DNA from: Hymenobacter persicinus
GTDB lineage: Bacteria; Bacteroidota; Bacteroidia; Cytophagales; Hymenobacteraceae
Reading direction: 5' to 3'
Length of the DNA stretch: 64,000 nt
Assembly: GCF_004167665.1 (NCBI RefSeq)
Contig: NZ_SEWE01000012.1
Coordinates: 42,104 to 106,103, forward strand
Shown here: piece after piece, positions 1 through 64,000 of the stretch
Position numbering within the stretch: the stretch's first letter is position 1
Layout: each line of letters starts with the position of its first letter
Made by a program: the position numbers and the translations under genes
The notes under the pieces: generated by a model
Seen by the model: the letters and a program-made list of their open reading frames with translations, nothing else
Told to the model about the DNA's origin: nothing
Databases searched by the model: none

Positions 1-954
1 CAACTCGCCAACGGTACCGGTCAGGCGGCCGACAGCACCGAGCAGGACTGGCGTTTCGACAACCTGGTGCTCAATGCCCTGGGCCTGGCGCTGGGCGAAA
101 CCCTTAGCTACCTGATGCAGGCCCGCCCCGACTTTGCCGAGTTTGAGCGCTGGGTGCTGGCCCGCAACGAAGGACCGCTCGACGCTGGACTGCTGGCGCG
201 CCTGAACAGCACCCTGGCCGGGCAGCCCTACACTGCCGCCGCCCTGGCCCCCCTGCACGCCCTGGATGCCCTCGACGACGTGCTCAGCCCGGAAGATTTG
301 CGCCACTGGGATGAGCATGGCTACGTCATTGTCCGCAATGCGGTGTCGCGGGAGCAGGCGCGGGCCACCGAACAGGCCGTCTGGGAAATGCTGGAAATGC
401 GGCCTGACGACGTGGCGTCCTGGTACGAGAAGCCCATTGGCAGGGGTATCATGATGGATTTCTACCACCACCCTACGCTGCGGGCCAACCGCCACGCTCC
501 CCGGATCCAGAAAGCCTATGCCCAGCTCTGGCAGACGTCCGACCTCTGGGCGACTACCGACCGGACCAGCTTCAACCCGCCCGAAACGCCGGCCCTACCT
601 CACCAAGGCTTCCAGCTGCACTGGGACGTGAGCCTGCAGCCCCCTTTTCACTTCGGTACCCAGGGCCTGCTCTACCTCTGCGACACCCCGGCGGAGCAGG
701 GCGCCTTTCGCTGCGTGCCCGGCTTTCACCGCCGCCTGGAAAGCTGGCTGCGGGAGTTGCCCGCCGGTACCGACCCGCGCGACGTCACCCTCGACGCGCA
801 GGCCGTACCCATTGCCGCCCAGGCTGGCGACTTCATTATCTGGCACCACTTTCTGCCCCACGGCAGCAGCCCCAACCGCGGCACCTACCCCCGCATCGTG
901 CAGTACCTGAACATGTACCCGGTGGACTTCCGGGAGACGATGGCGTGGCGGTAG
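1..954 (+). CDS. Phytanoyl-CoA dioxygenase family protein (5' partial)
   Basis: The frame is open from the first base, so the true start lies outside the window; the first internal start is a GTG at 67. The family consists of Fe(II)/2-oxoglutarate-dependent oxygenases that hydroxylate small molecules. The iron-binding facial triad is visible: HxD in the local context LHWDVS (His codon at 619-621, Asp at 625-627) and a distal His in LPHGSS (859-861), followed by the Arg of YPRI that would bind the 2-oxoglutarate carboxylate. The region before about base 280 is a poorly conserved helical part. Substrate unknown; bacterial members act on very different compounds. No partner gene is visible because the gene is cut by the window edge. 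Confidence 0.85.
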   Translation, partial: QLANGTGQAADSTEQDWRFDNLVLNALGLALGETLSYLMQARPDFAEFERWVLARNEGPLDAGLLARLNSTLAGQPYTAAALAPLHALDALDDVLSPEDLRHWDEHGYVIVRNAVSREQARATEQAVWEMLEMRPDDVASWYEKPIGRGIMMDFYHHPTLRANRHAPRIQKAYAQLWQTSDLWATTDRTSFNPPETPALPHQGFQLHWDVSLQPPFHFGTQGLLYLCDTPAEQGAFRCVPGFHRRLESWLRELPAGTDPRDVTLDAQAVPIAAQAGDFIIWHHFLPHGSSPNRGTYPRIVQYLNMYPVDFRETMAWR

Positions 955-977
955 GCAGCTTATAGGCTTTTATAGAA

Positions 978-1598
978 ATGACGTCTACAAGCCCATTTGA
1001 GTACGCCGAAGTAATCAACATCTTAGCTGAAGGACTGCGTCTAGGTTTGTTTACTAAGCAGCAAGTAACGCAGTGGGCCGACAGCTTCATTTTGCGGGAC
1101 GAGCAGCCAGATATCTTCTTTATTGAACTCGCCCTGAGCCCTAATGATGATGAGGCACTTACGGTTTTAACCGAAGCCGTCGGTAGTATGTCTGCGGAGA
1201 CAACTCCTCGGCCCTTGTTTGGCGCTATCTACGGGCAAGTACTGAGACAGGAGAAATCCATTGTAGAGGCGGCCCTTAGCTTGTCACCCTTTACATGGGA
1301 GGGTGAGCTGCTGACCAAGCGGGAATTCGACGTTGTAAATGACCTTTACTATACCGCTGACCTCGCCGATGCAGTAGGTGAATCCGATCTGGCAGTATTG
1401 GAAAAAAACACGTTAGAGTTTCTTGCTCCCTATCAGAACTACACCATCGAGAACTATGCTCACTGGAATGAGCTCGACCAAGAAATCAATTTAAAGCTCG
1501 CTCCCCCATCCTTATCCGATGACGTAATTCAAAAAGCGGCAACTCTCCAAGGGCCGGCAACTCCCGTCAGAAAACATTGGTGGCAGTTTTGGAAATGA
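978..1598 (+). CDS. Hypothetical protein with aromatic C-terminal tail
   Basis: I do not recognise this 206-residue protein. It is acidic, mostly helical, has no signal peptide or membrane segment, and ends in a basic and aromatic tail (KHWWQFWK). Its base composition is clearly lower in GC than its neighbours, with many codons ending in A or T (for example aac atc tta gct gaa, gta acg), which suggests recent acquisition or weak codon selection. It starts 23 bases after the preceding stop with ATG in the context agaaATGacg and is followed by a hairpin at 1609-1638. It may be an immunity- or effector-type orphan, but nothing in the sequence proves a function. Confidence 0.7.
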   Translation: MTSTSPFEYAEVINILAEGLRLGLFTKQQVTQWADSFILRDEQPDIFFIELALSPNDDEALTVLTEAVGSMSAETTPRPLFGAIYGQVLRQEKSIVEAALSLSPFTWEGELLTKREFDVVNDLYYTADLADAVGESDLAVLEKNTLEFLAPYQNYTIENYAHWNELDQEINLKLAPPSLSDDVIQKAATLQGPATPVRKHWWQFWK

Positions 1599-1608
1599 CA
1601 GCAACGAC

Positions 1609-1638
1609 AAGCGGCTCCTGATCTACCAGGAGCCGCTT
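1609..1638. terminator. Hairpin between convergent genes
   Basis: A perfect 12-bp stem (aagcggctcctg / caggagccgctt) with a 6-base loop lies between the orphan gene and the 3' end of aspS. There is no strong T-run directly after it on either strand (tctgcatttt on plus), so termination is probable but not certain. Confidence 0.5.
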
Positions 1639-1662
1639 CTGCATTTTGCGCTAAAAAAATAT

Positions 1663-3429
1663 TTACTTCTTCTCCACCACCTTCGTCTCGATGCTCAATT
1701 CCTTAAGCTGAGCATCGGAAATGGTGGAGGGCGAGTCAATCATGACGTCGCGGCCGGAGTTGTTTTTGGGGAAGGCAATGAAGTCCCGGATGGAGTCGGC
1801 ACCGCCGAAGAGGCTGCAGAGCCGGTCGAAGCCGAAGGCAATGCCGCCGTGGGGCGGAGCGCCGTACTCGAAGGCGTCGAGCAGGAAGCCGAACTGGGCC
1901 TTGGCTTCTTCGTCACTGAAGCCCAAGAGGCTGAACATCTGGGCCTGCACGGCCCGGTCGTGGATGCGGATGGAGCCGCCGCCCACTTCCACGCCGTTGA
2001 TGACCATGTCGTAGGCGTTGGCCCGCACCTGCCCAATGGTATCGGGATTGTTGAGCAGGTGCATGTCCTCGGGCTTGGGCGAGGTGAAAGGATGGTGCAT
2101 GGCGAAGTAGCGGCCTTCCTCTTCCAGGTATTCGAGCAACGGAAAATCAACCACCCACAGCGGGCTGAACGTGTCTTTGTGGCGCAGGCCGAGGCGCTGG
2201 CCCATTTCCAGGCGCAGCTCCGAGAGGGCCTTGCGGGTTTTGTCGATGGGGCCAGCCAGCAGCAGCAGCAGGTCGCCGGGGTTGGCGCCCATGGCCGCGC
2301 TCCACTTCTGGAGCTCTTCCTGGGAGTAGAACTTGTCTACCGACGACTTCACGTTGCCATCGGCTTCCACGCGGGCGTAGACCAGGCCAGTGGCGCCCAC
2401 CTGGGGCTTTTTCACAAAATCGGTGAGTTCATCAATCTGCTTGCGGGTGTAGGCGGCGCAGGTAATGGCGTTGATGCCCACGACCAGCTCGGCGCTGTCG
2501 AAAACCGGGAAGCCCTGGCCTTTCACCACGTCGTTGAGCTCCACGAAGCGCATGTCGAAGCGGGTGTCGGGCTTGTCGTTGCCGTACTGACGCATGGCGT
2601 CGGCGTAGGTCATGCGGGGCAAAGTCCCGATGTCGATGCCCTTCACTTCCTGAAACAAGTACTGCACCAGGCCCTCAAACGTGTTCAGGATGTCTTCCTG
2701 CTCCACGAAGGCCATTTCGCAGTCGATTTGGGTGAACTCGGGCTGACGGTCGGCGCGCAGATCCTCGTCGCGGAAACACTTCACGATCTGGAAGTACCGG
2801 TCGAAGCCCGACACCATCAGCAGCTGCTTGAAGGTCTGGGGCGACTGGGGCAGGGCGTAGAACTCGCCGGGGTTCATGCGGGAAGGCACCACGAAGTCGC
2901 GGGCACCTTCGGGCGTGCTCTTAATCAGCACCGGCGTCTCGACCTCGATAAACTCCTGGCCGTCGAGGTAGCGGCGCACGGCCTGGGCCAGGCGGTGGCG
3001 CAGCATCAGGTTCTGGCGCACCGGGGTGCGGCGCAAATCCAGGTAGCGGTACTTCATGCGCAGGTCGTCGCCCCCGTCGGTTTCGTCCTCAATCAGGAAG
3101 GGCGGCAGCTTGGCCGGGTTCAGCACCTCCAGCTTCTCAACCCGGATTTCAATGTCGCCGGTGGGCAGCTTGTCGTTTTTGGAGTAACGCTCGGCCACTT
3201 TGCCGGTCACGCTAAGCACAAACTCGCGGCCCAGGTTACGGGCTTGCTCGCGCACCTCGGCGCTTTCCACGCCTTCTTCCAGCGCCAGCTGGGTCAGACC
3301 ATACCGGTCGCGCAAGACAATCCAGGAGATGCCACCCGCGTCGCGGGTGCGCTGCACCCAGCCGGTGAGCGTAACGGTTTGGCCAACATGGTCGAGGCGA
3401 AGTTCGCCACAGGTGTGCGTTCTGAGCAT
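1663..3429 (-). CDS. aspS: Aspartate--tRNA ligase
   Basis: Class II aminoacyl-tRNA synthetase charging tRNA-Asp in the cytosol, 588 residues, the usual length for the bacterial type with a GAD insertion domain. An N-terminal OB-fold anticodon-binding domain begins [11 protein letters not shown] and contains GWVQRTRD. Motif 2 is seen as [18 protein letters not shown] and motif 3 as the C-terminal GIAFGFDRL. The start chosen is the ATG at 3429, because the family begins right there; the frame runs open another 23 codons upstream but those residues do not resemble the family. A TACCTTCG -7-like element lies 30 bases upstream, which also fits this start. Stand-alone gene. Confidence 0.97.
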
Positions 3430-3459
3430 GGTAAGGAGCACTGAGTTCGGTAACTCCGG

Positions 3460-3467
3460 CGAAGGTA
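3460..3467 (-). promoter_or_regulatory. Probable -7 element of aspS
   Basis: On the minus strand this reads TACCTTCG, one base off the Bacteroidota -7 consensus TAnnTTTG, 30 bases upstream of the aspS ATG. I find no matching -33 TTTG at the usual 19-base distance, so the call rests on the -7 element alone. Confidence 0.4.
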
Positions 3468-3699
3468 GGCAAGAAAAATAAGTCGGGAAGGGCAGCAAAC
3501 GTGGTCTGGCAGTGGGCCCTGAAGCTCCGCCGCCTGCCGGCGGGGGCCGTCAGACCAGTAGAAACCACTCCGGGCCGCTGGCCAGCCCGGTTAGCATGGC
3601 TCGGTCTGGCCGGCAACCCCCACCCCGTTTTTTTGGTACGGAGTATGTAATACACCTTCCAGACCCTGACCTTTTTTGCCTTCCATCACCTTTCCCGAT

Positions 3700-4164
3700 A
3701 TGAAACGTACCGCTCTGCTGGCTGCCGCCGCTGCCCTGCTTACCTTCTCGGCCGCCCAGGCCCAAACCAGCCCCACCAAGGTCAAGACCAAAGCCAAGTC
3801 GGAGACGACCGGAACCGTGGTGAAAACCAAGGCCCAGACCGACGCCGAGCCCGTAACCCTGAGCGGCCCCATCAAACGGGTGGAAACGCTGTCGGGCATC
3901 GACGTCTTCCCAGACCCGAACTCGGGCACCATCTTCCTGAGCTTCACCCAGCAGTTTACCAAGCCCGGCACGCTGGTCATGACCGACTATAAGAACAAGG
4001 CCATCTACAGCACTACGCTCGATCCGGCCAACAACACTGGTCAGCCCGTGGACCTGGGCCGCATTCCGGCCGGCACCTACCTGGTAGAGGCCAAAACCGG
4101 CAACTACGTGTACTGGAAGAAAGTCCGCATCAAGTATCCTTACAAAATGGTGAAGAAGGGCTAA
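3700..4164 (+). CDS. Small secreted protein made of a T9SS sorting-type domain
   Basis: 154 residues starting at the ATG at 3700. Residues 1-22 form a clear Sec signal peptide (MKRTALLAAAAALL...AQAQ), followed by a Lys/Thr-rich linker (about 23-55) and then a single beta-rich domain to the end. That domain carries the layout of T9SS C-terminal sorting domains: VFPDPNSGTIFLSF (usual VYPNPxxGxxxL), VMTDYKNKAIYS, PVDLGRIPAGTYLVE and a final KKVRI strand. No cargo domain precedes it. So it is either a free-standing sorting-type domain with its own role at the surface or a periplasmic protein sharing the fold. Followed by a strong hairpin terminator. Family function not known to me. Confidence 0.75.
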   Translation: MKRTALLAAAAALLTFSAAQAQTSPTKVKTKAKSETTGTVVKTKAQTDAEPVTLSGPIKRVETLSGIDVFPDPNSGTIFLSFTQQFTKPGTLVMTDYKNKAIYSTTLDPANNTGQPVDLGRIPAGTYLVEAKTGNYVYWKKVRIKYPYKMVKKG

Positions 4165-4187
4165 GCCCGCTTTTGCCCCGATTCTGG

Positions 4188-4221
4188 CCTCCGAAACCCG
4201 TCCGGTTTCGGAGGTTTTCGT
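4188..4221 (+). terminator. Rho-independent terminator
   Basis: An 11-bp stem cctccgaaacc / ggtttcggagg with a 5-base loop, followed by ttttcgttt on the plus strand, 24 bases after the stop of the small secreted protein. Confidence 0.8.
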
Positions 4222-4294
4222 TTGGGGCCGCCCCCAGGGCACGGCCGCCCGCCGTTTGTCGTTCTGCGTCTCGTAGTACCTTGCCGTTGCAACT

Positions 4295-4858
4295 ATGAAA
4301 ACCAACCCGCTTTTTTCCCGCCTCGCCGCCCTGCTGCTGGTGCTCACGCTGGCTTCGTTTGCCGGCCCCAAGCTCACCAAGACGGCCATCACCAAAACCC
4401 TGACCGTGGGGGTTCCGGCCGGCTTTATGGCCCTGCCCGACGACGGTATTGCCGCCAAGTACCCGGCCGCGCGCCGGCCGCTGGCCGTGTATTCCGACCC
4501 CGCCGGCCGCATCGACTTCAGCGTAGCCCAGAAGCCGACCACCTTTACCGACCGGGATTACGCCCTGCTGCTGAAGATTTACAAAGCCAGCATTCAGAAC
4601 ATGTACTCCAAGGTGCAGTTTCTGACCGAGGACATCCGCACCGTCAACAAGCGCGACTTCGTGACGCTGGAGTTTGTGTCCAGCGTGAATGACACCCGGC
4701 GCGGTTCCAACCTGGCGCCCATTCGCAAGTACCAGCTCGTGCAGTACGCCATTCAGGGCGACCAGCTCTTCGTGTTCACCTTCGATGCCCCCGCCGACGA
4801 GCAGGCTCAGTGGCAGCCCACGGCCCAGGCCGTGATGAAAAGCATCGTTATGAAGTGA
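4295..4858 (+). CDS. Secreted hypothetical protein
   Basis: 187 residues with an N-terminal signal peptide (MKTNPLFSRLAALLLVLTL...FAGP, cleavage near residue 24). The rest is one compact domain with alternating beta strands and a helix: VGVPAGFMALPDD near the start, a central DYALLLKIYKASIQNM helix and a QLFVFTFDAP strand near the end. This layout resembles the PsbP/DcrB-like (DUF1795) fold seen in many periplasmic or lipoprotein hypotheticals; that resemblance is an inference from the pattern. A TACCTTGC sequence 11 bases upstream of the ATG may be a -7 element. No lipobox. Function unknown. Confidence 0.75.
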   Translation: MKTNPLFSRLAALLLVLTLASFAGPKLTKTAITKTLTVGVPAGFMALPDDGIAAKYPAARRPLAVYSDPAGRIDFSVAQKPTTFTDRDYALLLKIYKASIQNMYSKVQFLTEDIRTVNKRDFVTLEFVSSVNDTRRGSNLAPIRKYQLVQYAIQGDQLFVFTFDAPADEQAQWQPTAQAVMKSIVMK

Positions 4859-4866
4859 TTCAGCGT

Positions 4867-4952
4867 CTTAGTGAGTTAGTGAGTTGTTCTTATTGAGCTA
4901 TTGACATCAGCTGAACATCAAACTCCCTAATTCACTAACTCACCATCTCACC
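4867..4952. repeat. Intergenic inverted repeat of 8-bp words (site A)
   Basis: Left arm 4867-4886 is built from the octamer GTGAGTTA; right arm 4927-4952 carries its complement (ttcactaactcacc). GTGAGTTAGTG at 4871-4881 pairs perfectly with CACTAACTCAC at 4933-4943. It fills nearly the whole gap between the secreted protein and tadA. It belongs with similar structures at 22140, 25473, 27484 and 47030. Confidence 0.75.
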
Positions 4953-4956
4953 ACCC

Positions 4957-5403
4957 ATGACCCTTTCCCTGTATTCCGACGAGCAGTACATGCGCGAGGC
5001 GCTCAAGCAGGCCCGCTACGCGCTGGCGGAAGATGAAATTCCGATTGGCGCGGTCGTGGTGATGGACAAGCAAATCATTGCCCGGGCCTACAACCAGACC
5101 GAAAAGCTGCGTGACGTGACGGCCCACGCCGAAATGCTGGCTTTGACGGCCGCGGCCAACTTCGTGGGCAACAAGTACCTGGCCGAGTGTACGCTCTACG
5201 TGACCGTGGAGCCCTGCGTGATGTGCGCGGGCGCCAGCTTCTGGGCCCAGGTGAAGCGCGTGGTGTACGGGGCCAGCGAGGAAAAGCGCGGCTTCCGGCG
5301 CTACGGCAACCTGCTGCACCCGCGCACCGAACTGGTTACGGGCATCCTGGCCGACGAATGCGCCGCGCTGATGCAGGAGTTCTTCACCCAAAAGCGGAAA
5401 TAA
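4957..5403 (+). CDS. tadA: tRNA adenosine(34) deaminase
   Basis: Converts wobble adenosine 34 to inosine in tRNA-Arg(ACG). 148 residues, normal for the family. The cytidine-deaminase zinc site is complete: His57 and catalytic Glu59 in THAEM-type context (AHAEM), and Cys87/Cys90 in EPCVMCAGA. The RRYGNLLHP segment near residue 110-120 fits the bacterial TadA tRNA-binding face. Starts at ATG 4957, directly after an inverted repeat. An alternative, less specific name would be nucleoside deaminase, but the CxxCAGA context and size favour TadA. Confidence 0.93.
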   Translation: MTLSLYSDEQYMREALKQARYALAEDEIPIGAVVVMDKQIIARAYNQTEKLRDVTAHAEMLALTAAANFVGNKYLAECTLYVTVEPCVMCAGASFWAQVKRVVYGASEEKRGFRRYGNLLHPRTELVTGILADECAALMQEFFTQKRK

Positions 5404-5405
5404 TC

Positions 5406-5413
5406 TACTTTTG
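5406..5413 (+). promoter_or_regulatory. Probable -7 element of sodA
   Basis: TACTTTTG matches TAnnTTTG exactly and lies just after the tadA stop, giving a leader of about 95 bases for sodA. No clear -33 TTTG at 19 bases. Confidence 0.4.
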
Positions 5414-5514
5414 AGCTCTTCCCAGCGGCCCCGCCGTAACCATGCAGCCCGCCGGGCGGTTATTACCCTAGTACTCACCCTCGTTTTTTCCTTCCAACCC
5501 TAAACCACTTTCTT

Positions 5515-6123
<609 letters not shown>

Positions 6124-6140
6124 GCTGCCCGGTTTCCACA

Positions 6141-6176
6141 AAAAGGCCCCGCCACTTCCGGCGGGGCCTTTTTTTT
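6141..6176 (+). terminator. Strong rho-independent terminator of sodA
   Basis: Stem aaggccccgcc / ggcggggcctt (11 bp, 6-base loop) followed by eight T residues. Being preceded by an A-run it can also act on the convergent minus-strand operon. Confidence 0.92.
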
Positions 6177-6195
6177 GCAGTGCAAGCTGGCTAAT

Positions 6196-6510
6196 TCAGG
6201 AAGTCGAGCCCGAGTCTGGGGGCTGCAGGTAGCGCTGCAGGGCCTGCACGTAGACTTCAAATGCGGTGATGCCCCGGGGCGTGATGGCGCAGCGGGTGAG
6301 CGGGTAGCTGCCGTTCATTTCGCGGGTCATGCTCAGGTAACCGGCCTCCTTGAGCTTGCCCAGCTGCACGCTCAGGTTGCCGGCCGTAGCCCCGGTTTTC
6401 TCCTTCAAAAACGTGAATTCGGCCTCCCGCACGCTCAGCAGCAACGACATTACGGCCAGCCGCAGCTGGGAGTGCAGCAGCGGGTCGAGGTCCTCAAACG
6501 GCGCGGCCAC
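6196..6510 (-). CDS. Winged-helix transcriptional regulator (MarR/ArsR-like)
   Basis: About 104 residues if translation starts at the GTG at 6510, which overlaps the 3' end of the upstream membrane gene by 17 bases. The protein begins FEDLDPLLHSQLRLAVMSLL and contains a recognition-helix region FLKEKTGATAGNLSVQLGKL and a wing (MTREMNGSYPLTRCAITPRG), the pattern of the small single-domain winged-helix regulators common in Bacteroidota. No ATG is available near the domain start. The frame is open further upstream but that part only reads the neighbour's code out of frame. Last gene of a three-gene operon; it probably controls the operon through the palindrome at 7487-7503 (inference). Confidence 0.85.
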   Translation of the reverse strand: MAAPFEDLDPLLHSQLRLAVMSLLLSVREAEFTFLKEKTGATAGNLSVQLGKLKEAGYLSMTREMNGSYPLTRCAITPRGITAFEVYVQALQRYLQPPDSGSTS

Positions 6511-7084
6511 GGCGGAAGCGTGCTTTGAGCAGATGCCCGGGAATGATATAGGACACCACCACCGCGGCGGCCAGCAGCAGCAGCTGAGTCGGAAACGACA
6601 CCAGAAAAGCGGCCGTAGCCAGCAGCCAGCAGGCGGCCCCACCGAAGACCAGCGGCCGGAACCGTAGTGCCCCACCGGTGACGAACGTGCCCAGCCCGTA
6701 GAGCGCAATCATGAACGGGTAGGCCAGCTGCCAGCCGTGGGTCATGCCGAAGCCCACTATCATCAGCAGCAGCACGCCCATGCCGGCCCAGAAAAAGCCC
6801 AGAAACTGGCCCAACGGCGTCTGCACGGTGCGGTGCTTTTCCTGCTGGTAGTGGTAGAAGCCGGTAATAATCCCGCCCAGGGGCATCAGCGCCCAGGGCA
6901 GCCAGGGCCGGGCGGAGCCGGTTTGCAGCAGCACGTAATTGGCCAGCGCGGCGCCCAGCACCAGCCAGCCCCAGAACAGAAAGTCGAAGGACCGGTCACT
7001 GAGGTCTTCCTTGGCCGCCTGAATCATCTGCTGAATCAGAAGCAGGCTTTCGGCACCGGTCATAGGTTTGTCGGAGGGTTCCAT
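6494..7084 (-). CDS. Six-helix integral membrane protein of unknown function
   Basis: 196 residues from the ATG at 7084 (a second ATG at 7063, MTGAESL, is also possible). After a soluble amphipathic N-terminus (LLLIQQMIQAAKEDLSDRSF) about six transmembrane segments follow, from FLFWGWLVLGAALANYVLL to LLLLAAAVVVSYIIP. This N-terminus plus helix bundle beside a small winged-helix regulator is a recurring pair in Bacteroidota genomes as I recall them; no biochemical role is known to me. Its 3' end overlaps the regulator start, suggesting translational coupling. It could be a sensor or transporter-like partner of the regulator (inference). Confidence 0.8.
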   Translation of the reverse strand: MEPSDKPMTGAESLLLIQQMIQAAKEDLSDRSFDFLFWGWLVLGAALANYVLLQTGSARPWLPWALMPLGGIITGFYHYQQEKHRTVQTPLGQFLGFFWAGMGVLLLMIVGFGMTHGWQLAYPFMIALYGLGTFVTGGALRFRPLVFGGAACWLLATAAFLVSFPTQLLLLAAAVVVSYIIPGHLLKARFRRGRAV

Positions 7085-7131
7085 GCGGAAAAGTAGCAGT
7101 AAACGAGGAAACGAAGAACGACGGGAGCCGC

Positions 7132-7443
7132 CTAGCGGCCTTCGGGCTCGTCGAGCAGAAAGTCGAAGAACGGATTGACGCGCAGACGGTCCGGCATTGG
7201 CCGCGGGGCCGGGTGAGCCGGGGGCGTCGCTGGGGGCCGGACCGGCGTCAGCAGGCTCAGCGCCGCCGCGGCCAGGGCGGCTACGGCCGCCAGCAGCCCC
7301 AGCACCGCCGCCGGCTGGCCGGCTACCAACCCCAGGCCTACCCCGCTGCCCAGCAGCGCCAGGGCCCACCCAGCTTGGCGAACCAGCGGGGCCGGCCCAC
7401 GGAAGAAGCCGGAACGACGCGAATAAGAACGGACTGGCAGCAT
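7132..7443 (-). CDS. Small two-helix membrane protein
   Basis: 103 residues, ATG at 7443. A short basic N-terminus (RSYSRRSGFFRGP) is followed by two hydrophobic segments (WALALLGSGVGLGLVAG and AVLGLLAAVAALAAAALSLL), then a Pro-rich stretch and an acidic tail FFDFLLDEPEGR. It is the first gene of the operon, 47 bases upstream of the six-helix protein. The Ala/Leu/Pro-rich composition means some chance of a spurious frame, but position behind a good promoter-like region supports it. Function unknown. Confidence 0.6.
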   Translation of the reverse strand: MLPVRSYSRRSGFFRGPAPLVRQAGWALALLGSGVGLGLVAGQPAAVLGLLAAVAALAAAALSLLTPVRPPATPPAHPAPRPMPDRLRVNPFFDFLLDEPEGR

Positions 7444-7474
7444 GACGAAAGCAGGTTGGTTCCGAAGGATGATG

Positions 7475-7503
7475 CAAACATAAACCAGTTTACAATATAA
7501 ACT
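7475..7503 (-). promoter_or_regulatory. Promoter with overlapping palindromic operator candidate
   Basis: On the minus strand TATGTTTG (plus 7475-7482) matches the -7 consensus TAnnTTTG, 31 bases upstream of the first ATG of the operon. Immediately upstream, plus 7487-7503 is a 17-bp inverted repeat, AGTTTA-CAATA-TAAACT, placed between the -7 element and where a -33 element would be. An operator there would block polymerase. The regulator encoded by the last gene of the operon is the natural candidate to bind it; that part is inference. Confidence 0.5.
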
Positions 7504-7932
7504 ACATTACCAGACAAACTTTATTTCCGACGCCGGATCAGGGGTGAAAAACGCGGGTTGGCCGTTTCTGATTTTCATTATCTTTGACGGTCCGGTTTTT
7601 TCCTACCGGGCGTGCCTTGTTCCTTTCGTTTCTCTTTATGCACAGATTTGCCGGGCTCCTTGGCGCGCCGCCGATTCCGGAACCAGTATTTCCCCGCCGC
7701 CCGCGGCGCGGCCCCGGCCTCTAGCCGAAGCCCCGAACCACCGGCCATCCAAGCTCCCGCCCCGCATTTCCCTCCCCGATTTTTCCGGAGCCGGCCCAGG
7801 CCCCAACCATTGCGCGGGCCGGCTTAGCGCGTCTCACTTTACTCTGCTCTCCCTTTTCATCTCAATTCCCACGGGAAGGAATCCGGTATCCACAAAAAGC
7901 CCCCGCTTCCTTCGTCTTCAACCCGAACCTGC
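7504..7932 (+). promoter_or_regulatory. Non-coding region with possible promoter of the nucleoside transporter
   Basis: 429 bases without a convincing gene. The best signal is GTTG at 7557-7560, 18 bases before TATCTTTG at 7579-7586 (exact TAnnTTTG), which would give a leader of about 340 bases for the downstream transporter. I see no known riboswitch signature in that leader. Short open frames here have no start context or family features. Confidence 0.4.
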
Positions 7933-9216
7933 ATGAACACCAAGCTGCGCTTAATTGTATTGAGTTTCCTTCAGTTCTTTATCTGGGGCTCCTGGCTGAT
8001 AACCATTGGCGCGTACTGGTTCCAAACCAAGCAATGGTCGGGAGCGGAGTTTGGCGCCATCTTCTCCACCATGGGCATTGCGGCCATCTTCATGCCCTCC
8101 CTGATGGGCATCGTGGCCGATAAGTGGGTGAATGCCGAGAAGCTCTTCGGTGTTCTGCACATTCTGGGCGGCATCGTGCTGTTTACCGTGCCGATGGTCG
8201 ACAACCCGACCAGCATGTTCTGGGTGATGCTGCTGAACATGATTTTCTACATGCCCACGCTGGCATTGTCCATTGCCGTGTCGTACTCGGTGCTCAAGAG
8301 CAAGGGCGGCGACGTGGTCAAGGACTACCCGCCCATCCGGGTGTGGGGCACCATCGGCTTTATCGTAGCCATGTGGACGGTGAGCTTGCTGGGCATCGAG
8401 AAATCGGCCAGCCAGTTCTACGTAGCGGCCGGCGCTGCCATTCTGCTGGGTATTTACTCCTTCACGCTGCCCGCCTGCCCGCCCCCGTCCAAGAATGCGC
8501 AGGGCCGCTCTTTCGTGGATGCTCTGGGCCTGAAGTCGTTTGCCCTGCTGCGCGACACCAAGATGGCGACCTTCTTCCTGTTTGCCCTGCTGCTGGGCGC
8601 CGCCTTGCAGCTCACCAACGCCTACGGCGACACGTTCCTGCACGATTTCGACAAGGTGCCCGCCTACCAGAACACGCTGGCCGTGCGCTACCCGGCCATC
8701 ATCATGTCCATCTCCCAGATTTCGGAGACGCTGTTCATTCTGGCTATTCCGTTTTTCCTGCGCCGGTTTGGCATCAAGCAGGTGATGTTCTTCAGCATGA
8801 TTGCCTGGGTGCTGCGTTTCGGTCTGTTTGCCTACGGTAATCCCGGCACGGGCCTCTGGATGATTATCCTGTCCTGCATCGTCTACGGCATGGCCTTCGA
8901 CTTCTTCAACATCTCGGGCTCCTTGTTCGTCGAAACCCAAACCGACTCCAGCATCCGGGCCAGCGCTCAGGGCTTGTTTATGATGATGACTAACGGCTTT
9001 GGGGCCGTGCTGGGCAGCTCGCTCAGCGGCATTATCATCCAGAACTACTTCACCATGGCCGACGGCACCAAGGACTGGCACAGCATCTGGCTGACCTTCG
9101 CCCTGTATTCTTTGGTTATTGCCGTGCTGTTCGTTATCCTTTTCAAGCACAAGCACAACCCGCAAACCACCGTCAACGCTCACCCCGAGCCTCTGCTGAC
9201 GGTAGAGCAGGCTTAG
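7933..9216 (+). CDS. NupG-like nucleoside:H+ symporter (MFS)
   Basis: 427 residues with 12 predicted membrane segments. The N-terminus (LIVLSFLQFFIWGSWLITIGAYWF) and the first cytoplasmic loop (FMPSLMGIVADKWVNAEKLFG) are the typical opening of the nucleoside:H+ symporter (NHS) family of the major facilitator superfamily, which includes E. coli NupG and XapB. It should import nucleosides across the inner membrane. The loop RVWGTIGFIVAMW is also characteristic. It lies next to the convergent ndk gene, giving a loose nucleotide-salvage theme, though the two do not form an operon. Exact substrate cannot be read from sequence. Confidence 0.88.
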   Translation: MNTKLRLIVLSFLQFFIWGSWLITIGAYWFQTKQWSGAEFGAIFSTMGIAAIFMPSLMGIVADKWVNAEKLFGVLHILGGIVLFTVPMVDNPTSMFWVMLLNMIFYMPTLALSIAVSYSVLKSKGGDVVKDYPPIRVWGTIGFIVAMWTVSLLGIEKSASQFYVAAGAAILLGIYSFTLPACPPPSKNAQGRSFVDALGLKSFALLRDTKMATFFLFALLLGAALQLTNAYGDTFLHDFDKVPAYQNTLAVRYPAIIMSISQISETLFILAIPFFLRRFGIKQVMFFSMIAWVLRFGLFAYGNPGTGLWMIILSCIVYGMAFDFFNISGSLFVETQTDSSIRASAQGLFMMMTNGFGAVLGSSLSGIIIQNYFTMADGTKDWHSIWLTFALYSLVIAVLFVILFKHKHNPQTTVNAHPEPLLTVEQA

Positions 9217-9302
9217 TCATTCGTGAGGGTGAGCTCCAAACTAACGGCCTTATGCTCTTTGCAGTATAAAAAGAGCATATAACTAGTCTACGTTTGGCAA
9301 AT

Positions 9303-9341
9303 AAAAAATCCCGCTTTGCAGGCTGCAAAGCGGGATTTTTT
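9303..9341. terminator. Bidirectional terminator
   Basis: A perfect 18-bp stem (aaaaaatcccgctttgca / its complement) with a 3-base loop sits between the convergent transporter and ndk genes. A-run and T-run on the two sides make it functional in both directions. Confidence 0.93.
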
Positions 9342-9382
9342 ATTGTTTTCGCACCGCAGCGCGAACCAAAGCTCCGGGCAGC

Positions 9383-9802
9383 TTAGAACTGCTCGTCGGC
9401 GCCGAAGAAGAAGTTGCCTTCGATCTGGGCGTTTTCGTCCGAGTCGGAGCCGTGCACGGCGTTGGCTTCGATGCTCTTGGCGTACTTCTTCCGAATGGTG
9501 CCTTCGGCGGCCTGGGCGGGGTTGGTGGCGCCAATCAGGGTGCGGAAGTCAGCCACGGCGTTGTCCTTCTCCAGGATAGCGGCCACGATGGGGCCCGACG
9601 ACATGTACTTCACCAGGTCGCCGTAGAACGGACGCTCGGCGTGGACTTCGTAGAATTTGCCGGCGCGCTCGGGCGTCAGCAGAACTTTCTTCAGGGATAC
9701 GATGCGGAAGCCACCTTCTTCGATCATGCTCAGGATCCCACCGATGTGGTTTTCCTGGGTTGCGTCGGGCTTAATCATCGTGAACGTGCGGTTCGTGGCC
9801 AT
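9383..9802 (-). CDS. ndk: Nucleoside diphosphate kinase
   Basis: Transfers the gamma phosphate of ATP to other nucleoside diphosphates through a phosphohistidine. 139 residues, starting [14 protein letters not shown], the standard opening of the family. The active-site His lies in NAVHGSDS and the nucleotide-binding GATNPAQA and EGTIRKKY motifs are present. The start is the ATG at 9802; residues encoded further upstream are not family-like. A TACTTTTG element at 9873-9880 gives a leader of about 65 bases. Confidence 0.97.
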
Positions 9803-10119
9803 GGGGAGTTGTTTTAAGGCTGAAAAATGAGGTAGCAAAAAGCAGGGCAACGCGCTGAGCGAATTGCGGGCACAAAAGTAGCCGAATATTACCGGAGAAA
9901 TAACGGCGGACAACTAAAAGCCAAATTCAACGGGCCGCTGGGGCCACTGGCAGCGTCAGGAAGCCGGTTGGGCTGATTTTCCGGGCCGTGGGGCCGGCGG
10001 CCCGAACCCAAATCGGGGCCCGGAATGTTAGGAGCGCAAGGAATCTGGAGAATATTTCCGACTTTTGCCGCCTTGCTTCCGGCTTAACACGCCGAATTTC
10101 AGCCACCTATCAGTAGGTA
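9803..10119. promoter_or_regulatory. Divergent promoter region ndk / nrnA
   Basis: 317 bases with no gene. On the minus strand TACTTTTG (9873-9880) is an exact TAnnTTTG -7 element for ndk. On the plus strand GACTTTTG (10070-10077) is one base off the consensus, 42 bases before the nrnA ATG. No convincing -33 elements. The central part (9930-10030) is GC-rich and shows nothing recognisable. Confidence 0.45.
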
Positions 10120-11163
10120 ATGTCCACTATCAGCGAACTGAAGGAGCTGCTCGCGCAGCCCCGGCAGATTTTCATCACCACCCACCACAAGCCCGACGCC
10201 GATGCCCTCGGCTCGTCTTTGGGCCTGGCGGGCTACCTGCGGAAGAAAGGTCACCACGTCACGGTGGTCACGCCTTCCGACTACCCCGATTTCCTGGCCT
10301 GGATGCCCGGCAACGACTCGGTCATCGTGTATGACCCGCGGCGCAACGACGCGCAGGTGCGGGAAATCATTGGCACGGCGGAGGTCATCTTTTGCCTCGA
10401 CTTCAGCTGTCTGGGCCGCATCAACGAGATGGGCGAGTACATCCGGCAGGCCCCGGGCACCAAGGTGCTCATCGACCACCACCTCGAGCCCGAGCAGTTT
10501 GCCGACCTCGATTTCTCCAACCCCAAGGCGGCCGCCACGGCGGAGCTGGTGTTTGAGGTAATCCGGGATTTGGGCGACCAGGACTTGATTGACGTGGGCA
10601 TGGGCGAGAGCCTCTACGCCGGCATCATGACCGACACGGGCTCGTTTCGCCACCCCAGCACCTCGCGCAACGTGCATTTGATCATTGCCGAGCTGCTCAA
10701 CGCCGGCATCGACCTTTCGTCGGTGCACCGCCGCATCTACGACTCCCACTCCGAGATGCGCCTACGCTTTCTGGGTTTTGTGCTCAAGGATAAGCTGGTG
10801 GTGCTGCGCGAATACAACACGGCCTACATTGCCATTACTCAGGACGAGCTGCGCCAGTACCAGTCCAAAACCGGGGACACCGAGGGGCTGGTCAACTTCG
10901 CGCTCAGCATCGAGGGCGTCGTGTTTGCCGCCGTGCTCATCGACCGGGGCCAGGCCGTCAAGATTTCCTTCCGCTCGGTTGGCGACTTCTCGGTCAATGA
11001 GTTTGCCCGCAAAAACTTCAATGGCGGCGGCCACCACAACGCGTCCGGCGGCATCAGCCACGACCCGCTCGACGTGACCGTGCAGCGCTTCCTGGACCTG
11101 CTGCCCGCCTACCAGACCCAGCTTGTGACGGCCCCGTTAGCGGTTGCGCCGCCCGCGGCGTAA
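10120..11163 (+). CDS. nrnA: DHH-family phosphoesterase, NrnA-type (oligoribonuclease / pAp phosphatase)
   Basis: 347 residues. NrnA degrades 2-5-mer RNA and dephosphorylates 3'-phosphoadenosine 5'-phosphate. Ordered motifs of the DHH domain are present: HKPDADALGSSLG near residue 25, FCLDFSCLGR, the signature DHH (LIDHHLEP) and GIMTDTGSFRHPSTS. The C-terminal DHHA1 domain ends with the substrate-binding GGGHHNASGG. It needs Mn2+ in characterised relatives. It is followed within 40 bases by four FKBP-type isomerases, so it may be the first gene of that transcription unit. In gliding flavobacteria a similar DHH gene sits by gldI, as I recall; this is context, not proof. Confidence 0.93.
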   Translation: MSTISELKELLAQPRQIFITTHHKPDADALGSSLGLAGYLRKKGHHVTVVTPSDYPDFLAWMPGNDSVIVYDPRRNDAQVREIIGTAEVIFCLDFSCLGRINEMGEYIRQAPGTKVLIDHHLEPEQFADLDFSNPKAAATAELVFEVIRDLGDQDLIDVGMGESLYAGIMTDTGSFRHPSTSRNVHLIIAELLNAGIDLSSVHRRIYDSHSEMRLRFLGFVLKDKLVVLREYNTAYIAITQDELRQYQSKTGDTEGLVNFALSIEGVVFAAVLIDRGQAVKISFRSVGDFSVNEFARKNFNGGGHHNASGGISHDPLDVTVQRFLDLLPAYQTQLVTAPLAVAPPAA

Positions 11164-11200
11164 CTTGCCCCAAAATCTTCTTTCCAATTCTTCCCTTTTC

Positions 11201-12178
11201 ATGCTCCTTCAACGCAATTTTCTGAGCCTGGCCCTGGCGGCCGGCGTCATGAGCCTAGCCTCCTGCACCAAGGGCGGCGGTGATTTCGCCAAGACTCCCT
11301 CCGGTATTGAGTACAAAGTCTTCAAAAACGAAGGCGGCAAATACAGCGGCCGGGAAGTAGCCGCCACCGGCGACGAAACCTACAAGTCCCGCCTGGGCAA
11401 GATCCTGGCGCTGAACGTGGAGTACCGCACTTACAAAGACTCCATCCTGTTCAACTCGCGCAAGCAGCAGGGCCTGCCGATGCGCATTGAGCTCCAGGAC
11501 GTGAAAGTGAAGGGCGGCATCGAGGAAGCCATTGCCATGCTCCAGCCCGGCGACTCGGCCATCTTCCGCTTCAACGTGGACACGATTTTCGCCAAGTCGT
11601 TCAAGCAGCCCGTGCCACCGTTCATGAAGCCCAAAGCCGGCAAAGATGCCAAGGCTGAGCCCGCTTTCATGACCATGTACGTGAAGGCCGACAAGCTCCA
11701 GACCCGCGAGGAGGCTACGGCCGACCAGCAGAAGCAGATGGAGGAGCAGCAGAAAAAGATGATGGCCTACGCGGAAGAGCAGATCAAGAAGGACGACGTG
11801 ATTCTGCAGGACTACATCAAGAAAAACAACCTGACGGCCAAGAAGGACCCCTCGGGCATCTACTACGTGGTAACCAAGCCCGGCACCGGCGCCGCACCCA
11901 AGCAGGGCCAGACCGTGTCGGTACTCTACAAGGGCTCGTTGCTCGACGGCAAAGTGTTCGACTCGTCGGAGAAGATGGGCAACAAGCCGATCGAGTTTCC
12001 GCTGGGCGTGGGCCAGGTGATTCCGGGCTGGGACAAGGGCATTGCCCTGCTCAACAAGGGCACTAAGGCCACGCTGCTGATTCCGTCGTCGCTGGCCTAC
12101 GGGCAGCGCGGCGCCGGCCAGGACATTCCGGCCGATGCCCCCCTGCGTTTCGACGTGGAACTGGTTGACGTTAAGTAG
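11201..12178 (+). CDS. FKBP-type peptidyl-prolyl isomerase lipoprotein (two-domain)
   Basis: 325 residues from the ATG at 11201. A lipoprotein signal (FLSLALAAGVMSLASC, lipobox LASC) anchors it to a membrane. Residues of about 30-180 look like a degenerate FKBP-type domain (AIAMLQPGDSAIFRFNVDTIF), then comes a Gln/Lys/Glu-rich coiled-coil segment (about 175-215) and a canonical FKBP domain with VSVLYKGSLLDGKVFDSS, GVGQVIPGWDKGIALL and the AYGQRG loop. It should assist folding of exported proteins. It is the first of four FKBP genes in a row; the chain resembles the GldI neighbourhood of gliding Bacteroidota, but I cannot say which of the four, if any, is the GldI orthologue. Confidence 0.92.
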   Translation: MLLQRNFLSLALAAGVMSLASCTKGGGDFAKTPSGIEYKVFKNEGGKYSGREVAATGDETYKSRLGKILALNVEYRTYKDSILFNSRKQQGLPMRIELQDVKVKGGIEEAIAMLQPGDSAIFRFNVDTIFAKSFKQPVPPFMKPKAGKDAKAEPAFMTMYVKADKLQTREEATADQQKQMEEQQKKMMAYAEEQIKKDDVILQDYIKKNNLTAKKDPSGIYYVVTKPGTGAAPKQGQTVSVLYKGSLLDGKVFDSSEKMGNKPIEFPLGVGQVIPGWDKGIALLNKGTKATLLIPSSLAYGQRGAGQDIPADAPLRFDVELVDVK

Positions 12179-12196
12179 TCGTTAGCGCACATACAG

Positions 12197-12241
12197 GCCG
12201 TCGTACCTGCGCCCTTGGGACGGGTGCGACGGCTTTTTTTT
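12197..12241 (+). terminator. Terminator between first and second FKBP genes
   Basis: gccgtcgtacc pairs with ggtgcgacggc (about 10 bp, one or two mismatches) and is followed by eight T residues ending 3-15 bases before the next start codon. It should attenuate read-through from nrnA/FKBP1 into the following FKBP genes. Confidence 0.75.
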
Positions 12242-12255
12242 GCATGAAGCACTCC

Positions 12256-12750
12256 ATGAAAAAACGCGTTTTCAGCCCGGCCCGCCGCTTTCTGCTGGTG
12301 GCAGTCCTCGGCGCCGGCAGTTTGCTCAGCGCCTGCAAGAAGGACTACGTGAAGATTGATGACAAGCTCATCAACAAGTACCTGACCGACAACCAGATTA
12401 CCAACGCCCAGCGGCAGGAGTCGGGCCTGTACTACGTGCCCTACACCACCGACAGCGTGGCCGTGCAGGCCAAGGCCGGCCGGACCGTGTCGGTGCTTTA
12501 CACCGGCAAGTTGCTGAATGGGACCATTTTCGACGCCTCGGCCCGCCACGGCAACGTGCCCATCAGCTTCGTGCTGGGTCAGGGCCGGGTTATCAAGGGC
12601 TGGGACGAGGGCATTGCCCTGATGCACAAGGGCGACAAAGGCCTGCTGCTGATTCCGTCGGCGCTGGCCTACGGTGAAGCCGGCTCCCCGCCCTCGATTC
12701 CGAAAAATGCGCCCCTGCAGTTTGAGGTGCAGCTCGTGGATGTCCGGTAA
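12256..12750 (+). CDS. FKBP-type peptidyl-prolyl isomerase lipoprotein (single domain)
   Basis: 164 residues from the ATG at 12256; another ATG at 12244 sits almost on the terminator T-run and is less likely. Lipoprotein signal FLLVAVLGAGSLLSAC, then one FKBP domain with VSVLYTGKLLNGTIFDAS, GQGRVIKGWDEGIALM and SALAYGEAG. The key Trp of the active site (KGWDEG) and the Tyr/Asp/Phe positions of the pocket are kept, so it is probably catalytically active. It is likely a periplasm-facing folding factor. Size and lipobox match GldI-like proteins, but the family is broad. Confidence 0.92.
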   Translation: MKKRVFSPARRFLLVAVLGAGSLLSACKKDYVKIDDKLINKYLTDNQITNAQRQESGLYYVPYTTDSVAVQAKAGRTVSVLYTGKLLNGTIFDASARHGNVPISFVLGQGRVIKGWDEGIALMHKGDKGLLLIPSALAYGEAGSPPSIPKNAPLQFEVQLVDVR

Positions 12751-12813
12751 CTCTGAAACAACGGCGCCCCGGACCCTATGCAACCCGGTCCGGCCGTTTT
12801 TTCTCCTTTAAGT

Positions 12814-13380
12814 ATGATGATGAACATTTCAACGAAACAATTCGGGCTCACCCGCCTGGTCGTAGCCCTGCTGGCTCTGACCTCGCTGCTGAGCGCCTGC
12901 AAGAAGGAAACCAGCACTCAGAAAGCATTCCGGGAGCACGAAGAGGCCCAGAAGATAATCGACGACGCCGAAATCCAGGACTACTTCACCCGCCACAACA
13001 TCAACAGCAGCAAGTACCAGCGCCTGGAGTCGGGCGTGTACCTGGTGGATGCCGATACCGTAGCCAATGGGACCGGTCCTAACGTGGTCAGCGGGCAGAC
13101 GGTGCAGGTGAAGTATACCGGCCGCTTTATCAAGGCCAGCCGCGAAGACGTTATCTTCGACCAGTCGTTCGGCAACCGCACGCTCTGCCAGTGCTTCGAA
13201 GTGCTGGTCGACCAGAGCGCCGTTATCAAGGGCTGGCACGAGGCCATCAAGAACATGAAGCTGGGCACTCGTAAGCGGGTGTTTATTCCTTCGTACATGG
13301 CCTACGGTCCGACCGGCTCGGCCCTGATCCCCGCCGATGAGCCGCTGATGTTCTACATGGAAATTTCCAAGGTCAAGTAG
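12814..13380 (+). CDS. Divergent FKBP-type isomerase lipoprotein
   Basis: 188 residues starting at the first of three overlapping ATG codons (12814). Lipoprotein signal VVALLALTSLLSAC, then a charged helical spacer (QKAFREHEEAQKIIDDAEIQDYF) and an FKBP domain with VQVKYTGRFI, VIKGWHEAIKNMKLGTRKRVFIPS and MAYGPTGS. The active-site Trp is kept but the usual WDEG Asp is His (GWHEA) and there is an insertion with two close cysteines (LCQCFE), so activity is uncertain. It may bind substrates rather than isomerise them. Sits 63 bases after the previous FKBP gene. Confidence 0.88.
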   Translation: MMMNISTKQFGLTRLVVALLALTSLLSACKKETSTQKAFREHEEAQKIIDDAEIQDYFTRHNINSSKYQRLESGVYLVDADTVANGTGPNVVSGQTVQVKYTGRFIKASREDVIFDQSFGNRTLCQCFEVLVDQSAVIKGWHEAIKNMKLGTRKRVFIPSYMAYGPTGSALIPADEPLMFYMEISKVK

Positions 13381-13382
13381 CG

Positions 13383-13832
13383 TTGGCAGCCCTGACCCGC
13401 CTCTGGCCCGTTGTAGTGCTGGTGTTGCTGCTGACGGCTTCGGCAGCCACCGCCCGCCCCGCTCCCGCCGACACCGTGCGGCTCAGCAGCGGCGTGCGGT
13501 ACGTGGTGCGCCAGCCCGGCGCGGGCGCCCCCGCCCAGCCCGGCGACCGGATGGCGGTGCACTACACCGGCTTTCTGCCCGACGGCCACATTTTCGACTC
13601 CTCGGTGGCCCAGGGCAAGCCGTTGCGGCTGCGCGTGGGCCGCGGGGAAGTTATTCCGGGCTGGGACGAGGTGCTGCTGCACCTGCCCGCCGGGGCCCGG
13701 GCCTGGGTTTCCATTCCGGCCCGGCTGGCCTACGGCGCCCAGGGCGTGCGCAACCCCGACGACGAGCGGCGCTACCTGATTCCGCCGGACACCAACCTGG
13801 TCTTCGAGCTGGAAATAGTTAAAGTCAAGTAG
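13383..13832 (+). CDS. FKBP-type peptidyl-prolyl isomerase, secreted
   Basis: 149 residues. The only usable start is the TTG at 13383, two bases after the stop of the previous FKBP gene, so its translation is probably coupled. A signal peptide without lipobox (VVVLVLLLTASAATARP) implies a soluble periplasmic protein. The FKBP domain is complete: MAVHYTGFLPDGHIFDSS, GRGEVIPGWDEVLLHL, RLAYGAQG. It ends just before a terminator at 13858, closing the four-gene FKBP array. Confidence 0.88.
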   Translation: MAALTRLWPVVVLVLLLTASAATARPAPADTVRLSSGVRYVVRQPGAGAPAQPGDRMAVHYTGFLPDGHIFDSSVAQGKPLRLRVGRGEVIPGWDEVLLHLPAGARAWVSIPARLAYGAQGVRNPDDERRYLIPPDTNLVFELEIVKVK

Positions 13833-13857
13833 CCTCCCGCCGGAGTCAGCACCAACG

Positions 13858-13888
13858 AAAAGGCCCACCCTATCCGGATGGGCCTTTT
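13858..13888. terminator. Bidirectional terminator (FKBP array / recO)
   Basis: Stem aaaaggccca / tgggcctttt (10 bp, 11-base loop) between the convergent FKBP4 and recO genes. Confidence 0.85.
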
Positions 13889-13913
13889 GCTTGCGGGTAG
13901 TTTTCCTTTGGCC

Positions 13914-14636
13914 CTACTCAGCCAGCACTTCCGACAGCACGTCGAGAGAGCGAATGTCGCCGAGCTTCTCGATGTGAAGCTGGTAGTAGCGAATCAGCAC
14001 GTCGAGCAGTTCGCGGCGGACCCGGCCGTTGGGAATGGTGGTGCGGGTGGGGTCGCGCAGCAGCTCGTCGAAATAGTGGTCGAATTCGCGGAAGCGCAGC
14101 GCGGCCGGGCCGGGCCCCTGGGCGCTGGTGGCCGGGGCGGCGCTGGCAAAAGCCACCTGGGAGGTCACTTCCTCGCCCGACTCGGGCCCGAAGCCCAGGT
14201 AGCCCGCAAATTCGAGCAGGAAGGCCAGGGCAAAGTTTTCGAAGCCCTCCTTCTGCTGGTCGAAGGCGAGAATGGAATCGTGCAAGAAGTTGAACAACGG
14301 CTCATTTTCCTCTTCCTCGAGCAGAGTGCGGCCCATAATTTCGGATAGCACCAGCACCACGCTGCTCTTGCGCACGTCGTAGGGCAGGGTGCTGAAGGGA
14401 ATGGCGCACCGAAACTCCGAAAGCCGCGTGATGCCGCCCTGCCGGGAGGTGTAGGCCACTAGGTCGAGCAGGGTGAAGGGCTGAAACAGGGCAATGCGCC
14501 CCGGAGGCTTGGCCTTGCGCACCCCATTGACGATGTAGGTCTGCAGGCCCAGCCGCTCGGTATACACCCGGGCAATGATGGACGTTTCGCGGTACTTGAT
14601 GTAGTTCAGGACAATGCCCCGGGTCTTGATAAGCAT
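13914..14636 (-). CDS. recO: DNA repair protein RecO
   Basis: Helps RecR load RecA onto SSB-coated single-stranded DNA in the RecF pathway. 240 residues from the ATG at 14636 (MLIKTRGIVLNYIKYRETSII), the standard OB-fold opening of Bacteroidota RecO (TRGIVL...Y.ETS.I..VYTE). The middle is the helical domain (FEGFENFALAFLLEFAGYLGF-type segment), and the zinc cysteines of some RecO proteins are absent, as is common in this phylum. The open frame upstream of 14636 is not family-like. It follows porZ by 88 bases on the same strand. Confidence 0.93.
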   Translation of the reverse strand: MLIKTRGIVLNYIKYRETSIIARVYTERLGLQTYIVNGVRKAKPPGRIALFQPFTLLDLVAYTSRQGGITRLSEFRCAIPFSTLPYDVRKSSVVLVLSEIMGRTLLEEEENEPLFNFLHDSILAFDQQKEGFENFALAFLLEFAGYLGFGPESGEEVTSQVAFASAAPATSAQGPGPAALRFREFDHYFDELLRDPTRTTIPNGRVRRELLDVLIRYYQLHIEKLGDIRSLDVLSEVLAE

Positions 14637-14724
14637 GCGTTGCTGGGCTGGATTCGTGGATGACGGGCCCGGACAGTAGAACACCGGCCGGCGCAAAAAC
14701 AGTCCCGGCCGGCCCGGCGGCGCC

Positions 14725-17091
14725 TTATTTGGCCACTACCGCCACCTTGCTAATGCAGCCGTTCTTGCCTTCGGCATCAGAGGAGAGCACCAAGTATACG
14801 CCCGACTGCACTTTGCGGCCGTTGTAGTCGGTCAGGTTCCAGACCACGGTACCCCCGCTGGGCCGGGTTTGGTAGACGAGCTTGCCGGTCACGTCCGTGA
14901 TTTTGACGTAGCCGTTGTTGGCCAGACCGGAAATACCCACTTCGCCGGTAAAATCAGTGCGTACGGGATTAGGCGACACTTTCGCGCACGAGACCTTACC
15001 CTCCGTCACCGTGGCCGAGCCCCGGTAGGCCACCACGCCCCCGGTCGTGGCCACGAAAACCTCGCCGGTCCGGTCGTTGATGTCAATATCGACGATATTG
15101 TTGGTGGGCAGGGGGCTGTTTTCGGTCGTGAAGTGCTGCAGGGCCTCGTCGGCGTCTTCGTTGAAGAGCCACAGGCCCCGGTCGGTACCAAACCACTTGC
15201 GGTTACCTCCATCCACGGCCACGGCGTGCACCACTTCGTCGCGCAGGGCCGGGAAGCCCGAGCTGGGGCCCCGGCGCACGATGGGCGTGCGGAAGTCGAC
15301 GCCGTTGCCGGCCAGAAACACTTGGCTGGGGTCATTGTACACCGCCACGCCCTTACTGGTGGCCACCCAGATATCGCCTTTGCGGTCCTTCACCACGTCG
15401 TAAACCTCGCCCGAGGGCAGGCCTTCGCCGCCGCTGGCAAAGTAGCGGACGCCCTTGGTCTTATCGTCGTAGCACACCATGCCGTTGCCCCCCAGGCGCG
15501 CCTGCGAAACCCAGGCGTAGCCGTTGTCGTCGAGGGCCAGCCGCTCCAGGTTTTCCGAAGATGGGAAGTACGCCGTGCTCCGCCAGGTGTTGGCCGTAGA
15601 GTTGTAAATCACTAGGCCGGGAATACCGCTTTTCTGGTGGCGGTTGACCATCCACACGTTGCCCGAGCCGTCGGTAGCCACGTCAGTGATGCGGGTGTAG
15701 AGTGGGTCGTTGCGCAGGGCGTCGGCCGAGTACAACGGTACGCCGGGTGTACCCAGAGTGAACTGCTTGAACTGCCCGGGGCCCTTCCACTGCAGTAGCC
15801 CGTCGCCGTAGGTAGCAATGTAGAGCGTGCCATCGGGGGTGCGGGCGCCGCGGGTGAGGTCCTTCAGGTTGGGGTAGTCGGCCCGGCTCGGATAGTTCTC
15901 GTCCGTGAAGTTGGTCCAGCGGCCATCCTTGTACTCGTAGAAGCCGGCCCGGTAGTCCTGCTGCAGGTAGCGGTCAAAATAGCCCCCGCTGAAGATGTCA
16001 ACGGTGTTGGTACGGGCGTCGGCCAGGATGCTGAACGAGCGGGCAAACGCGGGGGCATTGGCCACAAACTTCTCCACCTGCTGTCCATTGGTCGTCTTGA
16101 GCAGGCCGCTTTGCAGGTCAGCAATGTAGAACGTGCCCGACTTGTCCTGCAACGCCATCTGGGGCCGGGGCACCAGGGCGGCCGTGCCGAGGCGGCTAAC
16201 GGTGTTATCGGCTTTCAGAATGGATAACGTCGGGGCACTATTGCTTTCACTGGCAATCAGCAGGCCGGCCGGAGAAGCCGTCAGCTGGCGGTACCGGTCG
16301 GCGTACACCGAAAACACGGGCTGCCAGCCGGGGCCCGAGCAGTTGTAGCAGAAGATATTGCTGAAGTCGGCCCCGACGTAAACCCGGTCGCCCATCACGG
16401 CCATGGTCCGGTACTTGGGGTTGGTGCCGCCGGAGTTGTCGGGCAAGTCGATGGTCCAGCGGCGGTAGTCAAACAGGTTGTCGGTGAGGCGGCCGCGCAT
16501 AACCCCAAACGAAGTACCCGCAAACAGGGTCCCGTTGGCAATGGCCGTCACGTAGACCTGGGCGGGCTGCCCGTTGGGGCCGATGTTGCCGTAGGTGTCG
16601 CGCACTTCCAGCTTTACCATATCAACCACCGCCAGGCCGAAGTTGCACGAGAGGTAGGCCAGCTTGCCGTTGAAGAAAATGTGGTTGATGGATTTGCTGC
16701 CCGTGAGCTGCTTGCGGGCAATGTCGCTGATGTTGCGGATGGAGCCGTCGTCGCCGAGCACGTCCAGGTTGCCGCTGGTGTAGGCCACCAGGGTTTGCTT
16801 GGTGGTGGCATCGTAGGCCACGGTGCTCACGCCCACGTCGTGCAGACCGTCGCGGCGGGAAAGCAGCTGGGTGGTGTTGAGCTCCTTGTCGTAGACGAAA
16901 AAAGCGTCTTCAGCCGCCACGTAGATGCGGTTGCCGGCATCGGCTAGCACCCGGGCGCGGTTGTTGGGCAGGTGCAGCTGCCAGTCGCCGAAGCCGGCCG
17001 TGCTCTGGGCCCGAACGGCAGCGGCACTGGTCAGGAGCAGCAGGAAAGACAGGAGGCCGGACCACCGGCGGGCGCGTAGCAAAACACTCAT
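14725..17091 (-). CDS. porZ: Type IX secretion system beta-propeller protein PorZ
   Basis: 788 residues from the ATG at 17091. Signal peptide, then the opening WQLHLPNNRARVLADAGNRIYVA that marks PorZ, followed by repeated propeller blades (for example IWVATSKGVAVYND, KWFGTDRGLWLF, EVFVATTGGVVAY) that also resemble two-component regulator propellers. The last about 85 residues are a T9SS sorting domain (VSPNPVRTDFTGEV...VQSGVYLVLSSD...ISKVAVVAK). In Porphyromonas PorZ is a surface protein of the PorU/V/Q/Z attachment complex that delivers anionic lipopolysaccharide to the sortase PorU. porU and porV lie 40 kb away in the same window, so the complex is encoded in separate loci here. Confidence 0.9.
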   Translation of the reverse strand: MSVLLRARRWSGLLSFLLLLTSAAAVRAQSTAGFGDWQLHLPNNRARVLADAGNRIYVAAEDAFFVYDKELNTTQLLSRRDGLHDVGVSTVAYDATTKQTLVAYTSGNLDVLGDDGSIRNISDIARKQLTGSKSINHIFFNGKLAYLSCNFGLAVVDMVKLEVRDTYGNIGPNGQPAQVYVTAIANGTLFAGTSFGVMRGRLTDNLFDYRRWTIDLPDNSGGTNPKYRTMAVMGDRVYVGADFSNIFCYNCSGPGWQPVFSVYADRYRQLTASPAGLLIASESNSAPTLSILKADNTVSRLGTAALVPRPQMALQDKSGTFYIADLQSGLLKTTNGQQVEKFVANAPAFARSFSILADARTNTVDIFSGGYFDRYLQQDYRAGFYEYKDGRWTNFTDENYPSRADYPNLKDLTRGARTPDGTLYIATYGDGLLQWKGPGQFKQFTLGTPGVPLYSADALRNDPLYTRITDVATDGSGNVWMVNRHQKSGIPGLVIYNSTANTWRSTAYFPSSENLERLALDDNGYAWVSQARLGGNGMVCYDDKTKGVRYFASGGEGLPSGEVYDVVKDRKGDIWVATSKGVAVYNDPSQVFLAGNGVDFRTPIVRRGPSSGFPALRDEVVHAVAVDGGNRKWFGTDRGLWLFNEDADEALQHFTTENSPLPTNNIVDIDINDRTGEVFVATTGGVVAYRGSATVTEGKVSCAKVSPNPVRTDFTGEVGISGLANNGYVKITDVTGKLVYQTRPSGGTVVWNLTDYNGRKVQSGVYLVLSSDAEGKNGCISKVAVVAK

Positions 17092-17147
17092 GGGCAAGAA
17101 ATAGCAGCGGATAGAAAACCTGGAAAGCTAACGCCTTCCCGCGCGGA

Positions 17148-17774
17148 TTAGTGCTTAGCCGCGGCGCTGGTGGGCTCGGTATTTTTCTCGCGCATGCCGT
17201 CGAGAAAGCAGGGGCGGCAGCGGGCCTCGTACGAATCAGTTTCGCCGAGCAGGATCTTGCTTTCCGAGGCCGTGATGCGAAACGAGTAGGAGGCAATTTC
17301 GCCGCAGCACACGCACACGGCGTGCACCTTGGTCACGTACTCGGCCACGGCCATCAGCGCGGGCATGGGGCCGAAGGGCTTGCCCAGAAAGTCCATGTCG
17401 AGGCCGGCCACAATCACGCGGGAGCCGCGGTTGGCCAGCTGCACGCACACATCTACCAATGACTCGTCGAAGAACTGAGCCTCGTCGACGCCCACCACGT
17501 CGCAGGAGCCGGCCAGCAGCAGCATTTCCTGGGCAATGGGAATGGGCGTGGAGCGGATGCTGTTGGCGTTGTGCGACACCACGTCGAGCTCGTGGTAGCG
17601 CGTATCGAGGGCGGGCTTGAAGATTTCAACCCGCTGGCGGGCAATCTTGGCGCGGTTGAGGCGGCGAATCAGCTCCTCGGTCTTACCCGAAAACATGGAG
17701 CCGCAGACCACTTCAATCCAGCCCCGGCGGGCATTCATTTCGCGGCTGGTGCCGACGCGGGGTTCTATAAACAC
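17148..17774 (-). CDS. tdk: Thymidine kinase
   Basis: Phosphorylates thymidine in the salvage pathway (type II thymidine kinase). I place the start at the GTG at 17774 (GTG TTT ATA GAA CCC), because Bacteroidota enzymes begin with a short FIEPR segment before [18 protein letters not shown]; an ATG at 17738 is the alternative. The P-loop is GSMFSGKT, the Walker B/catalytic area is GVDEAQFFD, and the zinc-binding cysteines are present in CVCCG and CRPC. 208 residues, normal. It lies 51 bases upstream of porZ on the same strand. Confidence 0.95.
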
Positions 17775-17937
17775 AAGGGTAGCAGTTTGTAGTGACCAGT
17801 GGTCCGGGGCCAGGCGGCCGGACGGAACGTCTAAAGTACGGCTTTCGGCCCGGCGGCCCAAGCCCGGTCCGGCCCACCAGAAAACAGATAACAGGCAGTC
17901 AGGGCGGTAGCGGCGCGGAAAAGATTTTGGCCCGGCC

Positions 17938-18261
17938 TCAGGGGGTGTAGCGCTGGTGGGGCAGCTGGGTAGCCTCGGGCGTGCGCCCCGTCACGTCGCC
18001 GGCGGGCAGGCGGGTCTGGCAGGTAAGCCGCTCGTGGGGCAGCAGGCGGCCAGCGGCGCGGTAGCGCAACTCCGCGTCGGTGGGCGGCGTTAGGTGTTCG
18101 AGGCCACTCACGACTTCAAGCCGGCAGGTGGTGCAGCGGCCCTTGGCCCCGCAGGCGTGCATCCAGTCGAAGCCGGCCGCGTGCAGGGCGGCGAGTAAGG
18201 TAGCGCCGGCGGGCACGTGGAGTACGGCGCCAGGCAGGTTTTGCACGGTTAGAGTGGGCAT
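17938..18261 (-). CDS. 2Fe-2S ferredoxin-like protein
   Basis: 107 residues. Cluster ligands are Cys37, Cys43, Cys46 ([11 protein letters not shown]-x5-C-x2-C) and Cys81 (RLTCQT), the adrenodoxin-type spacing. The N-terminal ubiquitin-like beta-grasp part ([20 protein letters not shown]) is typical. It should carry electrons for an unknown cytosolic partner. It is transcribed divergently from the hypothetical at 18296 with only 34 bases between the start codons, so promoters overlap. It is distinct from the Isc-type ferredoxin at 39942. Confidence 0.88.
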
Positions 18262-18295
18262 CTTTACCTAAATTGCCCGTTGAATCAGGCTTTCG

Positions 18296-19573
18296 ATGAA
18301 AGACAAATATAGCCACGCCAAGCGCGAACAATACGGCCGCCGGCTGGCCGCCCACCTCTGCGACCAGCATTTTGCCACCCAGCCCACCGCCACCCTCGAC
18401 GGCCCCGCGGTGCTTCGTTTCACTCCCATCCGGCAGGTCAACCTGTTTGTGGTGCAGCAGCTGCTGGCCCAGTGGACCGGCGAAATGGCCCGCCTGCGCA
18501 GTCCTTACTTCGACTTTGAGGCCGACGACGTGCGCCAGGCCCTGACCCAGTTTATGAACACCCTCTCGCGGCGCATCAAGGTGAGCCGCGAGGCGTTTGA
18601 GCCCCTGCTGGCCCGCGCCATCAGCGACACGCTCGGCGTGGTGACGGATTCGGGCCAGACGTTTGAGGACAAGCTGCTCGGCCCGCAGCCCACGACCACC
18701 GTGGAGCAGCTGCGCGACACGCTCCGCTACCTTGACATCGACAAGCCGCTGTTTCAGGGCTTTATCGACACGCTGACGCCGGGCACAGCCCTGGAGCGGG
18801 AGTTTCTGGCCGGCCGGTTCCGCCTCTACCAGGAAGCCAACTACAAAAACCACCAGCCCCTGGAAAAGCTCGTGGGTGAGTTCAGCGCCCTGCTGCCCCT
18901 GACCATTGCCGACCTGTGGACTGACGGCCCGGTGGCCGCCCCGGCTCCAGCGCCGGCGGCGCCCGCTGCTCCTGCCCCGCCCAGCGCTGTAGTGGAGCCA
19001 ACGCCGGAGCCGGCCAAACCCGCGCCCGTAAGCCCGCCCGATGCGGCACCAACAGCTGCAGAAGCGTCGGCATCGGAAGTGGCCCCAACGCTGCCTGCGC
19101 CACCCGTGGCTCCTCCGCAATTCGTCACCCCGGCCCCCGCTCCGGCAGCGCCGGTGGCACCCGTGCAGGCCGCGGCGGCACCGGAAGCACCGCGGCGGCC
19201 CCTGGCGGAAACGGCTCAAACCGGCGCCGTACCGCTCTACCAGAAGCTCAAAGCTGAGCACGCCGCCCCAGCCCCGCTCAGCGAAACCCTGCGCGCGGAG
19301 CATCCCACGACGACCCTGGCCGATAAGTCGGCGCCGAAGGTGGAATCGTTGCGGGAGGCCATTTCCATCAACCAGCGCTTCAGCTTCATCAACGAGCTGT
19401 TCAATGGGGAGAATATGGAGTACCACACCGCCATTCAGCACCTTGATTCCCTGCCCGACGCCGACGCGGCCAAACGCTACGTAACCGAGGATTTGGGCCG
19501 GCAGTACGGCTGGGTCCGCAAGGAGGAGCACATCAATAAGCTGCTCAAGCTTATTGACCGCAAATTTGCCTAG
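18296..19573 (+). CDS. Conserved Bacteroidota hypothetical with Pro/Ala-rich linker
   Basis: 425 residues without signal peptide or membrane segments. The N-terminal about 205 residues form a helical domain (VNLFVVQQLLAQWTGEMARLRSPYFDFEADDV) that resembles an uncharacterised Bacteroidota family. A long Ala/Pro-rich linker follows (about 210-310), then a short conserved C-terminal module (INQRFSFINELFNGENMEYH and DLGRQYGW). The two folded ends joined by a disordered linker suggest a scaffold or adaptor. Function unknown. The next gene starts 38 bases downstream. Confidence 0.75.
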   Translation: MKDKYSHAKREQYGRRLAAHLCDQHFATQPTATLDGPAVLRFTPIRQVNLFVVQQLLAQWTGEMARLRSPYFDFEADDVRQALTQFMNTLSRRIKVSREAFEPLLARAISDTLGVVTDSGQTFEDKLLGPQPTTTVEQLRDTLRYLDIDKPLFQGFIDTLTPGTALEREFLAGRFRLYQEANYKNHQPLEKLVGEFSALLPLTIADLWTDGPVAAPAPAPAAPAAPAPPSAVVEPTPEPAKPAPVSPPDAAPTAAEASASEVAPTLPAPPVAPPQFVTPAPAPAAPVAPVQAAAAPEAPRRPLAETAQTGAVPLYQKLKAEHAAPAPLSETLRAEHPTTTLADKSAPKVESLREAISINQRFSFINELFNGENMEYHTAIQHLDSLPDADAAKRYVTEDLGRQYGWVRKEEHINKLLKLIDRKFA

Positions 19574-19611
19574 CCGGGCTCGTGGCTGCTAACCGGCAGG
19601 TTGGGCCTGTG

Positions 19612-20634
19612 ATGCGCTGGCGGCAGCTGCTGCTGGTGTATCTGCTGTGCGTGGGGGTGCTGGCTGGCAGCGCCTACACCATGTACGTGCACTACGACTT
19701 CTCCCACTCCCTCGACACGCGCAGCTACCTCAGCATTGCCCGTGGGGAGTTCAAGGGCGTCAGCCTCACGCGGCGCTACCGGGTGCTGGTGCCGGCCGCG
19801 GCGGCGGCGGCGGCTTGGCCCCTGGAGCAGGTCTATGCCCGCGTCTGGCCCCAGCGCGCCGCCACCGACTGGCCCCTGCGGCTGGCCTTCTATGTGGTCA
19901 ACACCTTGGTTCTGGCCGCGGCGGGGCTGTTTATCTTCCGCAGCTGTTTGCAGTTTGGCGCCTTCCCGGGCGCGGCGGCGCTAGCCGTAGTGGCAGTGCT
20001 GGCCAGCCGCTGGGCCGTGTATATTGCCGGCCTGCCGTTGGTCGACAGCCTGTACATGCTCGTGTTTGCCTTGGCGTTTTTCGGGGCAACCAGTGGCTCT
20101 GCGGGGGCATTGGTCGCCTGTATCCTGCTGGGGCCGCTGGCCAAGGAGTCGTTTGTATTTCTCGTGCCGTGGCTGCTCGTGTTTGGCTCCCGCACCCTGG
20201 CCTGGCCCCGGCAATTGGCCTTGCTGGCCCTGGCTGGAGCCATAACTTACGCCGTGCGCCACTGGATTGACGGGCAGGCCGGCTCAGCTCCCCAGGAAAG
20301 CGTCGCTAATGCCCTGGACCACCTGCACAACCTGCTCTACTCGCTGCGGCGGCTGTTTTCGGTGAAGGGCGTGGGGGAAATCTTCAGCATCTTCGGCTTC
20401 TTCTGGCTGGTGCTGCTGGCCGGCTGGCGCGGCACCGCTGGCACCCGCCTGGCCTTGGGCTGGGCTGGGGCGTCATTCGTGGCCGTGGTGCTAGTGCATA
20501 TGCTGCTGTCTGGCGACCTGGGCCGGATGGGCTACCTGGGCGCCCCGGTTTTTGCGGTGGCCTGCGCCCAGCTGCTCACTTTTCATCCGGCCTTCCGCTG
20601 GCTGCGCCTGGGTTCGGGGTCAGCGGCGACGTAG
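19612..20634 (+). CDS. GT-C-like multipass membrane protein
   Basis: 340 residues from the ATG at 19612 (an in-frame GTG at 19582 is less likely). About nine or ten hydrophobic segments. The first periplasmic loop contains an acidic residue after helix 1 (HYDFSHSLDTRSYLSIARGEF) followed by a basic stretch (TRRYRVLVP), the layout of GT-C-fold glycosyltransferases that use lipid-linked sugars. That assignment is an inference. Its last 59 bases overlap, tail to tail, the end of the opposite-strand gene at 20576-22198. Confidence 0.65.
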   Translation: MRWRQLLLVYLLCVGVLAGSAYTMYVHYDFSHSLDTRSYLSIARGEFKGVSLTRRYRVLVPAAAAAAAWPLEQVYARVWPQRAATDWPLRLAFYVVNTLVLAAAGLFIFRSCLQFGAFPGAAALAVVAVLASRWAVYIAGLPLVDSLYMLVFALAFFGATSGSAGALVACILLGPLAKESFVFLVPWLLVFGSRTLAWPRQLALLALAGAITYAVRHWIDGQAGSAPQESVANALDHLHNLLYSLRRLFSVKGVGEIFSIFGFFWLVLLAGWRGTAGTRLALGWAGASFVAVVLVHMLLSGDLGRMGYLGAPVFAVACAQLLTFHPAFRWLRLGSGSAAT

Positions 20635-22198
20635 AAGCCGGCGGCAGAATCTCGGTCAGGTAGCGCGGCCCGAAGAATGTTGGAAAAGAGTCGAGGCGGA
20701 CTGCGCGGAAGCCGCGCAGCAGGGCCGCGTTCTGGTCGCCATACACGAGTTGGGCCCGGTCGAGCAGGCGCGGGCTGCCGAGGCAGTCGGTGAGCACCCG
20801 GCGGCCAGCCCTATGCTGGGCCTGCACCCAAGCCCGCACCCAGGCCGCCGACTGCCCCGGCCGCTGCACTAGCAGCGTGGGCGCGGGCAGCACGTTAGGC
20901 GGCCCCACGGGATTTCCGGAGTAGTAGTGCAGCTGGTTCAGCACCAGGTTGTGATTGTCGAGCAGAAACCAAGTGCGGGGCTGGGCTGGAATAGCCGTCA
21001 GCAGGGCTGCCGTGTTGGTAAAGCGCAGAAAGTGACTTGGCACCAGCCCGAAGGCCAGGTTCCAGAGCAGCATGCCGGCGCCCGCCGCCCCCAGGCTGCG
21101 GGCCGGCAGCCACGCCAGGCCACTCCCCACCACGGCGAAGAGGGCCGGCAGCATCACCATAAACTCCGCGTTGCCTTCCGAGTAGGCCGCAAATGCCAGC
21201 TGCAGGATCAGAATCAGGCCGTGCGTGCGCCTGACGGCAGCCAGGGTCCCGGTCGGAGCCAACTCAGTCCTGGCCAGCCGGTTTTGGAAGCTCCGCCAGC
21301 CGCTCCAGGCGGCCCAGCCAAAGAAGCCCGCGCAACTGAATAGCACCAGATACAGCACCGGAAAGGCCCGGACCAGGACCGTCAGGGAGCCGTGGACCTG
21401 TACAAAGGTGCGCACCAGGTTAGCCACCGTCAGCAGAACGCCATGCCCGGACCCGGAGCCCCCCGCCAGCCCGGCGTAGTAGTCGTGAAACACGAACCGC
21501 CACAGGGCGGGCACCGTCAGCGGCTCGTTCCAGGCGGACAGGGCCGCCGCGTAGGCCGCCGGCACCAGCAAAGCCGGCAGCGCGAAAACGAGCAGTTCTA
21601 ACCCTTTGCGGCGGCCGTACCAGCCGGTACCGAGCAGCAAGCCCAGCCACCAGAAAAAGTGAATCTGGTGAAACAGGCAGGCCAGTGCCGCCCAGAAGCC
21701 GGCCGCCAGCAGCGGCGGGAGGCGGAGAGCGGCGGCCAGCCGGTAGCGCGTCCAACTCAGGCTGCCCAACATTGAAAACAGCACCGGCAGCACGTAGGCT
21801 TCATTTTCGGTGGCAAAGCGCAGCAGCCCGAAGCTGGCGCCCACCACTAGCGTCCAGGCGGCAATGCGGCGGTCGGGCTGCCCAAGGCGGCGCAGCAGGC
21901 GGGTCAGGGTGAGCAGCGTGGCGCCGGCGGCCAGGGCGTTGAGCAGTTTCAGGGCGGCCAGCGTGTCGGGGAGCAAACCCAGCAGGTGCAGCAGCTTCAC
22001 CCACAGCCAGCCCGCGGGGTTATAGAGCAGGTGGTGGGGCAGCAGCAGCTCATGCCCATGGCGTACGCAGGCCGCGTAGTACCAGGCGTCGAGCGTGGAG
22101 TTGCGGGTCGGCAGCAGCAGGCAGAGTAATAGAATTAGGAATGCTGAACTATGAATTATGAACTGGCGGTACCGCCCTGGCTGCAATTCAGAACTCAT
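20576..22198 (-). CDS. GT-C-like multipass membrane protein
   Basis: 540 residues, about ten to eleven membrane helices in the first 390 residues, then a soluble C-terminal domain (WFLLDNHNLVLNQLHYYSGN ... VLTDCLGSPRLLDRAQLVYGD). The first periplasmic loop holds Asp in NSTLDAWYYAACVRHGHELL, again a GT-C-like layout. Probably a glycosyltransferase or related envelope enzyme; substrate unknown. The N-terminal about 20 residues, including the start codon, are encoded inside the inverted repeat at 22140-22216, and no other ATG is near, so the true start could be different. It lies immediately downstream of rodA and overlaps the convergent neighbour by 59 bases. Confidence 0.65.
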   Translation of the reverse strand: MSSELQPGRYRQFIIHSSAFLILLLCLLLPTRNSTLDAWYYAACVRHGHELLLPHHLLYNPAGWLWVKLLHLLGLLPDTLAALKLLNALAAGATLLTLTRLLRRLGQPDRRIAAWTLVVGASFGLLRFATENEAYVLPVLFSMLGSLSWTRYRLAAALRLPPLLAAGFWAALACLFHQIHFFWWLGLLLGTGWYGRRKGLELLVFALPALLVPAAYAAALSAWNEPLTVPALWRFVFHDYYAGLAGGSGSGHGVLLTVANLVRTFVQVHGSLTVLVRAFPVLYLVLFSCAGFFGWAAWSGWRSFQNRLARTELAPTGTLAAVRRTHGLILILQLAFAAYSEGNAEFMVMLPALFAVVGSGLAWLPARSLGAAGAGMLLWNLAFGLVPSHFLRFTNTAALLTAIPAQPRTWFLLDNHNLVLNQLHYYSGNPVGPPNVLPAPTLLVQRPGQSAAWVRAWVQAQHRAGRRVLTDCLGSPRLLDRAQLVYGDQNAALLRGFRAVRLDSFPTFFGPRYLTEILPPASTSPLTPNPGAASGRPDEK

Positions 22199-22216
22199 AA
22201 GTTACCATTCAGCATT
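22140..22216. repeat. Inverted repeat of 7-bp words around a perfect 12-bp palindrome (site B)
   Basis: Outer arms AATGCTGAA (22140-22148) and TTCAGCATT (22208-22216) are perfect complements; inside are degenerate heptamers (TGAACTA, TGAATTA, TGAACTG and the reverse set). GGCGGTACCGCC at 22165-22176 lies near the centre. The structure runs from the rodA stop codon into the first codons of the next gene. Confidence 0.75.
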
Positions 22217-23513
22217 ATCGAACCAGGTCCTGCTTGCGGTAGGCGTCGATGGCCAGCAGGATAAACAGCAGGGTGGTAAACGACCAGAGCGAGGAGCCAC
22301 CGTAGCTGAACAGGGGCAGCGGAATGCCCACCACCGGGGCCAGCCCGATGGTCATGCCGATGTTGATGGCGAAGTGGAAGAAGATGACGCTGGCCACGCA
22401 GTAGCCGTAGGTGCGCCCAAACACGGATTTCTGGCGCTCCGCCACGTAGAGTACCCGGCCCAGCAACGCCATAAAGAGCAAGATGACCACCGTGGTGCCC
22501 AGCCAGCCCCACTCCTCGCCCACGGTGCAGAAGATAAAGTCGGTGCTTTGCTCGGGCACGAAGTCGAACTTGGTTTGGGTGCCCTGCAAAAATCCCTTAC
22601 CCACGAGCCCGCCCGAGCCAATGGCAATCTTGGACTGGGTCACGTTCCAGCCCACGCCCAGCGGGTCGGCGGAGGGGTTGATGAGCACCTCAATGCGCTT
22701 GCGCTGGTGGGGCTGCAGCACGTTGTTGAAGAAGAAGTCGACGCCGAAGACCATGCCGATGACTACGGCCCACACGCTCAGCGCCAGCGGCAGGTGGTGG
22801 CGCAGCACCTTGGTGTTGAAGGCAAATACGCCCCCCAGAATCAGGGTGAAGGCCCCGACCAGCCAGAGCTTGGGCACCAGCAACGCCAGAATCAAGATAA
22901 CGGCGGCCGCGGCCAGGATAATCAGAATCAGCGGGGACATGCCCTCCCGGAAGTACGCCAGCAGGAAAGCGGCAAACACCAGCGCCTGCCCGGTTTCGTT
23001 GGCGGCAATGATGAGCAGCGGGGGCAGCAGCGTCAGGCCGGCCAGCACGAGCTGGTCGCGGAAGTTCTGGTGGCGCAGGTTGATGCTGGCCATGTAGCGC
23101 GACACGGCCAGGGCGGTAATGAACTTGGCAAATTCGGCCGGCTGCAGGCGCACCGGCCCCAGCTCTAGCCACGACCGGGAGCCGGCAATGGGCCGGGCAA
23201 TGAAGGGCGTGACGATGAGCAGCGCAATCATGGCCCCGTAGAGCACGAAGGCAAAGGTATCGTAGGCCTTGTAGTCGACCACGACGAGCACCACGATGAG
23301 CACCAGGGCCGTGCCGATCCACAGAATCTGCTTGAACCAGTTGTACTGCATCAATTCGGCGAAGCTCTGTCCGCTGAACAGGCCGCCGGCCGGCGCGTCG
23401 GGCGAGTAGCTGGCCGCGTACACGTTCAGCCAGCCCAGGCCCAGCATCACCGCGTAAAGCAACACGGTGACCCAGTCAATGCTACGGGAGTATCGGGCGG
23501 GAGAAGAAGGCAT
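22215..23513 (-). CDS. rodA: Rod shape-determining protein RodA (SEDS glycosyltransferase)
   Basis: 432 residues with about ten membrane helices. SEDS-family peptidoglycan polymerase that works with PBP2 in the elongasome. Typical motifs: SRSWLELGPVRLQPAEFAK, the loop Asp region PSADPLGVGWNVTQSKIAIGSGGLVGKGFLQGTQTKFDFVPEQSTDFIF, and GIPLPLFSYGGSSLW near the end. Starts at the ATG at 23513, 55 bases after the pbp2 stop, and completes the mreBCD-pbp2-rodA locus. CATCTTTG 12 bases upstream of the start could be a weak internal promoter. Confidence 0.97.
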   Translation of the reverse strand: MPSSPARYSRSIDWVTVLLYAVMLGLGWLNVYAASYSPDAPAGGLFSGQSFAELMQYNWFKQILWIGTALVLIVVLVVVDYKAYDTFAFVLYGAMIALLIVTPFIARPIAGSRSWLELGPVRLQPAEFAKFITALAVSRYMASINLRHQNFRDQLVLAGLTLLPPLLIIAANETGQALVFAAFLLAYFREGMSPLILIILAAAAVILILALLVPKLWLVGAFTLILGGVFAFNTKVLRHHLPLALSVWAVVIGMVFGVDFFFNNVLQPHQRKRIEVLINPSADPLGVGWNVTQSKIAIGSGGLVGKGFLQGTQTKFDFVPEQSTDFIFCTVGEEWGWLGTTVVILLFMALLGRVLYVAERQKSVFGRTYGYCVASVIFFHFAINIGMTIGLAPVVGIPLPLFSYGGSSLWSFTTLLFILLAIDAYRKQDLVR

Positions 23514-23568
23514 GGGAAGCTAAACGGGGGCAAAGATGCGGGAAACAGGGCGCACTACCGGCTCGGCG

Positions 23569-25407
23569 CTAATGGTGGCGAATAAACCGGTCGGTGCCGG
23601 GGCCAATGAGCCAGTTTTCCCAGCGCGGGTTGTTGACTTTACCGCGCAGGTACTTCTCCATCATCAGGGCGGCCATGGGCGCGGCCGAGCTGCCGCCGAA
23701 GCCGGCGTTTTCGATGAAGACGGCAATGGCAATCTTGGGGTCGTTGGCCGGGGCAAAGGCGGCAAAGGTGGCGTGGTCCTCGCCGTGAGGGTTCTGCACG
23801 GTGCCGGTCTTGCCCGCTACGGCAATGCCGTAATGCGCCAAGCTGGCGCTGGCCCCAGTGGCTCCCCGGCCCCCGTCGACCACGGCGCACATGCCCGGAA
23901 TCAGGGACTCAAAATGGCGCTGCTCCACGCTGGTGACGTGGCGCTGGGTGTACTCGGGCAGCGGACCGCCCTGGCCGATGCCGCGCACAAAGTGGGGCGT
24001 GTAGTAGTAGCCGCGGTTGGCAATGGTGGCCATAACGTTGGCCATCTGCAGGCCCGTGATGCCAATTTCGCCCTGGCCGATGCTGAGCGAGTACACGGTC
24101 TTGAAATTCCAGTGGTGGTAGCCGCGCAGCTTGTCGTAAAACTCGGGGGAGGGAATCAGCCCCTTTTTCTCGCTCGACATATCCACGCCCAGCTTTTCGC
24201 CCAGTCCAAACGACATCACCTGCCGGCGCCACTCGGCCAGGCCCAGGCGCGCGTCCTCGAACTTGTTGGTGGACCGGCCCCGCAGCACGCTGGCGCGCAT
24301 CACTTGGTAGAAATACGGGTTGCAGCTGTTCTTGATGGCAATGCTCAGATTGCGGGGCGGCTCGTGGCGGTGGGTGCAGCGCACCAGCTTCCAGTTGCAG
24401 TCGAAGCCCGTCTCGGGCGTGACGACGCCCATCTGAAGGGCTACCAGCTCATTCACCAGCTTAAACACCGAGCCGGGCGGGTACGTCGCCATCAGGGGGC
24501 GGTTGAACAGGGGCCGCTCGGGGTTGTTGAGCAGCTCCATGTAGCGGTTGCCCATGCCCTTGCCCGTCAGGATGGATGGCTCGTAGAGGGGGGCCGACAC
24601 GAAGGCCAGAATCTCGCCGGTCTTGGGGTCGAGGGCCACGATGGAGCCCCGTTTGCCGGCCATGAGCGTCTCGCCGTACTTCTGCAGTTCGATGTCGATG
24701 CTGGTGTGCAAGTCCTGGCCGGCAATGGAGAGCGTATCGAACTCCCCGTTGCGGAAGGCGCCCTTCTCGATGCCGCGCACGTTGACCATGCGGTACTGCA
24801 CCCCGCGCCGACCCATGAGCTTCTGCTCATAGAACGACTCCAAGCCGGTGATGCCCAGGTTGTCGCCGGGCAGGTACTTGGCGTACTTGGGCTTTTCGAG
24901 GAAGGCGGGCGTGATGGCACCCACGTAGCCCAGGGCGTGGGCCAGGTTCTCGGTCTTGTAGGAGCGAGCCATGCGGGCCTTGATGCTGAAGCCGGGAAAG
25001 TCAATCAGGTTGTCCTGGATGGCGGCCAGCTCGGGCGTGCTCAGGTTCTGCACCAGGGGCGAAGCCTTGACGCGGGAGTAGGCGCGGGCGGCTTTGAGCG
25101 AGGTACGCAGCTCTTCCAGGGGCAGCTGCAGCAGCTGGCAGAAGCGGGCCGAGTCGAGCTGCTTGACTTCGCGCGGTACTACCATCAGGTCGTACACGGG
25201 CGTGTTCTGCACCAGGATCTGGCCGTTGCGGTCGTAGATCAGGCCCCGGTACGGCACCTGCACCAGACGCTGGAGCGTGTTGCGGTCGGCGGCCAGCTTG
25301 TAGCTGCCGTCGAGGACCTGAATGTAAAAGAGACGAGCCCCAAATACCAATGCCACCGCCAGGAAAATGGCATGCACCACGTATTTGCGGCCTTCGAGGT
25401 ATTGCAA
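23569..25407 (-). CDS. mrdA: Penicillin-binding protein 2 (elongasome transpeptidase)
   Basis: 612 residues: short cytoplasmic tail, one membrane anchor (HAIFLAVALVFGARLFYIQVL), pedestal domain and class B transpeptidase domain. Catalytic motifs are complete: Ser313-x-x-Lys316 (PPGSVFK), Ser361-Cys-Asn363 (KNSCNP) and Lys533-Thr-Gly (AGKTGTVQ). It crosslinks peptidoglycan during side-wall growth with RodA. The only plausible start is the TTG at 25407: a stop lies ten codons upstream and no ATG or GTG comes between. A -7 element at 25458-25465 gives it its own promoter, separate from mreBCD, from which it is split by a 605-base repeat-rich gap. Confidence 0.96.
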   Translation of the reverse strand: MQYLEGRKYVVHAIFLAVALVFGARLFYIQVLDGSYKLAADRNTLQRLVQVPYRGLIYDRNGQILVQNTPVYDLMVVPREVKQLDSARFCQLLQLPLEELRTSLKAARAYSRVKASPLVQNLSTPELAAIQDNLIDFPGFSIKARMARSYKTENLAHALGYVGAITPAFLEKPKYAKYLPGDNLGITGLESFYEQKLMGRRGVQYRMVNVRGIEKGAFRNGEFDTLSIAGQDLHTSIDIELQKYGETLMAGKRGSIVALDPKTGEILAFVSAPLYEPSILTGKGMGNRYMELLNNPERPLFNRPLMATYPPGSVFKLVNELVALQMGVVTPETGFDCNWKLVRCTHRHEPPRNLSIAIKNSCNPYFYQVMRASVLRGRSTNKFEDARLGLAEWRRQVMSFGLGEKLGVDMSSEKKGLIPSPEFYDKLRGYHHWNFKTVYSLSIGQGEIGITGLQMANVMATIANRGYYYTPHFVRGIGQGGPLPEYTQRHVTSVEQRHFESLIPGMCAVVDGGRGATGASASLAHYGIAVAGKTGTVQNPHGEDHATFAAFAPANDPKIAIAVFIENAGFGGSSAAPMAALMMEKYLRGKVNNPRWENWLIGPGTDRFIRHH

Positions 25408-25457
25408 AGCGAGAAGAAACTGAAGGTAAACGTACTACGGCACTGCGGCCGGATTCA

Positions 25458-25465
25458 CAAAGGTA
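25458..25465 (-). promoter_or_regulatory. -7 element of the mrdA-rodA unit
   Basis: Minus strand TACCTTTG matches TAnnTTTG exactly, 50 bases upstream of the TTG start. The region where a -33 element should sit is occupied by the left octamer array (25473-25500), whose complement offers only TTTC words. Confidence 0.5.
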
Positions 25466-25472
25466 CGGAAGG

Positions 25473-26008
25473 GGAGATGGTGAAATGGTGAAATGGTGAG
25501 TTTTCGTTCTTCCCCGCCCCTGCTTACCATCCTTAACCTCAACCAGCCTAAAATCATTCGGCGGCCGCCCGGCCGACTACCCGCCCCGGGCTGGCTGGTC
25601 CAGCGCCCGGCCTCGCTGGCCGGCCGCTGCACTTGTGCTGGGCTTATCCGAAGCCCTTGGGATACACCCAGCACATGTGCAGAGGGTATCCCAAGCCCTT
25701 CCGACAGACTCTGCACCTGTGCAGAACTTATCCGAAGCCCTTCGGACAAGCCCAGCACACGTGCAGGACGTGTTCGAAGGCCTTCGGATACGCTTAGCAC
25801 GTGACAAGGACGTATGCGTAGGGCTTCGGATAGGCTTCGGCTAGGTGCGAAACGTCCGCTGAGCCCTCAGTGACATAGTCGTACAGCGTTACCTATCCTG
25901 CAACCCGCTCCATTACCGGCTCCACCACCGCCCTAGCTCACCCAGGCTGCCCCAGCTACTTCACCGGTCAAATCACGCTTCACCATTTCACAGTTTCACC
26001 ACCTCACC
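25473..26008. repeat. Inverted octamer arrays bracketing the mreD-mrdA gap (site C)
   Basis: The left arm (25473-25500) repeats the octamer GGTGAAAT two and a half times; the right arm (25979-26008) repeats its complement (CACCATTTCA, then degenerate copies). TGAAATGGTG at 25481-25490 pairs perfectly with CACCATTTCA at 25981-25990. The arms are about 480 bases apart and enclose the 42-bp tandem array. The right arm ends 5 bases from the mreD stop. The DNA between arms and array (25501-25619, 25856-25978) shows no gene. Confidence 0.7.
25620..25855. repeat. 42-bp tandem array of paired palindromes
   Basis: The core GCACnnGTGC-like palindrome recurs at 25629, 25671, 25713, 25755 and 25797, exactly 42 bases apart. 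Between each pair lies a second palindrome of the form TATCCGAAGCCCTTCGGATA, also in phase. The sixth copy (from about 25839) is degenerate. Variation between copies often keeps the palindromes by paired changes (TCCGAAG/CTTCGGA becomes TCCCAAG/CTTCCGA only on one side in the second copy, but is intact in the third). 42 bp equals four DNA turns, so all sites face the same side. The array gives 14-residue peptide repeats in more than one frame, but I do not think it is coding. Confidence 0.85.
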
Positions 26009-26012
26009 GCCC

Positions 26013-26537
26013 CTACCGCGTGCGGCGCGAGGGGACGAACAGCAGCTGCACGATGAGCAGGGTGAGGCCCGTAAACAAGGTGCTGACCACGATTTTGGCC
26101 AGCGTGAGACCGAAGGTGCGGAACGAGCCCAGCTCGAGCAGGAAGAAGGCCGCGTGGTGAATGCCGACCAGCAGGGCCAGGTACACCACGAACCACTGCC
26201 CGCCCATCTGGTGCACGTTCACCGAGTCGGCGGCGTCGTAGCCGTCGCGGGGGGTGAGCAGGCGCAGCACCCAGGGCCGCAAAAACGCCAGCAGCACGGC
26301 CGCCGCCGCGTGCAGGCCGCCGGTGTCGTAAAACAGGTCCATGGTAAAGCCCACCACGAAGCCCAGCCCGAGCTGCACCACGATGGGCGTGCCAATGGGC
26401 AGAAAGAGCAGAAAGCCCAGGTAGAAAAAGCACCAGCCCAGGTCGAAGAGCACCAGCTTGCTGATGATGAGCATGTGGATGGCCAAATAAGCGGCCAGCC
26501 GCAGCAGCTGAATCAGGATAACGCCGACTTCTCTCAT
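26013..26537 (-). CDS. mreD: Rod shape-determining protein MreD
   Basis: 174 residues with about five or six membrane helices; elongasome membrane component linking MreB/MreC to the peptidoglycan synthases. Start ATG at 26537 overlaps the mreC stop by the classical four bases (ATGA), so translation is coupled. The central GFVVGFTMDLFYDTGGLHAAA segment (D..Y...G) is the conserved part of the family; the rest varies, as usual. A soluble loop (TPRDGYDAADSVNVHQMG) is longer than in proteobacterial MreD. Confidence 0.9.
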   Translation of the reverse strand: MREVGVILIQLLRLAAYLAIHMLIISKLVLFDLGWCFFYLGFLLFLPIGTPIVVQLGLGFVVGFTMDLFYDTGGLHAAAAVLLAFLRPWVLRLLTPRDGYDAADSVNVHQMGGQWFVVYLALLVGIHHAAFFLLELGSFRTFGLTLAKIVVSTLFTGLTLLIVQLLFVPSRRTR

Positions 26538-27463
26538 GGCCGCGCCTCCTCCCCTTCCGGCTTCAGGCCGGCCTTGAATTCCAGCGTGTCGCGCTCCATC
26601 TTGGGGCGGCTGGTGACCACGTACACGTAGGTCAGCTTGGTAAAGTCAACGGCCAGCCGCACCCGTACGGTCCAGAAGTTTTTGTCGGCTTCCTTCACAA
26701 ACGAGTCGACGGTGCCGATGCGGACGCCCTCGGGGAAAATGGCGTTGTAGCCCGACGTGACGATGGTGTCGCCGCGCACGAGCTTATTCTGGCGCGGAAT
26801 GTAGTCGAGCAGCACGTGGGTGGGGTCTTCGCCCAGCCACTTGATAACCCCGAAGGTGCCGTCGCGCAGGATCTTGGCCGAAATAGCCGTCTTGGAGTGC
26901 AGCACCGACGTGACGGTGGCGTAGTGCTCACTGGTCACCTTCACCCGGCCCACCACGCCGGCGGCGGCCAGCACGCCCATACCCGCCCGTACCCCGTCCA
27001 CGGTGCCCACGTTCAGGGTCAGGTAGTTGTCCACGTTGCGCAGCGAATTATTGATAACCCGGGCCGGAATCAGCGGGTAGTCGGGGTCCCGGGCCGGAAT
27101 CTGCTTCAGCCCCAGCAGCAGGGAGTCGGGCCGGCCCAGGCGCTGCAGGCGCGCCTGAGTCAGGCTGTCCCGGCTCACGGGCAGCGAGTCGGCCACCCGG
27201 TTGCTGGCGTCGGCGCGGTAGAGCTGCTGGCGCAGGGCCGCATTTTCAGCCACCAGCCCCTGGTTGACCTGCACCAGCCGGAAGTAGTCGTAGATGCGCG
27301 TGCGCAGGTCGAGCACTTGGCCCACGTAGGCGTTGGAGGAGTTGAAGAAGGCGGCGCCGTGGTAGTTGCTGTTGCGCACCAGCAGCGTCAGACTCAGCAC
27401 CTCCAACAGCCCGAACACCAGGATGCCCCGGTAGCGGAAAAGGAAGGCGAAGAGGTTGCGCAT
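26534..27463 (-). CDS. mreC: Rod shape-determining protein MreC
   Basis: 309 residues from the ATG at 27463: cytoplasmic tail, one membrane helix (YRGILVFGLLEVLSLTLLV), a coiled coil (about 60-110: VQVNQGLVAENAALRQQLYRA) and the two-barrel periplasmic domain (YLTLNVGTVDGVRAGMGVLAAAGVVG ... DTIVTSGYNAIFPEGVRIGTV). It activates PBP2/RodA. The open frame upstream of 27463 is built from the inverted repeat and is not part of the protein. Operon mreB-mreC-mreD. Confidence 0.95.
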   Translation of the reverse strand: MRNLFAFLFRYRGILVFGLLEVLSLTLLVRNSNYHGAAFFNSSNAYVGQVLDLRTRIYDYFRLVQVNQGLVAENAALRQQLYRADASNRVADSLPVSRDSLTQARLQRLGRPDSLLLGLKQIPARDPDYPLIPARVINNSLRNVDNYLTLNVGTVDGVRAGMGVLAAAGVVGRVKVTSEHYATVTSVLHSKTAISAKILRDGTFGVIKWLGEDPTHVLLDYIPRQNKLVRGDTIVTSGYNAIFPEGVRIGTVDSFVKEADKNFWTVRVRLAVDFTKLTYVYVVTSRPKMERDTLEFKAGLKPEGEEARP

Positions 27464-27483
27464 GATGAGGGAGACGTGAGAAA

Positions 27484-27552
27484 ATGAGACATGAGAAGTG
27501 AGACAGACGACCTCGTTGGCTGATGCCGTCCCTCCCACTTCTCATGTCTCAC
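27484..27552. repeat. Inverted repeat of 7-8-bp words between mreB and mreC (site D)
   Basis: ATGAGACATGAGAAGTG (27484-27500) pairs with CACTTCTCATGTCTCAC (27536-27552), 16 of 17 positions, with a 35-base loop. The arm is made of degenerate TGAGACA/TGAGAAG words that extend leftwards to about 27468. It fills almost all the space between the mreB stop and the mreC start. Confidence 0.8.
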
Positions 27553-27563
27553 GAGCTCAATTC

Positions 27564-28589
27564 TTAGGTCAGCAAAACGCCCTTAAAGGCCTGAATGTCC
27601 TTGATGGCTTTGCCGGTGCCGCGCACCACGGCGCGCAACGGGTCGTCGGCAATGTGGATGGGCAGCTTGGTTTTGGCGGCCAGGCGCTTGTCGAGGCCGC
27701 GGAGCAGGGCGCCGCCGCCGGTCAGGTGAATGCCGTTTTCGTAGATGTCGGCCGACAGCTCGGGCGGCGAAATCTCCAGGGCCTTGAGTACGGCTTCCTC
27801 AATTTTGGCCACCGACTTGTCGAGGGCAATGGCAATTTCGGATGAAGTCACCTTGATAACCTTCGGAATGCCGGTCATCAGGTCGCGGCCGCGCACCTCG
27901 AAGTCGGGCGGGGTCACGTCGAGTTCGGTCAGGGCAGCGCCCACCTCAATCTTGATCCGCTCGGCGCTCCGCTCCCCAATCAGCAGGTTGTGCTGGCGGC
28001 GCATGTAGTCGAGAATGTCCTGGTTGAATACGTCGCCGGCCGTCTTGATGGACTGGTCGCAGACGATACCCGACAGGGCGATAACCGCAATTTCGGTGGT
28101 GCCGCCCCCGATGTCGATAATCATCGAGCCCACGGGCTGCTCCACGTCGATGCCGATACCGATGGCGGCGGCCATGGGCTCCTGAATCATCCAGACTTCC
28201 TTGGCCCCGGCGTGCTCGGCGGAGTCGCGCACGGCGCGCTTCTCCACTTCCGTGATGCCCGAAGGAATGCAAATCACCATGCGGTGGGAGGGCTGAAACA
28301 GACGCCGACGGGTATCAATCATCTTGATCATGCCCTTGATCATCTCCTCGGCGGCGTGGAAGTCGGCAATAACGCCGTCTTTGAGGGGCCGGATGGTTTT
28401 GATGTTGTCGTGGGTCTTCTCGTGCATCTGCTGCGCTTGCCGGCCCACGGCAATTACTTTGTTCGTTGTGCGGTCTTTGGCAATGATGCTCGGCTCGTCC
28501 ACGACGATGATGTCGTTGTGAATGATGAGCGTATTAGCCGTCCCCAGGTCAATGGCGATGTCGCTGGTAAGGAAGTTGAAGAAACCCAT
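27564..28589 (-). CDS. mreB: Rod shape-determining protein MreB
   Basis: 341 residues from the ATG at 28589 (MGFFNFLTSDIAIDLGTANTL). Bacterial actin homologue that forms membrane filaments and steers the elongasome. Phosphate 1 motif DLGTANT, phosphate 2 motif DIGGGTTEIAV, adenosine motif LTGGGALLRGLD. The N-terminal amphipathic start (FFNF) for membrane binding is present. First gene of mreBCD. The longer frame upstream has no family features. A TACTTTTG element lies 56 bases upstream. Confidence 0.98.
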   Translation of the reverse strand: MGFFNFLTSDIAIDLGTANTLIIHNDIIVVDEPSIIAKDRTTNKVIAVGRQAQQMHEKTHDNIKTIRPLKDGVIADFHAAEEMIKGMIKMIDTRRRLFQPSHRMVICIPSGITEVEKRAVRDSAEHAGAKEVWMIQEPMAAAIGIGIDVEQPVGSMIIDIGGGTTEIAVIALSGIVCDQSIKTAGDVFNQDILDYMRRQHNLLIGERSAERIKIEVGAALTELDVTPPDFEVRGRDLMTGIPKVIKVTSSEIAIALDKSVAKIEEAVLKALEISPPELSADIYENGIHLTGGGALLRGLDKRLAAKTKLPIHIADDPLRAVVRGTGKAIKDIQAFKGVLLT

Positions 28590-28644
28590 TGAGTAGCGGC
28601 AGGTTAAAAGAAGGCGCACGGATGGAGCCCGTGCAAAGTGGGCG

Positions 28645-28652
28645 CAAAAGTA
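28645..28652 (-). promoter_or_regulatory. Probable -7 element of mreBCD
   Basis: Minus strand TACTTTTG, an exact TAnnTTTG match, 56 bases upstream of the mreB ATG. No good -33 partner at 19 bases. Confidence 0.45.
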
Positions 28653-28792
28653 CGGAAGTTTCGGCGAAGCGCAGCCGGTATAATCATGGCATGCACGGGA
28701 TCCGGCCGGAGGTATTGCGGTCATTGCGAGGCCCAACGCTGAAATCCGCCTTCTTCGTATTGTATCATTCCGTCCGCCTGCCGCTGAGCCGC

Positions 28793-28826
28793 AAAAAGCC
28801 CCAGCGCGAGCAGGCGCCGGGGCTTT
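28793..28826 (-). terminator. Rho-independent terminator
   Basis: AAAGCCCC / GGGGCTTT with GCGC pairing inside; on the minus strand the stem is followed by a T-run (plus AAAAA at 28793-28797). It lies 29 bases after the stop of the small membrane protein. Confidence 0.75.
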
Positions 28827-28855
28827 CGGAGTTAATTTCAGACTAGACTACCGTC

Positions 28856-29083
28856 TCAGGGTTTCCGGAGATGGGCAAACTGAGCCTTGAGCTGCTCGCG
28901 GCGCATCCGGCGGGCCCGCCGCCAGCCCAGCAGCCGCCCGACGCTGCCCAGCAGAAAGCCGGCGCCCAGCAGCGTAAAGCCCAGGTGGGGACTGGCTAGG
29001 TGCCCGGCCCGGATAACCAGCCCGCTCAGCAGCAGCACGACGCCAACAACGTACAGCGTGATTTCGAGGGGGCCGGGTTTCAT
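28856..29083 (-). CDS. Small two-helix membrane protein
   Basis: 75 residues: MKPGPLEITLYVVGVVLLLSG opens with a short polar start and helix 1, a loop (GHLASPHL), helix 2 (LGFTLLGAGFLLGSVGRLLGW) and a basic tail (RRARRMRREQLKAQFAHLRKP). ATG at 29083. Followed by a good terminator, which supports a real transcript. The basic tail should face the cytoplasm. Function unknown. It follows purH by 79 bases on the same strand. Confidence 0.65.
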   Translation of the reverse strand: MKPGPLEITLYVVGVVLLLSGLVIRAGHLASPHLGFTLLGAGFLLGSVGRLLGWRRARRMRREQLKAQFAHLRKP

Positions 29084-29162
29084 ACGCTAGAGAATTAGGA
29101 GTGCAATGCAACCATCAAGTGTAGTGAAAACTCCGCTTTTGCTCCGTCTGGATGCTTGGCGC

Positions 29163-30695
29163 TTAGTGCTTGAAGTGACGCACGCCGGTCATCACCATGG
29201 CCATGCCGAGCTGGTCGCAGGCGGCGATGCTGTCGGCGTCCTTGATGGAGCCGCCGGGCTGCACCACGGCCCGGATGCCGGCCGCCCCGGCAATTTCCAC
29301 GCAGTCGGGAAAGGGGAAAAAGGCGTCGGAGGCCATCACGGCCCCTTGCAGGTCGAAGCCGAAAGCTTTGGCTTTCTCAATGGCCTGGCGCAGGGCATCC
29401 ACCCGGGAGGTTTGGCCCACGCCCGACGCCAGCAGCTGTCCGGCCCGGGCCAGCACGATGGTGTTGCTCTTGGTATGCTTGCAGATTTTGGCCGCAAACA
29501 CCAGCGCCTCGATTTCCTCGGCCGTTGGCGGCGACTGGGTCACGACCTTGAAGTCGGCGGCCGTTTCGGACTGCCGGTCGAAGTCCTGCTCAATAACGCC
29601 GTTGAGCAGGGTTTTCACCTGCTTTTTGGGGAACTGCACCGGCTTTTGGCGGAGCAGGATGCGGTTTTTCTTGCTTTGCAGAATGGGCAGGGCCGCCGCC
29701 TCGAACTCGGGGGCAATGAGCACCTCGAAAAACAGCTTGTTGAGTTCCTGGGCCGTGGCCTCGTCCACCGGCCGGTTCACGATAATCACGCCCCCGAAGG
29801 CCGATACCGGGTCGCAGGCCAGGGCGTGCAGGTAGGCTTCGGTGAGCGTGGGAGCCTGGGCCACGCCGCAGGCGTTGGTGTGCTTGAGAATGGCGCAGGC
29901 GGCCGCCCCATCCTGAAATTCCTGCATCAGCAGCACGGCCGCGTCCACGTCGACGAGGTTGTTGTAGCTGAGCTGCTTGCCGTGCAGCTGGTCGAACAGG
30001 GCGGGCAGGTCGCCGTAGAACGTGCCGGCCTGGTGGGGGTTTTCGCCGTAGCGCAGGGCCGTAGCGGGCTTCTGGCTCACTTTCAGCGCCGTGCCATCGA
30101 CGGCCGTGCCCTGGCTCAGGTACTGGAAAATGTGGGTGTCGTAGTGCGAGGTCGTTTCGAAGGCGGCGGCGGCGTAGTGGCGGCGGTCCTCGAGGTCGGT
30201 GGCGCCGTTCTTGGCCCGCAGCAGCTCCGTGACGGCCTCGTACTGGTCGCGGCTGCTGACCACGAGCACGTCGCGGTAGTTTTTGGCCGCGGCCCGCAGC
30301 AACGAGATGCCGCCGATGTCAATCTTCTCAATCGTTTCTTCCTCCGAGGCGTCGGCGGCCACAGTTTCCTCGAACGGGTACAAATCCACGATAACCAGGT
30401 CGATGGGCGCAATGCCGTGCTGCTCGGCCTCGGCCAGGTCACCGGCCTCGTGACGCCGGTGCAGAATGCCACCGAACACCTTCGGGTGCAGGGTCTTGAC
30501 ACGCCCGCCAAACACGGCCGGGAAGCCCGTCAGGCTCTCTACGGCGGTTACTTCGGCGCCCTGTTCTTCCAGAAACTGCTGAGTGCCGCCGGTGGAATAC
30601 AGCTTCACGCCGTGTTCTTTGAGCAGCGCCACCAGAGGCTCCAGACGGTCTTTGTAATAGACGGAAACGAGGGCGGAGCGAATCGGCTGCGACAT
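29163..30695 (-). CDS. purH: Bifunctional AICAR transformylase / IMP cyclohydrolase
   Basis: Catalyses the last two steps of de novo IMP synthesis. 510 residues, normal length. The N-terminal MGS-like cyclohydrolase domain begins RSALVSVYYKDRLEPLVALL and includes FPAVFGGRVKTLHPKVFGGIL; the C-terminal transformylase domain contains LRYGENPHQAG, ILKHTNACGVA and SGVGQTSRVDA. The start is the ATG at 30695 (MSQPIRSALV). A minus-strand TACCTTCG at 30731-30738 sits 35 bases upstream and is the likely -7 element. Confidence 0.97.
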   Translation of the reverse strand: MSQPIRSALVSVYYKDRLEPLVALLKEHGVKLYSTGGTQQFLEEQGAEVTAVESLTGFPAVFGGRVKTLHPKVFGGILHRRHEAGDLAEAEQHGIAPIDLVIVDLYPFEETVAADASEEETIEKIDIGGISLLRAAAKNYRDVLVVSSRDQYEAVTELLRAKNGATDLEDRRHYAAAAFETTSHYDTHIFQYLSQGTAVDGTALKVSQKPATALRYGENPHQAGTFYGDLPALFDQLHGKQLSYNNLVDVDAAVLLMQEFQDGAAACAILKHTNACGVAQAPTLTEAYLHALACDPVSAFGGVIIVNRPVDEATAQELNKLFFEVLIAPEFEAAALPILQSKKNRILLRQKPVQFPKKQVKTLLNGVIEQDFDRQSETAADFKVVTQSPPTAEEIEALVFAAKICKHTKSNTIVLARAGQLLASGVGQTSRVDALRQAIEKAKAFGFDLQGAVMASDAFFPFPDCVEIAGAAGIRAVVQPGGSIKDADSIAACDQLGMAMVMTGVRHFKH

Positions 30696-30730
30696 GGTAC
30701 GAATGGTTTGGGCTGAACGATTTGGACGCA

Positions 30731-30738
30731 CGAAGGTA
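30731..30738 (-). promoter_or_regulatory. Probable -7 element of purH
   Basis: Minus strand TACCTTCG (one base off TAnnTTTG), 35 bases upstream of the ATG. No PurR-type operator recognised. Confidence 0.4.
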
Positions 30739-30895
30739 GCCACCTCCCCGTCGGGGCCCCAACCCGCGGTGTTACCGAATTGTTACCCTGCCCCCATCTC
30801 AATGATTGAGTCGTACGTATCGATACCGTTGAGCCGGCCATTTGCTGCTGCTGCTGAAGCGCAGTTGAGTCCTTCCACCTCCTTTCCTACTTTCT

Positions 30896-32104
30896 ATGTC
30901 CCTGCTGGCTTACCCCGCGGCCGATTCCGCCCCCGACGCTTCGCCGGAGGCGTCGGCTGCCGCTCCGGTTGCATCTTCCGTTTTGCCCGACCCCGAAGCC
31001 GCCGCTGCGGCAGTGGCCGGACAGCTGGCCAGTGCCGCAGCGGCCACCGACCAAGAAGGCGGCTTTCCCACCCAGGAGTTTGACTGGCTGCGCGCGGCGG
31101 GCCTGCTCACGGCCCCGCTCCCCGCTGCGGAAGGTGGTTTCGACCTCATGGCGCCGACGCATACGCTACGCTTGCTGCGCACGCTCAAGCACATCGGGCG
31201 CGGCAACCTGGCCGTGGGCCGGGTGTACGAAGGCCATGCCAACGCTTTGCAGCTTATTCAGCGCTTCGGGCGGCCCGAGCAGGTACGGCGCTGGGCTCAG
31301 GATGCCCGCGCCGGCCATCTGTTCGGGGTCTGGAACACCGAGGCCCAGGACGGCGTGCAGCTCGAGCCCCTGCCTGGGGGCCGCTACCGGCTGCGGGGCA
31401 GCAAAACGTTCGGCTCCGGGGCCGGCCACCTTTCCCGCCCGCTTATCACCGGCGCCCTGCCCGACGGCGGGGGCTGGCAGATGTTTGTGCTGCCCACCGA
31501 TGAGCAGCCCACGACGCTAAACTCCTCGTTTTGGCAGCCCTTGGGCATGCGGGCCACGGCCAGCTTCCGCGTCGAGCTGACCGGGGCCGAAATCGGACCC
31601 GACGACCTGCTGGGCCAGCCCGGCGACTACTACCAGCAGCCCTGGTTCAGCGGGGGGGCCATCCGGTTTGCCGCCGTACAGCTGGGCGCGGCCGAAGCCG
31701 TGTTCGATGAAACCCGCCGCTTTTTGCGCGAGTTGGGCCGCCTCGACGACCCGTACCAGAAAATGCGGGTCGGGGAAATGGCCATGCTCATTGAAAGCGG
31801 CAACCACTGGCTGCGCGGGGCGGCTGAGCATGCCGCCCGCCCGCTGGCTCACGCCGAGGCGGAGGCCACGGTGGCCTACGCCAACCTGGTGCGCACGGCC
31901 ATTGAGGAAATCTGTTTGCGAGTGCTGCCCCTGGCCGAGCGGAGCGTAGGGGCCCGCGGCCTGCTGCGTCCCGAGCCCTTTGAGCGCCTGCACCGCGACC
32001 TGACCCACTACCTGCGCCAGCCCGCCCCCGATGCCGCCGTAGCCGATGCCGGCCGCTTCGTGTTGCACCATGCTGCCCCGGCTTACTCGCTCTGGAATGC
32101 CTGA
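30896..32104 (+). CDS. Acyl-CoA dehydrogenase-like flavoprotein
   Basis: 402 residues with a low-complexity Ala/Pro/Ser N-terminus (about 1-40). The acyl-CoA dehydrogenase fold follows: helical N-domain (DWLRAAGLLTAPLPAAEGGFDL), the middle beta-domain (GVWNTEAQDGVQ, RLRGSKTFGSGAGHLSRPLITG) and a C-terminal four-helix region (IRFAAVQLGAAEAVFDETRRFL). The usual glutamate base is not obvious, so substrate and activity are uncertain; it may oxidise a carrier- or sugar-bound acyl group rather than feed beta-oxidation. First gene of a compact cassette: it overlaps the PIG-L gene by 8 bases. No beta-oxidation genes nearby. Confidence 0.85.
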   Translation: MSLLAYPAADSAPDASPEASAAAPVASSVLPDPEAAAAAVAGQLASAAAATDQEGGFPTQEFDWLRAAGLLTAPLPAAEGGFDLMAPTHTLRLLRTLKHIGRGNLAVGRVYEGHANALQLIQRFGRPEQVRRWAQDARAGHLFGVWNTEAQDGVQLEPLPGGRYRLRGSKTFGSGAGHLSRPLITGALPDGGGWQMFVLPTDEQPTTLNSSFWQPLGMRATASFRVELTGAEIGPDDLLGQPGDYYQQPWFSGGAIRFAAVQLGAAEAVFDETRRFLRELGRLDDPYQKMRVGEMAMLIESGNHWLRGAAEHAARPLAHAEAEATVAYANLVRTAIEEICLRVLPLAERSVGARGLLRPEPFERLHRDLTHYLRQPAPDAAVADAGRFVLHHAAPAYSLWNA

Positions 32105-32840
32105 TCCTGTTGTGCTGCCCTTCGCCGAATTTCCCCTCCAGCCTGCCGGCTTTGCCGCTACGTTGGGCTCCACGGTCGTCATTGCCCCTCACCCTGACGA
32201 TGAATCGTTGGGCTGCGGGGGTCTGCTGGCGCTGCTGCGGCAGGCTGGCCAACCCGTTAGCACAGTGCTGGTCAGCGACGGAACCATGTCGCACCCCAAC
32301 TCCCGCAAGTTTCCGCCCCTGGCCCGGCAGGTGCTGCGCGAAGCCGAGTTGCGTGAGGCTCTGCAGATTCTGGGCGTAGCGGCCGACGCGACCCTGCACC
32401 TACGCCTGCCCGACGGGGCCGTTCCCAGCCGCGGGGCAGCCGGATTTGAGCCGGCCGTGGCGCGCCTGCGGGCTTATTTGGCCGCCCAGCAGCCCCAGAC
32501 CGTGCTGGTGCCCTGGCGCCGCGACCCTCACCCCGACCACCGGGCCACGAGTCAGCTGGTGCACGCGGCCTGCGCCGAACTGCCCGTTGCGCCCCGCTTG
32601 GTGGAGTACGTCGTGTGGGCCTGGGAGCGGGCGGCCGCAGCGGATTTGCCCCAGCCAGGGGAAGTGCACGGTTGGCGGCTCGACATTACGGCGGTGGTCG
32701 GCATCAAGCAGCAGGCCATTGCGGCCCACCGCTCCCAGCTTAGCCCCGTCATCGATGACGACCCCACGGGGTTTCGGCTTTCCGAAACGATGCTGGCGCA
32801 CTTTGCCCAGCCCTTTGAGGTGTATCTGGAAGCCAAGTAG
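32097..32840 (+). CDS. PIG-L family N-acetylglucosaminyl deacetylase
   Basis: 247 residues; the ATG at 32097 overlaps the acyl-CoA dehydrogenase stop by 8 bases, so translation is coupled. Zinc/catalytic motif HPDDE is seen in VVIAPHPDDESLGCGG, and the second motif in RRDPHPDHRAT. PIG-L (LmbE-like) enzymes remove N-acetyl groups from GlcNAc on glycolipids, mycothiol/bacillithiol precursors and antibiotics. No signal peptide, so it works in the cytosol. With the neighbouring NodS-like methyltransferase and GT2, deacetylation of a glucosamine-type sugar is the likely job (inference). Confidence 0.92.
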   Translation: MPDPVVLPFAEFPLQPAGFAATLGSTVVIAPHPDDESLGCGGLLALLRQAGQPVSTVLVSDGTMSHPNSRKFPPLARQVLREAELREALQILGVAADATLHLRLPDGAVPSRGAAGFEPAVARLRAYLAAQQPQTVLVPWRRDPHPDHRATSQLVHAACAELPVAPRLVEYVVWAWERAAAADLPQPGEVHGWRLDITAVVGIKQQAIAAHRSQLSPVIDDDPTGFRLSETMLAHFAQPFEVYLEAK

Positions 32841-32947
32841 CCTACCCTGCCGCCGAGCCTGTGCTTAGGACCGGAGAGAATTCCGCAGCCCGGGCGCCGG
32901 TTTTTGCGTTTAGCCGGAGCAGCGCATCGTTGCCTTACTCCGCCCGC

Positions 32948-33547
32948 ATGAATCAGAACCAGCCCCATACGTTGCCCGCCGGTTATTTCGACGAGGTATA
33001 CCGCGCCAACACCGACCCCTGGAATTTTGAAACCAGCGCCTACGAGCGGAAAAAGTACGCTACTACGGTAGCAGCCCTGCCTAGCCCAACGTACCAGCGC
33101 GGCTTCGAGGTGGGCTGCTCTTTGGGCGTGCTGACTGAACAATTGGCCCAGCGCTGCGCCCACTTGCTGGCCGTGGATATTGCCGAAGCTCCGCTGAAGC
33201 GCGCCCGGCAGCGCTGCGCCCATCTGCCCCAGGTCGAATTTCAGCAAATGAGCCTGCCCGCCGAGTTTCCCGTCGGCGCCACGTTCGATTTAATTGTGCT
33301 GTCGGAGGTGGGCTACTACTGGGCGCTGCCCGACCTGGAACGCACGGCCGAGTTGCTTCTGGCCGCACTGGAACCGGGCGGCCACCTGCTACTGGTGCAC
33401 TGGACCCCGCCCGTGCACGACTACCCCCTCACCGGCGACGAAGTGCACGACTTCTTTTTACGCCAGGCCACCCCGGCCGGTCCTCTGGAGCACCTGGAGG
33501 GCCAGCGCCACGAAACGTACCGCCTGGATTTGCTGGCCCGGCGCTAA
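32948..33547 (+). CDS. NodS-like SAM-dependent N-methyltransferase
   Basis: 199 residues from the ATG at 32948. The opening YFDEVYRANTDPWNFETSAYERKKY is the signature of the NodS family (DPW.F..S.YE..KY), and the SAM-binding motif I is FEVGCSLGVLT, followed by LLAVDIAEAPL. Rhizobial NodS methylates the free amine of a deacetylated chitooligosaccharide. Here the gene follows a PIG-L deacetylase, which would create exactly such an amine. The stop region overlaps the convergent GT2 gene by four bases. The acceptor is unknown. Confidence 0.88.
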   Translation: MNQNQPHTLPAGYFDEVYRANTDPWNFETSAYERKKYATTVAALPSPTYQRGFEVGCSLGVLTEQLAQRCAHLLAVDIAEAPLKRARQRCAHLPQVEFQQMSLPAEFPVGATFDLIVLSEVGYYWALPDLERTAELLLAALEPGGHLLLVHWTPPVHDYPLTGDEVHDFFLRQATPAGPLEHLEGQRHETYRLDLLARR

Positions 33548-34773
33548 CGGGCTACGGGCGTTGCTTCCTGGCAGGCCACCAGCAGGCGCAGCTCCCGGAC
33601 CGCCTGGGTTAGGGCCATGGGGGGCCAGCGCCGCAGCCAGCCAGTACGCGTCTGCTCCTGCTGCACCCAATGCCAGAGCTGTCCAAACGTGAAAGCCCAG
33701 CGCAGGCGCTGATCCAGGTCAAAAGAGTCGATGCCAAGCTGGGCACCCACGGCCTGCACCGCGTCGGAAGGCAGCCTGAGCATGGGCAGGCTACTCTGGT
33801 TGGTTTGCCGCCAAAGCTCCCGCAGCTGCCGACGGGCCTGCCAGAGGGCCGCCAGCCGGGCGGGGCTTTCCACCACAGGCTCCTGCTGCTGCTCGTGCAG
33901 GGCAGCCCACTGCCGCAGCTGCCACGAAAGCCCCACCTCCACCCTGCCCTCGTGCCGGTCGGAGGTGAACACGCGCACGGCCGGACTGTGGCGTACCCGC
34001 AGGTCGTGCCGACACAGGGCCTGGTAAAGGGCCTCGTCTTCCAGATAAGCTACCACGGGCAGCCCCCCCACCCGCCGGTAGGCCGCCGCCGTGATGGCGA
34101 AGCTGGCCCCGAAGTGCTGGTGGTGGCGGGGCCACGGGTCGGCGGCATCCGGGTCGAGCAGGGCCTCGAGGCGGGCGCGTAGCAGCTGATAAGCCGTGTC
34201 GCGCAGTTGATAACTCCGGGTGGCCGCGCCCGGCGTGGCCGGCAGCGTCAGAATACGGCCGCCCAGGGCATCGGCGCGGTAAGTGAGCATTTCGGCCTGG
34301 GTAGCCGCCAGCCAGTCGGGGGCCGCGCAGGTGTCACCGTCGGTGCTCAGAATCAGCCCGGCGCCGGGGCAAACCAGCTCCAGGCGCCGGTAGGCCTCGT
34401 CCATGAGCAGGCGGCGGGCCTTGCCCACGTGGGCCTCGGCGGGCGGCAGCGTTATTTCGGCCACGTGCACCACCAGGTCTGGATGGGTCGCGGCAAACCG
34501 CCGGGCCACCGCGGCCGTGGCGTCTTGGCAATTGTTGGCCAGCACCAGTACTTCGTAGCTGCCGGGGCTCAGCGGCTGCCCCCGCAGGTCGGTTTGCGCC
34601 GCCAGAGCCGCCAGGGCCCGGGGCAGGCTGTCGGCTTCATCCTTCACCGGAATCACGACGGTAGCCCGCAACTCCAGTCGGGGTGCCGGATTGCTCCGCC
34701 AGGGTTCGGCTGAAACGGCGGCTGCCGTAGCTTCCTGAGCGGCGTGAAAGCGAAAAGGGGCAGCGTGTTCCAT
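33544..34773 (-). CDS. Family 2 glycosyltransferase (soluble)
   Basis: 409 residues, ATG at 34773. GT-A fold: RATVVIPVKDEADSLPRAL at the start, VLANNCQDAT, the metal-binding DxD in LSTDGDTCAAP and the acceptor-side ED in YLEDEALY. No membrane helices, unlike NodC or cellulose synthases, so it glycosylates a cytosolic acceptor. It is convergent with the methyltransferase, overlapping by four bases (33544-33547), which ties it physically to the cassette. Product and donor sugar unknown. An alternative is an unrelated glycosyltransferase that merely abuts the cassette. Confidence 0.85.
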   Translation of the reverse strand: MEHAAPFRFHAAQEATAAAVSAEPWRSNPAPRLELRATVVIPVKDEADSLPRALAALAAQTDLRGQPLSPGSYEVLVLANNCQDATAAVARRFAATHPDLVVHVAEITLPPAEAHVGKARRLLMDEAYRRLELVCPGAGLILSTDGDTCAAPDWLAATQAEMLTYRADALGGRILTLPATPGAATRSYQLRDTAYQLLRARLEALLDPDAADPWPRHHQHFGASFAITAAAYRRVGGLPVVAYLEDEALYQALCRHDLRVRHSPAVRVFTSDRHEGRVEVGLSWQLRQWAALHEQQQEPVVESPARLAALWQARRQLRELWRQTNQSSLPMLRLPSDAVQAVGAQLGIDSFDLDQRLRWAFTFGQLWHWVQQEQTRTGWLRRWPPMALTQAVRELRLLVACQEATPVAR

Positions 34774-34936
34774 CAAAGGCGCTTACGCCGAATGGGCGCC
34801 CGGGGATGGTCAGGCGGCACTTTTTCCCGGCATATCCACCACTTTTCGCGAGAGTCGGCAGCTGAGTAGCCAACACAGATTTAGCGCTCAACAAGTTAGC
34901 CCACCCCACCAGCCAGCGGCCGGACCTCCGCCCGGG

Positions 34937-36106
34937 TTAAAACGCCTCGCCGATGCTGAAGTAAAGGCCTGAAGAGCCGCCGCGGCCCACGCCGTAGTCA
35001 AAGCGGATGTTGAGCCGGTCGCGGCGGTTGAACTGAAAGCGCACCCCGGCCCCACCCGTGGCCTTGAGGCTGTTTTGGCCCAGCTCCGACACCGTGCGGC
35101 CCACCTGGCCCAGGCCGCCAAAGAGTACGCCGTTGAAGCGCCCGATCAGCTTGCAGCGCAACTCGCCCTGCACGGCCAGCATCTGCCGGTCACGGTAGCG
35201 GCCGTCGTAGTAGCCGCGCAGGATTTTGTCGCCGCCCAGGTTGGCCAGCTCCCGAAACGGCACGCTGCCCACGTTGAACTGCCCGACCAGCTGCACAGCC
35301 AGAATGGTTTTGTTCTGCTGATCCAGGGGCTGGAAGTGGCGGGCATCGAGCAGGAAGCGGCTGAAGCGAAAGTCGCTGCCCAGGACGCCGCCGTTGAAAA
35401 AGCTGCTTACTTCTAAGTAATTGCCCCGAAAAGAGCTCAGGATATTGTCGCGGCCGTCGTACACCACCGAAGGCCCGAGGCCGGAGACGAACGTGCTTTG
35501 TTCGTACTCGCGGGCGGGGCGTCGCAGTAGCAGGCTGGGCCGCTGCTGGGGCGTGCCCTCGTCGATGTTTTCCTTGATCTGCACGTCGCGCAGGTAGGTG
35601 CCGCGGTATTGCAGGCCCACAAACAGGTTGCGGCGCACCTGCCGCAGCACCCGCTCGGCCACAATGAGCACCTTGTACTGAATCACCGACTTGTCGTCAC
35701 GGCTGGTGCTGGGGCCGTAGCCGTAGTAGTTGATGGGAAACTTATAGTAGTTGCTGATTTCACTGGTCAGCAGAAACCGCTCCCCGGGCGTAAACACGTT
35801 GTGGGTCAGCTGCACCAGACTTTGGTTGCGCTGGGTGCGCCAGGCCAGCAGGCGGGCATTCGATTTGCGCGAGGCGGTATCGGTACCAAAGCGCCATACG
35901 GGCAATACTGCCAGGCCGTAGCCCAAGCCGGTTTCGGGCTGAGAAAACACGATGGGAAACGGAATAAAGCTGGGCTTGTCGCGCCGGCCGGCCGGGGCCA
36001 CGGCAGCCCCCGTGGCCGGGTCGTCGGGGCCGGGCGGGCTGGTTTGGGCGTAAGCGGGGCAGGCCAGAAAAGCCGTCAGCAGGAGTAGCGGGTAGAGTTG
36101 ACGCAT
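34937..36106 (-). CDS. Omp85/BamA-type outer-membrane barrel protein without POTRA domains
   Basis: 389 residues from the ATG at 36106. Signal peptide (LYPLLLLTAFLACPAYAQ), short Pro-rich linker, then a barrel-like C-terminal Omp85 (surface antigen D15) domain: SFIPFPIVFSQPETGLGYG, VVYDGRDN, the conserved GGDKILRGYYDGRYRDR lid-type motif (RG.Y.GR.R) and a terminal strand ending in Phe (FSIGEAF). No POTRA repeats are visible, so it is not BamA itself; such short barrels are of unknown function and may act in protein or lipid export. A paralogue lies directly upstream. Confidence 0.88.
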   Translation of the reverse strand: MRQLYPLLLLTAFLACPAYAQTSPPGPDDPATGAAVAPAGRRDKPSFIPFPIVFSQPETGLGYGLAVLPVWRFGTDTASRKSNARLLAWRTQRNQSLVQLTHNVFTPGERFLLTSEISNYYKFPINYYGYGPSTSRDDKSVIQYKVLIVAERVLRQVRRNLFVGLQYRGTYLRDVQIKENIDEGTPQQRPSLLLRRPAREYEQSTFVSGLGPSVVYDGRDNILSSFRGNYLEVSSFFNGGVLGSDFRFSRFLLDARHFQPLDQQNKTILAVQLVGQFNVGSVPFRELANLGGDKILRGYYDGRYRDRQMLAVQGELRCKLIGRFNGVLFGGLGQVGRTVSELGQNSLKATGGAGVRFQFNRRDRLNIRFDYGVGRGGSSGLYFSIGEAF

Positions 36107-36234
36107 AGGCAGCAGGAGCGGGAAAGTCGCGGCCGGATCAGGCGGCGGCGGCGGAAGATACAGGTTTGCCACCAACTCCGCCGGCCGGGCTCACCAGCGG
36201 CAGCCCGGCAGCAACTCCGGCGCGGCTTCAGCCC

Positions 36235-36269
36235 AAAAAAAGCCCTTCCGACGCATCGAAAGGGCTTTT
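36235..36269 (-). terminator. Terminator between the two Omp85-like genes
   Basis: AAAAGCCCTT / AAGGGCTTTT stem (10 bp) with A- and T-runs on both sides; it lies 21 bases after the stop of the upstream paralogue, so the two barrel genes are separate transcripts. Confidence 0.85.
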
Positions 36270-36289
36270 CTGATTACCTGCGTTCCGCT

Positions 36290-37501
36290 TTAGAAGGCTT
36301 CGCCGACGGCGAAGATGATACCCGAGTTGCCGCCCGAGCCCACGCCGTAGTCGAGACGGATGTTGAGCCGGTCGCGGCGGTTGAAGCGGAAGCGGCCACC
36401 GAAGCCGGCCGCCACTTTCGTGTCTTTGAACTTGTAGTCGGAAAGGTTGTAGCCCACCTGGCCCAGGGCGCCGAACACGGCCCCATCGATGCGCCAGAAC
36501 AGCTTCTGCCGGATTTCGGCCTGCACGGTGGTAAACTGCCGGTTGCGGAAGCGCGCCTCGTAGATGCCGCGCATCAGGTAGGCGTTGTTGTAAGCGGCCC
36601 CGCCGAGCGTGGCGCCCATGCCGCCCAGCTCCCGAAACGGCACATTACCGGAATGGTACTGGCCCATGAACTGCGCCGCGAAAATGGTGTTGTTCGAGCC
36701 AAACAACGGGTTGAAGTGGCGGGCGTCGAGCTGGTAGCGGGTAAACTTGTAGTCGCTGCCCAGGCCCGAGCCATTGAAGAGCACGTGCGCATCCACGAAG
36801 TTGCCGGTGTAGGTGGCCAGCTGGTTGTCGCGGCCGTCGTAGAGCAGGGCCGGGCCCACGCCGGAGCTGATGCCGCCGTCGCGCTGGTCCTGGGGCAGCC
36901 GGTAGTACACGTTGTCGGGGTTGCCGGCCTCGCCGCCGTCCTTGAGCTTGACCTTACCCAGGCTCGTGAGCCGGTAGCGTAGCCCCACAAACAGGTCAGG
37001 CGCCACGATTTTGAGCACTTTTTCGTCGAACACAACCAGCGGATACTGAATCGTAACCTCGTCGCGCTTGACGGTATTGTTGCCGATGCCGTAGTAGTTG
37101 AAGGCCAGATCGTAGTAGCTCAGCTCCCCGGAAAGGAAGAATTTCTCCTCCGGCGTGTAGATGTTGTGGGTGAGCTGCACCGTCGTCTGCTTTTTCTGCG
37201 AAATCCAGCTGATCAGGCGGGCATTCGATTTGCGTACGGTGGTGTCGGTGCCGAAGCGCCACACGGGCAGAATAGCAATGCCGCCGGCAAAACCGGTTTC
37301 CTGCTGGTAAAAGGCAATGGGCACCGGAATGAAGTTGGGCTTCTTGTCCCGGCGGCCGTCATCATCGTCGGCCGCGGCCCGGCCGGGGATGGTGGGGGCG
37401 GGCACCGAAGTCGGGGCCGCGTCGGGGGTGGCAGGAACGGACTGGGCACGGGCCACGGAGGTCAGCAGACCGGCGGCCAGCAGGGGGTACATGAAGCGCA
37501 T
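36290..37501 (-). CDS. Omp85/BamA-type outer-membrane barrel protein, tandem paralogue
   Basis: 403 residues from the ATG at 37501. Same layout as its neighbour: signal peptide (YPLLAAGLLTSVARAQ), acidic/Pro linker, NFIPVPIAFYQQETGFAGGIAILPVWRFGTDT, LYDGRDNQL, then LMRGIYEARFRNR and a terminal FAVGEAF. Both end in a DRLNIR-D-DYGVG-type strand, showing a tandem duplication that has since diverged. The barrel should span the outer membrane; no POTRA domains. Function unknown. Confidence 0.88.
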   Translation of the reverse strand: MRFMYPLLAAGLLTSVARAQSVPATPDAAPTSVPAPTIPGRAAADDDDGRRDKKPNFIPVPIAFYQQETGFAGGIAILPVWRFGTDTTVRKSNARLISWISQKKQTTVQLTHNIYTPEEKFFLSGELSYYDLAFNYYGIGNNTVKRDEVTIQYPLVVFDEKVLKIVAPDLFVGLRYRLTSLGKVKLKDGGEAGNPDNVYYRLPQDQRDGGISSGVGPALLYDGRDNQLATYTGNFVDAHVLFNGSGLGSDYKFTRYQLDARHFNPLFGSNNTIFAAQFMGQYHSGNVPFRELGGMGATLGGAAYNNAYLMRGIYEARFRNRQFTTVQAEIRQKLFWRIDGAVFGALGQVGYNLSDYKFKDTKVAAGFGGRFRFNRRDRLNIRLDYGVGSGGNSGIIFAVGEAF

Positions 37502-37603
37502 AGAAGGGAGGTTGGGCAGGAAATACGGCTCGCCGCCCAGCGGACCCACGGTCCGGCCATTGCGGCGGCGATATATGCTAACGCAACCGTTGGGCTTACG
37601 GTT

Positions 37604-38509
37604 TTAGCCCACTCCCACCAACGTCATCGACAGCACCCCGGCCAGCATGATCCACTTGCACCAGGCGCTGAGGCGGGCAAAGTCGCGGCGGCGGTCGGCG
37701 CGGGCCAGCTGCCGCCCTAGCCCCAGCAGCGGGCCCACCACGGTCAGCAGCAACCAGCCACTGAGCAGCCAGTGCTGCTGCTGCCCGGCCCGCACGGCCG
37801 CCCCGATGACGAACCCGAGCAGCCCCAGCAGAAAAAACGCGGCCACCCACTTCGTCCGGGCCACGCCCCACACGATGGGCAACGTGCGACAGTCGTGCTC
37901 CGCGTCGCCGCGCATATCCTCCACGTCTTTCACGATTTCGCGCACCACGGTCAGCAGAAAGGCCGCCAGCGCGTAGCCCCACACGGTGGGCTGGCCGGTG
38001 CGCAGCTGCAGTTCGGGCAGCAATACCAGCGCGGCCGTGAGCGTGGCAATGCTCAAGTTGCCGACCAGCGCCAGGCGCTTGAACCGGGCCGAGTACCCCC
38101 ACAGCAGCAGAGCCGAGCCCAGATTGACCAGCCCCAGCAGCGGCGACAATGCCCCGGCAATGAGCACGCCCAGGCCCGAAAGCAGCAGGTGGGCCAGCAT
38201 AGCCCGGCGGCGGTTGACCACCCGCCCCACCACCAGCCGGGTGGGCCGGTTGATGGCGTCAATCTTGACGTCGTAGTAGTCGTTGATAACGTAGCCGGCC
38301 GCCGCAATGCTCAGCGCCGCCAGCGCCAGCAGCGCAAACCGTCCGCTGACCAGCGCCGAATCGAGCAGGCAGGCCCGCACCAGAGCCAGGCTCAGGGCCA
38401 TGATGAGCAGGTTGGGCAGGCGCACGAGTTGCATCAGGGCCGCCAGCCGGCCCGGTTCGGCAGGCGGACCGGGCGCAGGGGCAGCGGCGGAAGAGGCGGC
38501 AGGCAGCAT
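37604..38509 (-). CDS. UbiA-type prenyltransferase (geranylgeranylglycerol-phosphate geranylgeranyltransferase-like)
   Basis: 301 residues from the ATG at 38509, about eight or nine membrane helices. Both Asp-rich prenyl-diphosphate motifs are present: NDYYDVKIDAINRP and DVEDMRGDAEHDCRTLP. The second motif and overall size match the Bacteroidota branch usually annotated after the archaeal digeranylgeranylglyceryl phosphate synthase, though related menaquinone enzymes (MenA) cannot be excluded from sequence. A KdsC-like phosphatase and a DUF2520 gene lie close by, a neighbourhood I recall from other Bacteroidota. Confidence 0.85.
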   Translation of the reverse strand: MLPAASSAAAPAPGPPAEPGRLAALMQLVRLPNLLIMALSLALVRACLLDSALVSGRFALLALAALSIAAAGYVINDYYDVKIDAINRPTRLVVGRVVNRRRAMLAHLLLSGLGVLIAGALSPLLGLVNLGSALLLWGYSARFKRLALVGNLSIATLTAALVLLPELQLRTGQPTVWGYALAAFLLTVVREIVKDVEDMRGDAEHDCRTLPIVWGVARTKWVAAFFLLGLLGFVIGAAVRAGQQQHWLLSGWLLLTVVGPLLGLGRQLARADRRRDFARLSAWCKWIMLAGVLSMTLVGVG

Positions 38510-38572
38510 GATGACTCGAAAAGGCGGGCACAAAGATGGGCAGTCCGGGGCTGGCAAGCACCCCACCCCGGC

Positions 38573-38608
38573 AAAAAGAAAGCCCCTCCAGGCGGAGAGG
38601 CTTTCTGA
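38573..38608 (-). terminator. Terminator of the cold shock gene
   Basis: Stem AGAAAGCC-c-CTCC / GGAG-a-GGCTTTCT with a short loop; on the minus strand it is followed by a T-run (plus A-run 38573-38577). Confidence 0.8.
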
Positions 38609-38636
38609 CAAGCTATAATAACCTGGGTAGGAAAAC

Positions 38637-38831
38637 CTACACTTTCTTCACGTTAACTGCATTCACGCCCTTGCGGCCTTCCTGCGTTTCAAACTCCACG
38701 CGGTCATTTTGTTGGATCTGGCCCCCGTTAAGGCCGGTAACGTGCACGAAGAAGTCTTCCTTCGTCGTGTCATCAGTAATGAAGCCGTAGCCCTTCGACT
38801 CATTAAAGAATTTTACGGTTCCTGTTTTCAT
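38637..38831 (-). CDS. Cold shock domain protein
   Basis: 64 residues from the ATG at 38831, a single OB-fold with RNP1 (KGYGFI) and RNP2 (DFFVHVTGL) motifs. Binds single-stranded nucleic acids as RNA chaperone. It starts MKTGTVKFFNESKGYGFI, the standard opening. The leader upstream is AT-rich and unstructured (A-rich minus-strand T/C tract), as is common for csp genes, and it has the clearest promoter in the window (38865-38895) plus a terminator, so it is monocistronic. Confidence 0.96.
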   Translation of the reverse strand: MKTGTVKFFNESKGYGFITDDTTKEDFFVHVTGLNGGQIQQNDRVEFETQEGRKGVNAVNVKKV

Positions 38832-38864
38832 GAAAAGAAAAAAAAGAATGAATGGATGATTGGG

Positions 38865-38895
38865 TAAATATAAAGGGATTTTAGAAAACCACAAT
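38865..38895 (-). promoter_or_regulatory. Bacteroidota-type promoter of the cold shock gene
   Basis: Minus strand: ATTG (plus 38892-38895), exactly 19 bases, then TATATTTA (plus 38865-38872). Spacing matches the -33/-7 consensus TTTG-N19-TAnnTTTG with one mismatch in each element. Leader about 30 bases. Confidence 0.65.
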
Positions 38896-38957
38896 CCGGT
38901 TTTGCCCCCACCCGACCGGTCAAAACGGTGAAGCAGCGGCGGTTATCTGCGCCGCCC

Positions 38958-39461
38958 CTACCAAGTTTGCTGGAGCTTCATGACGGCCTCAATCAGCTCG
39001 CGCACCGCCCCGCGGCCGCCGGGTAGGGTCGCCACGTAGTTGCTGATTTGGTGCACGTCGGCGGCAGCATCGGCGGGGCAGGCCGCCACGGCGCAGCGCC
39101 GCATCACCTCAATGTCGGGCATGTCGTCGCCCATGTAGGCAATGTGGGCCGGGTCGAGGCGGTAGGTGTTGATGTAATTGTTGAAGATCTTCATTTTGTC
39201 GTCGACGCCCAAAAAGATGTCGTGCACGTCGAGCGACTCCAGGCGCTTGCGCACCCCTTCCTCTTCCCGGCCCGAGATGACCACGATGCGGTAGCCGCGC
39301 CGCAGCGCGTGCCGGATGGCGTAGCCGTCGCGGATGTGGAAAGCCCGGGCCTGCTCCCCGGAGTTGAAAGCCAGCAGCGTGCCGTCGGTCAGCACCCCGT
39401 CAACGTCCAGAACGAAGGCTTTGATAACGGATAAGTCGGGGGCCATAGCGGGTGAACTCAT
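38958..39461 (-). CDS. kdsC: KdsC-type HAD phosphatase (3-deoxy-D-manno-octulosonate 8-phosphate phosphatase)
   Basis: 167 residues, ATG at 39461. HAD motif I is DVDGVLTDG (Asp19 nucleophile, Asp21), motif II VVISGRE, motif IV GDDMPDIEVM. Short C0-type HAD without cap, forming tetramers in the family; releases KDO for lipopolysaccharide core synthesis. The frame extends to a TTG at 39470 but the ATG is preferred. Other members of the family act on related nonulosonates, so the substrate is not fully certain. Confidence 0.88.
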   Translation of the reverse strand: MSSPAMAPDLSVIKAFVLDVDGVLTDGTLLAFNSGEQARAFHIRDGYAIRHALRRGYRIVVISGREEEGVRKRLESLDVHDIFLGVDDKMKIFNNYINTYRLDPAHIAYMGDDMPDIEVMRRCAVAACPADAAADVHQISNYVATLPGGRGAVRELIEAVMKLQQTW

Positions 39462-39510
39462 AACGGGCAAAGGGAAACAGAAAAGGCGGGCGCCGGGCTG
39501 CGCCGACAGG

Positions 39511-39545
39511 AAAAAACGCCGCCCCGAAATGAAGTCCGGGCGGCG
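39511..39545 (-). terminator. Terminator of iscX
   Basis: CGCCGCCC / GGGCGGCG stem (39517-39545) followed on the minus strand by six T residues (plus A-run 39511-39516). Confidence 0.85.
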
Positions 39546-39602
39546 CCAACAGGTTTACTTACAAAGCAGCGTGCCGACGGAAAGCCGACCAGCGGGCGCG
39601 GC

Positions 39603-39842
39603 TTATTTCTGGTTGTCGCGCCACTCGTACACCCACTTAGCCTGGATCTGCTCCAGGTGGCCTTCGTTGGACTGCTCCCGGGTGCCGGCGAAGTTGGGCA
39701 GACTCATAATCCAGTCCAGCAATTCGGTGAAGCGGATACGGTAGATTTTGGCCTCGCCAAATTCGTCACCAAACTTCTCGTAGAGAGCCATGGCAATGTC
39801 TTCATGATCATTCCACTGGATCGGGGGCTCGAAATGGGCCAT
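39603..39842 (-). CDS. iscX: Fe-S assembly protein IscX
   Basis: 79 residues, slightly longer than the E. coli protein (66). Typical acidic helix pattern: WNDHEDIAMALYEKFGDEF, then YRIRFTELLDWIMSLPNF and a C-terminal IQAKWVYEWRDNQK. IscX binds IscS and modulates Fe-S cluster assembly. It lies 99 bases downstream of an Isc-type ferredoxin on the same strand, matching the fdx-iscX end of classical isc operons, but no other isc genes are in the window. Confidence 0.92.
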   Translation of the reverse strand: MAHFEPPIQWNDHEDIAMALYEKFGDEFGEAKIYRIRFTELLDWIMSLPNFAGTREQSNEGHLEQIQAKWVYEWRDNQK

Positions 39843-39941
39843 ATTTTTTCGGTTCAGAGTTGAGCATTACCCGTTGCAGGTTGGCGGTTGGGCAGTCGAA
39901 GTGGACTGGCAACCGGCCCCTCGGAACGGGCAACGGAAAGG

Positions 39942-40274
39942 TTAGTGCCCCAGAAACTCCTGGGGAGGAATCATAATGACCAGGTCTTCGCTGCCGCCCT
40001 GCACCACGCATTGGCAACCCAGGCGGGAGTTGATGCGCGGATTCACGGCCCGGTCGATGAAGTCTTCCTCTTTGTCGCTGATTTCGGGCAGATCATTCTC
40101 GCCCTGCATCACATAGACGTGGCAGGTGCTGCAGCCGCAGACGCCGCCGCAGTTGTGCTGCAGCTGGATGCCATTGTTGAGCGCGACGTCCAGTACCGAC
40201 TCGCCCTGCGCCGCAACGTGCGTCTGCTCGGGCTGGCCGTCCTGGAATTTAAAGGTGATGTTAACGACTTTCAC
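39942..40274 (-). CDS. fdx: Isc-type 2Fe-2S ferredoxin
   Basis: 110 residues. The start is taken as the GTG at 40274 (GTG AAA GTC GTT), where the beta-grasp domain begins (VKVVNITFKFQDG). Cluster ligands in CGGVCGCSTC (C-x5-C-x2-C, adrenodoxin type) and the later Cys in LGCQCVV. Donates electrons for Fe-S cluster assembly. A textbook promoter (40308-40338) lies 33 bases upstream, supporting the GTG start over the longer open frame. Together with iscX a two-gene unit. Confidence 0.92.
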   Translation of the reverse strand: MKVVNITFKFQDGQPEQTHVAAQGESVLDVALNNGIQLQHNCGGVCGCSTCHVYVMQGENDLPEISDKEEDFIDRAVNPRINSRLGCQCVVQGGSEDLVIMIPPQEFLGH

Positions 40275-40307
40275 AATGGAGGTGCTTGGGAAGGCAAAAT
40301 GCGGGCA

Positions 40308-40338
40308 CGAAGGTACGCACCCCGGTTTCCGAATCAAA
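40308..40338 (-). promoter_or_regulatory. Bacteroidota-type promoter of fdx-iscX
   Basis: Minus strand: TTTG (plus 40335-40338), exactly 19 bases, then TACCTTCG (plus 40308-40315). The -33 element overlaps the stop codon region of the upstream DUF2520 gene. Confidence 0.7.
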
Positions 40339-41167
40339 GCTGCGAAGGCTCCCCGTTGTTTGCCCCCGCCCCCGGATTTTGCGCCTGGATACTAGCCGTC
40401 AACTCATTATATACCGTCAGCCACCCCGGGTGCGGGGCCAGCGCCGCCCGGTGAAAGTCAAGCGTAGCCGAGTCGTGGCGCACGGCGGGGCCGGTCTGCA
40501 CGCCGAAGGGCGGGTGGTGCAGAGCTTTTTCCACCGTTTCCCGAATCAGCGGGTGCAGCAGCTCAAAGGGTACGCGAGCCTGCTGGGTCAGGGCGTGGCT
40601 GATGCCCAGCAGGTGATTAGTGAAGTTGCTGGCAAAAACGGCCGCCACGTGCAGCGCCTGTCGCTGGGGCGTGGCTACCGTAAACACCGTTTTGCTCAGG
40701 CTGCGGGCCAGCGCCAGCAGCGTTGCCTCATCGGTGGCCGCACCCGCCTCCACGCACAGCGGCACCGTCGTCCAGTCGATGGCACGGCCGGGGCTGAAGG
40801 TTTGCAGCGGGTAAAACACCCCGCCCCGCAGATTAGCAAAGCCATCGAATACGCTCAGCGGCAGCGCCCCGGCCGTGTGCACGACCAGCGCCCCGGCGGG
40901 CAGCGCGGCCGCAGCCAGCACCGCCGCTACGGCTGCGTCGGGCACGGCTACGATGTACAGGTCGACGGGCGGTAAGAGCTTCAGGTCGGGGCCGGTAGCG
41001 GCCACGGCGCCGGGAATCTGGTCAGCCAGGGTGGCGGCGCCGGCCGGAGTCCGGTTCCAGACCCAGGCCACGTGGTGCCCCGCCCGCCAGAGGGCCGGGC
41101 CGAGGTGGGAGGCAACCCGACCCGCTCCCAGCAGCCCGATGCGCAGCGAGGAAGAATCTGCGGCCAT
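40334..41167 (-). CDS. DUF2520-type NAD(P)-binding oxidoreductase
   Basis: 277 residues. N-terminal Rossmann domain with glycine motif LRIGLLGAGRVASHLGPAL and a second strand WNRT that favours NADP; the C-terminal helical domain (LHVAAVFASNFTNHLLGISHALTQQ) is of the DUF2520 / ketopantoate- and pyrroline-carboxylate-reductase-like kind. Reaction unknown. Starts at the ATG at 41167. Commonly found near KdsC-like and UbiA-like genes in Bacteroidota, as here. Confidence 0.88.
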   Translation of the reverse strand: MAADSSSLRIGLLGAGRVASHLGPALWRAGHHVAWVWNRTPAGAATLADQIPGAVAATGPDLKLLPPVDLYIVAVPDAAVAAVLAAAALPAGALVVHTAGALPLSVFDGFANLRGGVFYPLQTFSPGRAIDWTTVPLCVEAGAATDEATLLALARSLSKTVFTVATPQRQALHVAAVFASNFTNHLLGISHALTQQARVPFELLHPLIRETVEKALHHPPFGVQTGPAVRHDSATLDFHRAALAPHPGWLTVYNELTASIQAQNPGAGANNGEPSQL

Positions 41168-41366
41168 AAATAATAAGGACTAAAGAGAGGATGAAAGGTA
41201 CTAGGTCGAGATAGAAGTTACCTCAACAAGGTTTTTTTTTCCGGGAAATTTAGCACCTTGTACTCGCGAAGCCTTGGTAAGAAATCAGGATTATTGGCTT
41301 CCGCAGTTTCCCTCCGTTTTTCAACGTTTTTCATTCCACCTTTTTTCATCACAACACCCTTACTTT

Positions 41367-44054
41367 ATGACAAACTCGTACACTACGGGTCGTTCGGCAC
41401 AACGCTGGCGGCAACTGGCCCTGGCAGCCCTGCTGGCTACCGGAGCCACGGCAGCCCAGGCCCAAACGCTGAACTACGGCCTCGGCGGCGCTCAAAACCT
41501 GGCGGGCACGTACACCGACCTCGGCACGACGGGTACCGTTATTGCCACCCCAAACAACGACGACGCCAACTCGGCTGCCACGCCCATTGGCTTCTCGTTC
41601 AGCTTCAACGGCACGGCTTTCACCGACTTCGTGCTTAACACCAACGGCTATCTGAAGCTGGGCACGGTAGCTCCGGTAGCGCCGTACTTCTCGGCTGGCC
41701 CGCAGGATTTCACCGCTGGCCCTATCCAGGCTGCCGGTCAGAACAACCTGCTGCTGCCCTTCAACGTGGACCTCACCGACGCTACGGCTGCTCCAGCTGA
41801 GTTCCGCACCATCACCACGGGTACGGCTCCGAACCGGGTCTGCACTATCCAGTGGAAGAACGTGAAGGACAAAGCCAACACCATTGGCACCCAGTACGAC
41901 GCCTTCGCCTTCCAGGTGAAGCTCTACGAAACCACCAACCGCGTGGAGTTCGTCTACAACACCGGCGCAGCTGGTGCTGGTCCGGACGCCTTCAAATACG
42001 TAAACGTAGGCATTAAGGGCTCGGGCAGCGGCGCTGGCCAGCTCGTGCTGTGGACCAAAGGCTCCACCGGTGCCTGGTCGACGGCTACCCCGCTGGCAGG
42101 TGACTACACCACCGGCGTAGGCAACGCCCACAACATCCGCAGCACCGTGCGCCCCGATGCCGGCCGCACGTACCGCTTCTCGCCTGCTGCCAACAACGAT
42201 GCTGCCGTTCAGGCCATCTACACCCTGGGCAAACTGCCCATTCCAATTGCCGTACCGCACACCATCCAGGCGGTTATCCGGAACGTGGGCTTGAACGCCC
42301 TGACCAACGTGGGCGTGACGGCCACCACGCCCGCACCTAACGCCTACTCCAGCACCAAGACCATTGCTTCGCTGGCTGTAGGTGCTTCGGCCACCGTTAC
42401 CTTCGACCCCTATACGCCTACCACGGCGACCTCGCAGGCCGTAACGGTAACCCTGGCCGGCGACGATAACACCCTCAACAACGTCAGCACGTATCAGCAG
42501 CTGGTCAACACGACCACGTTTGCCTACGCTCAGCCAGGCGTAGCTCCGGCTTCGGCCACGAGCGGCATTGGCTTCAACACCGGCTCCGGCATTCTGGCCG
42601 TGCGCTACAACACCAACGCTCCGCGCACCGCTACGGGCGTAACCGTACGTCTGGAAGATGCTAACAGCGTAGGCCGCACCGTTTACGGCGTGGTAACCGA
42701 CGCTGCCGGCACCATCATCGGCCAGTCGGCCAACTACGTGGTAACCACCGCTGACCTGAACACGGACCACGTCTTCAACTTCACCACCCCGGCTGCCATT
42801 GCCGCTGGTGACTTCTACGTGGGTCTGGCTCAGACGGCCAACGCTACGGGCTACTTCCCAGTAGGCTACCAGACCGAAAACCCAAGCCGTCCGCTGGCTA
42901 CCTACAGCATTCCGCTGGCTGGTGGCGCTCCGGTCGACCAAGTTGCCGGCAACCTGGGCACGCTGATGATTGAGGCCATCACGGCCGCTCCTGCCAGCTG
43001 CACGCCTCCAACGGCCGTGACCGTAACCGGCACGACTGCCAACTCGGCTACCATCACCTTCACGGGCCCAAGCAACGCAACCAACTACACCGTTATCTAC
43101 GGGGCTACGGGCTTCAACCCTGCTACGGGCGGCACGTCGGTAACGGCTACCAGCTCGCCGTTCACCATCACCGGCCTGAACTCGTCGACGACCTACCAGT
43201 TCTACATCCGCACCAACTGCGTGGCTCCTGATCAGAGCACCCTGGTTGGTCCGTTCAGCTTCTCGACGTCTTGCGTAGCGCCAATCATCACGGCCTTCCC
43301 GTACACGGAGAGCTTCGACGGCGTAGCTGCCGGGGCCCTGCCCTGCGGCATTACGGTTCTGGACGTCAACAACGACGCCAAGACCTGGCAGGTAGTAGCC
43401 AGCAACCCAGCTTCGGGTGCTAACTCGATGCGCTACTCCTACAACGCCGCCAGCGCCGCTGACGACTGGTTCTTCACCCCGGCCTTGTTCCTGCGCGCCG
43501 GCAGCCGCTACCAGCTGCAGTTCAAGTACCGCGCCTTCGGCTTCCCCGAGAAGCTGGAAGTGAAGCACGGTGCTACCGCTACGCCAGCCGGCATGACCAC
43601 GACCATCTTCCAGAACGCCAACATCACCAGCAGCACTTACGCTACGACGGTGGCTGGTACCGGTGCTGGTCAGGTTAACGCCATCACGCCTACGGCCAAC
43701 GGCAACGTGTTCATTGGTTTCCACGCCTACAGCGACGCCGACCAGTTCAACCTCTACGTTGACGACATCAGCATTGCTCAGGTAACCGGCACGTCGGCTG
43801 CTCTGGACCGCGCCATCAGCGTGTTCCCGAACCCATCGACGGGCGTAGTAACCCTGGAAATCCGCGGCGCTAACGCCAAAGGTGCCATGCAGGTGGAAGT
43901 AATCAACGCCCTGGGTCAGCGCGTTCACTCGGAAATGGTTAGCGACAACGCTCCCAACAAGATGGACCTCTCGAACCTGGCCGCTGGTCTGTACACGCTG
44001 AAAGTGAAGTCGGGCAACGACTTCTCGATCCGTCAGCTGGTGATTCAGAAGTAA
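41367..44054 (+). CDS. Large secreted T9SS cargo protein (FN3, choice-of-anchor J, sorting domain)
   Basis: 895 residues from the ATG at 41367; the open frame further upstream is not coding. Signal peptide (WRQLALAALLATGATAAQAQ), N-terminal beta-rich region about 30-280 (YGLGGAQNLAGTYTDLG, PIGFSFSFNGTAFTDFVLNTNGYLKLG), middle repeats, a fibronectin type III domain (about 541-635, ending FYIRTNC), a choice-of-anchor J jelly-roll (about 640-808, FPYTESFDG ... DDWFFTPALFL) and a T9SS type A sorting domain (about 812-895, VFPNPSTGVVTLEI ... NLAAGLYTLKVKSG). Codons favour gct, ggt, gta and cgt far more than neighbours, the sign of a highly expressed gene. Probably an abundant surface adhesin or coat protein. 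Good terminator after it. Confidence 0.92.
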   Translation: MTNSYTTGRSAQRWRQLALAALLATGATAAQAQTLNYGLGGAQNLAGTYTDLGTTGTVIATPNNDDANSAATPIGFSFSFNGTAFTDFVLNTNGYLKLGTVAPVAPYFSAGPQDFTAGPIQAAGQNNLLLPFNVDLTDATAAPAEFRTITTGTAPNRVCTIQWKNVKDKANTIGTQYDAFAFQVKLYETTNRVEFVYNTGAAGAGPDAFKYVNVGIKGSGSGAGQLVLWTKGSTGAWSTATPLAGDYTTGVGNAHNIRSTVRPDAGRTYRFSPAANNDAAVQAIYTLGKLPIPIAVPHTIQAVIRNVGLNALTNVGVTATTPAPNAYSSTKTIASLAVGASATVTFDPYTPTTATSQAVTVTLAGDDNTLNNVSTYQQLVNTTTFAYAQPGVAPASATSGIGFNTGSGILAVRYNTNAPRTATGVTVRLEDANSVGRTVYGVVTDAAGTIIGQSANYVVTTADLNTDHVFNFTTPAAIAAGDFYVGLAQTANATGYFPVGYQTENPSRPLATYSIPLAGGAPVDQVAGNLGTLMIEAITAAPASCTPPTAVTVTGTTANSATITFTGPSNATNYTVIYGATGFNPATGGTSVTATSSPFTITGLNSSTTYQFYIRTNCVAPDQSTLVGPFSFSTSCVAPIITAFPYTESFDGVAAGALPCGITVLDVNNDAKTWQVVASNPASGANSMRYSYNAASAADDWFFTPALFLRAGSRYQLQFKYRAFGFPEKLEVKHGATATPAGMTTTIFQNANITSSTYATTVAGTGAGQVNAITPTANGNVFIGFHAYSDADQFNLYVDDISIAQVTGTSAALDRAISVFPNPSTGVVTLEIRGANAKGAMQVEVINALGQRVHSEMVSDNAPNKMDLSNLAAGLYTLKVKSGNDFSIRQLVIQK

Positions 44055-44075
44055 TTTCTGAACTCCTCCGCACTG

Positions 44076-44106
44076 AAAAGGGCAGCCACTTGGCTGCCCT
44101 TTTTTT
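44076..44106 (+). terminator. Terminator of the T9SS cargo gene
   Basis: AGGGCAGCCA-ctt-GGCTGCCCT stem followed by seven T residues, 25 bases after the stop. Confidence 0.92.
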
Positions 44107-44171
44107 GTGCCCTTTAAAGAAAACAGCCCGACCCTGATCAATGCTGGTAATAGCGTATTTAACCCCACCGC

Positions 44172-44360
44172 GCGGCTCAGAAGCGCGAGGCCGCAGCTTC
44201 GAGGTGAAGTCTCGCGCCGAAAAGGTGCAAGGTCGCGGCTAACGGGGCAGCAGCTGAAGGATCTAAAGCCGCGGCTACAAGGTGCAAGGTTGCGGCTACA
44301 AGGTGCGGGGTCGCAGCTAGGCGCCGCGACTCTGCCACTTGGAGCTGTAGTTGGCCACTG
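44172..44360. repeat. 21-bp-period degenerate tandem repeat
   Basis: The word GCGGCT or GCAGCT recurs in phase at 44193, 44235, 44271, 44292 and 44313, with weaker copies at 44214, 44334 and 44354 and one phase slip between 44235 and 44250. The clearest unit is GCGGCTACAAGGTGCAAGGTT. It lies in the 370-base gap between the T9SS cargo gene and ccmF, between two terminators. Frames across it would give heptapeptide repeats, but no gene is supported. Confidence 0.75.
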
Positions 44361-44369
44361 TTGAGCAGC

Positions 44370-44404
44370 AAAATGCCCGAACCAGGCTGGTTCGGGCTTT
44401 TTTT
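44370..44404. terminator. Bidirectional terminator near the ccmF 3' end
   Basis: GCCCGAACCA-ggc-TGGTTCGGGC perfect 10-bp stem with AAAA on the left and TTTTTTT on the right. Confidence 0.9.
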
Positions 44405-44424
44405 GAAGAGCGCCTCAGGCAAGC

Positions 44425-47022
44425 TTAGGCAATCGGCGCGGGTTGGCGGCTGACTCTCGGCTTTTTCACAACCGGAGTGGCGGCCTGGGGGGCGCGCCTC
44501 GCCTCGCGGCGGTGCTTGGCAATGGCCATACCGAAGCCCAGCGCCATGAGCAGCGTGCCGCTCCAAAGCAGGTTGATAAATGGCTTCTCGGTGGCCTTCA
44601 GGATGATGTAGTCCTTCTGGGTGGTGCTCACGCCGAAGGTAAACTTCTTGTTCGTGGGGTCCACGTTGACGAAGCTCAGGCGCAGGCCCAGGTCCTCCAC
44701 CTCATCCGGCACGCGGCCGATGAGGCGGTTGCGGACCACGAACACGGGGTGCACGTGGTACTGCTTTTTCTCCCCCGATACCACAAAGTCGGCTTGGATG
44801 GCAATGTCACCTTTGGTCAGGCCCAGGCCGGCCGTTTCGTGGGCGGGCTCCACGTTGCGGAACACGGCGAAGTAGTCATTCAGGTAAATCGTGTCGCCGA
44901 CGCTGAGCACGTGCTCCTTGACCTCACTCCAGTCTTTTTCCTTGCTCGGGTCGGGCACGGAGCTGATGTGGGAGTAGATATCATGGCCCAGGAACTTCTT
45001 GATGTCGGGGGAAGCCAGCAGGCCGCCCATTTCCTCGTTGACCTGGGCCCGCGGGTAGAGCGTGAAGGCTTCCCCGGACTTGCGGTCCTTGTACTCGACG
45101 CGGTAATAGGTGTTTTCGGGCAGAATTTCGACCGTGTCGCCGGCCTTGTAGTAGAGCTTGTCGCCGAACTTGATGTCGGAGCGGGCCAGGGCTTTGTACT
45201 CGTCGTCGGTGCGGAAGAGAACTTCTTTGTTGACGTACTCGGGTACGCCGGGCACGTCGAAGTACTGGCCGGTGTAGCTGATGTCGTAGCCGTCCATGGG
45301 CGCCATTTCGTTGCGCCAGAGCAGCACGTTGTCCCGGTTCAGCTCCTCGGTGAACTCCTTGGAGTAGACCATGCCCGACACGTTCTTGGAAATGATGTTG
45401 GAATAGCCGGCCGAGGCCAGAATACCAAGCAGCATCAGGGCAATGCCGACGTGGGCCACCGCCCCGCCCGAGAGAGCCACGCGGCGCTTGAGCAGGGTGA
45501 AGATCATGCCCAGGTTAGCCAGCACCCCAAACAAGGCCGTGGTGAGCAGGGCAATGTAGGCCGGGCTCATGGTGAGCTTGTTATAGCGCACAAGCAGAAT
45601 CACGAGGGCCGCGCCGAGCAAGGTCAGGATGCCGGGCACGGTGAGCGAGTTGGTCAGGGTTTCCTTGTCGTTGCGCTGCCACCACATGATTTGGGCCAGG
45701 CCCGAGAGGAAAGCCACGAACACGCCCATCCACAGCTGGATTTTGGTGTAGTGGGCAATCTGGTCGGCGGGCAACGCCAGGTTCGACTTGATGCCGATAA
45801 AGCCCAAGAAAGCGTTGTAGACCGGAATGCTGGTCGTGAACAATACCTGGAACGCGCCCAGGCAGAGCACCGTGGCGCCGATAAACACCCACAGCTCGGG
45901 GCTGTAGGTCGTCAGCTCCTTTTCCGACACCGGAATGTCCTTCCAGCGGCTCACCAGCAGCCCAATGGCCAGCACCACGAAGGCGCCGAGGTAAATCAGC
46001 AGCTGACCCGACAAGCCCAGGTCGGTGAAGGAGTGTACGGAGGCGTTGCCCAGCACGCCCGAGCGGGTGAGGAAGGTAGCGTAGAGAATGAGCAGGAAGG
46101 TGGCAATGACCAGCACGAAAGAAGTGCGCAAAGCCGTGCGGCTGCGCTGCCACAGCACCAGGCCGTGCACCGAGGCCACCAGCACCAGCCAGGGACTGTA
46201 CACTGCGTTTTCGACCGGGTCCCAGTTCCAGTAGCCGCCGAAGTTCAGCGTTTCGTAGGCCCAGTAAGCACCCATTACAATGCCCACGCCCAGGATGAGG
46301 CCGCCGAACAAGGACCAGGGCAAGGCCGGCTTCACCCAGGTCGTCAGTTCCCGCTTCCAGAGGCCGGCAATGGCGAAGGCGAAGGGCACCAGCGTGAGGG
46401 CAAAGCCCAGGAACAGCGTGGGCGGGTGAATTACCATCCAGTAGTTCTGCAGCAGGGCGTTCAGGCCGGTGCCGTCCTTGGGCACGAAGTTGGGGTTGAG
46501 CTTGAAGACGGGCAGATCCGTGAGAAAGTCGCGCAGCAGGATAAACGGCGAGGATCCAATCTTCACGTTGAAGATGACCACGCCCAGAATCATCGAGGTC
46601 AGAAACAGCTGCACGAAGGAAAACACGGCCATAACCGGGGCTTCCCACTTGCGGTTGAAGCGCATGATGGCCAGGCCAATGACCACGTGCCAGAAGATCC
46701 AGAGCAGGAAGGAACCCTCCTGCCCTTCCCAGAAGCAGGAAATCATGTAATGCACCGGCAGGTGGTTGCTGGAGTGGCTCCAGGCGTAGTAGTACTCGTA
46801 CCGGTGCTCGTAGATGATGTTGAACAGGCACAGGATGATGGCCACCACGGCCGCCGAGTGCACGAAAAACGCCCCCCGGGCCAGCCGCAGCCAGCCGGCG
46901 TCGGTGTCGCCCAGGGCCCGGCCCTTGCTGGCCATGAAGTAGGAGTACGCCGCCACCGTGGCCGCCACGAAGGCCAGAATGACACTCAGGTGCCCGGCGT
47001 CGCCGATGAAAGTGTTGAGCAT
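44425..47022 (-). CDS. ccmF: Cytochrome c maturation haem lyase subunit CcmF
   Basis: 865 residues, longer than proteobacterial CcmF (about 650) because of an extended periplasmic domain before the last helix. About 15 membrane helices; the haem-handling tryptophan-rich motif is GGYWNWDPVENAVYSPW, and the early WEGQEGSFLLW and NYWMVIHPPTLFLGF motifs are typical. It attaches haem from holo-CcmE to apocytochrome c. ATG at 47022, 96 bases after ccmE, the gap filled by an inverted repeat. The residue run after about 530 (MVYSKEFTEELNRDNVLLWRNEM) is the periplasmic part. Confidence 0.95.
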   Translation of the reverse strand: MLNTFIGDAGHLSVILAFVAATVAAYSYFMASKGRALGDTDAGWLRLARGAFFVHSAAVVAIILCLFNIIYEHRYEYYYAWSHSSNHLPVHYMISCFWEGQEGSFLLWIFWHVVIGLAIMRFNRKWEAPVMAVFSFVQLFLTSMILGVVIFNVKIGSSPFILLRDFLTDLPVFKLNPNFVPKDGTGLNALLQNYWMVIHPPTLFLGFALTLVPFAFAIAGLWKRELTTWVKPALPWSLFGGLILGVGIVMGAYWAYETLNFGGYWNWDPVENAVYSPWLVLVASVHGLVLWQRSRTALRTSFVLVIATFLLILYATFLTRSGVLGNASVHSFTDLGLSGQLLIYLGAFVVLAIGLLVSRWKDIPVSEKELTTYSPELWVFIGATVLCLGAFQVLFTTSIPVYNAFLGFIGIKSNLALPADQIAHYTKIQLWMGVFVAFLSGLAQIMWWQRNDKETLTNSLTVPGILTLLGAALVILLVRYNKLTMSPAYIALLTTALFGVLANLGMIFTLLKRRVALSGGAVAHVGIALMLLGILASAGYSNIISKNVSGMVYSKEFTEELNRDNVLLWRNEMAPMDGYDISYTGQYFDVPGVPEYVNKEVLFRTDDEYKALARSDIKFGDKLYYKAGDTVEILPENTYYRVEYKDRKSGEAFTLYPRAQVNEEMGGLLASPDIKKFLGHDIYSHISSVPDPSKEKDWSEVKEHVLSVGDTIYLNDYFAVFRNVEPAHETAGLGLTKGDIAIQADFVVSGEKKQYHVHPVFVVRNRLIGRVPDEVEDLGLRLSFVNVDPTNKKFTFGVSTTQKDYIILKATEKPFINLLWSGTLLMALGFGMAIAKHRREARRAPQAATPVVKKPRVSRQPAPIA

Positions 47023-47029
47023 GTTGTCA

Positions 47030-47120
47030 GAATTATGAATTCTGAATTCTGAATTATGGATTGCAAACCGGCCGGCGCAAGCCCGACCAATTCAGAATGC
47101 ATAACTCAGAATTCATAATT
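47030..47120. repeat. Inverted heptamer arrays between ccmE and ccmF (site E)
   Basis: Left arm 47030-47059 is four TGAATTN heptamers in tandem; right arm 47087-47120 carries the complementary set. AATTATGAATTCTGA (47031-47045) pairs perfectly with TCAGAATTCATAATT (47106-47120). The loop holds CCGGCCGGC. The right arm contains the ccmE stop codon and the left arm ends 8 bases before the ccmF start. Confidence 0.85.
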
Positions 47121-47544
47121 ACCGCGAAGCGGTAGCGCCCTTGATGTCCTTCTCCACGTACTTGGAAGGGCACTTGAGCAGAATCTTGTCGGCCACGAAC
47201 ACGTCGTTGCGCATGGCCCCGGTGATGACCACCTGCTCCGACTTGTCGAAGTCCTGGGGCTTGGGGTTGAAGAAGATGACGCGCTGGGCAATACGGTTGG
47301 TGTCGACCAGCGTAAAGGCGAAGTAGTTGGGGTCCAGGGTCGGGTTGTACTCCAGGCCCATGATGTTTTTCTGCCCGTCGCGGGGCAGGCGGCCCACCAC
47401 GTGCACCTTGGTCAGGTTGCCCTCGGCGGCCCGCTCCCGGGCTTCGCGGAACGAGACGTACACGCTGGCGTCGCCCACCGTACTCATGATGATGCCGATG
47501 GCTACGGCAATGACGGCAATGGCAAGAATGTGTGATTTTTTCAT
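47119..47544 (-). CDS. ccmE: Cytochrome c maturation haem chaperone CcmE (CxxxY type)
   Basis: 141 residues from the ATG at 47544. One membrane anchor (HILAIAVIAVAIGIIMSTV) and a small OB-fold domain (KVHVVGRLPRDGQ, FTLVDTNR, VVITGAMRNDVFVADKILLKC). The canonical haem-binding HxxxY is replaced by Cys125-Pro-Ser-Lys-Tyr129, a CxxxY motif known from variant CcmE proteins of Desulfovibrio and archaea. So haem would be bound through Cys rather than His. Its stop codon is part of the inverted repeat at 47030-47120. Confidence 0.93.
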   Translation of the reverse strand: MKKSHILAIAVIAVAIGIIMSTVGDASVYVSFREARERAAEGNLTKVHVVGRLPRDGQKNIMGLEYNPTLDPNYFAFTLVDTNRIAQRVIFFNPKPQDFDKSEQVVITGAMRNDVFVADKILLKCPSKYVEKDIKGATASR

Positions 47545-47695
47545 GATGCTTCCACGGCACCGCTCCACCTCGGGCGGCTTTGTTGAACAACCAATTAGCC
47601 CCGAAAAATCCGTCGGGCCGGAGACATTTTGCAATTAACTGCGCTGGGTGCAAACCGGCCATGAGAATAATCAGGTGGCCGGCAGCAGTTGCGCC

Positions 47696-47938
47696 CTAGT
47701 CTTTCAGTTCCCGCTCGAGGCGGCTCACTTTCCGGTCCAGGGACACGAGCAATGCCAGCAGGCCGGCCAGCACCACCGTGATGACGGCCACGACCACGTA
47801 GATCTTGCCGTCGTGGCGCAGAGCGTCGGCCATTTCGGGCGTGTCGGCGGCCGACTGGGCGGCGGCGTGCACAACGGGCAGCAGCAGGGCCAGGAGCAGC
47901 AAAAAGGCCGGACGGAGCTTAGACAAGCTGTTTCTCAT
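47696..47938 (-). CDS. ccmD: CcmD-like small membrane protein
   Basis: 80 residues from the ATG at 47938, overlapping the ccmC 3' end by 20 bases. Signal-like N-terminus (LRPAFLLLLALLLPVVHAAAQ) and one membrane helix (YVVVAVITVVLAGLLALLVSL) with a charged C-terminal tail (DRKVSRLERELKD). Size, topology and place between ccmC and ccmE match CcmD, which helps release holo-CcmE from CcmABC. Sequence identity to proteobacterial CcmD is too low to call without context. Confidence 0.8.
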   Translation of the reverse strand: MRNSLSKLRPAFLLLLALLLPVVHAAAQSAADTPEMADALRHDGKIYVVVAVITVVLAGLLALLVSLDRKVSRLERELKD

Positions 47939-48590
47939 ATACTTTTTGTTTGAGCAAGGCAATGCGGCTGGCCACCTGCGCCAGCCAGAAGGCCAGCAGG
48001 GTCCAGCCAATCACGGCGGGGTAAAACACGAGCCGCATGTCGTTGTCGAGGTCGTAGCGGGCGAAGGCCGGGTTGCCGCCCGCGCCGGGGTGGAGCGAGT
48101 CGGTCAGCCGGGGCAGGATGTAGAACAGCGGCATGGCCGTGGCGAAGGCGAAGATGTTGTAGATGGCCGACACCCGGGCCCGCTGCTGCTCGTCGGTGAA
48201 GGAGGAGCGCAACACCAAGTAAGCCCCGTAGATGAGCATGGCAATGGCCGCGCCGTTGAGCTTGGGGTCGTTGGTCCACCACGTGCCCCAGGTGTATTTG
48301 GCCCAGATGCTGCCCGTGGCCAAACCCACGCAGCCCATCAGAATGCCGGTGCGGGCCGCCTCGTGGGAGCGGATATCGAGCTCCACGGAAGGGTTGCGCA
48401 GGTAGCGGACGGAGTACACCACTGAGGCCACCAGGATGAAGGTCATGCCGAACCACATCGGCACGTGGAAATACAGGTTGCGGATGGTTTCATTGAGAAT
48501 GGCCAGCCGCGGTACCGGCATCAGCAGCCCCGCCACCGCCACGTAGAGCAGCAGCACGACCGTCAGCGCCTTCCACCAGTTTTTTTTCAT
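47919..48590 (-). CDS. ccmC: Cytochrome c maturation haem transporter/handling protein CcmC
   Basis: 223 residues from the ATG at 48590 (the frame also allows a TTG at 48599). Six membrane helices, with the tryptophan-rich WWD-family motif KYTWGTWWTNDPKLNGAAI and conserved His in NLYFHVPMWFGM. Loads haem onto CcmE. It lies between ccmB and ccmD; the eight-T run at the start codon region (KKN) is part of the coding frame. Confidence 0.95.
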   Translation of the reverse strand: MKKNWWKALTVVLLLYVAVAGLLMPVPRLAILNETIRNLYFHVPMWFGMTFILVASVVYSVRYLRNPSVELDIRSHEAARTGILMGCVGLATGSIWAKYTWGTWWTNDPKLNGAAIAMLIYGAYLVLRSSFTDEQQRARVSAIYNIFAFATAMPLFYILPRLTDSLHPGAGGNPAFARYDLDNDMRLVFYPAVIGWTLLAFWLAQVASRIALLKQKVYEKQLV

Positions 48591-48618
48591 CGGGTACAAC
48601 TTGAAATATCAGCGCGGC

Positions 48619-49290
48619 TTAGCTGCGCCACAGAAAAGGAAACAGCAGGTACGACACGGCCACCACAATCATGTTCAGGGCCACCAGCGTGAGCAGGGAG
48701 CTGCGGCTGGCTTCCATCTCCAAACCATCCAGGGCATTTTTGGATACTTTAATCAGCAGCAGCAGCATCGGAATCATCAGCGGGAAGCCCAGCACGGCCA
48801 TCAGAGTACTGCTGTTGGTGGCCTTGGCCGCAATGCCCGACACGAGCGTGAGGGTGGTGGCGAAGCCCAGAGCTCCTAGGGCGACGTTGCCCACAAACAG
48901 CAGACTGTTCTGGACGGGGTTGCCGAGCACCATGGCGTACACCCCGAAGCCCACCAGCGCCAAACCCAGCAGCAGCAGGGCGTTGTAGATGATTTTGGCC
49001 AGAATTACGGCCTGGGGCCGTACCAGCGTGTAGTAGTAGAGCAGCCGGCCCCGACTTTCCTGCAAAAAGCCCTTGGCTACGGCATTCACGGCCGTGAAGA
49101 GCAGGATAATCCAGAACAGCGCATTCCAGGCCGGGACGGGCAATTCACCACCGCGCAGGGCAAAGCTCAGGTAGCAGACGAACACCGTGCTGCCCACGTA
49201 GAGCAGCATGCCGTTGAGGGCCGCGCGCTGCCGCCATTCCAGGCGGAAGTCCTTCTGAATCAAATACCAAATCTCGCGGAAGAGCAGCAC
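48619..49290 (-). CDS. ccmB: Haem exporter/CcmE-release permease CcmB
   Basis: 223 residues if started at the GTG at 49290. Bacteroidota CcmB begins close to REIWYLIQKDFRLEWRQRAALNG, and a perfect -7 element (49317-49324) lies only 26 bases upstream, inside the longer open frame that starts with a TTG at 49350; both points favour the GTG. Six membrane helices; the SGIAAKATNSSTLMAVLGFPLMIPMLLLL segment is characteristic. Permease partner of the ATPase CcmA, which is not in this window. First gene of ccmB-C-D-E-F. Confidence 0.9.
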   Translation of the reverse strand: MLLFREIWYLIQKDFRLEWRQRAALNGMLLYVGSTVFVCYLSFALRGGELPVPAWNALFWIILLFTAVNAVAKGFLQESRGRLLYYYTLVRPQAVILAKIIYNALLLLGLALVGFGVYAMVLGNPVQNSLLFVGNVALGALGFATTLTLVSGIAAKATNSSTLMAVLGFPLMIPMLLLLIKVSKNALDGLEMEASRSSLLTLVALNMIVVAVSYLLFPFLWRS

Positions 49291-49316
49291 AGCAGCGCAA
49301 TTGGTGAACAAGGCCG

Positions 49317-49324
49317 CAAAGATA
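49317..49324 (-). promoter_or_regulatory. -7 element of the ccmB-F operon
   Basis: Minus strand TATCTTTG, exact TAnnTTTG, 26 bases upstream of the GTG at 49290. Supports the shorter CcmB start. Confidence 0.5.
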
Positions 49325-49401
49325 CAACCCAACTCCCGGATGGGCTGCACTGCCCGTCATTATTCCACAGTCCGCGCCGCCCCTGCTTACCCTATTCATG
49401 C

Positions 49402-49434
49402 AAAAAGCCCGACACGCTGCGTGCCGGGCCTTTT
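49402..49434. terminator. Terminator downstream of the beta-helix protein
   Basis: AAAAGCCCG-a-CACG-ctg-CGTG-c-CGGGC then CTTTT: a 9-bp stem with one internal mismatch; A- and T-runs on both sides. Confidence 0.85.
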
Positions 49435-49459
49435 ATAGGCTTTTCAGGATGTAATTGCG

Positions 49460-50980
49460 CTAGCGGGCCACCACAAACTTACCGGTAGCCACCGCCCGGT
49501 CTTGGGTGAGGCGGTAGGTGTAGAGGCCGGGGGCCAGGCCGGCCACCGACCAAGTGAAGCGGCCCTGTACGGGCTGCACCGGCTGGACGGCCACCACCCG
49601 GCCCGTCAGGTCCAGCACCTGCAGGGTTACGGCCTGGGCAGTAGCGGGCAGTTCAAACGTGAGCTGGGAGGCCACCGGGTTGGGGTACGCGGCGGCTGCC
49701 AGCGGCTGCGCCGCCGCCGTGCGCGTCACGACCGGCGTGAGGAAAGGCTGGAAGTCGACCAGGCCCAGGGCGGCGTTGTCGGGTTGGTGGTAGATGTGGG
49801 TTTCGATAACGGCGGCCGAGGTAGAGCCCCAGTTGTTATTTTCGGCGCTGAAGGCGTCCGGGGTGTTGTTGTAGAAGTCGTAGACCTGCCCGCCGTTGCC
49901 GTTGCCGGTCAGCGTGTTGCGGCCCACGTCGGTGGAGTCAGTGCTGGCCAGGTTGCCGAAGCTCACCCGCGGGCCGGGCGAGGCCGCCGCCGAGCGCAGC
50001 ATGGTCACGCCGTAGAGGTTGCCGCGGATAATATTGCGCGACACCACCCCGGTCTGAGTCTGGCCGCCCTGGAAGTTCAGGCCGCTGCCGCCGGTCTGGG
50101 CGTTGGGGTTGATGTTGTTGTTTTCCACCACGTTCTGGGTGATGAAGCTGTTGATGCTGCTGCCGATAATGGCAATGCCGTAGCGGTTGTTGCGAATCAC
50201 GTTGCGCCGGATCTGCACCTGTGTCACGGCCGAGCTGCCCAGCAGGTTCGACACGCTCACGCCCCCGGCCATGTCGTAGCGGCCCACCACCACGTTGCCC
50301 TGGATGATGATGGGCGTCGGGCCACCCACGCCGAGGTTGATTTGGGGGTAGTTGGCATTTTCGGTGTCGTTAAAGGCAAACAGGTTGTTGCGAATGATAG
50401 GCGAGGTAGGTCGGTTGGCCGGGCTCAGAATGGCCGAGCGGGCATTGCCGTAGAGGCGGCAGTTGGTGATGCTCGGCGTGCCCCCCGACAGGTTGATGGC
50501 CCCGCTGTTAGTCGACTTGGTGCCGATGCGCGACACCTGGTAGCGCACCACGCAGCTGTCCAGGATCAGGCTGGCGTCCACGACCTTGATGCCGCCGCCG
50601 TACTCGACCACCGTCCGGCGCAGGCGGGAGCCGTTGCTGGTGGCCGAAAACCAGAAGCTGTGAAACGGATTGGCCGGGTCAATGGCGGTTACTTTCACCG
50701 AGTCGCGCGGGTGCACCAGCAGCACGCCGTCGACGTAGAACAAGGCCAGCGAGGCCATGCGAATGGTGGCGTTGGTGCTGATGTCGAGCGTGTCGGTGGC
50801 GGCCAGCCGAATCGTGTCGTTGACCTGGAACACGCCGGCCCCGCCGGTGACGTAGCCCCCGGAGGCGGCGGCCAGCTGGGTCAGGTTCCAGTGGCGGCCG
50901 GTGCCGGGCGTCTGATACTGGGCGTAGCCGGGGCGCAGGCCGGCAGCGAGGAGCAGCAACAGGAGGAGAAGTTTTTTCAT
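49460..50980 (-). CDS. Secreted parallel beta-helix protein with T9SS sorting domain
   Basis: 506 residues. Signal peptide (MKKLLLLLLLLAAGLRPGYAQ), then a right-handed beta-helix with NN-rich turns (IIRNNLFAFND, QIRRNVIRNNRYGIAII, ITQNVVENNNIN, VVSRNIIRGNLYGV), typical of pectate-lyase-like repeats (PbH1), and a T9SS type A sorting domain at the end (AYPNPVASQLTFEL ... LAPGLYTYRLTQD). No catalytic residues are evident, so it may bind rather than cut polysaccharide. Exported through the T9SS encoded partly in this window. Confidence 0.9.
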   Translation of the reverse strand: MKKLLLLLLLLAAGLRPGYAQYQTPGTGRHWNLTQLAAASGGYVTGGAGVFQVNDTIRLAATDTLDISTNATIRMASLALFYVDGVLLVHPRDSVKVTAIDPANPFHSFWFSATSNGSRLRRTVVEYGGGIKVVDASLILDSCVVRYQVSRIGTKSTNSGAINLSGGTPSITNCRLYGNARSAILSPANRPTSPIIRNNLFAFNDTENANYPQINLGVGGPTPIIIQGNVVVGRYDMAGGVSVSNLLGSSAVTQVQIRRNVIRNNRYGIAIIGSSINSFITQNVVENNNINPNAQTGGSGLNFQGGQTQTGVVSRNIIRGNLYGVTMLRSAAASPGPRVSFGNLASTDSTDVGRNTLTGNGNGGQVYDFYNNTPDAFSAENNNWGSTSAAVIETHIYHQPDNAALGLVDFQPFLTPVVTRTAAAQPLAAAAYPNPVASQLTFELPATAQAVTLQVLDLTGRVVAVQPVQPVQGRFTWSVAGLAPGLYTYRLTQDRAVATGKFVVAR

Positions 50981-51034
50981 AGCAAAGCAGGTGGAGTGGA
51001 AAGCTGAAGCCTGGGAAAGGTATTGCTAAAAATA

Positions 51035-51068
51035 CAAAAAAGCCGCCCAGGCTGTCCCGGGCGGCTTT
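51035..51068. terminator. Terminator downstream of the propeller/barrel fusion
   Basis: AAGCCGCCC / GGGCGGCTT (9 bp) with AAAAAA on the left, i.e. a T-run on the minus strand, 26 bases after the stop. Confidence 0.85.
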
Positions 51069-51093
51069 GCTGAGCGTGGGCGGAGCTTCTGAC

Positions 51094-54000
51094 CTAGAAG
51101 TCGTAGCCCAGGGTGAAGTAGAATTTGGGGCCCTTCTCCACGTAGTCTTCCTGGCCCCAGGCCACGTCGGCCTTGCCGTAGAAGCCCAGCAGGGTGGTGC
51201 GCAACCCGAAGCCATAGCCCAGCAGCATAGGGTTGCGGAAGTTGACGACCGTGGCGCTGAAGGCGTTGCCGTTGCCGCCGGTAATCTGGGTGTTGAAGGA
51301 GTTGTTCTCGTTGAACGGGTTCGGACCCGAGTAGGCCGAGCCAGCGTCGCCGAAGGCCGTGAGCTGCAGGTTGCGGAAGAAGCCCGAGTAAATCGGCTTG
51401 CGCGACAGGTACTGCACGATGGGCACGCGCAGCTCAGAGTTGAACAGCACGTATTTCGGGCCCGTGCGCTTGCTGTAGTTGAAGCCCCGCAGGTTGGTCA
51501 CAAACTGCTGGTAGAACATCTGCGTGGGGTCGGCCGGGAGCTGGTAGCCGTCCTCGTAGCGGGCGTTGAGCCAGTTGTCCATGCCGCCGAGGCGGAAAGT
51601 CTGGCTGGCGTCGCCGAAGAACTGCCCGTAGCTGGCGCGGTTGGCCCACACAATCTGGCGGTGCAGCTTCTGGTAATGACGGATGTCGACGTAGAGCTTG
51701 CCAAAGTTCTGGTGGCCCTCATCGAGGTTGTTGAGCTTGAGCATCCCGATTTTCATGCGGGTGCCCTCCATCATGTTCACCCCGGTGGCAATGGCGTTGT
51801 CGAACACGATTTCGCCGCTCACACCCGCGTAGTTGCGGTTTACGTCGAAGGTATTGGTAAACTCGTCGAGCACCGTGCGCGACACGTTCACAAACCGCGG
51901 CCCGCCGCGCACGCTCAGGTTGTGGGTGAGCGGGTAGGCAATGGTGGGCGACACCTCGTGCCGGCCGAAGCGCAGGCGGAAGCCGCCGTCGGTGGTGAAG
52001 AAGTAGGCCTGCTTCTGGTAGCCGATGCTCCAGTCGTAGCGGTGCACCAGGTTGGTATACTGGGCCGTGATGTTGCTGGTGCGCAGGTCGGTGAGGGCGA
52101 AGATGCCCGCCTGGATCCGGTGATTCTCAAACAGGTCCGACATATTGGCCTGGGCCACAATGCCCACGCCCAGAATCGGGTCGGCCGCCAACGACGACAC
52201 CACGTTGTCGACGCTGAAGCGGTTGTCGTACCGATACGGGCCGCTGATGCTCGACGCATCGGCCGGCGGGGTGGTCGGCAGCGCCACTACCGTTGCGCTA
52301 CGCTTGCGCTTGGGCGCCGTCCGGGTGGGCGTGTCTTCCTCGAACTGGTAGTCGTTGGTGTTGATGGAGCCGTCGTTTTTGTCCGAGTTCCGGGCCGGGG
52401 CATTGTCGGTCGGCTCCCCGGTTACGGCCGGCGCGGGCTTGGGCGCCGCGGGCTTCGCCGGAGCCTTTGAGCGGTCTTCCAGGGTCTCCTGCCGGGCGGT
52501 CTTGTAGAGCGTCACGTTTTCGGGCAGGGTGTAAGTCGGATACAGATACACGAAGCTGCGGGCCCGGTCGGCGGCCACGAAGCCCAGCGCCCCGGTAGCC
52601 GCGTTGTAATCGTAGTCGTTGATGTTTTGCAGAAACGTGCTGACGGGCGTGCTCTGCTTGGTGCGCAGGGAATACTTGTAGAGGCTGCGCACCCCGCTTT
52701 CCTCGCCCAGGTACAGCACTTCCTCATCCGACAGCACCCGGGGACGGCCTTCGTTGGAAATGGTGCTGACCAGCGTTTCCACGGGCTGGGCGCGGCCGTC
52801 GAGGTGGTAGATGAACAGGTCGTAGTTGTTGACCACATTGGCAAAGTTGCCCTTGGCCGTGCCGGCCGAGTCGAGCCAGCGGTTGGAGCTGAACACGATG
52901 CCGCCGCCCCCGGGCAGGAAAGCAGGCTCCACGTCGTCGAACACGTCGTTGGTAAGCTTTTCGGGCGTGCGGCTGCCGGCCCGCAGCAGGTATAGGTCAT
53001 TTTGCCCGTTGCGCACCCCGCTAAATACCAACGACTTGCCATCGGGCGAGTAGCTCAAGTCCAGGATTTGCGAAAACGGCTTGAAGATGGTGGAGGCGCC
53101 CCGGTTGAAAATGGCGTCGACGACCTGCGAAATCATGTTGGTGGGCCCGCCACTGGCGTCGCGCAGGTGCAGGCTCATGAATCCCTTGTATTCCTCGGCC
53201 ACGGCTACCTGCCCGTTGCTACGCCAGGCCAGGGCCGGCAGGCGGGTTTCTACCTGCTGATCCGGGGTTTTGTAACCGCCCCGGTGAATGGTGTGCCGCT
53301 TCGAGCCGTCGCGGTTGGCCACCACAACGCGGTAGCGGCCCCGCTCGTTGCTCACGTAGGCCAAGCGCGCCCCATTCGGGCTCAGCACCGGCTGCGAGTA
53401 CAGAATGCCCTTGCGGTTGTGCCGCACCAGGGCGCGGTTTTCCTCGGGCAGCACGTAGGCCGTCTGGGGCTGGGCGTTCAGCTGGCGGTAATAGGCCAGC
53501 CAATCCTTCAGAAACACCTTGTAGGGCACGTTCAGCGAACTGCTGATGCCCACTTCCACGTCGCGGGTGATGCGCGTCAGGTTGAGGATATTCTGGATGG
53601 TGGTGTAGCCGTAGCGCTCCGCAATGTAGTTCCACAAACTCTGGCCGGCCAGCTGCGGATTGCGCAGAAAGAACTGGGAAGCCTTGTTGCTTTCCTCCTT
53701 CTGCACCATGTCGCGCATGTAGTTGTCCATTTCCACGCTCCAGCCCTCGGCCGTGTAGGCGGAGGCCCCACTGATAAACCACTCGGGCAGCTGGAGCAGG
53801 TAGCTGCTCTGGATGACTTCCTTCAGCGAGCCGCCGTACATCATGTCGTTGAGCAGCACGCGGGTAATCTGGGCGCTCAGGTCGCGCTTAAACACGGTTT
53901 GCTGGCCCTGGAAGGCAATCTGCACCTTGCTCATGCGCACCAGCGAGGTTTCGCCGCCGGTCTGGTACTTGTCCGCGTCGAGGCCCACGTTGCTCTGCCG

Positions 54001-54324
54001 CAGGTCGCCCACGGAGTTGTAGAGCATGATGGTGGTTTTCGAGTACGGGTAGTAGCCAATCAGGGACGTGACGCGCTGCAGCTCCTTTTCGGCGTACTCC
54101 GCCGCCCGCCGCGCCGTGGTTTCGCCCCCGGCGTAGTAGTAGAAGTTGAAGTTCTGGGTGCTGAGCATCTGCCAGTCGAAGTCCTTGTACTGAATGCGGA
54201 CCCGGCCGAACGGCTCCTGGGCCGACTGAGCCCGGGCCGTTTGGGGCAGCAGGCCGGCCAGCAGCAGGGCCGGTAGGGCCAGCTGCCGCAGGCGGCGCGT
54301 CAGAAGTAAGGATACGTGCTCCAT
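51094..54324 (-). CDS. Peptidase-MA-like / TolB beta-propeller / Omp85 barrel fusion protein
   Basis: 1076 residues from the ATG at 54324. Signal peptide; residues of about 35-300 resemble a peptidase-MA-like domain (TQNFNFYYYAGGETTARRAAEYAEKELQRV ... LPEWFISGASAYTAEGW), but the usual zinc HExxH is missing, QITRVLLNDMMYGG standing in its place; about 310-570 are TolB/PD40 propeller blades (SPNGARLAYVSNERGRYRV, SPDGKSLVFSGVRNGQNDLY, GGGGIVFSSNRWLD); a Pro/Ala/Thr linker with charged stretches (about 620-700); and a C-terminal Omp85-like barrel ending YFTLGYDF. An outer-membrane protein with a large N-terminal, probably periplasmic, receptor part. Function unknown. Confidence 0.85.
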   Translation of the reverse strand: MEHVSLLLTRRLRQLALPALLLAGLLPQTARAQSAQEPFGRVRIQYKDFDWQMLSTQNFNFYYYAGGETTARRAAEYAEKELQRVTSLIGYYPYSKTTIMLYNSVGDLRQSNVGLDADKYQTGGETSLVRMSKVQIAFQGQQTVFKRDLSAQITRVLLNDMMYGGSLKEVIQSSYLLQLPEWFISGASAYTAEGWSVEMDNYMRDMVQKEESNKASQFFLRNPQLAGQSLWNYIAERYGYTTIQNILNLTRITRDVEVGISSSLNVPYKVFLKDWLAYYRQLNAQPQTAYVLPEENRALVRHNRKGILYSQPVLSPNGARLAYVSNERGRYRVVVANRDGSKRHTIHRGGYKTPDQQVETRLPALAWRSNGQVAVAEEYKGFMSLHLRDASGGPTNMISQVVDAIFNRGASTIFKPFSQILDLSYSPDGKSLVFSGVRNGQNDLYLLRAGSRTPEKLTNDVFDDVEPAFLPGGGGIVFSSNRWLDSAGTAKGNFANVVNNYDLFIYHLDGRAQPVETLVSTISNEGRPRVLSDEEVLYLGEESGVRSLYKYSLRTKQSTPVSTFLQNINDYDYNAATGALGFVAADRARSFVYLYPTYTLPENVTLYKTARQETLEDRSKAPAKPAAPKPAPAVTGEPTDNAPARNSDKNDGSINTNDYQFEEDTPTRTAPKRKRSATVVALPTTPPADASSISGPYRYDNRFSVDNVVSSLAADPILGVGIVAQANMSDLFENHRIQAGIFALTDLRTSNITAQYTNLVHRYDWSIGYQKQAYFFTTDGGFRLRFGRHEVSPTIAYPLTHNLSVRGGPRFVNVSRTVLDEFTNTFDVNRNYAGVSGEIVFDNAIATGVNMMEGTRMKIGMLKLNNLDEGHQNFGKLYVDIRHYQKLHRQIVWANRASYGQFFGDASQTFRLGGMDNWLNARYEDGYQLPADPTQMFYQQFVTNLRGFNYSKRTGPKYVLFNSELRVPIVQYLSRKPIYSGFFRNLQLTAFGDAGSAYSGPNPFNENNSFNTQITGGNGNAFSATVVNFRNPMLLGYGFGLRTTLLGFYGKADVAWGQEDYVEKGPKFYFTLGYDF

Positions 54325-54348
54325 AGAAAAGGCCAAAAGCAGGGAAAA

Positions 54349-55443
54349 TCAGAGAGAACTACCGGCCAGCGCACGACCAGCTACATATAACGCATAATAC
54401 CGCAGAATATTGACTTCGGGCCACAATTCCGCCGTGCCTTCCAGCGCGTCGGCCAGGTGCGCTGCCAGCCGGGGAGCCAGCATCACCCCCGTGGACCCAA
54501 ATCCGTTGCAGACGCTCACCGCGGGCAGCTCCGGATGGGTGCCGAGCAGGGGCTTCCGGTCGCGCACCGCGGGCCGCACCCCGGCCCACTGCCCGGTTAC
54601 CGTAAACGGCAAATCGGTGAGGGCGGCCAGGCGCTGGCTGAGCTCGGTGCGGGCCTCCTCGGTGGTACCGGCGGCAAAAGGCGGCCAGCGGTAGGTGGCG
54701 CCCACCTTGAACCGGCCTTCTCCCAGCGGCACCACGTAGGCGCCCTTGTTGAGCACCTGCGCTTCCGACAACCCGTTGCACTGCACTTCCAGCACCTCAC
54801 CCTGGTTGGGCGTGATGGGAAGCCACTTAAAATAAGGATTCTGCACGGCGGCGCTGCCTTCGCAAAACACGACGCGGCTCGCGCCCACGTCGCCCGCGTA
54901 CGTGACGCCAGCCGGGCTGACAACAAGCTGCCGCGGGTCAAAAGTTTCGTGCCGCAGCCACCCGTTTTGGCGGCCTTCGGCGGCCAGGGCGGCCAGCACT
55001 TCCTTCACCGCCACGTACCCGCCGCCGCGCACCCAGACGCCCCCGAAATCTTGGCGGACGCCGGCGGGCGGGGCTTCCCGCGGATTAATTTCTTCCACGT
55101 AGTGTTGCCAGGGATGGTCGGCGCTGCGGGCCAGCATCGTGTTTTGCTCGGCCACCGACGAGAACAGCTTCAGAATGGGCGCTTCAAACAAAAACTGCTG
55201 CTGAAAGCGCTCCTCCAGCTCCCGGTAAAACGCCCGGGCCGCGGGCAGCAGCTCATCGGCCCGCCAGGCCAGGGCAAAGCGCTTGCCGGCCACCGGGTTC
55301 ATCAGGCCCGCCGCCACGTTGGAGGCCGAGTGCGGGTTGGGCGCGTCGAGCACCAGCACCCGCCGGCCCCGCCGCCGCAGTTCGTAGGCCAGCGTGGCGC
55401 CGGCAATGCCGTGCCCGACAATCAGGTAATCGTAAGTGGTCAT
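54349..55443 (-). CDS. FAD-dependent oxidoreductase (DAO family)
   Basis: 364 residues from the ATG at 55443 (MTTYDYLIVGHGIAGATLAYEL). The dinucleotide-binding motif is VGHGIAGATLA with a following VLVLDAPNPHSASNVAAGLMNPVAGKR; the C-terminal FAD contact is NGFGSTGVMLAPRLAAHLA and the barrel has GVRPAVRDRKPLLG. The family covers D-amino-acid and glycine oxidases. The frame is open far upstream, but those residues are not family-like. Starts 211 bases from the divergent MBL gene. Confidence 0.9.
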   Translation of the reverse strand: MTTYDYLIVGHGIAGATLAYELRRRGRRVLVLDAPNPHSASNVAAGLMNPVAGKRFALAWRADELLPAARAFYRELEERFQQQFLFEAPILKLFSSVAEQNTMLARSADHPWQHYVEEINPREAPPAGVRQDFGGVWVRGGGYVAVKEVLAALAAEGRQNGWLRHETFDPRQLVVSPAGVTYAGDVGASRVVFCEGSAAVQNPYFKWLPITPNQGEVLEVQCNGLSEAQVLNKGAYVVPLGEGRFKVGATYRWPPFAAGTTEEARTELSQRLAALTDLPFTVTGQWAGVRPAVRDRKPLLGTHPELPAVSVCNGFGSTGVMLAPRLAAHLADALEGTAELWPEVNILRYYALYVAGRALAGSSL

Positions 55444-55653
55444 GTGGCGGGCAAGGTAAGAGGAAAAGCAGAGTCGGGCCGGGGCCGGACGAGCCGCCGC
55501 GCCGCCGAGCCGGTCCTGGCGGCCCCGGAAAAATGGTCGTCTGGGCCGGTATCCTTCCCTACTACCCGCGCGGGGCCACGTATGTTCACGGCAAGACTCG
55601 TAACTTACCCACCCATTCTGACCGGCGCCCGCCGGCCCCATTTTATCTGCTGC

Positions 55654-56301
55654 ATGACCGTTTCTGGGTTTACTTTCAACGCCTTTTCCGAAAACACCTA
55701 CCTGCTCCACGACGCCACCGGCCAGTGCGTAGTCGTGGACCCCGGCTGCTACGACCGCGCCGAGCAGGAAGCCCTCCGCCAGTTTGTGGCCGACCAGGGC
55801 CTGCAGGTGGTGCTGTTGGTCAATACCCATTGTCATATTGACCACGTTTTCGGCAATCAGTTTATTCTCGACACCTATAAAGTGCCGTTCCTGATTCACG
55901 AGGCCGACCTGGGCACGCTGCGCGCCGTGCCGGCCTACGCGCCCAGCTACGGCTTTGCGCACTACTCCCCCGCCGAGCCCACGGGTTTTCTGACGCCCGG
56001 CGAGCCGGTCCGCTTCGGCGACACCGAGCTTGAAGTACGCTTTGCCCCCGGCCACGCCCCCGGCCACGTGGTATTCTACCACGAGCCCACCCAGACCGTT
56101 ATCGGCGGCGACGTGCTATTCCAGGGCAGCATCGGCCGTACTGACTTGCCCGGCGGCGACCACGCCACGCTCATCAGCAGCATCCGCACCCAGCTGCTCA
56201 CCCTGCCCGACGCCGTGACGGTGTACCCCGGCCACGGCCCCGCAACCACCATTGGCGCCGAGCGGCGCACAACCCCTTTCTGCGCTAGGCGCGTCCGTTA
56301 G
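55654..56301 (+). CDS. MBL-fold metallo-hydrolase (glyoxalase II-like)
   Basis: 215 residues from the ATG at 55654; a far longer open frame upstream is an artefact of opposite-strand codons. Binuclear metal motif NTHCHIDH (His59, His61, Asp63, His64), third-metal-ligand HAPGHV, Asp in GGDVLFQGSIGRTDLPGG and final His in PGHGPATTIGAERR. Family members hydrolyse thioesters such as S-lactoylglutathione or related compounds. Only 8 bases separate it from pssA, so the two are co-transcribed. Confidence 0.92.
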   Translation: MTVSGFTFNAFSENTYLLHDATGQCVVVDPGCYDRAEQEALRQFVADQGLQVVLLVNTHCHIDHVFGNQFILDTYKVPFLIHEADLGTLRAVPAYAPSYGFAHYSPAEPTGFLTPGEPVRFGDTELEVRFAPGHAPGHVVFYHEPTQTVIGGDVLFQGSIGRTDLPGGDHATLISSIRTQLLTLPDAVTVYPGHGPATTIGAERRTTPFCARRVR

Positions 56302-56309
56302 CTTCCTAC

Positions 56310-56999
56310 ATGAAGAATCATCTTCCCAACGCCGTTACCTGTCTGAATCTGTTTGCGGGCTGCTTGGCTTTGTGCAACGTATTTGCCGGCCACCTCGAAA
56401 CCGCTGCTTACCTGGTGGGCTTAGCCGCCGCCTTCGACTTTGCCGACGGCCTGCTGGCCCGGGCCCTGCACGCCTCCTCCCCCATCGGCAAGGACCTGGA
56501 CTCCCTGGCCGACATGGTTTCGTTCGGGGTGGTGCCGGGTGCTATTCTCTACCACCTGCTGGGCCAGTCCACGGCCGGGATGCCGACCTGGCTGCCGTAC
56601 GCGGCGTTTATTGTGACGGTATTTTCGGCCCTGCGCCTGGCCAAGTTCAACAACGACACCCGGCAGACCGACTCGTTTATCGGCTTGCCTACGCCGGCCT
56701 GCACCCTGGTGGTGGCGTCGCTGCCGCTGATTCTGGCCCACGACACGTTCAACCTGACCTCGGCCATTCTGAATCCCTGGGTGCTGCTGGGCCTCACGCT
56801 GCTGCTGTCGGGGCTGCTGGTGGCGGAAATCCCGCTCTTCGCCCTGAAGTTTAAAAACCTGTCGTGGACCGACAACTCCCTGCGCTTCGTATTTCTGCTG
56901 TTGGCCGTGGCGCTGCTGCTGGTACTGGGAGCCGCGGCCATCCCGCTCATCGTGTTGCTGTACGTGCTGCTGTCGGTGGTGCGTCCTGCTTTTGGCTAA
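56310..56999 (+). CDS. pssA: CDP-diacylglycerol--serine O-phosphatidyltransferase
   Basis: 229 residues, about seven or eight membrane helices. The CDP-alcohol phosphotransferase signature is perfect: Asp43-x2-Asp46-Gly47-x2-Ala50-Arg51-x8-Gly60-x3-Asp64-x3-Asp68. Makes phosphatidylserine, precursor of phosphatidylethanolamine. Starts NHLPNAVTCLNLFAGCLALC, typical of PssA type II. Partner decarboxylase not in window. Confidence 0.95.
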   Translation: MKNHLPNAVTCLNLFAGCLALCNVFAGHLETAAYLVGLAAAFDFADGLLARALHASSPIGKDLDSLADMVSFGVVPGAILYHLLGQSTAGMPTWLPYAAFIVTVFSALRLAKFNNDTRQTDSFIGLPTPACTLVVASLPLILAHDTFNLTSAILNPWVLLGLTLLLSGLLVAEIPLFALKFKNLSWTDNSLRFVFLLLAVALLLVLGAAAIPLIVLLYVLLSVVRPAFG

Positions 57000-57138
57000 T
57001 CTTTTGAATAGAAAGTCCACAATATTTCCCCGTTTCGGTAGTTAAGTACCCGGCCGGCAGGTGAACCGCTTCCGGCGCCTGCGTGTTGCAGAGCCACTGT
57101 TCCCCTTCCTTCCGTCCAACGGCAACGAAATCAACTCT

Positions 57139-60100
57139 ATGCGCTACTTTACTTTCCTGGTATTTATTGGCTTTCTGCTCGGGGGCGGCGCTTTTCCGGC
57201 GGCGGCCCAGTCGGGTCTGACCGTGCAGGGGCGGCTGAGCTGGAAGGGCACGGCCCAGACCCTGAAGCGCAACGGCCAGGTGCAGGATGTACCCACCTTT
57301 GCCGGCGCCGTGTACCGGCCCGGTGAAGAAGCCGGCCGCTACCTGCTGCGGGTGGCGGGCAAAGTAGCCGAGGGCCAAGTGCGCAACGCGGTGTACGCGC
57401 CGTTTACGCCCGCCGAGGCCCGCTTAATCAATCTGAATAATCTGGCCACCGAAACTCCCGTGGTGCTTTCCAGCGGCCTGCAAAAGCGCCAGCCCGTGAC
57501 CATGGTGGCCGTGCTCAGCGTGCGCCGCAGCCCCCAGTCGGGCCAAGCCGAAAAGCTGATTTCCTTCGACTATACCTACTCCCTCGACGAAACGCCTCAA
57601 GCAGCAGCCCGGGGTATCAAGAGCCGCACCCACGTGGCCACTTCGGCGCTTAATCAGGGCCAGTGGTTTAAGGTCGGGGTGCCCACCAGTGGTATCTACA
57701 AGCTCGATAAAAGCGCGCTGCAGGCTCTGGGCGTAAACATGCAGGGCCTCGACCCGCGCCGCCTGCGGGTGTACGGTAACGCCATGGGCACCCTGCCCCA
57801 GCGCAACAACGCCTACCGCCCCGACGATCTGGCTGAAAACGCCATCTACGTGGCTGGTGAAAGTGACGGTAGCTTCGATGATGCCGACTACGTGCTGTTC
57901 TACGCCCGCGGCCCCCACACCTGGAGCTCGAACGCTACGGCCCGCCTGTTCCGGCACAACTTTAATGTCTACACCGACACGGCGTACTACTTCGTGACGG
58001 TGGGCAGCTCGGCCGGCCGACGGGTAGCCACCGCCCCGGCCGTAGCGCGCCCGGCCTCGGCCACTATCACCCAGTACGCCTACCACGACTTCTACGAGCG
58101 GGACCTGATCAACCTCAGCAAGTCGGGCCGGCAGTGGCTGGGCGAGGGCTTTACCACGGCTTCCGAGCCCAAGTCCTTCAGCTTCAACGTGCCCAACCTG
58201 GTGCCTTCCTCCGCCTTGCGGGTCACGTCGATGACGGCTTCCAACTCGGCGTTCGGGTTTGATGCGCGCTTCACGCTGCGGGTTAACGCCACGGCCATCG
58301 GCTCCCAGACCGTGAAGGGCGTAGGCCGGAGCGACTATCCCGAAACGGCCAACGTGAGCCTGAACACCTTCTCCTACGCGGTGCCCGCCAACCCGACGGC
58401 CGACGTCCGCGTGGACCTAGCTTACTCGGGCGGCAACGACCCGGCAGCCCAGGGCTGGCTTGATTACCTGGAAGTAAATGCCCAGTGCCAGCTGCGCCTA
58501 GTGGGCAACCAGACCGACTTCCGCGCCTTCGACAACATCGCGCCGGGCGCCGTCAGCCAGTTTCAGCTGGGCGCCCCGGCCGGCACCACGGTGTGGGAAG
58601 TCACCAACCCACGCCGGGCCCGCGCCTACGCCCTCGACGGCAGCGGCAACTTTGCGGCGCCCACCGACAGCCTGCGCGAGTTCGTGGCCTTTTCGGGCAA
58701 TGCCTTCCCCACGCCGGTTAATTTCGGCCGGGTCGGCAACCAAAACCTGCACGCCCTGAACCTGGACGGCCGCCTGGATATGGTGGTCGTGACGTATCCG
58801 CCATTTTATGCCGAAGCGGAGCGGCTGGCCGCCTACCGCCGCAGTCACGACGGCCTCGACGTGCGCGTGGTGACCACGACGCAGGTCTACAACGAGTTCA
58901 GCTCGGGCGGCCAGGACGTGACGGCCATCCGGGACCTGATGAAGCTGGTCTACGACCGGGCGCCGGCCAACAAGACGGTATTCCTGCTGCTGTTCGGCGA
59001 CGCCTCCTACGACTACAAGGCCGATGTGGCCAACAGCACCGAGAAGGGCCGGGAGCCCGACTGGTGGGCGGCCCGCTCTCCGTTCAACGCCAATAAGACC
59101 AACCAGAACTTCGTGCCGACCTACCAGTCGCGCGAGTCGTTTGCGCCGGCTTACAACCGTCCCAACTCCAACCCACCCGGCTACGGCCCCTCGTTCAACT
59201 CCGACGACTACTACGGCCTGCTCGACGACACGGAAGGCTTCTGGGTGGAGCGCAACGACACAGCGGCGGAGTTTATCGACATCGGTATCGGCCGCCTGCC
59301 CATCCGCACCCCCATCGACCAGCCTCGCTCCACGGCCCAGGCCGCGCTGGTAGTCGACAAGCTCATTGCCTACGACACCCCCAAGACGGCCTACGGCAAG
59401 TGGCGCAACCGTATCACGTTTGTCGCTGACGACGGCGACAACAATTACCACTTCAAGGTTTCCACCGAGTGGCCGATTGATACGCTCGTTAAGTATCATC
59501 CCGAGTACAACATTCACAAGGTCTACCTCGACCTGTACCCGCAGATTATTTCGGCGGGCGGGCAAAGCTCCCCGGAGTGTAACCGCGCCATCGACGAGTC
59601 GATTGAGCAGGGCTCCCTGATTGTGCAGTACAGTGGGCACGGCGGCCCCAAGGGCTGGGCCGACGAGCAGATTCTGACCAACGCCTCGGTGCTGCAGCTC
59701 CAGAATGCGGACAAGCTCACGTTCATGCTCACGGCCACCTGCGACTTCAGCACCTACGACAACCCCGGCTTCACCTCGGCCGGCGAGCAGGCCCTAACCG
59801 ATATTCGGGGGGGCGCCGTAGGCTTGCTCACCACGACCCGGTTGGCGTTTACGGGCCAGGGCAACAACGACGGTATCGTGACGGCCTTTTACCGGGGCAT
59901 GTTTTTGCCGGTCAACAACAAGATGCCTCGCATGGGTGACATCATGTACGAAACCAAAAACGACCGGTACACTTTCGCCCTCGAAAATCGCAACTTCACC
60001 CTGCTCGGCGACCCCTCGATGCGCCTGGCCTATCCTGAGCAGCAGGTGACGCTCGACTCCATCAACGGCCGCCTGATTACGGCCGCCCACATCGACACGC

Positions 60101-61137
60101 TCAAGGCCCTGTCGACGGTTACGATGGCCGGCACCGTCCGCAACGCCGGGGTGCTCAACAACCGGTTTACGGGCAAGGCGCAGGTAACCGTTTACGAGAA
60201 GCCCAACACGGTGATGACCCTGGGCAACGAAGGCGTGAACGGTCCACCGACCCCAATTTCCATCCAGGAAAACATCATTTACTCGGGTGAAGCCTCTGTC
60301 ACTGGCGGCCGCTTCCGCCTGCGCTTTATTGTCCCCAAGGACATCAACTACAGCCTGGGCCTGGGCAAAGTCAGCTTGTACGCCTGGGAACCCGAGGGCA
60401 AGGATGCCAACGGCGCCCGCGCGGTACCCGTTGGCAGCGTCGACGACAACTCCTTCGTGGCCCGCGACACGATTTCGCCCAACGTCCGCCTGTTCATGGA
60501 CGACACCACTTTTGTCTTCGGCGGCCTGACCCGTACCACGACCGTGCTGCTGGCCAATTTGCAGGACAACAGCGGCATCAACACGGCGGGCTCCGGCATC
60601 GGCCACGAAATCACGGCCGTCCTCGACAACGACCCGAGCAAGCTGACCATCCTCAACGATTTCTACACGGCCAGCGTCGACAACTTCCGCAAGGGGCAGG
60701 TCAAGTACACGTTCAAGGATCTGACGCCGGGCCCGCACATGCTGCGCCTCAAGGCCTGGGACACGTTCAACAACTCCGCGGAAAAGGAAATTGAGTTCAT
60801 TGCGGCCAAAACCGAAAAGCTGGCCCTCGAGCACGTGCTCAACTACCCGAACCCGTTCTCCACCTCCACCACTTTCCATTTCGACCACAACCGGGGCCGA
60901 GTTGGCGAGGACCTCGAGGTGCAGGTGCAGATTTTCACCATTTCCGGCCGCCTGGTGCGCACCCTACGCGCTACGACCACCGGCAGCGAGGCCCATTTCA
61001 AGTCCCTGACCTGGAACGGCCGCGACGAGTTCGACGATCAGCTGGCCCGCGGCGTGTACGTGTACCGGGTGAGCGTGAAGTCGCAAACCGACGGCGCCAC
61101 GGCCTCCAAATTTGAAAAACTCGTCATTCTGAACTAA
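57139..61137 (+). CDS. porU: Type IX secretion system sortase PorU
   Basis: 1332 residues from the ATG at 57139 (an upstream in-frame GTG at 57061 is outside the signal peptide logic). Signal peptide (YFTFLVFIGFLLGGGAFPAAAQ), N-terminal prodomain-like beta region, then a gingipain-type C25 peptidase domain with catalytic His834 (VQYSGHGGPKGWADEQ) and Cys868 (LTATCDFSTYDNPG), an Ig-like region and a sorting-type C-terminal domain (NYPNPFSTSTTFHFD ... LARGVYVYRVSVKSQ). It cuts the sorting domain from cargo at the cell surface and links the cargo to anionic lipopolysaccharide. porV follows by 57 bases, as in other Bacteroidota. Confidence 0.95.
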   Translation: MRYFTFLVFIGFLLGGGAFPAAAQSGLTVQGRLSWKGTAQTLKRNGQVQDVPTFAGAVYRPGEEAGRYLLRVAGKVAEGQVRNAVYAPFTPAEARLINLNNLATETPVVLSSGLQKRQPVTMVAVLSVRRSPQSGQAEKLISFDYTYSLDETPQAAARGIKSRTHVATSALNQGQWFKVGVPTSGIYKLDKSALQALGVNMQGLDPRRLRVYGNAMGTLPQRNNAYRPDDLAENAIYVAGESDGSFDDADYVLFYARGPHTWSSNATARLFRHNFNVYTDTAYYFVTVGSSAGRRVATAPAVARPASATITQYAYHDFYERDLINLSKSGRQWLGEGFTTASEPKSFSFNVPNLVPSSALRVTSMTASNSAFGFDARFTLRVNATAIGSQTVKGVGRSDYPETANVSLNTFSYAVPANPTADVRVDLAYSGGNDPAAQGWLDYLEVNAQCQLRLVGNQTDFRAFDNIAPGAVSQFQLGAPAGTTVWEVTNPRRARAYALDGSGNFAAPTDSLREFVAFSGNAFPTPVNFGRVGNQNLHALNLDGRLDMVVVTYPPFYAEAERLAAYRRSHDGLDVRVVTTTQVYNEFSSGGQDVTAIRDLMKLVYDRAPANKTVFLLLFGDASYDYKADVANSTEKGREPDWWAARSPFNANKTNQNFVPTYQSRESFAPAYNRPNSNPPGYGPSFNSDDYYGLLDDTEGFWVERNDTAAEFIDIGIGRLPIRTPIDQPRSTAQAALVVDKLIAYDTPKTAYGKWRNRITFVADDGDNNYHFKVSTEWPIDTLVKYHPEYNIHKVYLDLYPQIISAGGQSSPECNRAIDESIEQGSLIVQYSGHGGPKGWADEQILTNASVLQLQNADKLTFMLTATCDFSTYDNPGFTSAGEQALTDIRGGAVGLLTTTRLAFTGQGNNDGIVTAFYRGMFLPVNNKMPRMGDIMYETKNDRYTFALENRNFTLLGDPSMRLAYPEQQVTLDSINGRLITAAHIDTLKALSTVTMAGTVRNAGVLNNRFTGKAQVTVYEKPNTVMTLGNEGVNGPPTPISIQENIIYSGEASVTGGRFRLRFIVPKDINYSLGLGKVSLYAWEPEGKDANGARAVPVGSVDDNSFVARDTISPNVRLFMDDTTFVFGGLTRTTTVLLANLQDNSGINTAGSGIGHEITAVLDNDPSKLTILNDFYTASVDNFRKGQVKYTFKDLTPGPHMLRLKAWDTFNNSAEKEIEFIAAKTEKLALEHVLNYPNPFSTSTTFHFDHNRGRVGEDLEVQVQIFTISGRLVRTLRATTTGSEAHFKSLTWNGRDEFDDQLARGVYVYRVSVKSQTDGATASKFEKLVILN

Positions 61138-61194
61138 GTCCCCGGCACGCTGTTGCCAATTTCGCTTACCTTCCGCCCCCATTCGTTTCCCGTT

Positions 61195-62406
61195 ATGACC
61201 TCATCGAAGTTGCCGTTGCGCGTAGTGCTTCTCCCCGGGCTGCTGGGCCTGTCCTTCGCGGCGGCCGCCCAGACCGACCCCAAGACCATCACCACGGCGG
61301 TGCCCATCCTCACGATTAGCCCCGATGCCCGCTCGTCGGCCCTTGGTGATGCAAGCGTGGCAATTTCCCCCGATGCCAACTCGGCCTTCTACAATGCCGG
61401 CAAGCTGGGCTTCGTCAAGAATAAGTACAGCTTCTCGCCCTCCTACTCGCCCTGGCTGCGCGCCATCACCGACGACATGGGCATTGCCGGCCTCTCGGGA
61501 TACGCCAAGATCGGGCAACGCTCCGCCGTGTCGGGTTCCCTGACCTACTTCGATTTAGGCACGATTTCGTTTCGTGACGAGCGCAACAACGACAACGGCA
61601 ACTTCAACCCCAAGGAGTACGCCGTGGCCTTGTCCTACGGGCAGAAGCTCAGCGACAACTTCGGCGTAGGCGTTACCACGCGCTTTATCCACTCCAACCT
61701 GACCGGCAACTCGATTTCCACCGATGCCAAGCCCGGCAACTCGGTAGCCGTCGACCTGGGCGCATACTACACCAAGGACCTGACCATCGGTCCGCACGAC
61801 TACAACCTCGCCCTGGGCGGTGCCATTTCCAACATCGGCACCAAGATGACCTACACCGACCCCACCCAGGCCGACTTTCTGCCGACCAACCTGAAGCTGG
61901 GCACCGCCATTACCCGGGAGCTGGATGCATATAACAAGATTACCTTCACCGTGGATGCCAACAAGCTGCTGGTGCCCTCGCGTTACTACGAAAATGGCGT
62001 AGCGGCCAACGACACCGTGGCAGCCCGCCGCAACAAGGCCAAAAACGACGAAATCCGCGCCAAATCGGTGGTTAGTGGCATCTTTGGCTCTTTCTCCGAC
62101 GCCCCCGGCGGGTTCAAGGAAGAGCTCCAGGAAATCAACCTCTCGGCCGGGATGGAATACTGGTACAACGACCTGCTAGCCGCCCGCGTGGGCTACTTCT
62201 ACGAAAACAAGAACAAGGGTGACCGGCAATACCTGAGCTTCGGCTTGGGGGTGCGTTACCAGGTATTCGGCGTCGATGGCTCCTACTTGGTGCCCAACTC
62301 CCGCCAGAACCCGTTGGCCCAAACAATCCGGGTTTCCCTGCACTTTAACTTCAACAAACTCGAAGAAGCCTTCGGACCGGGCAACGATTCGTCCCCGGTC
62401 AACTAA
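61195..62406 (+). CDS. porV: Type IX secretion system outer-membrane shuttle PorV (LptO)
   Basis: 403 residues from the ATG at 61195. Signal peptide (VVLLPGLLGLSFAAAAQ), then a FadL-like 14-strand outer-membrane barrel. The N-terminal VPILTISPDARSSALGDASVAISPDANSAFYN is the PorV hallmark, and VDANKLLVPS and AGMEYWYNDLLAARVGYFYE are also typical. PorV carries folded cargo from the Sov translocon to PorU. It forms a two-gene unit with porU. Confidence 0.96.
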   Translation: MTSSKLPLRVVLLPGLLGLSFAAAAQTDPKTITTAVPILTISPDARSSALGDASVAISPDANSAFYNAGKLGFVKNKYSFSPSYSPWLRAITDDMGIAGLSGYAKIGQRSAVSGSLTYFDLGTISFRDERNNDNGNFNPKEYAVALSYGQKLSDNFGVGVTTRFIHSNLTGNSISTDAKPGNSVAVDLGAYYTKDLTIGPHDYNLALGGAISNIGTKMTYTDPTQADFLPTNLKLGTAITRELDAYNKITFTVDANKLLVPSRYYENGVAANDTVAARRNKAKNDEIRAKSVVSGIFGSFSDAPGGFKEELQEINLSAGMEYWYNDLLAARVGYFYENKNKGDRQYLSFGLGVRYQVFGVDGSYLVPNSRQNPLAQTIRVSLHFNFNKLEEAFGPGNDSSPVN

Positions 62407-62415
62407 CCTCTTTCT

Positions 62416-63702
62416 ATGCTCGACCGTCAAGTCGCTCCCCCCGTTCAGCCGTTGGCCAGCGTTACGCTGCCAGCGGCTGACGTGTTTTCGCTCCCTAATG
62501 GCGCGCGCCTGCACGTGCTCCACAATGATGCCCAACCCATTCTGCGCCTCGAAATAGCCTTTCGGGCCGGCAAGTGGTACGACCCTTCCCCGGGCGTTTC
62601 CCTGCTCGCGGCCCGCATGCTGCTCGAAGGCACCCGCACCCGCTCCGCCCGTCAGATTGCCGATGAGGTGGCCTTCTACGGTGCTTCCCTAGAGTGTGAG
62701 CAAGGCTTCGACCGGGCCACACTCACGCTCTACTGTCTGAGCCGCCATCTAGAAAAGCTGCTACCCCTCATTGCCGAGGTTATCACTGAGCCCACGTTCC
62801 CCATTGTGGAGCTCGATCTGCTCAAGGCCCGCACCATTCAGAACGTGCGCGTGGAGCGGCAGAAAACGAGCTATCTGGCCTCGGAGAACTTTTCGCAGAA
62901 TCTGTACGGCCCGGCTCACCCCTACGGTGTGAAATTTAATGAAGAGGCCTTCCGCCTGGCTCCGCGCGAAGCTGTGGTAGCTTATCACGCCTCGCACTAC
63001 CGGCTTGGCAGCAGCGAGATATTCCTCTGCGGCGACGTCAGCGCAGCTCAGCAAGCTCTCGTGCAGGCCACGCTGGGTACTATCTCCGATACGGACTCTC
63101 CAAGCCCTATAGCCTCTCTGGTTGATGCGCACAGCACCCTGGAGCCGACTTATGTAGTCGTTCCTGAAAGCTCCCAGTCGTCGCTGCGCATTGGACGCCT
63201 ATGGCCCAGCCTGCACCATCCCGATACGCACCCACTCCAAGTGCTAGTCAAGGTGCTGGGAGGTTATTTCGGCTCCCGCCTGATGAAGAATATCCGCGAA
63301 GACAAAGGCTTCACTTACGGCATCTACTCCAGCATTGGCGCCCGGGAAAACACCACGAACCTAGTCATTGGTGCGGATGTAAACGCCGCTAGTACTAAAG
63401 CTGCCATTGCGGAGGTGCACCACGAGCTGACCCGCCTACAGCAAGAAGCTATTCCCGCCGACGAGCTCCAAACAGTCAAAAACTACATGACCGGCAAATT
63501 TGCCAATGAGCTAGGTACCGTCTTCGAGCAGTGCGACAAATACAAAAACATTGTCTTCCTGGGTCTACCAAAGACCTACTACAGCGACTTTCTGGCGCAA
63601 GTATCCAGCGTTACAGCACCAACTTTGCAAAACTTGGCTCAACAATACTTGTCTCCCGCAAGCATGACGGAGGTGGTAGCCGGCCCCGGATATAACGCCT
63701 GA
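62416..63702 (+). CDS. M16 family peptidase homologue without zinc motif
   Basis: 428 residues. Two M16 half-domains are recognisable: the first strand pair NGARLHVLHNDAQPILRLEIAFRAGKWYDP, and the conserved second-domain stretch LGGYFGSRLMKNIREDKGFTYGIYSS. At the place of the HxxEH zinc motif the sequence reads LLAARMLLEGTRTRS, so it cannot bind zinc in the usual way. In two-subunit M16B enzymes one partner is inactive but supplies the Arg/Tyr pair, which is present here (FGSRLM...YGIY). The catalytic partner is not in the window. No signal peptide. Starts 9 bases after porV, so possibly co-transcribed. Confidence 0.88.
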   Translation: MLDRQVAPPVQPLASVTLPAADVFSLPNGARLHVLHNDAQPILRLEIAFRAGKWYDPSPGVSLLAARMLLEGTRTRSARQIADEVAFYGASLECEQGFDRATLTLYCLSRHLEKLLPLIAEVITEPTFPIVELDLLKARTIQNVRVERQKTSYLASENFSQNLYGPAHPYGVKFNEEAFRLAPREAVVAYHASHYRLGSSEIFLCGDVSAAQQALVQATLGTISDTDSPSPIASLVDAHSTLEPTYVVVPESSQSSLRIGRLWPSLHHPDTHPLQVLVKVLGGYFGSRLMKNIREDKGFTYGIYSSIGARENTTNLVIGADVNAASTKAAIAEVHHELTRLQQEAIPADELQTVKNYMTGKFANELGTVFEQCDKYKNIVFLGLPKTYYSDFLAQVSSVTAPTLQNLAQQYLSPASMTEVVAGPGYNA

Positions 63703-63718
63703 TTAATAAATCTGCGTT

Positions 63719-63767
63719 CAACAGAAAAGCCACTGTTACACCACACGTAGCAGGGGCTTTTCTGTTG
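63719..63767 (+). terminator. Terminator-like hairpin after the M16 gene
   Basis: AACAGAAAAGCC (63720-63731) pairs perfectly with GGCTTTTCTGTT (63755-63766), 23-base loop. Confidence 0.7.
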
Positions 63768-63829
63768 ATGAGAGACGATAATCTAACTGGCACAAAACCC
63801 CGCACAATTTCAGTCAATATCCAAATCAC

Positions 63830-63866
63830 AACCGCCCCAGCCGTTTAGTGCGACTGGGGCGGTTTT
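63830..63866. terminator. Second hairpin near the window end
   Basis: AACCGCCCCAG (63830-63840) pairs with CTGGGGCGGTT (63854-63864), followed by TT on the plus strand; probably a terminator for a gene beyond, or a tandem terminator. Confidence 0.7.
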
Positions 63867-63869
63867 ACG

Positions 63870-64000
63870 AGGGGGGAGCTTATCCTGCCTGCCCCGTCCC
63901 GCGGCGGCTAGCCCGCGGCGGCGGGGGCACCCGGCCGGGCGCGGGAGAAGCCGGCGCGCGAGGCACGGGGCACGGGGCCGGCGCGCGTGCGCGGGGGGTG
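63870..64000. other. Very GC-rich non-coding tail
   Basis: The last about 130 bases are more than 80% G+C by eye, with short G- and C-runs, alternating GCGCGC and a GGCACGGGGCACGGGG duplication. No gene, RNA or known element is visible. It stands apart from everything before it. Confidence 0.5.

Follow-up and report, generated by a model that had tools for sequence, protein, structure and literature searches.

The stretch of DNA analysed here (the window, 64,000 nucleotides of Hymenobacter persicinus) holds four genes, for a flavoprotein, a PIG-L family de-N-acetylase, a NodS-family methyltransferase and a GT2 glycosyltransferase (Table 1), and raises the question of whether they work together and, if so, on what. 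The four genes are a real unit. Their predicted product is a small, N-methylated, flavin-oxidised amino-sugar conjugate made in the cytosol, which likely belongs to a stress-survival programme, a reading whose chances we judge to be about evenly balanced.

Table 1. Genes of the cassette and its upstream flank, in window positions.
Feature	Position	Strand	Size and evidence
DszC/SfnB-like flavoprotein of the acyl-CoA dehydrogenase superfamily, lacking the catalytic Glu of dehydrogenases	30896..32104	+	402 aa; Pfam, NCBIfam, PDB profile, residues, AlphaFold2 model
PIG-L (LmbE) family de-N-acetylase, intact metal-site motif	32097..32840	+	247 aa, ATG at 32097; PF02585 1.5e-27
SAM-dependent methyltransferase of the NodS family, but not a true NodS	32948..33547	+	199 aa; PF05401 1.9e-16
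GT2, GT-A fold family 2 glycosyltransferase, soluble, convergent	33544..34773	-	409 aa; Glycos_transf_2 2.8e-8
purH, upstream flank, marking a fixed site in Hymenobacter, outside the pathway	29163..30743	-	Pfam

The coordinates of the open reading frames agreed with the arrangement first described for the locus, three same-strand genes and a convergent GT2 gene, with overlaps of 8 bases between the flavoprotein and PIG-L genes and of 4 bases between the methyltransferase and GT2 genes. The methyltransferase gene most likely starts at the ATG at 32948 and not at the GTG at 32861, because homologues start there. The acyl-CoA dehydrogenase N- and C-terminal domain profiles (PF02771, PF00441 and PF08028) matched the flavoprotein above the curated Pfam cut-offs (Acyl-CoA_dh_2, 3.3e-10; Acyl-CoA_dh_N, 2.7e-8; Acyl-CoA_dh_1, 4.3e-7), and the PIG-L, NodS and Glycos_transf_2 matches of the other three proteins were likewise above theirs. 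No membrane-length hydrophobic stretch was detected in any of the four proteins by a 19-residue hydropathy scan, which fits the cytosolic site proposed for the enzymes, and a promoter and terminator scan gave no signal beyond chance. According to Pfam and flank probes, the cassette's neighbours in Hymenobacter are purH and an Omp85-like gene, with neither stress genes nor nod genes adjoining it.

Among the 64 loci retrieved by the flavoprotein alone (63 from Hymenobacteraceae), all four genes were present in the same order in 58, and GT2 was convergent in 58/58 of these complete loci; the grouping is therefore not due to chance, the explanation against which the original prediction had set the cassette. 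Five incomplete loci (L019, L037, L048, L049 and L057) were ended by a contig boundary, and in L065, a Chloroflexia MAG whose contig ends inside the flavoprotein gene, flavoprotein and methyltransferase genes follow each other without PIG-L between them. purH was located on the flavoprotein side in 60/64 loci; the labels of the flank probes mreB, mreC, ubiA, kdsC and fdx are a reading of their translations. Conservation in distant phyla, proposed beforehand as the check for a pathway, was found with profiles that drew only on the window and 12 Hymenobacter loci: of 21 cassette loci picked by hand outside Bacteroidota, 16 gave matches to all four genes and 20 to three or more. The complete set occurs in at least five phyla (Bacteroidota, Deinococcota, Cyanobacteriota, Pseudomonadota and Actinomycetota); Deinococcus, Nostoc, Acinetobacter and several alphaproteobacteria are among the bacteria that have it, and three of the four genes were found in Chloroflexota. 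The four genes have also diverged together, their pairwise distances being correlated (r 0.58-0.83) across 15 cassettes. Pandoraea, where the GT2 match is short, Cupriavidus, whose PIG-L gene lies outside the operon, and the five of the 21 loci lacking one or more of the genes were left out of this comparison. Plasmid searches matched 82, 69, 157 and 92 records, of which 20, hand-picked for diversity and in some cases after the neighbouring families were already visible, were examined; 55 Rhizobium methyltransferase matches were left out, as was an unannotated Sinorhizobium meliloti stretch with a PIG-L match. The flavoprotein had no match in a phage collection, and a phage origin was set aside.

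The methyltransferase was present in 103/116 own or same-genus genomes. Across Bacteroidota it was matched in 42/148 genomes at E up to 0.001, the strong matches being the own genome, one same-genus genome and G005 (2e-23), in which none of its cassette partners was detected within the 16 kb stretch. In Chloroflexota, 4/201 genomes matched at E up to 1e-15. The query locus itself came from one of them, and no partner was detected in the stretches examined around the other three (the G399 contig is only 3.4 kb).

PIG-L scored 97 bits against a Pfam cut-off of 28.2, and P31, H32, D34 and D35 together with H145, D147 and H148 were invariant in 10/10 aligned homologues, window included; these P-H-x-D-D and H-x-D-H motifs presumably provide the metal ligands. 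Family and metal-site motif are common to BshB, MshB and diacetylchitobiose deacetylase, and diacetylchitobiose deacetylase and BshB were among the solved relatives found in the PDB search. The best NCBIfam models were BshB1 and BshB2, and bacillithiol and mycothiol protect against oxidants, so that the cassette might make a related low-molecular-weight thiol with PIG-L performing a BshB/MshB-like step. This is very improbable and was rejected as the main reading: the scores are far under the equivalog cut-offs (BshB1, 67.9 vs 182.5; MshB, 23.1 vs 224.35), the gene neighbours are different enzymes, the annotated stretches examined show no cysteine ligase next to a cassette, and four other PIG-L matches in the own genome could serve bacillithiol.

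The methyltransferase exceeded the Pfam NodS cut-off (60.9 vs 24 bits) but was rejected as a true NodS, its NCBIfam NodS score of 73.1 bits being far below the cut-off of 300; its closest solved chain was 4isc, followed by NodS 3ofj. NodB-type (polysaccharide deacetylase family) domains were found fused to NodS-type methyltransferases, and a Rubrobacter cassette has a NodB-type deacetylase beside the flavoprotein and methyltransferase in place of the missing PIG-L, both of which bear out the parallel with Nod-factor chemistry drawn in the original prediction. The logic would be that of NodC, NodB and NodS, in which a GT2, a de-N-acetylase and a NodS-family N-methyltransferase act on an amino sugar, whereas in the cassette PIG-L stands for NodB, a soluble GT2 (highest 19-residue hydropathy 1.0, without transmembrane segments) for the membrane synthase NodC, the four genes include no NodA acyltransferase, and the flavoprotein is extra. 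PIG-L and the NodS-like enzyme fit the amino-sugar part of that prediction, to which the Rubrobacter cassette lends support.

Such chemistry could also serve an exopolysaccharide or other envelope glycan, GT2 attaching a sugar that is then deacetylated, methylated and oxidised, with export by genes elsewhere. Extra glycosyltransferases adjoin the cassette in Novosphingobium and lie near it in Jiella and Bradyrhizobium, a UDP-galactopyranose mutase and an MGDG-synthase-like protein are encoded downstream in Nostoc, and a NodS-NodB fusion was found within a plasmid region holding polysaccharide genes. We nevertheless regard this as unlikely, since polymerase and flippase are absent from the four genes, none of whose products has a membrane-length hydrophobic stretch, and since no annotated envelope-glycan genes accompany the core set in the Sulfitobacter and A. 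towneri stretches examined.

The original prediction took the flavoprotein for a dehydrogenase that desaturates an acyl group, and this part is not supported. Glutamate was absent in 37/37 of the homologues examined from both the C-terminal (EGT) and the alternative position, which we take to be those of the catalytic Glu in acyl-CoA dehydrogenases, whereas the C-terminal EGT was kept in 4/4 canonical dehydrogenases of the own genome. On these residues, desaturation of a lipid by the flavoprotein was rejected, and nothing was found that points to the proposed lipid product. NCBIfam SfnB matched 10/11 and DszC 6/11 flavoprotein members, and the PDB profile search returned TdsC, MsuC and DszC near 1e-30, ahead of the best dehydrogenase (2.4e-24) and of KijD3 (1.4e-20), a nitrososynthase (3mxl, presumably ORF36; 1.9e-20) and DnmZ (2.2e-15). 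DszC and TdsC were at the top of the PDB profile, Foldseek and VIA lists. By these scores the flavoprotein appears closest to the flavin monooxygenases DszC, SfnB and MsuC, and the name "acyl-CoA dehydrogenase" is misleading for it.

The fold is common to class D flavin monooxygenases (DszC, SfnB and MsuC) and to the N-oxygenases KijD3, ORF36 and DnmZ, a type that acts on amino sugars. The His in the Glu-Gly-His helix of the flavoprotein aligns with a DszC His, and a Lys-x-Phe-x-Ser-Gly motif is found in both, while identity is about 19-25%, the equivalog cut-offs are missed (SfnB, 79.1 vs 430.9 bits; DszC, 72.9 vs 850 bits), and the C-terminal His region differs. There, the His-Asp-Pro stretch of DszC, whose His we take to be His391, is Arg-Gln-Pro (Leu-Arg-Gln) in the cassette family, and the DszC mechanism is therefore not fully kept. 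A passage of PMC11134501 refers to the role of His391 in DszC. The window's four genes do not include a flavin reductase.

A true dehydrogenase or oxidase acting on a thioester or carrier-bound substrate, which would yield a lipid or an acylated amino sugar whose chain is desaturated, accords with the Pfam Acyl-CoA_dh domains and with the single-sequence PDB search, in which butyryl-CoA dehydrogenase 4u83 (4.4e-18) came second, after TdsC (2.2e-20) and before MsuC. The alignment used for the fold took 37 proteins out of 120 listed, from a total of 2226 homologues, together with the window and six loci. For the AlphaFold2 model (pLDDT 85.7), the fold Z of DszC (39.5) led butyryl-CoA dehydrogenase (38.4) and ColB1 (38.2) by only about 1, too little for the fold to settle which reaction is catalysed. 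The missing Glu, the monooxygenases as best sequence families, and the absence of an acyltransferase, CoA ligase or carrier gene from the four make this alternative improbable.

For the amino-sugar conjugate, we infer the substrates, step order and oxygenation as follows: the soluble GT2 would move an N-acetyl-hexosamine from a nucleotide sugar onto an acceptor, PIG-L would take off the N-acetyl group, the NodS-like enzyme would methylate the liberated amine, and the DszC-like flavoprotein would act last, most likely using oxygen to oxidise the amine and not desaturating an acyl chain.

The earlier reading overlooked a link to stress genes. A full-length catalase was located within 10 kb of the cassette in 4 of the 7 plasmid records having one (expected, 0.58; P 0.0011), a count based on records from seven genera whose loci were hand-picked from match lists, with the 10 kb limit set after the annotated loci were inspected and two records with partial matches only dropped. 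A second Sphingomonas cassette adjoins a catalase and a Dps-type gene. Ku (within 10 kb in only 1/5 records having Ku) and trehalose phosphatase (near the cassette in 2/4 records, P 0.07) were too weak to be retained as linked neighbours, and the Nostoc flanks hold glycan genes rather than stress genes. Arsenic genes lie near the cassette in three loci.

Passages on A. baumannii ACICU_02432-02435, a group beside blsA (PMC5660220, PMC6240043, PMC9020721), list or draw four genes whose names and order match those of the cassette, and give no function for them. This operon is apparently the equivalent of the cassette, as judged by gene names and order, with sequence comparison made via another A. 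baumannii record (L162) and not ACICU; the window copy differs in belonging to Bacteroidota and in its convergent GT2. Its expression was down 31- to 62-fold, together with otsAB and catalase, in LOS-deficient colistin-dependent mutants, not in a stress experiment, according to passages of PMC5660220. In the part consulted of a drying study of Acinetobacter Tol 5 (PMC13130816), several acyl-CoA dehydrogenases were down and catalases were not prominent; these data, in which the inclusion of a cassette gene is uncertain, may speak against the stress reading.

The stress link could instead be a by-product of plasmid accessory islands, the cassette making a specialised metabolite with no protective role. 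The weak Ku and trehalose phosphatase counts, the Hymenobacter and Nostoc loci without stress neighbours, and the arsenic genes are in line with this. Against it stand the catalase proximity in records of seven genera, the joint lowering with catalase and otsAB reported in the passages on the A. baumannii mutants, and the occurrence of the methyltransferase in most own and same-genus genomes, which was judged unusual for a specialised metabolite, and we consider it rather unlikely. The predicted product of the amino-sugar pathway would likely aid survival of oxidative or drying stress.

In the literature searched for the set or its stress context, with supplements and most subscription journals outside, the text covered gave no function for the four genes. 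Passages on EcfG-dependent glycosyltransferase genes of Sphingomonas melonis (PMC6599016) established no link to the cassette, and those on gene enrichment in Actinomyces (PMC7784981) concern another set.

As a long shot, the DszC-like flavoprotein may N-hydroxylate the N-methyl amino sugar, giving a sugar hydroxylamine or nitrone that would be a widespread new stress metabolite, a built-in radical trap alongside catalase and trehalose in drying- and radiation-tolerant bacteria (Hymenobacter, Deinococcus, Nostoc and Acinetobacter). The methyltransferase of the set is present in most own or same-genus genomes, and no product of the set was found in the printed text covered. If a protective amino-sugar compound is indeed made, it would add a new class to the stress solutes or antioxidants, and would give a function to flavoproteins now named acyl-CoA dehydrogenase, of which the scored candidates included 2226 homologues at E up to 1e-20.

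The order of the four genes and the overlaps at both ends, as claimed in the original prediction, were borne out by the ORF coordinates (table below). Overall and third-position GC contents of the cassette were similar to those of four flanking genes. Downstream of the GT2 gene (window 34937-37549) lies a tandem pair of genes with similar sequences, the first matching the Omp85 superfamily, and both were found again downstream in many Hymenobacter loci.

Genes of the cassette in the window
Gene	Position	Strand	Remarks
Flavoprotein	30896-32104	+	ORF
PIG-L	32097-32840	+	ORF; overlaps flavoprotein by 8 bases
NodS-like methyltransferase	32948-33547	+	ORF
GT2	34773-33544	- (opposite to the other three)	Overlaps methyltransferase by 4 bases

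Of the 64 loci gathered by a search with the flavoprotein alone, 63 carried a Hymenobacter or Hymenobacteraceae label and the other was a Chloroflexia MAG; the nearest to the window cassette were from Hymenobacter. The full set with convergent GT2 was present in 58 of the 64; the incomplete loci L019, L037, L048, L049 and L057 were interrupted by contig ends, and in L065 (Chloroflexia) PIG-L was absent between flavoprotein and methyltransferase. Because purH was found on the flavoprotein side in 60/64 loci, the cassette occupies one fixed site; Omp85-like genes lay on the opposite side in most loci. None of the eight flanking probes matched in L035, L063 or L065, and L041 starts at a contig end. 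Five Hymenobacter loci in all had an interrupted cassette: in the otherwise compact cassette, an extra stretch of approximately 1 to 3 kb lay between PIG-L and methyltransferase (L027) or between methyltransferase and GT2 (L031, L058, L061 and L066).

In a sample of 200 genomes of the family, the methyltransferase was detected (E up to 1e-20) in 107 genomes and in two of six genera, including 103 of 116 listed genomes from the own genus; 73 genomes without a match fall outside this listing and apparently belong to other genera. Among 148 genomes of the phylum, a strong match was obtained only in the own genome and one same-genus genome. We infer that the genus gained the cassette early, probably through transfer; among the matches listed, the closest relatives outside Hymenobacter were Nostoc-type cyanobacteria, a Chloroflexia MAG and Deinococcus.

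Outside Hymenobacter, 26 loci with a NodS-like gene, chosen by hand from hit lists, were examined using profiles that combined the window with 12 Hymenobacter loci. Of 21 hand-picked cassette loci, 16 yielded all four genes and 20 no fewer than three; conservation of the set in distant phyla was the check named in the original prediction as supporting a pathway. Complete sets were found in five phyla, namely Bacteroidota, Deinococcota, Cyanobacteriota, Pseudomonadota (alpha, beta and gamma) and Actinomycetota (Kitasatospora), and three of the genes in a Chloroflexia MAG. The other five of the 26 loci (one Sulfitobacter fusion, one Bacteroidota and three Chloroflexota, one of these on a contig of only 3.4 kb) gave no matches to the other three profiles; the Sulfitobacter fusion contains its own GT2 domain despite the lack of a match to the GT2 profile. 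Across 15 cassettes, pairwise distances of the four genes were correlated (r 0.58 to 0.83, reached by at most 1 of 5000 permutations), a correlation to which shared species history contributes.

Several layouts varied, in informative ways. The Rubrobacter cassette carries a NodB-type polysaccharide deacetylase without PIG-L, and its methyltransferase and GT2 genes are separated by one for a pyridine-nucleotide oxidoreductase. D. radiodurans has its GT2 gene on the same replicon, away from the other three, and in Roseomonas no GT2 was found in the stretch read; only methyltransferase and GT2 were seen in Paraburkholderia, and in Cupriavidus PIG-L is approximately 3 kb away on the opposite strand. 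Two complete cassettes (L172 and L175) reside on one Sphingomonas parapaucimobilis plasmid. In D. radiodurans (L080:4190-6526) and D. radiophilus (L083:5045-7291) the flavoprotein bears a fused N-terminal domain of approximately 380 residues that resembles glycosidases of the GH-A clan (25% to a GH1 protein encoded close to the L035 cassette; GH53 and GH42 matches weak) and may mark a further sugar step. NodS-type methyltransferase is fused to a NodB-type polysaccharide deacetylase in L076:8393-11470, which also bears a GT2 domain, and L164:1-3153; flavoprotein and PIG-L were absent from the stretches read. A solved methyltransferase without a functional name (PDB 4isc), from Pseudomonas syringae, is a close member of the cassette methyltransferase family.

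Full-length catalase was found in 7 of 18 records searched, and in 4 of these 7, against 0.58 expected (P 0.0011), it lay no more than 10 kb from the cassette, the records having been chosen for diversity and the limit fixed only after inspection of the loci. On plasmids the distance was 0.2 kb in Sulfitobacter, 1.2 kb in Cupriavidus, 2.0 kb in Novosphingobium and 4.4 kb in A. towneri; the second S. parapaucimobilis cassette adjoins catalase and a Dps-type gene, and for the first, D. radiodurans and Paraburkholderia the catalase was 20 to 318 kb distant. Trehalose phosphatase was within the limit in 2/4 records (P 0.07) and Ku near the cassette in 1/5; no recognised stress genes were seen in the Nostoc and Hymenobacter flanks. 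Arsenic-resistance genes lie within approximately 5 kb of three cassettes (L078, L083 and L172), and a BLUF photoreceptor gene is near those of Bradyrhizobium (L072:3640-4071) and Acinetobacter (blsA region).

A. baumannii has a four-gene cassette (L162). By gene names and order we also identify with the cassette the A. baumannii genes ACICU_02432-02435, which PMC5660220 marks as a single operon (glycosyltransferase, SAM-dependent methyltransferase, LmbE protein and acyl-CoA dehydrogenase-related protein). Their expression drops by a factor of 31 to 62 in two colistin-dependent mutants, and the many genes listed with them include trehalose synthesis genes and catalase. The same genes are described or drawn beside the photoreceptor gene blsA (PMC6240043, PMC9020721), and the portions available of the three papers assign them no function.

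No described function for the cassette was found in the literature. It is a real pathway-like unit, and its four genes almost certainly belong together. That the flavoprotein oxygenates the amine is a tentative proposal; the cassette more probably acts on an amino sugar and, with similar likelihood, serves stress survival.
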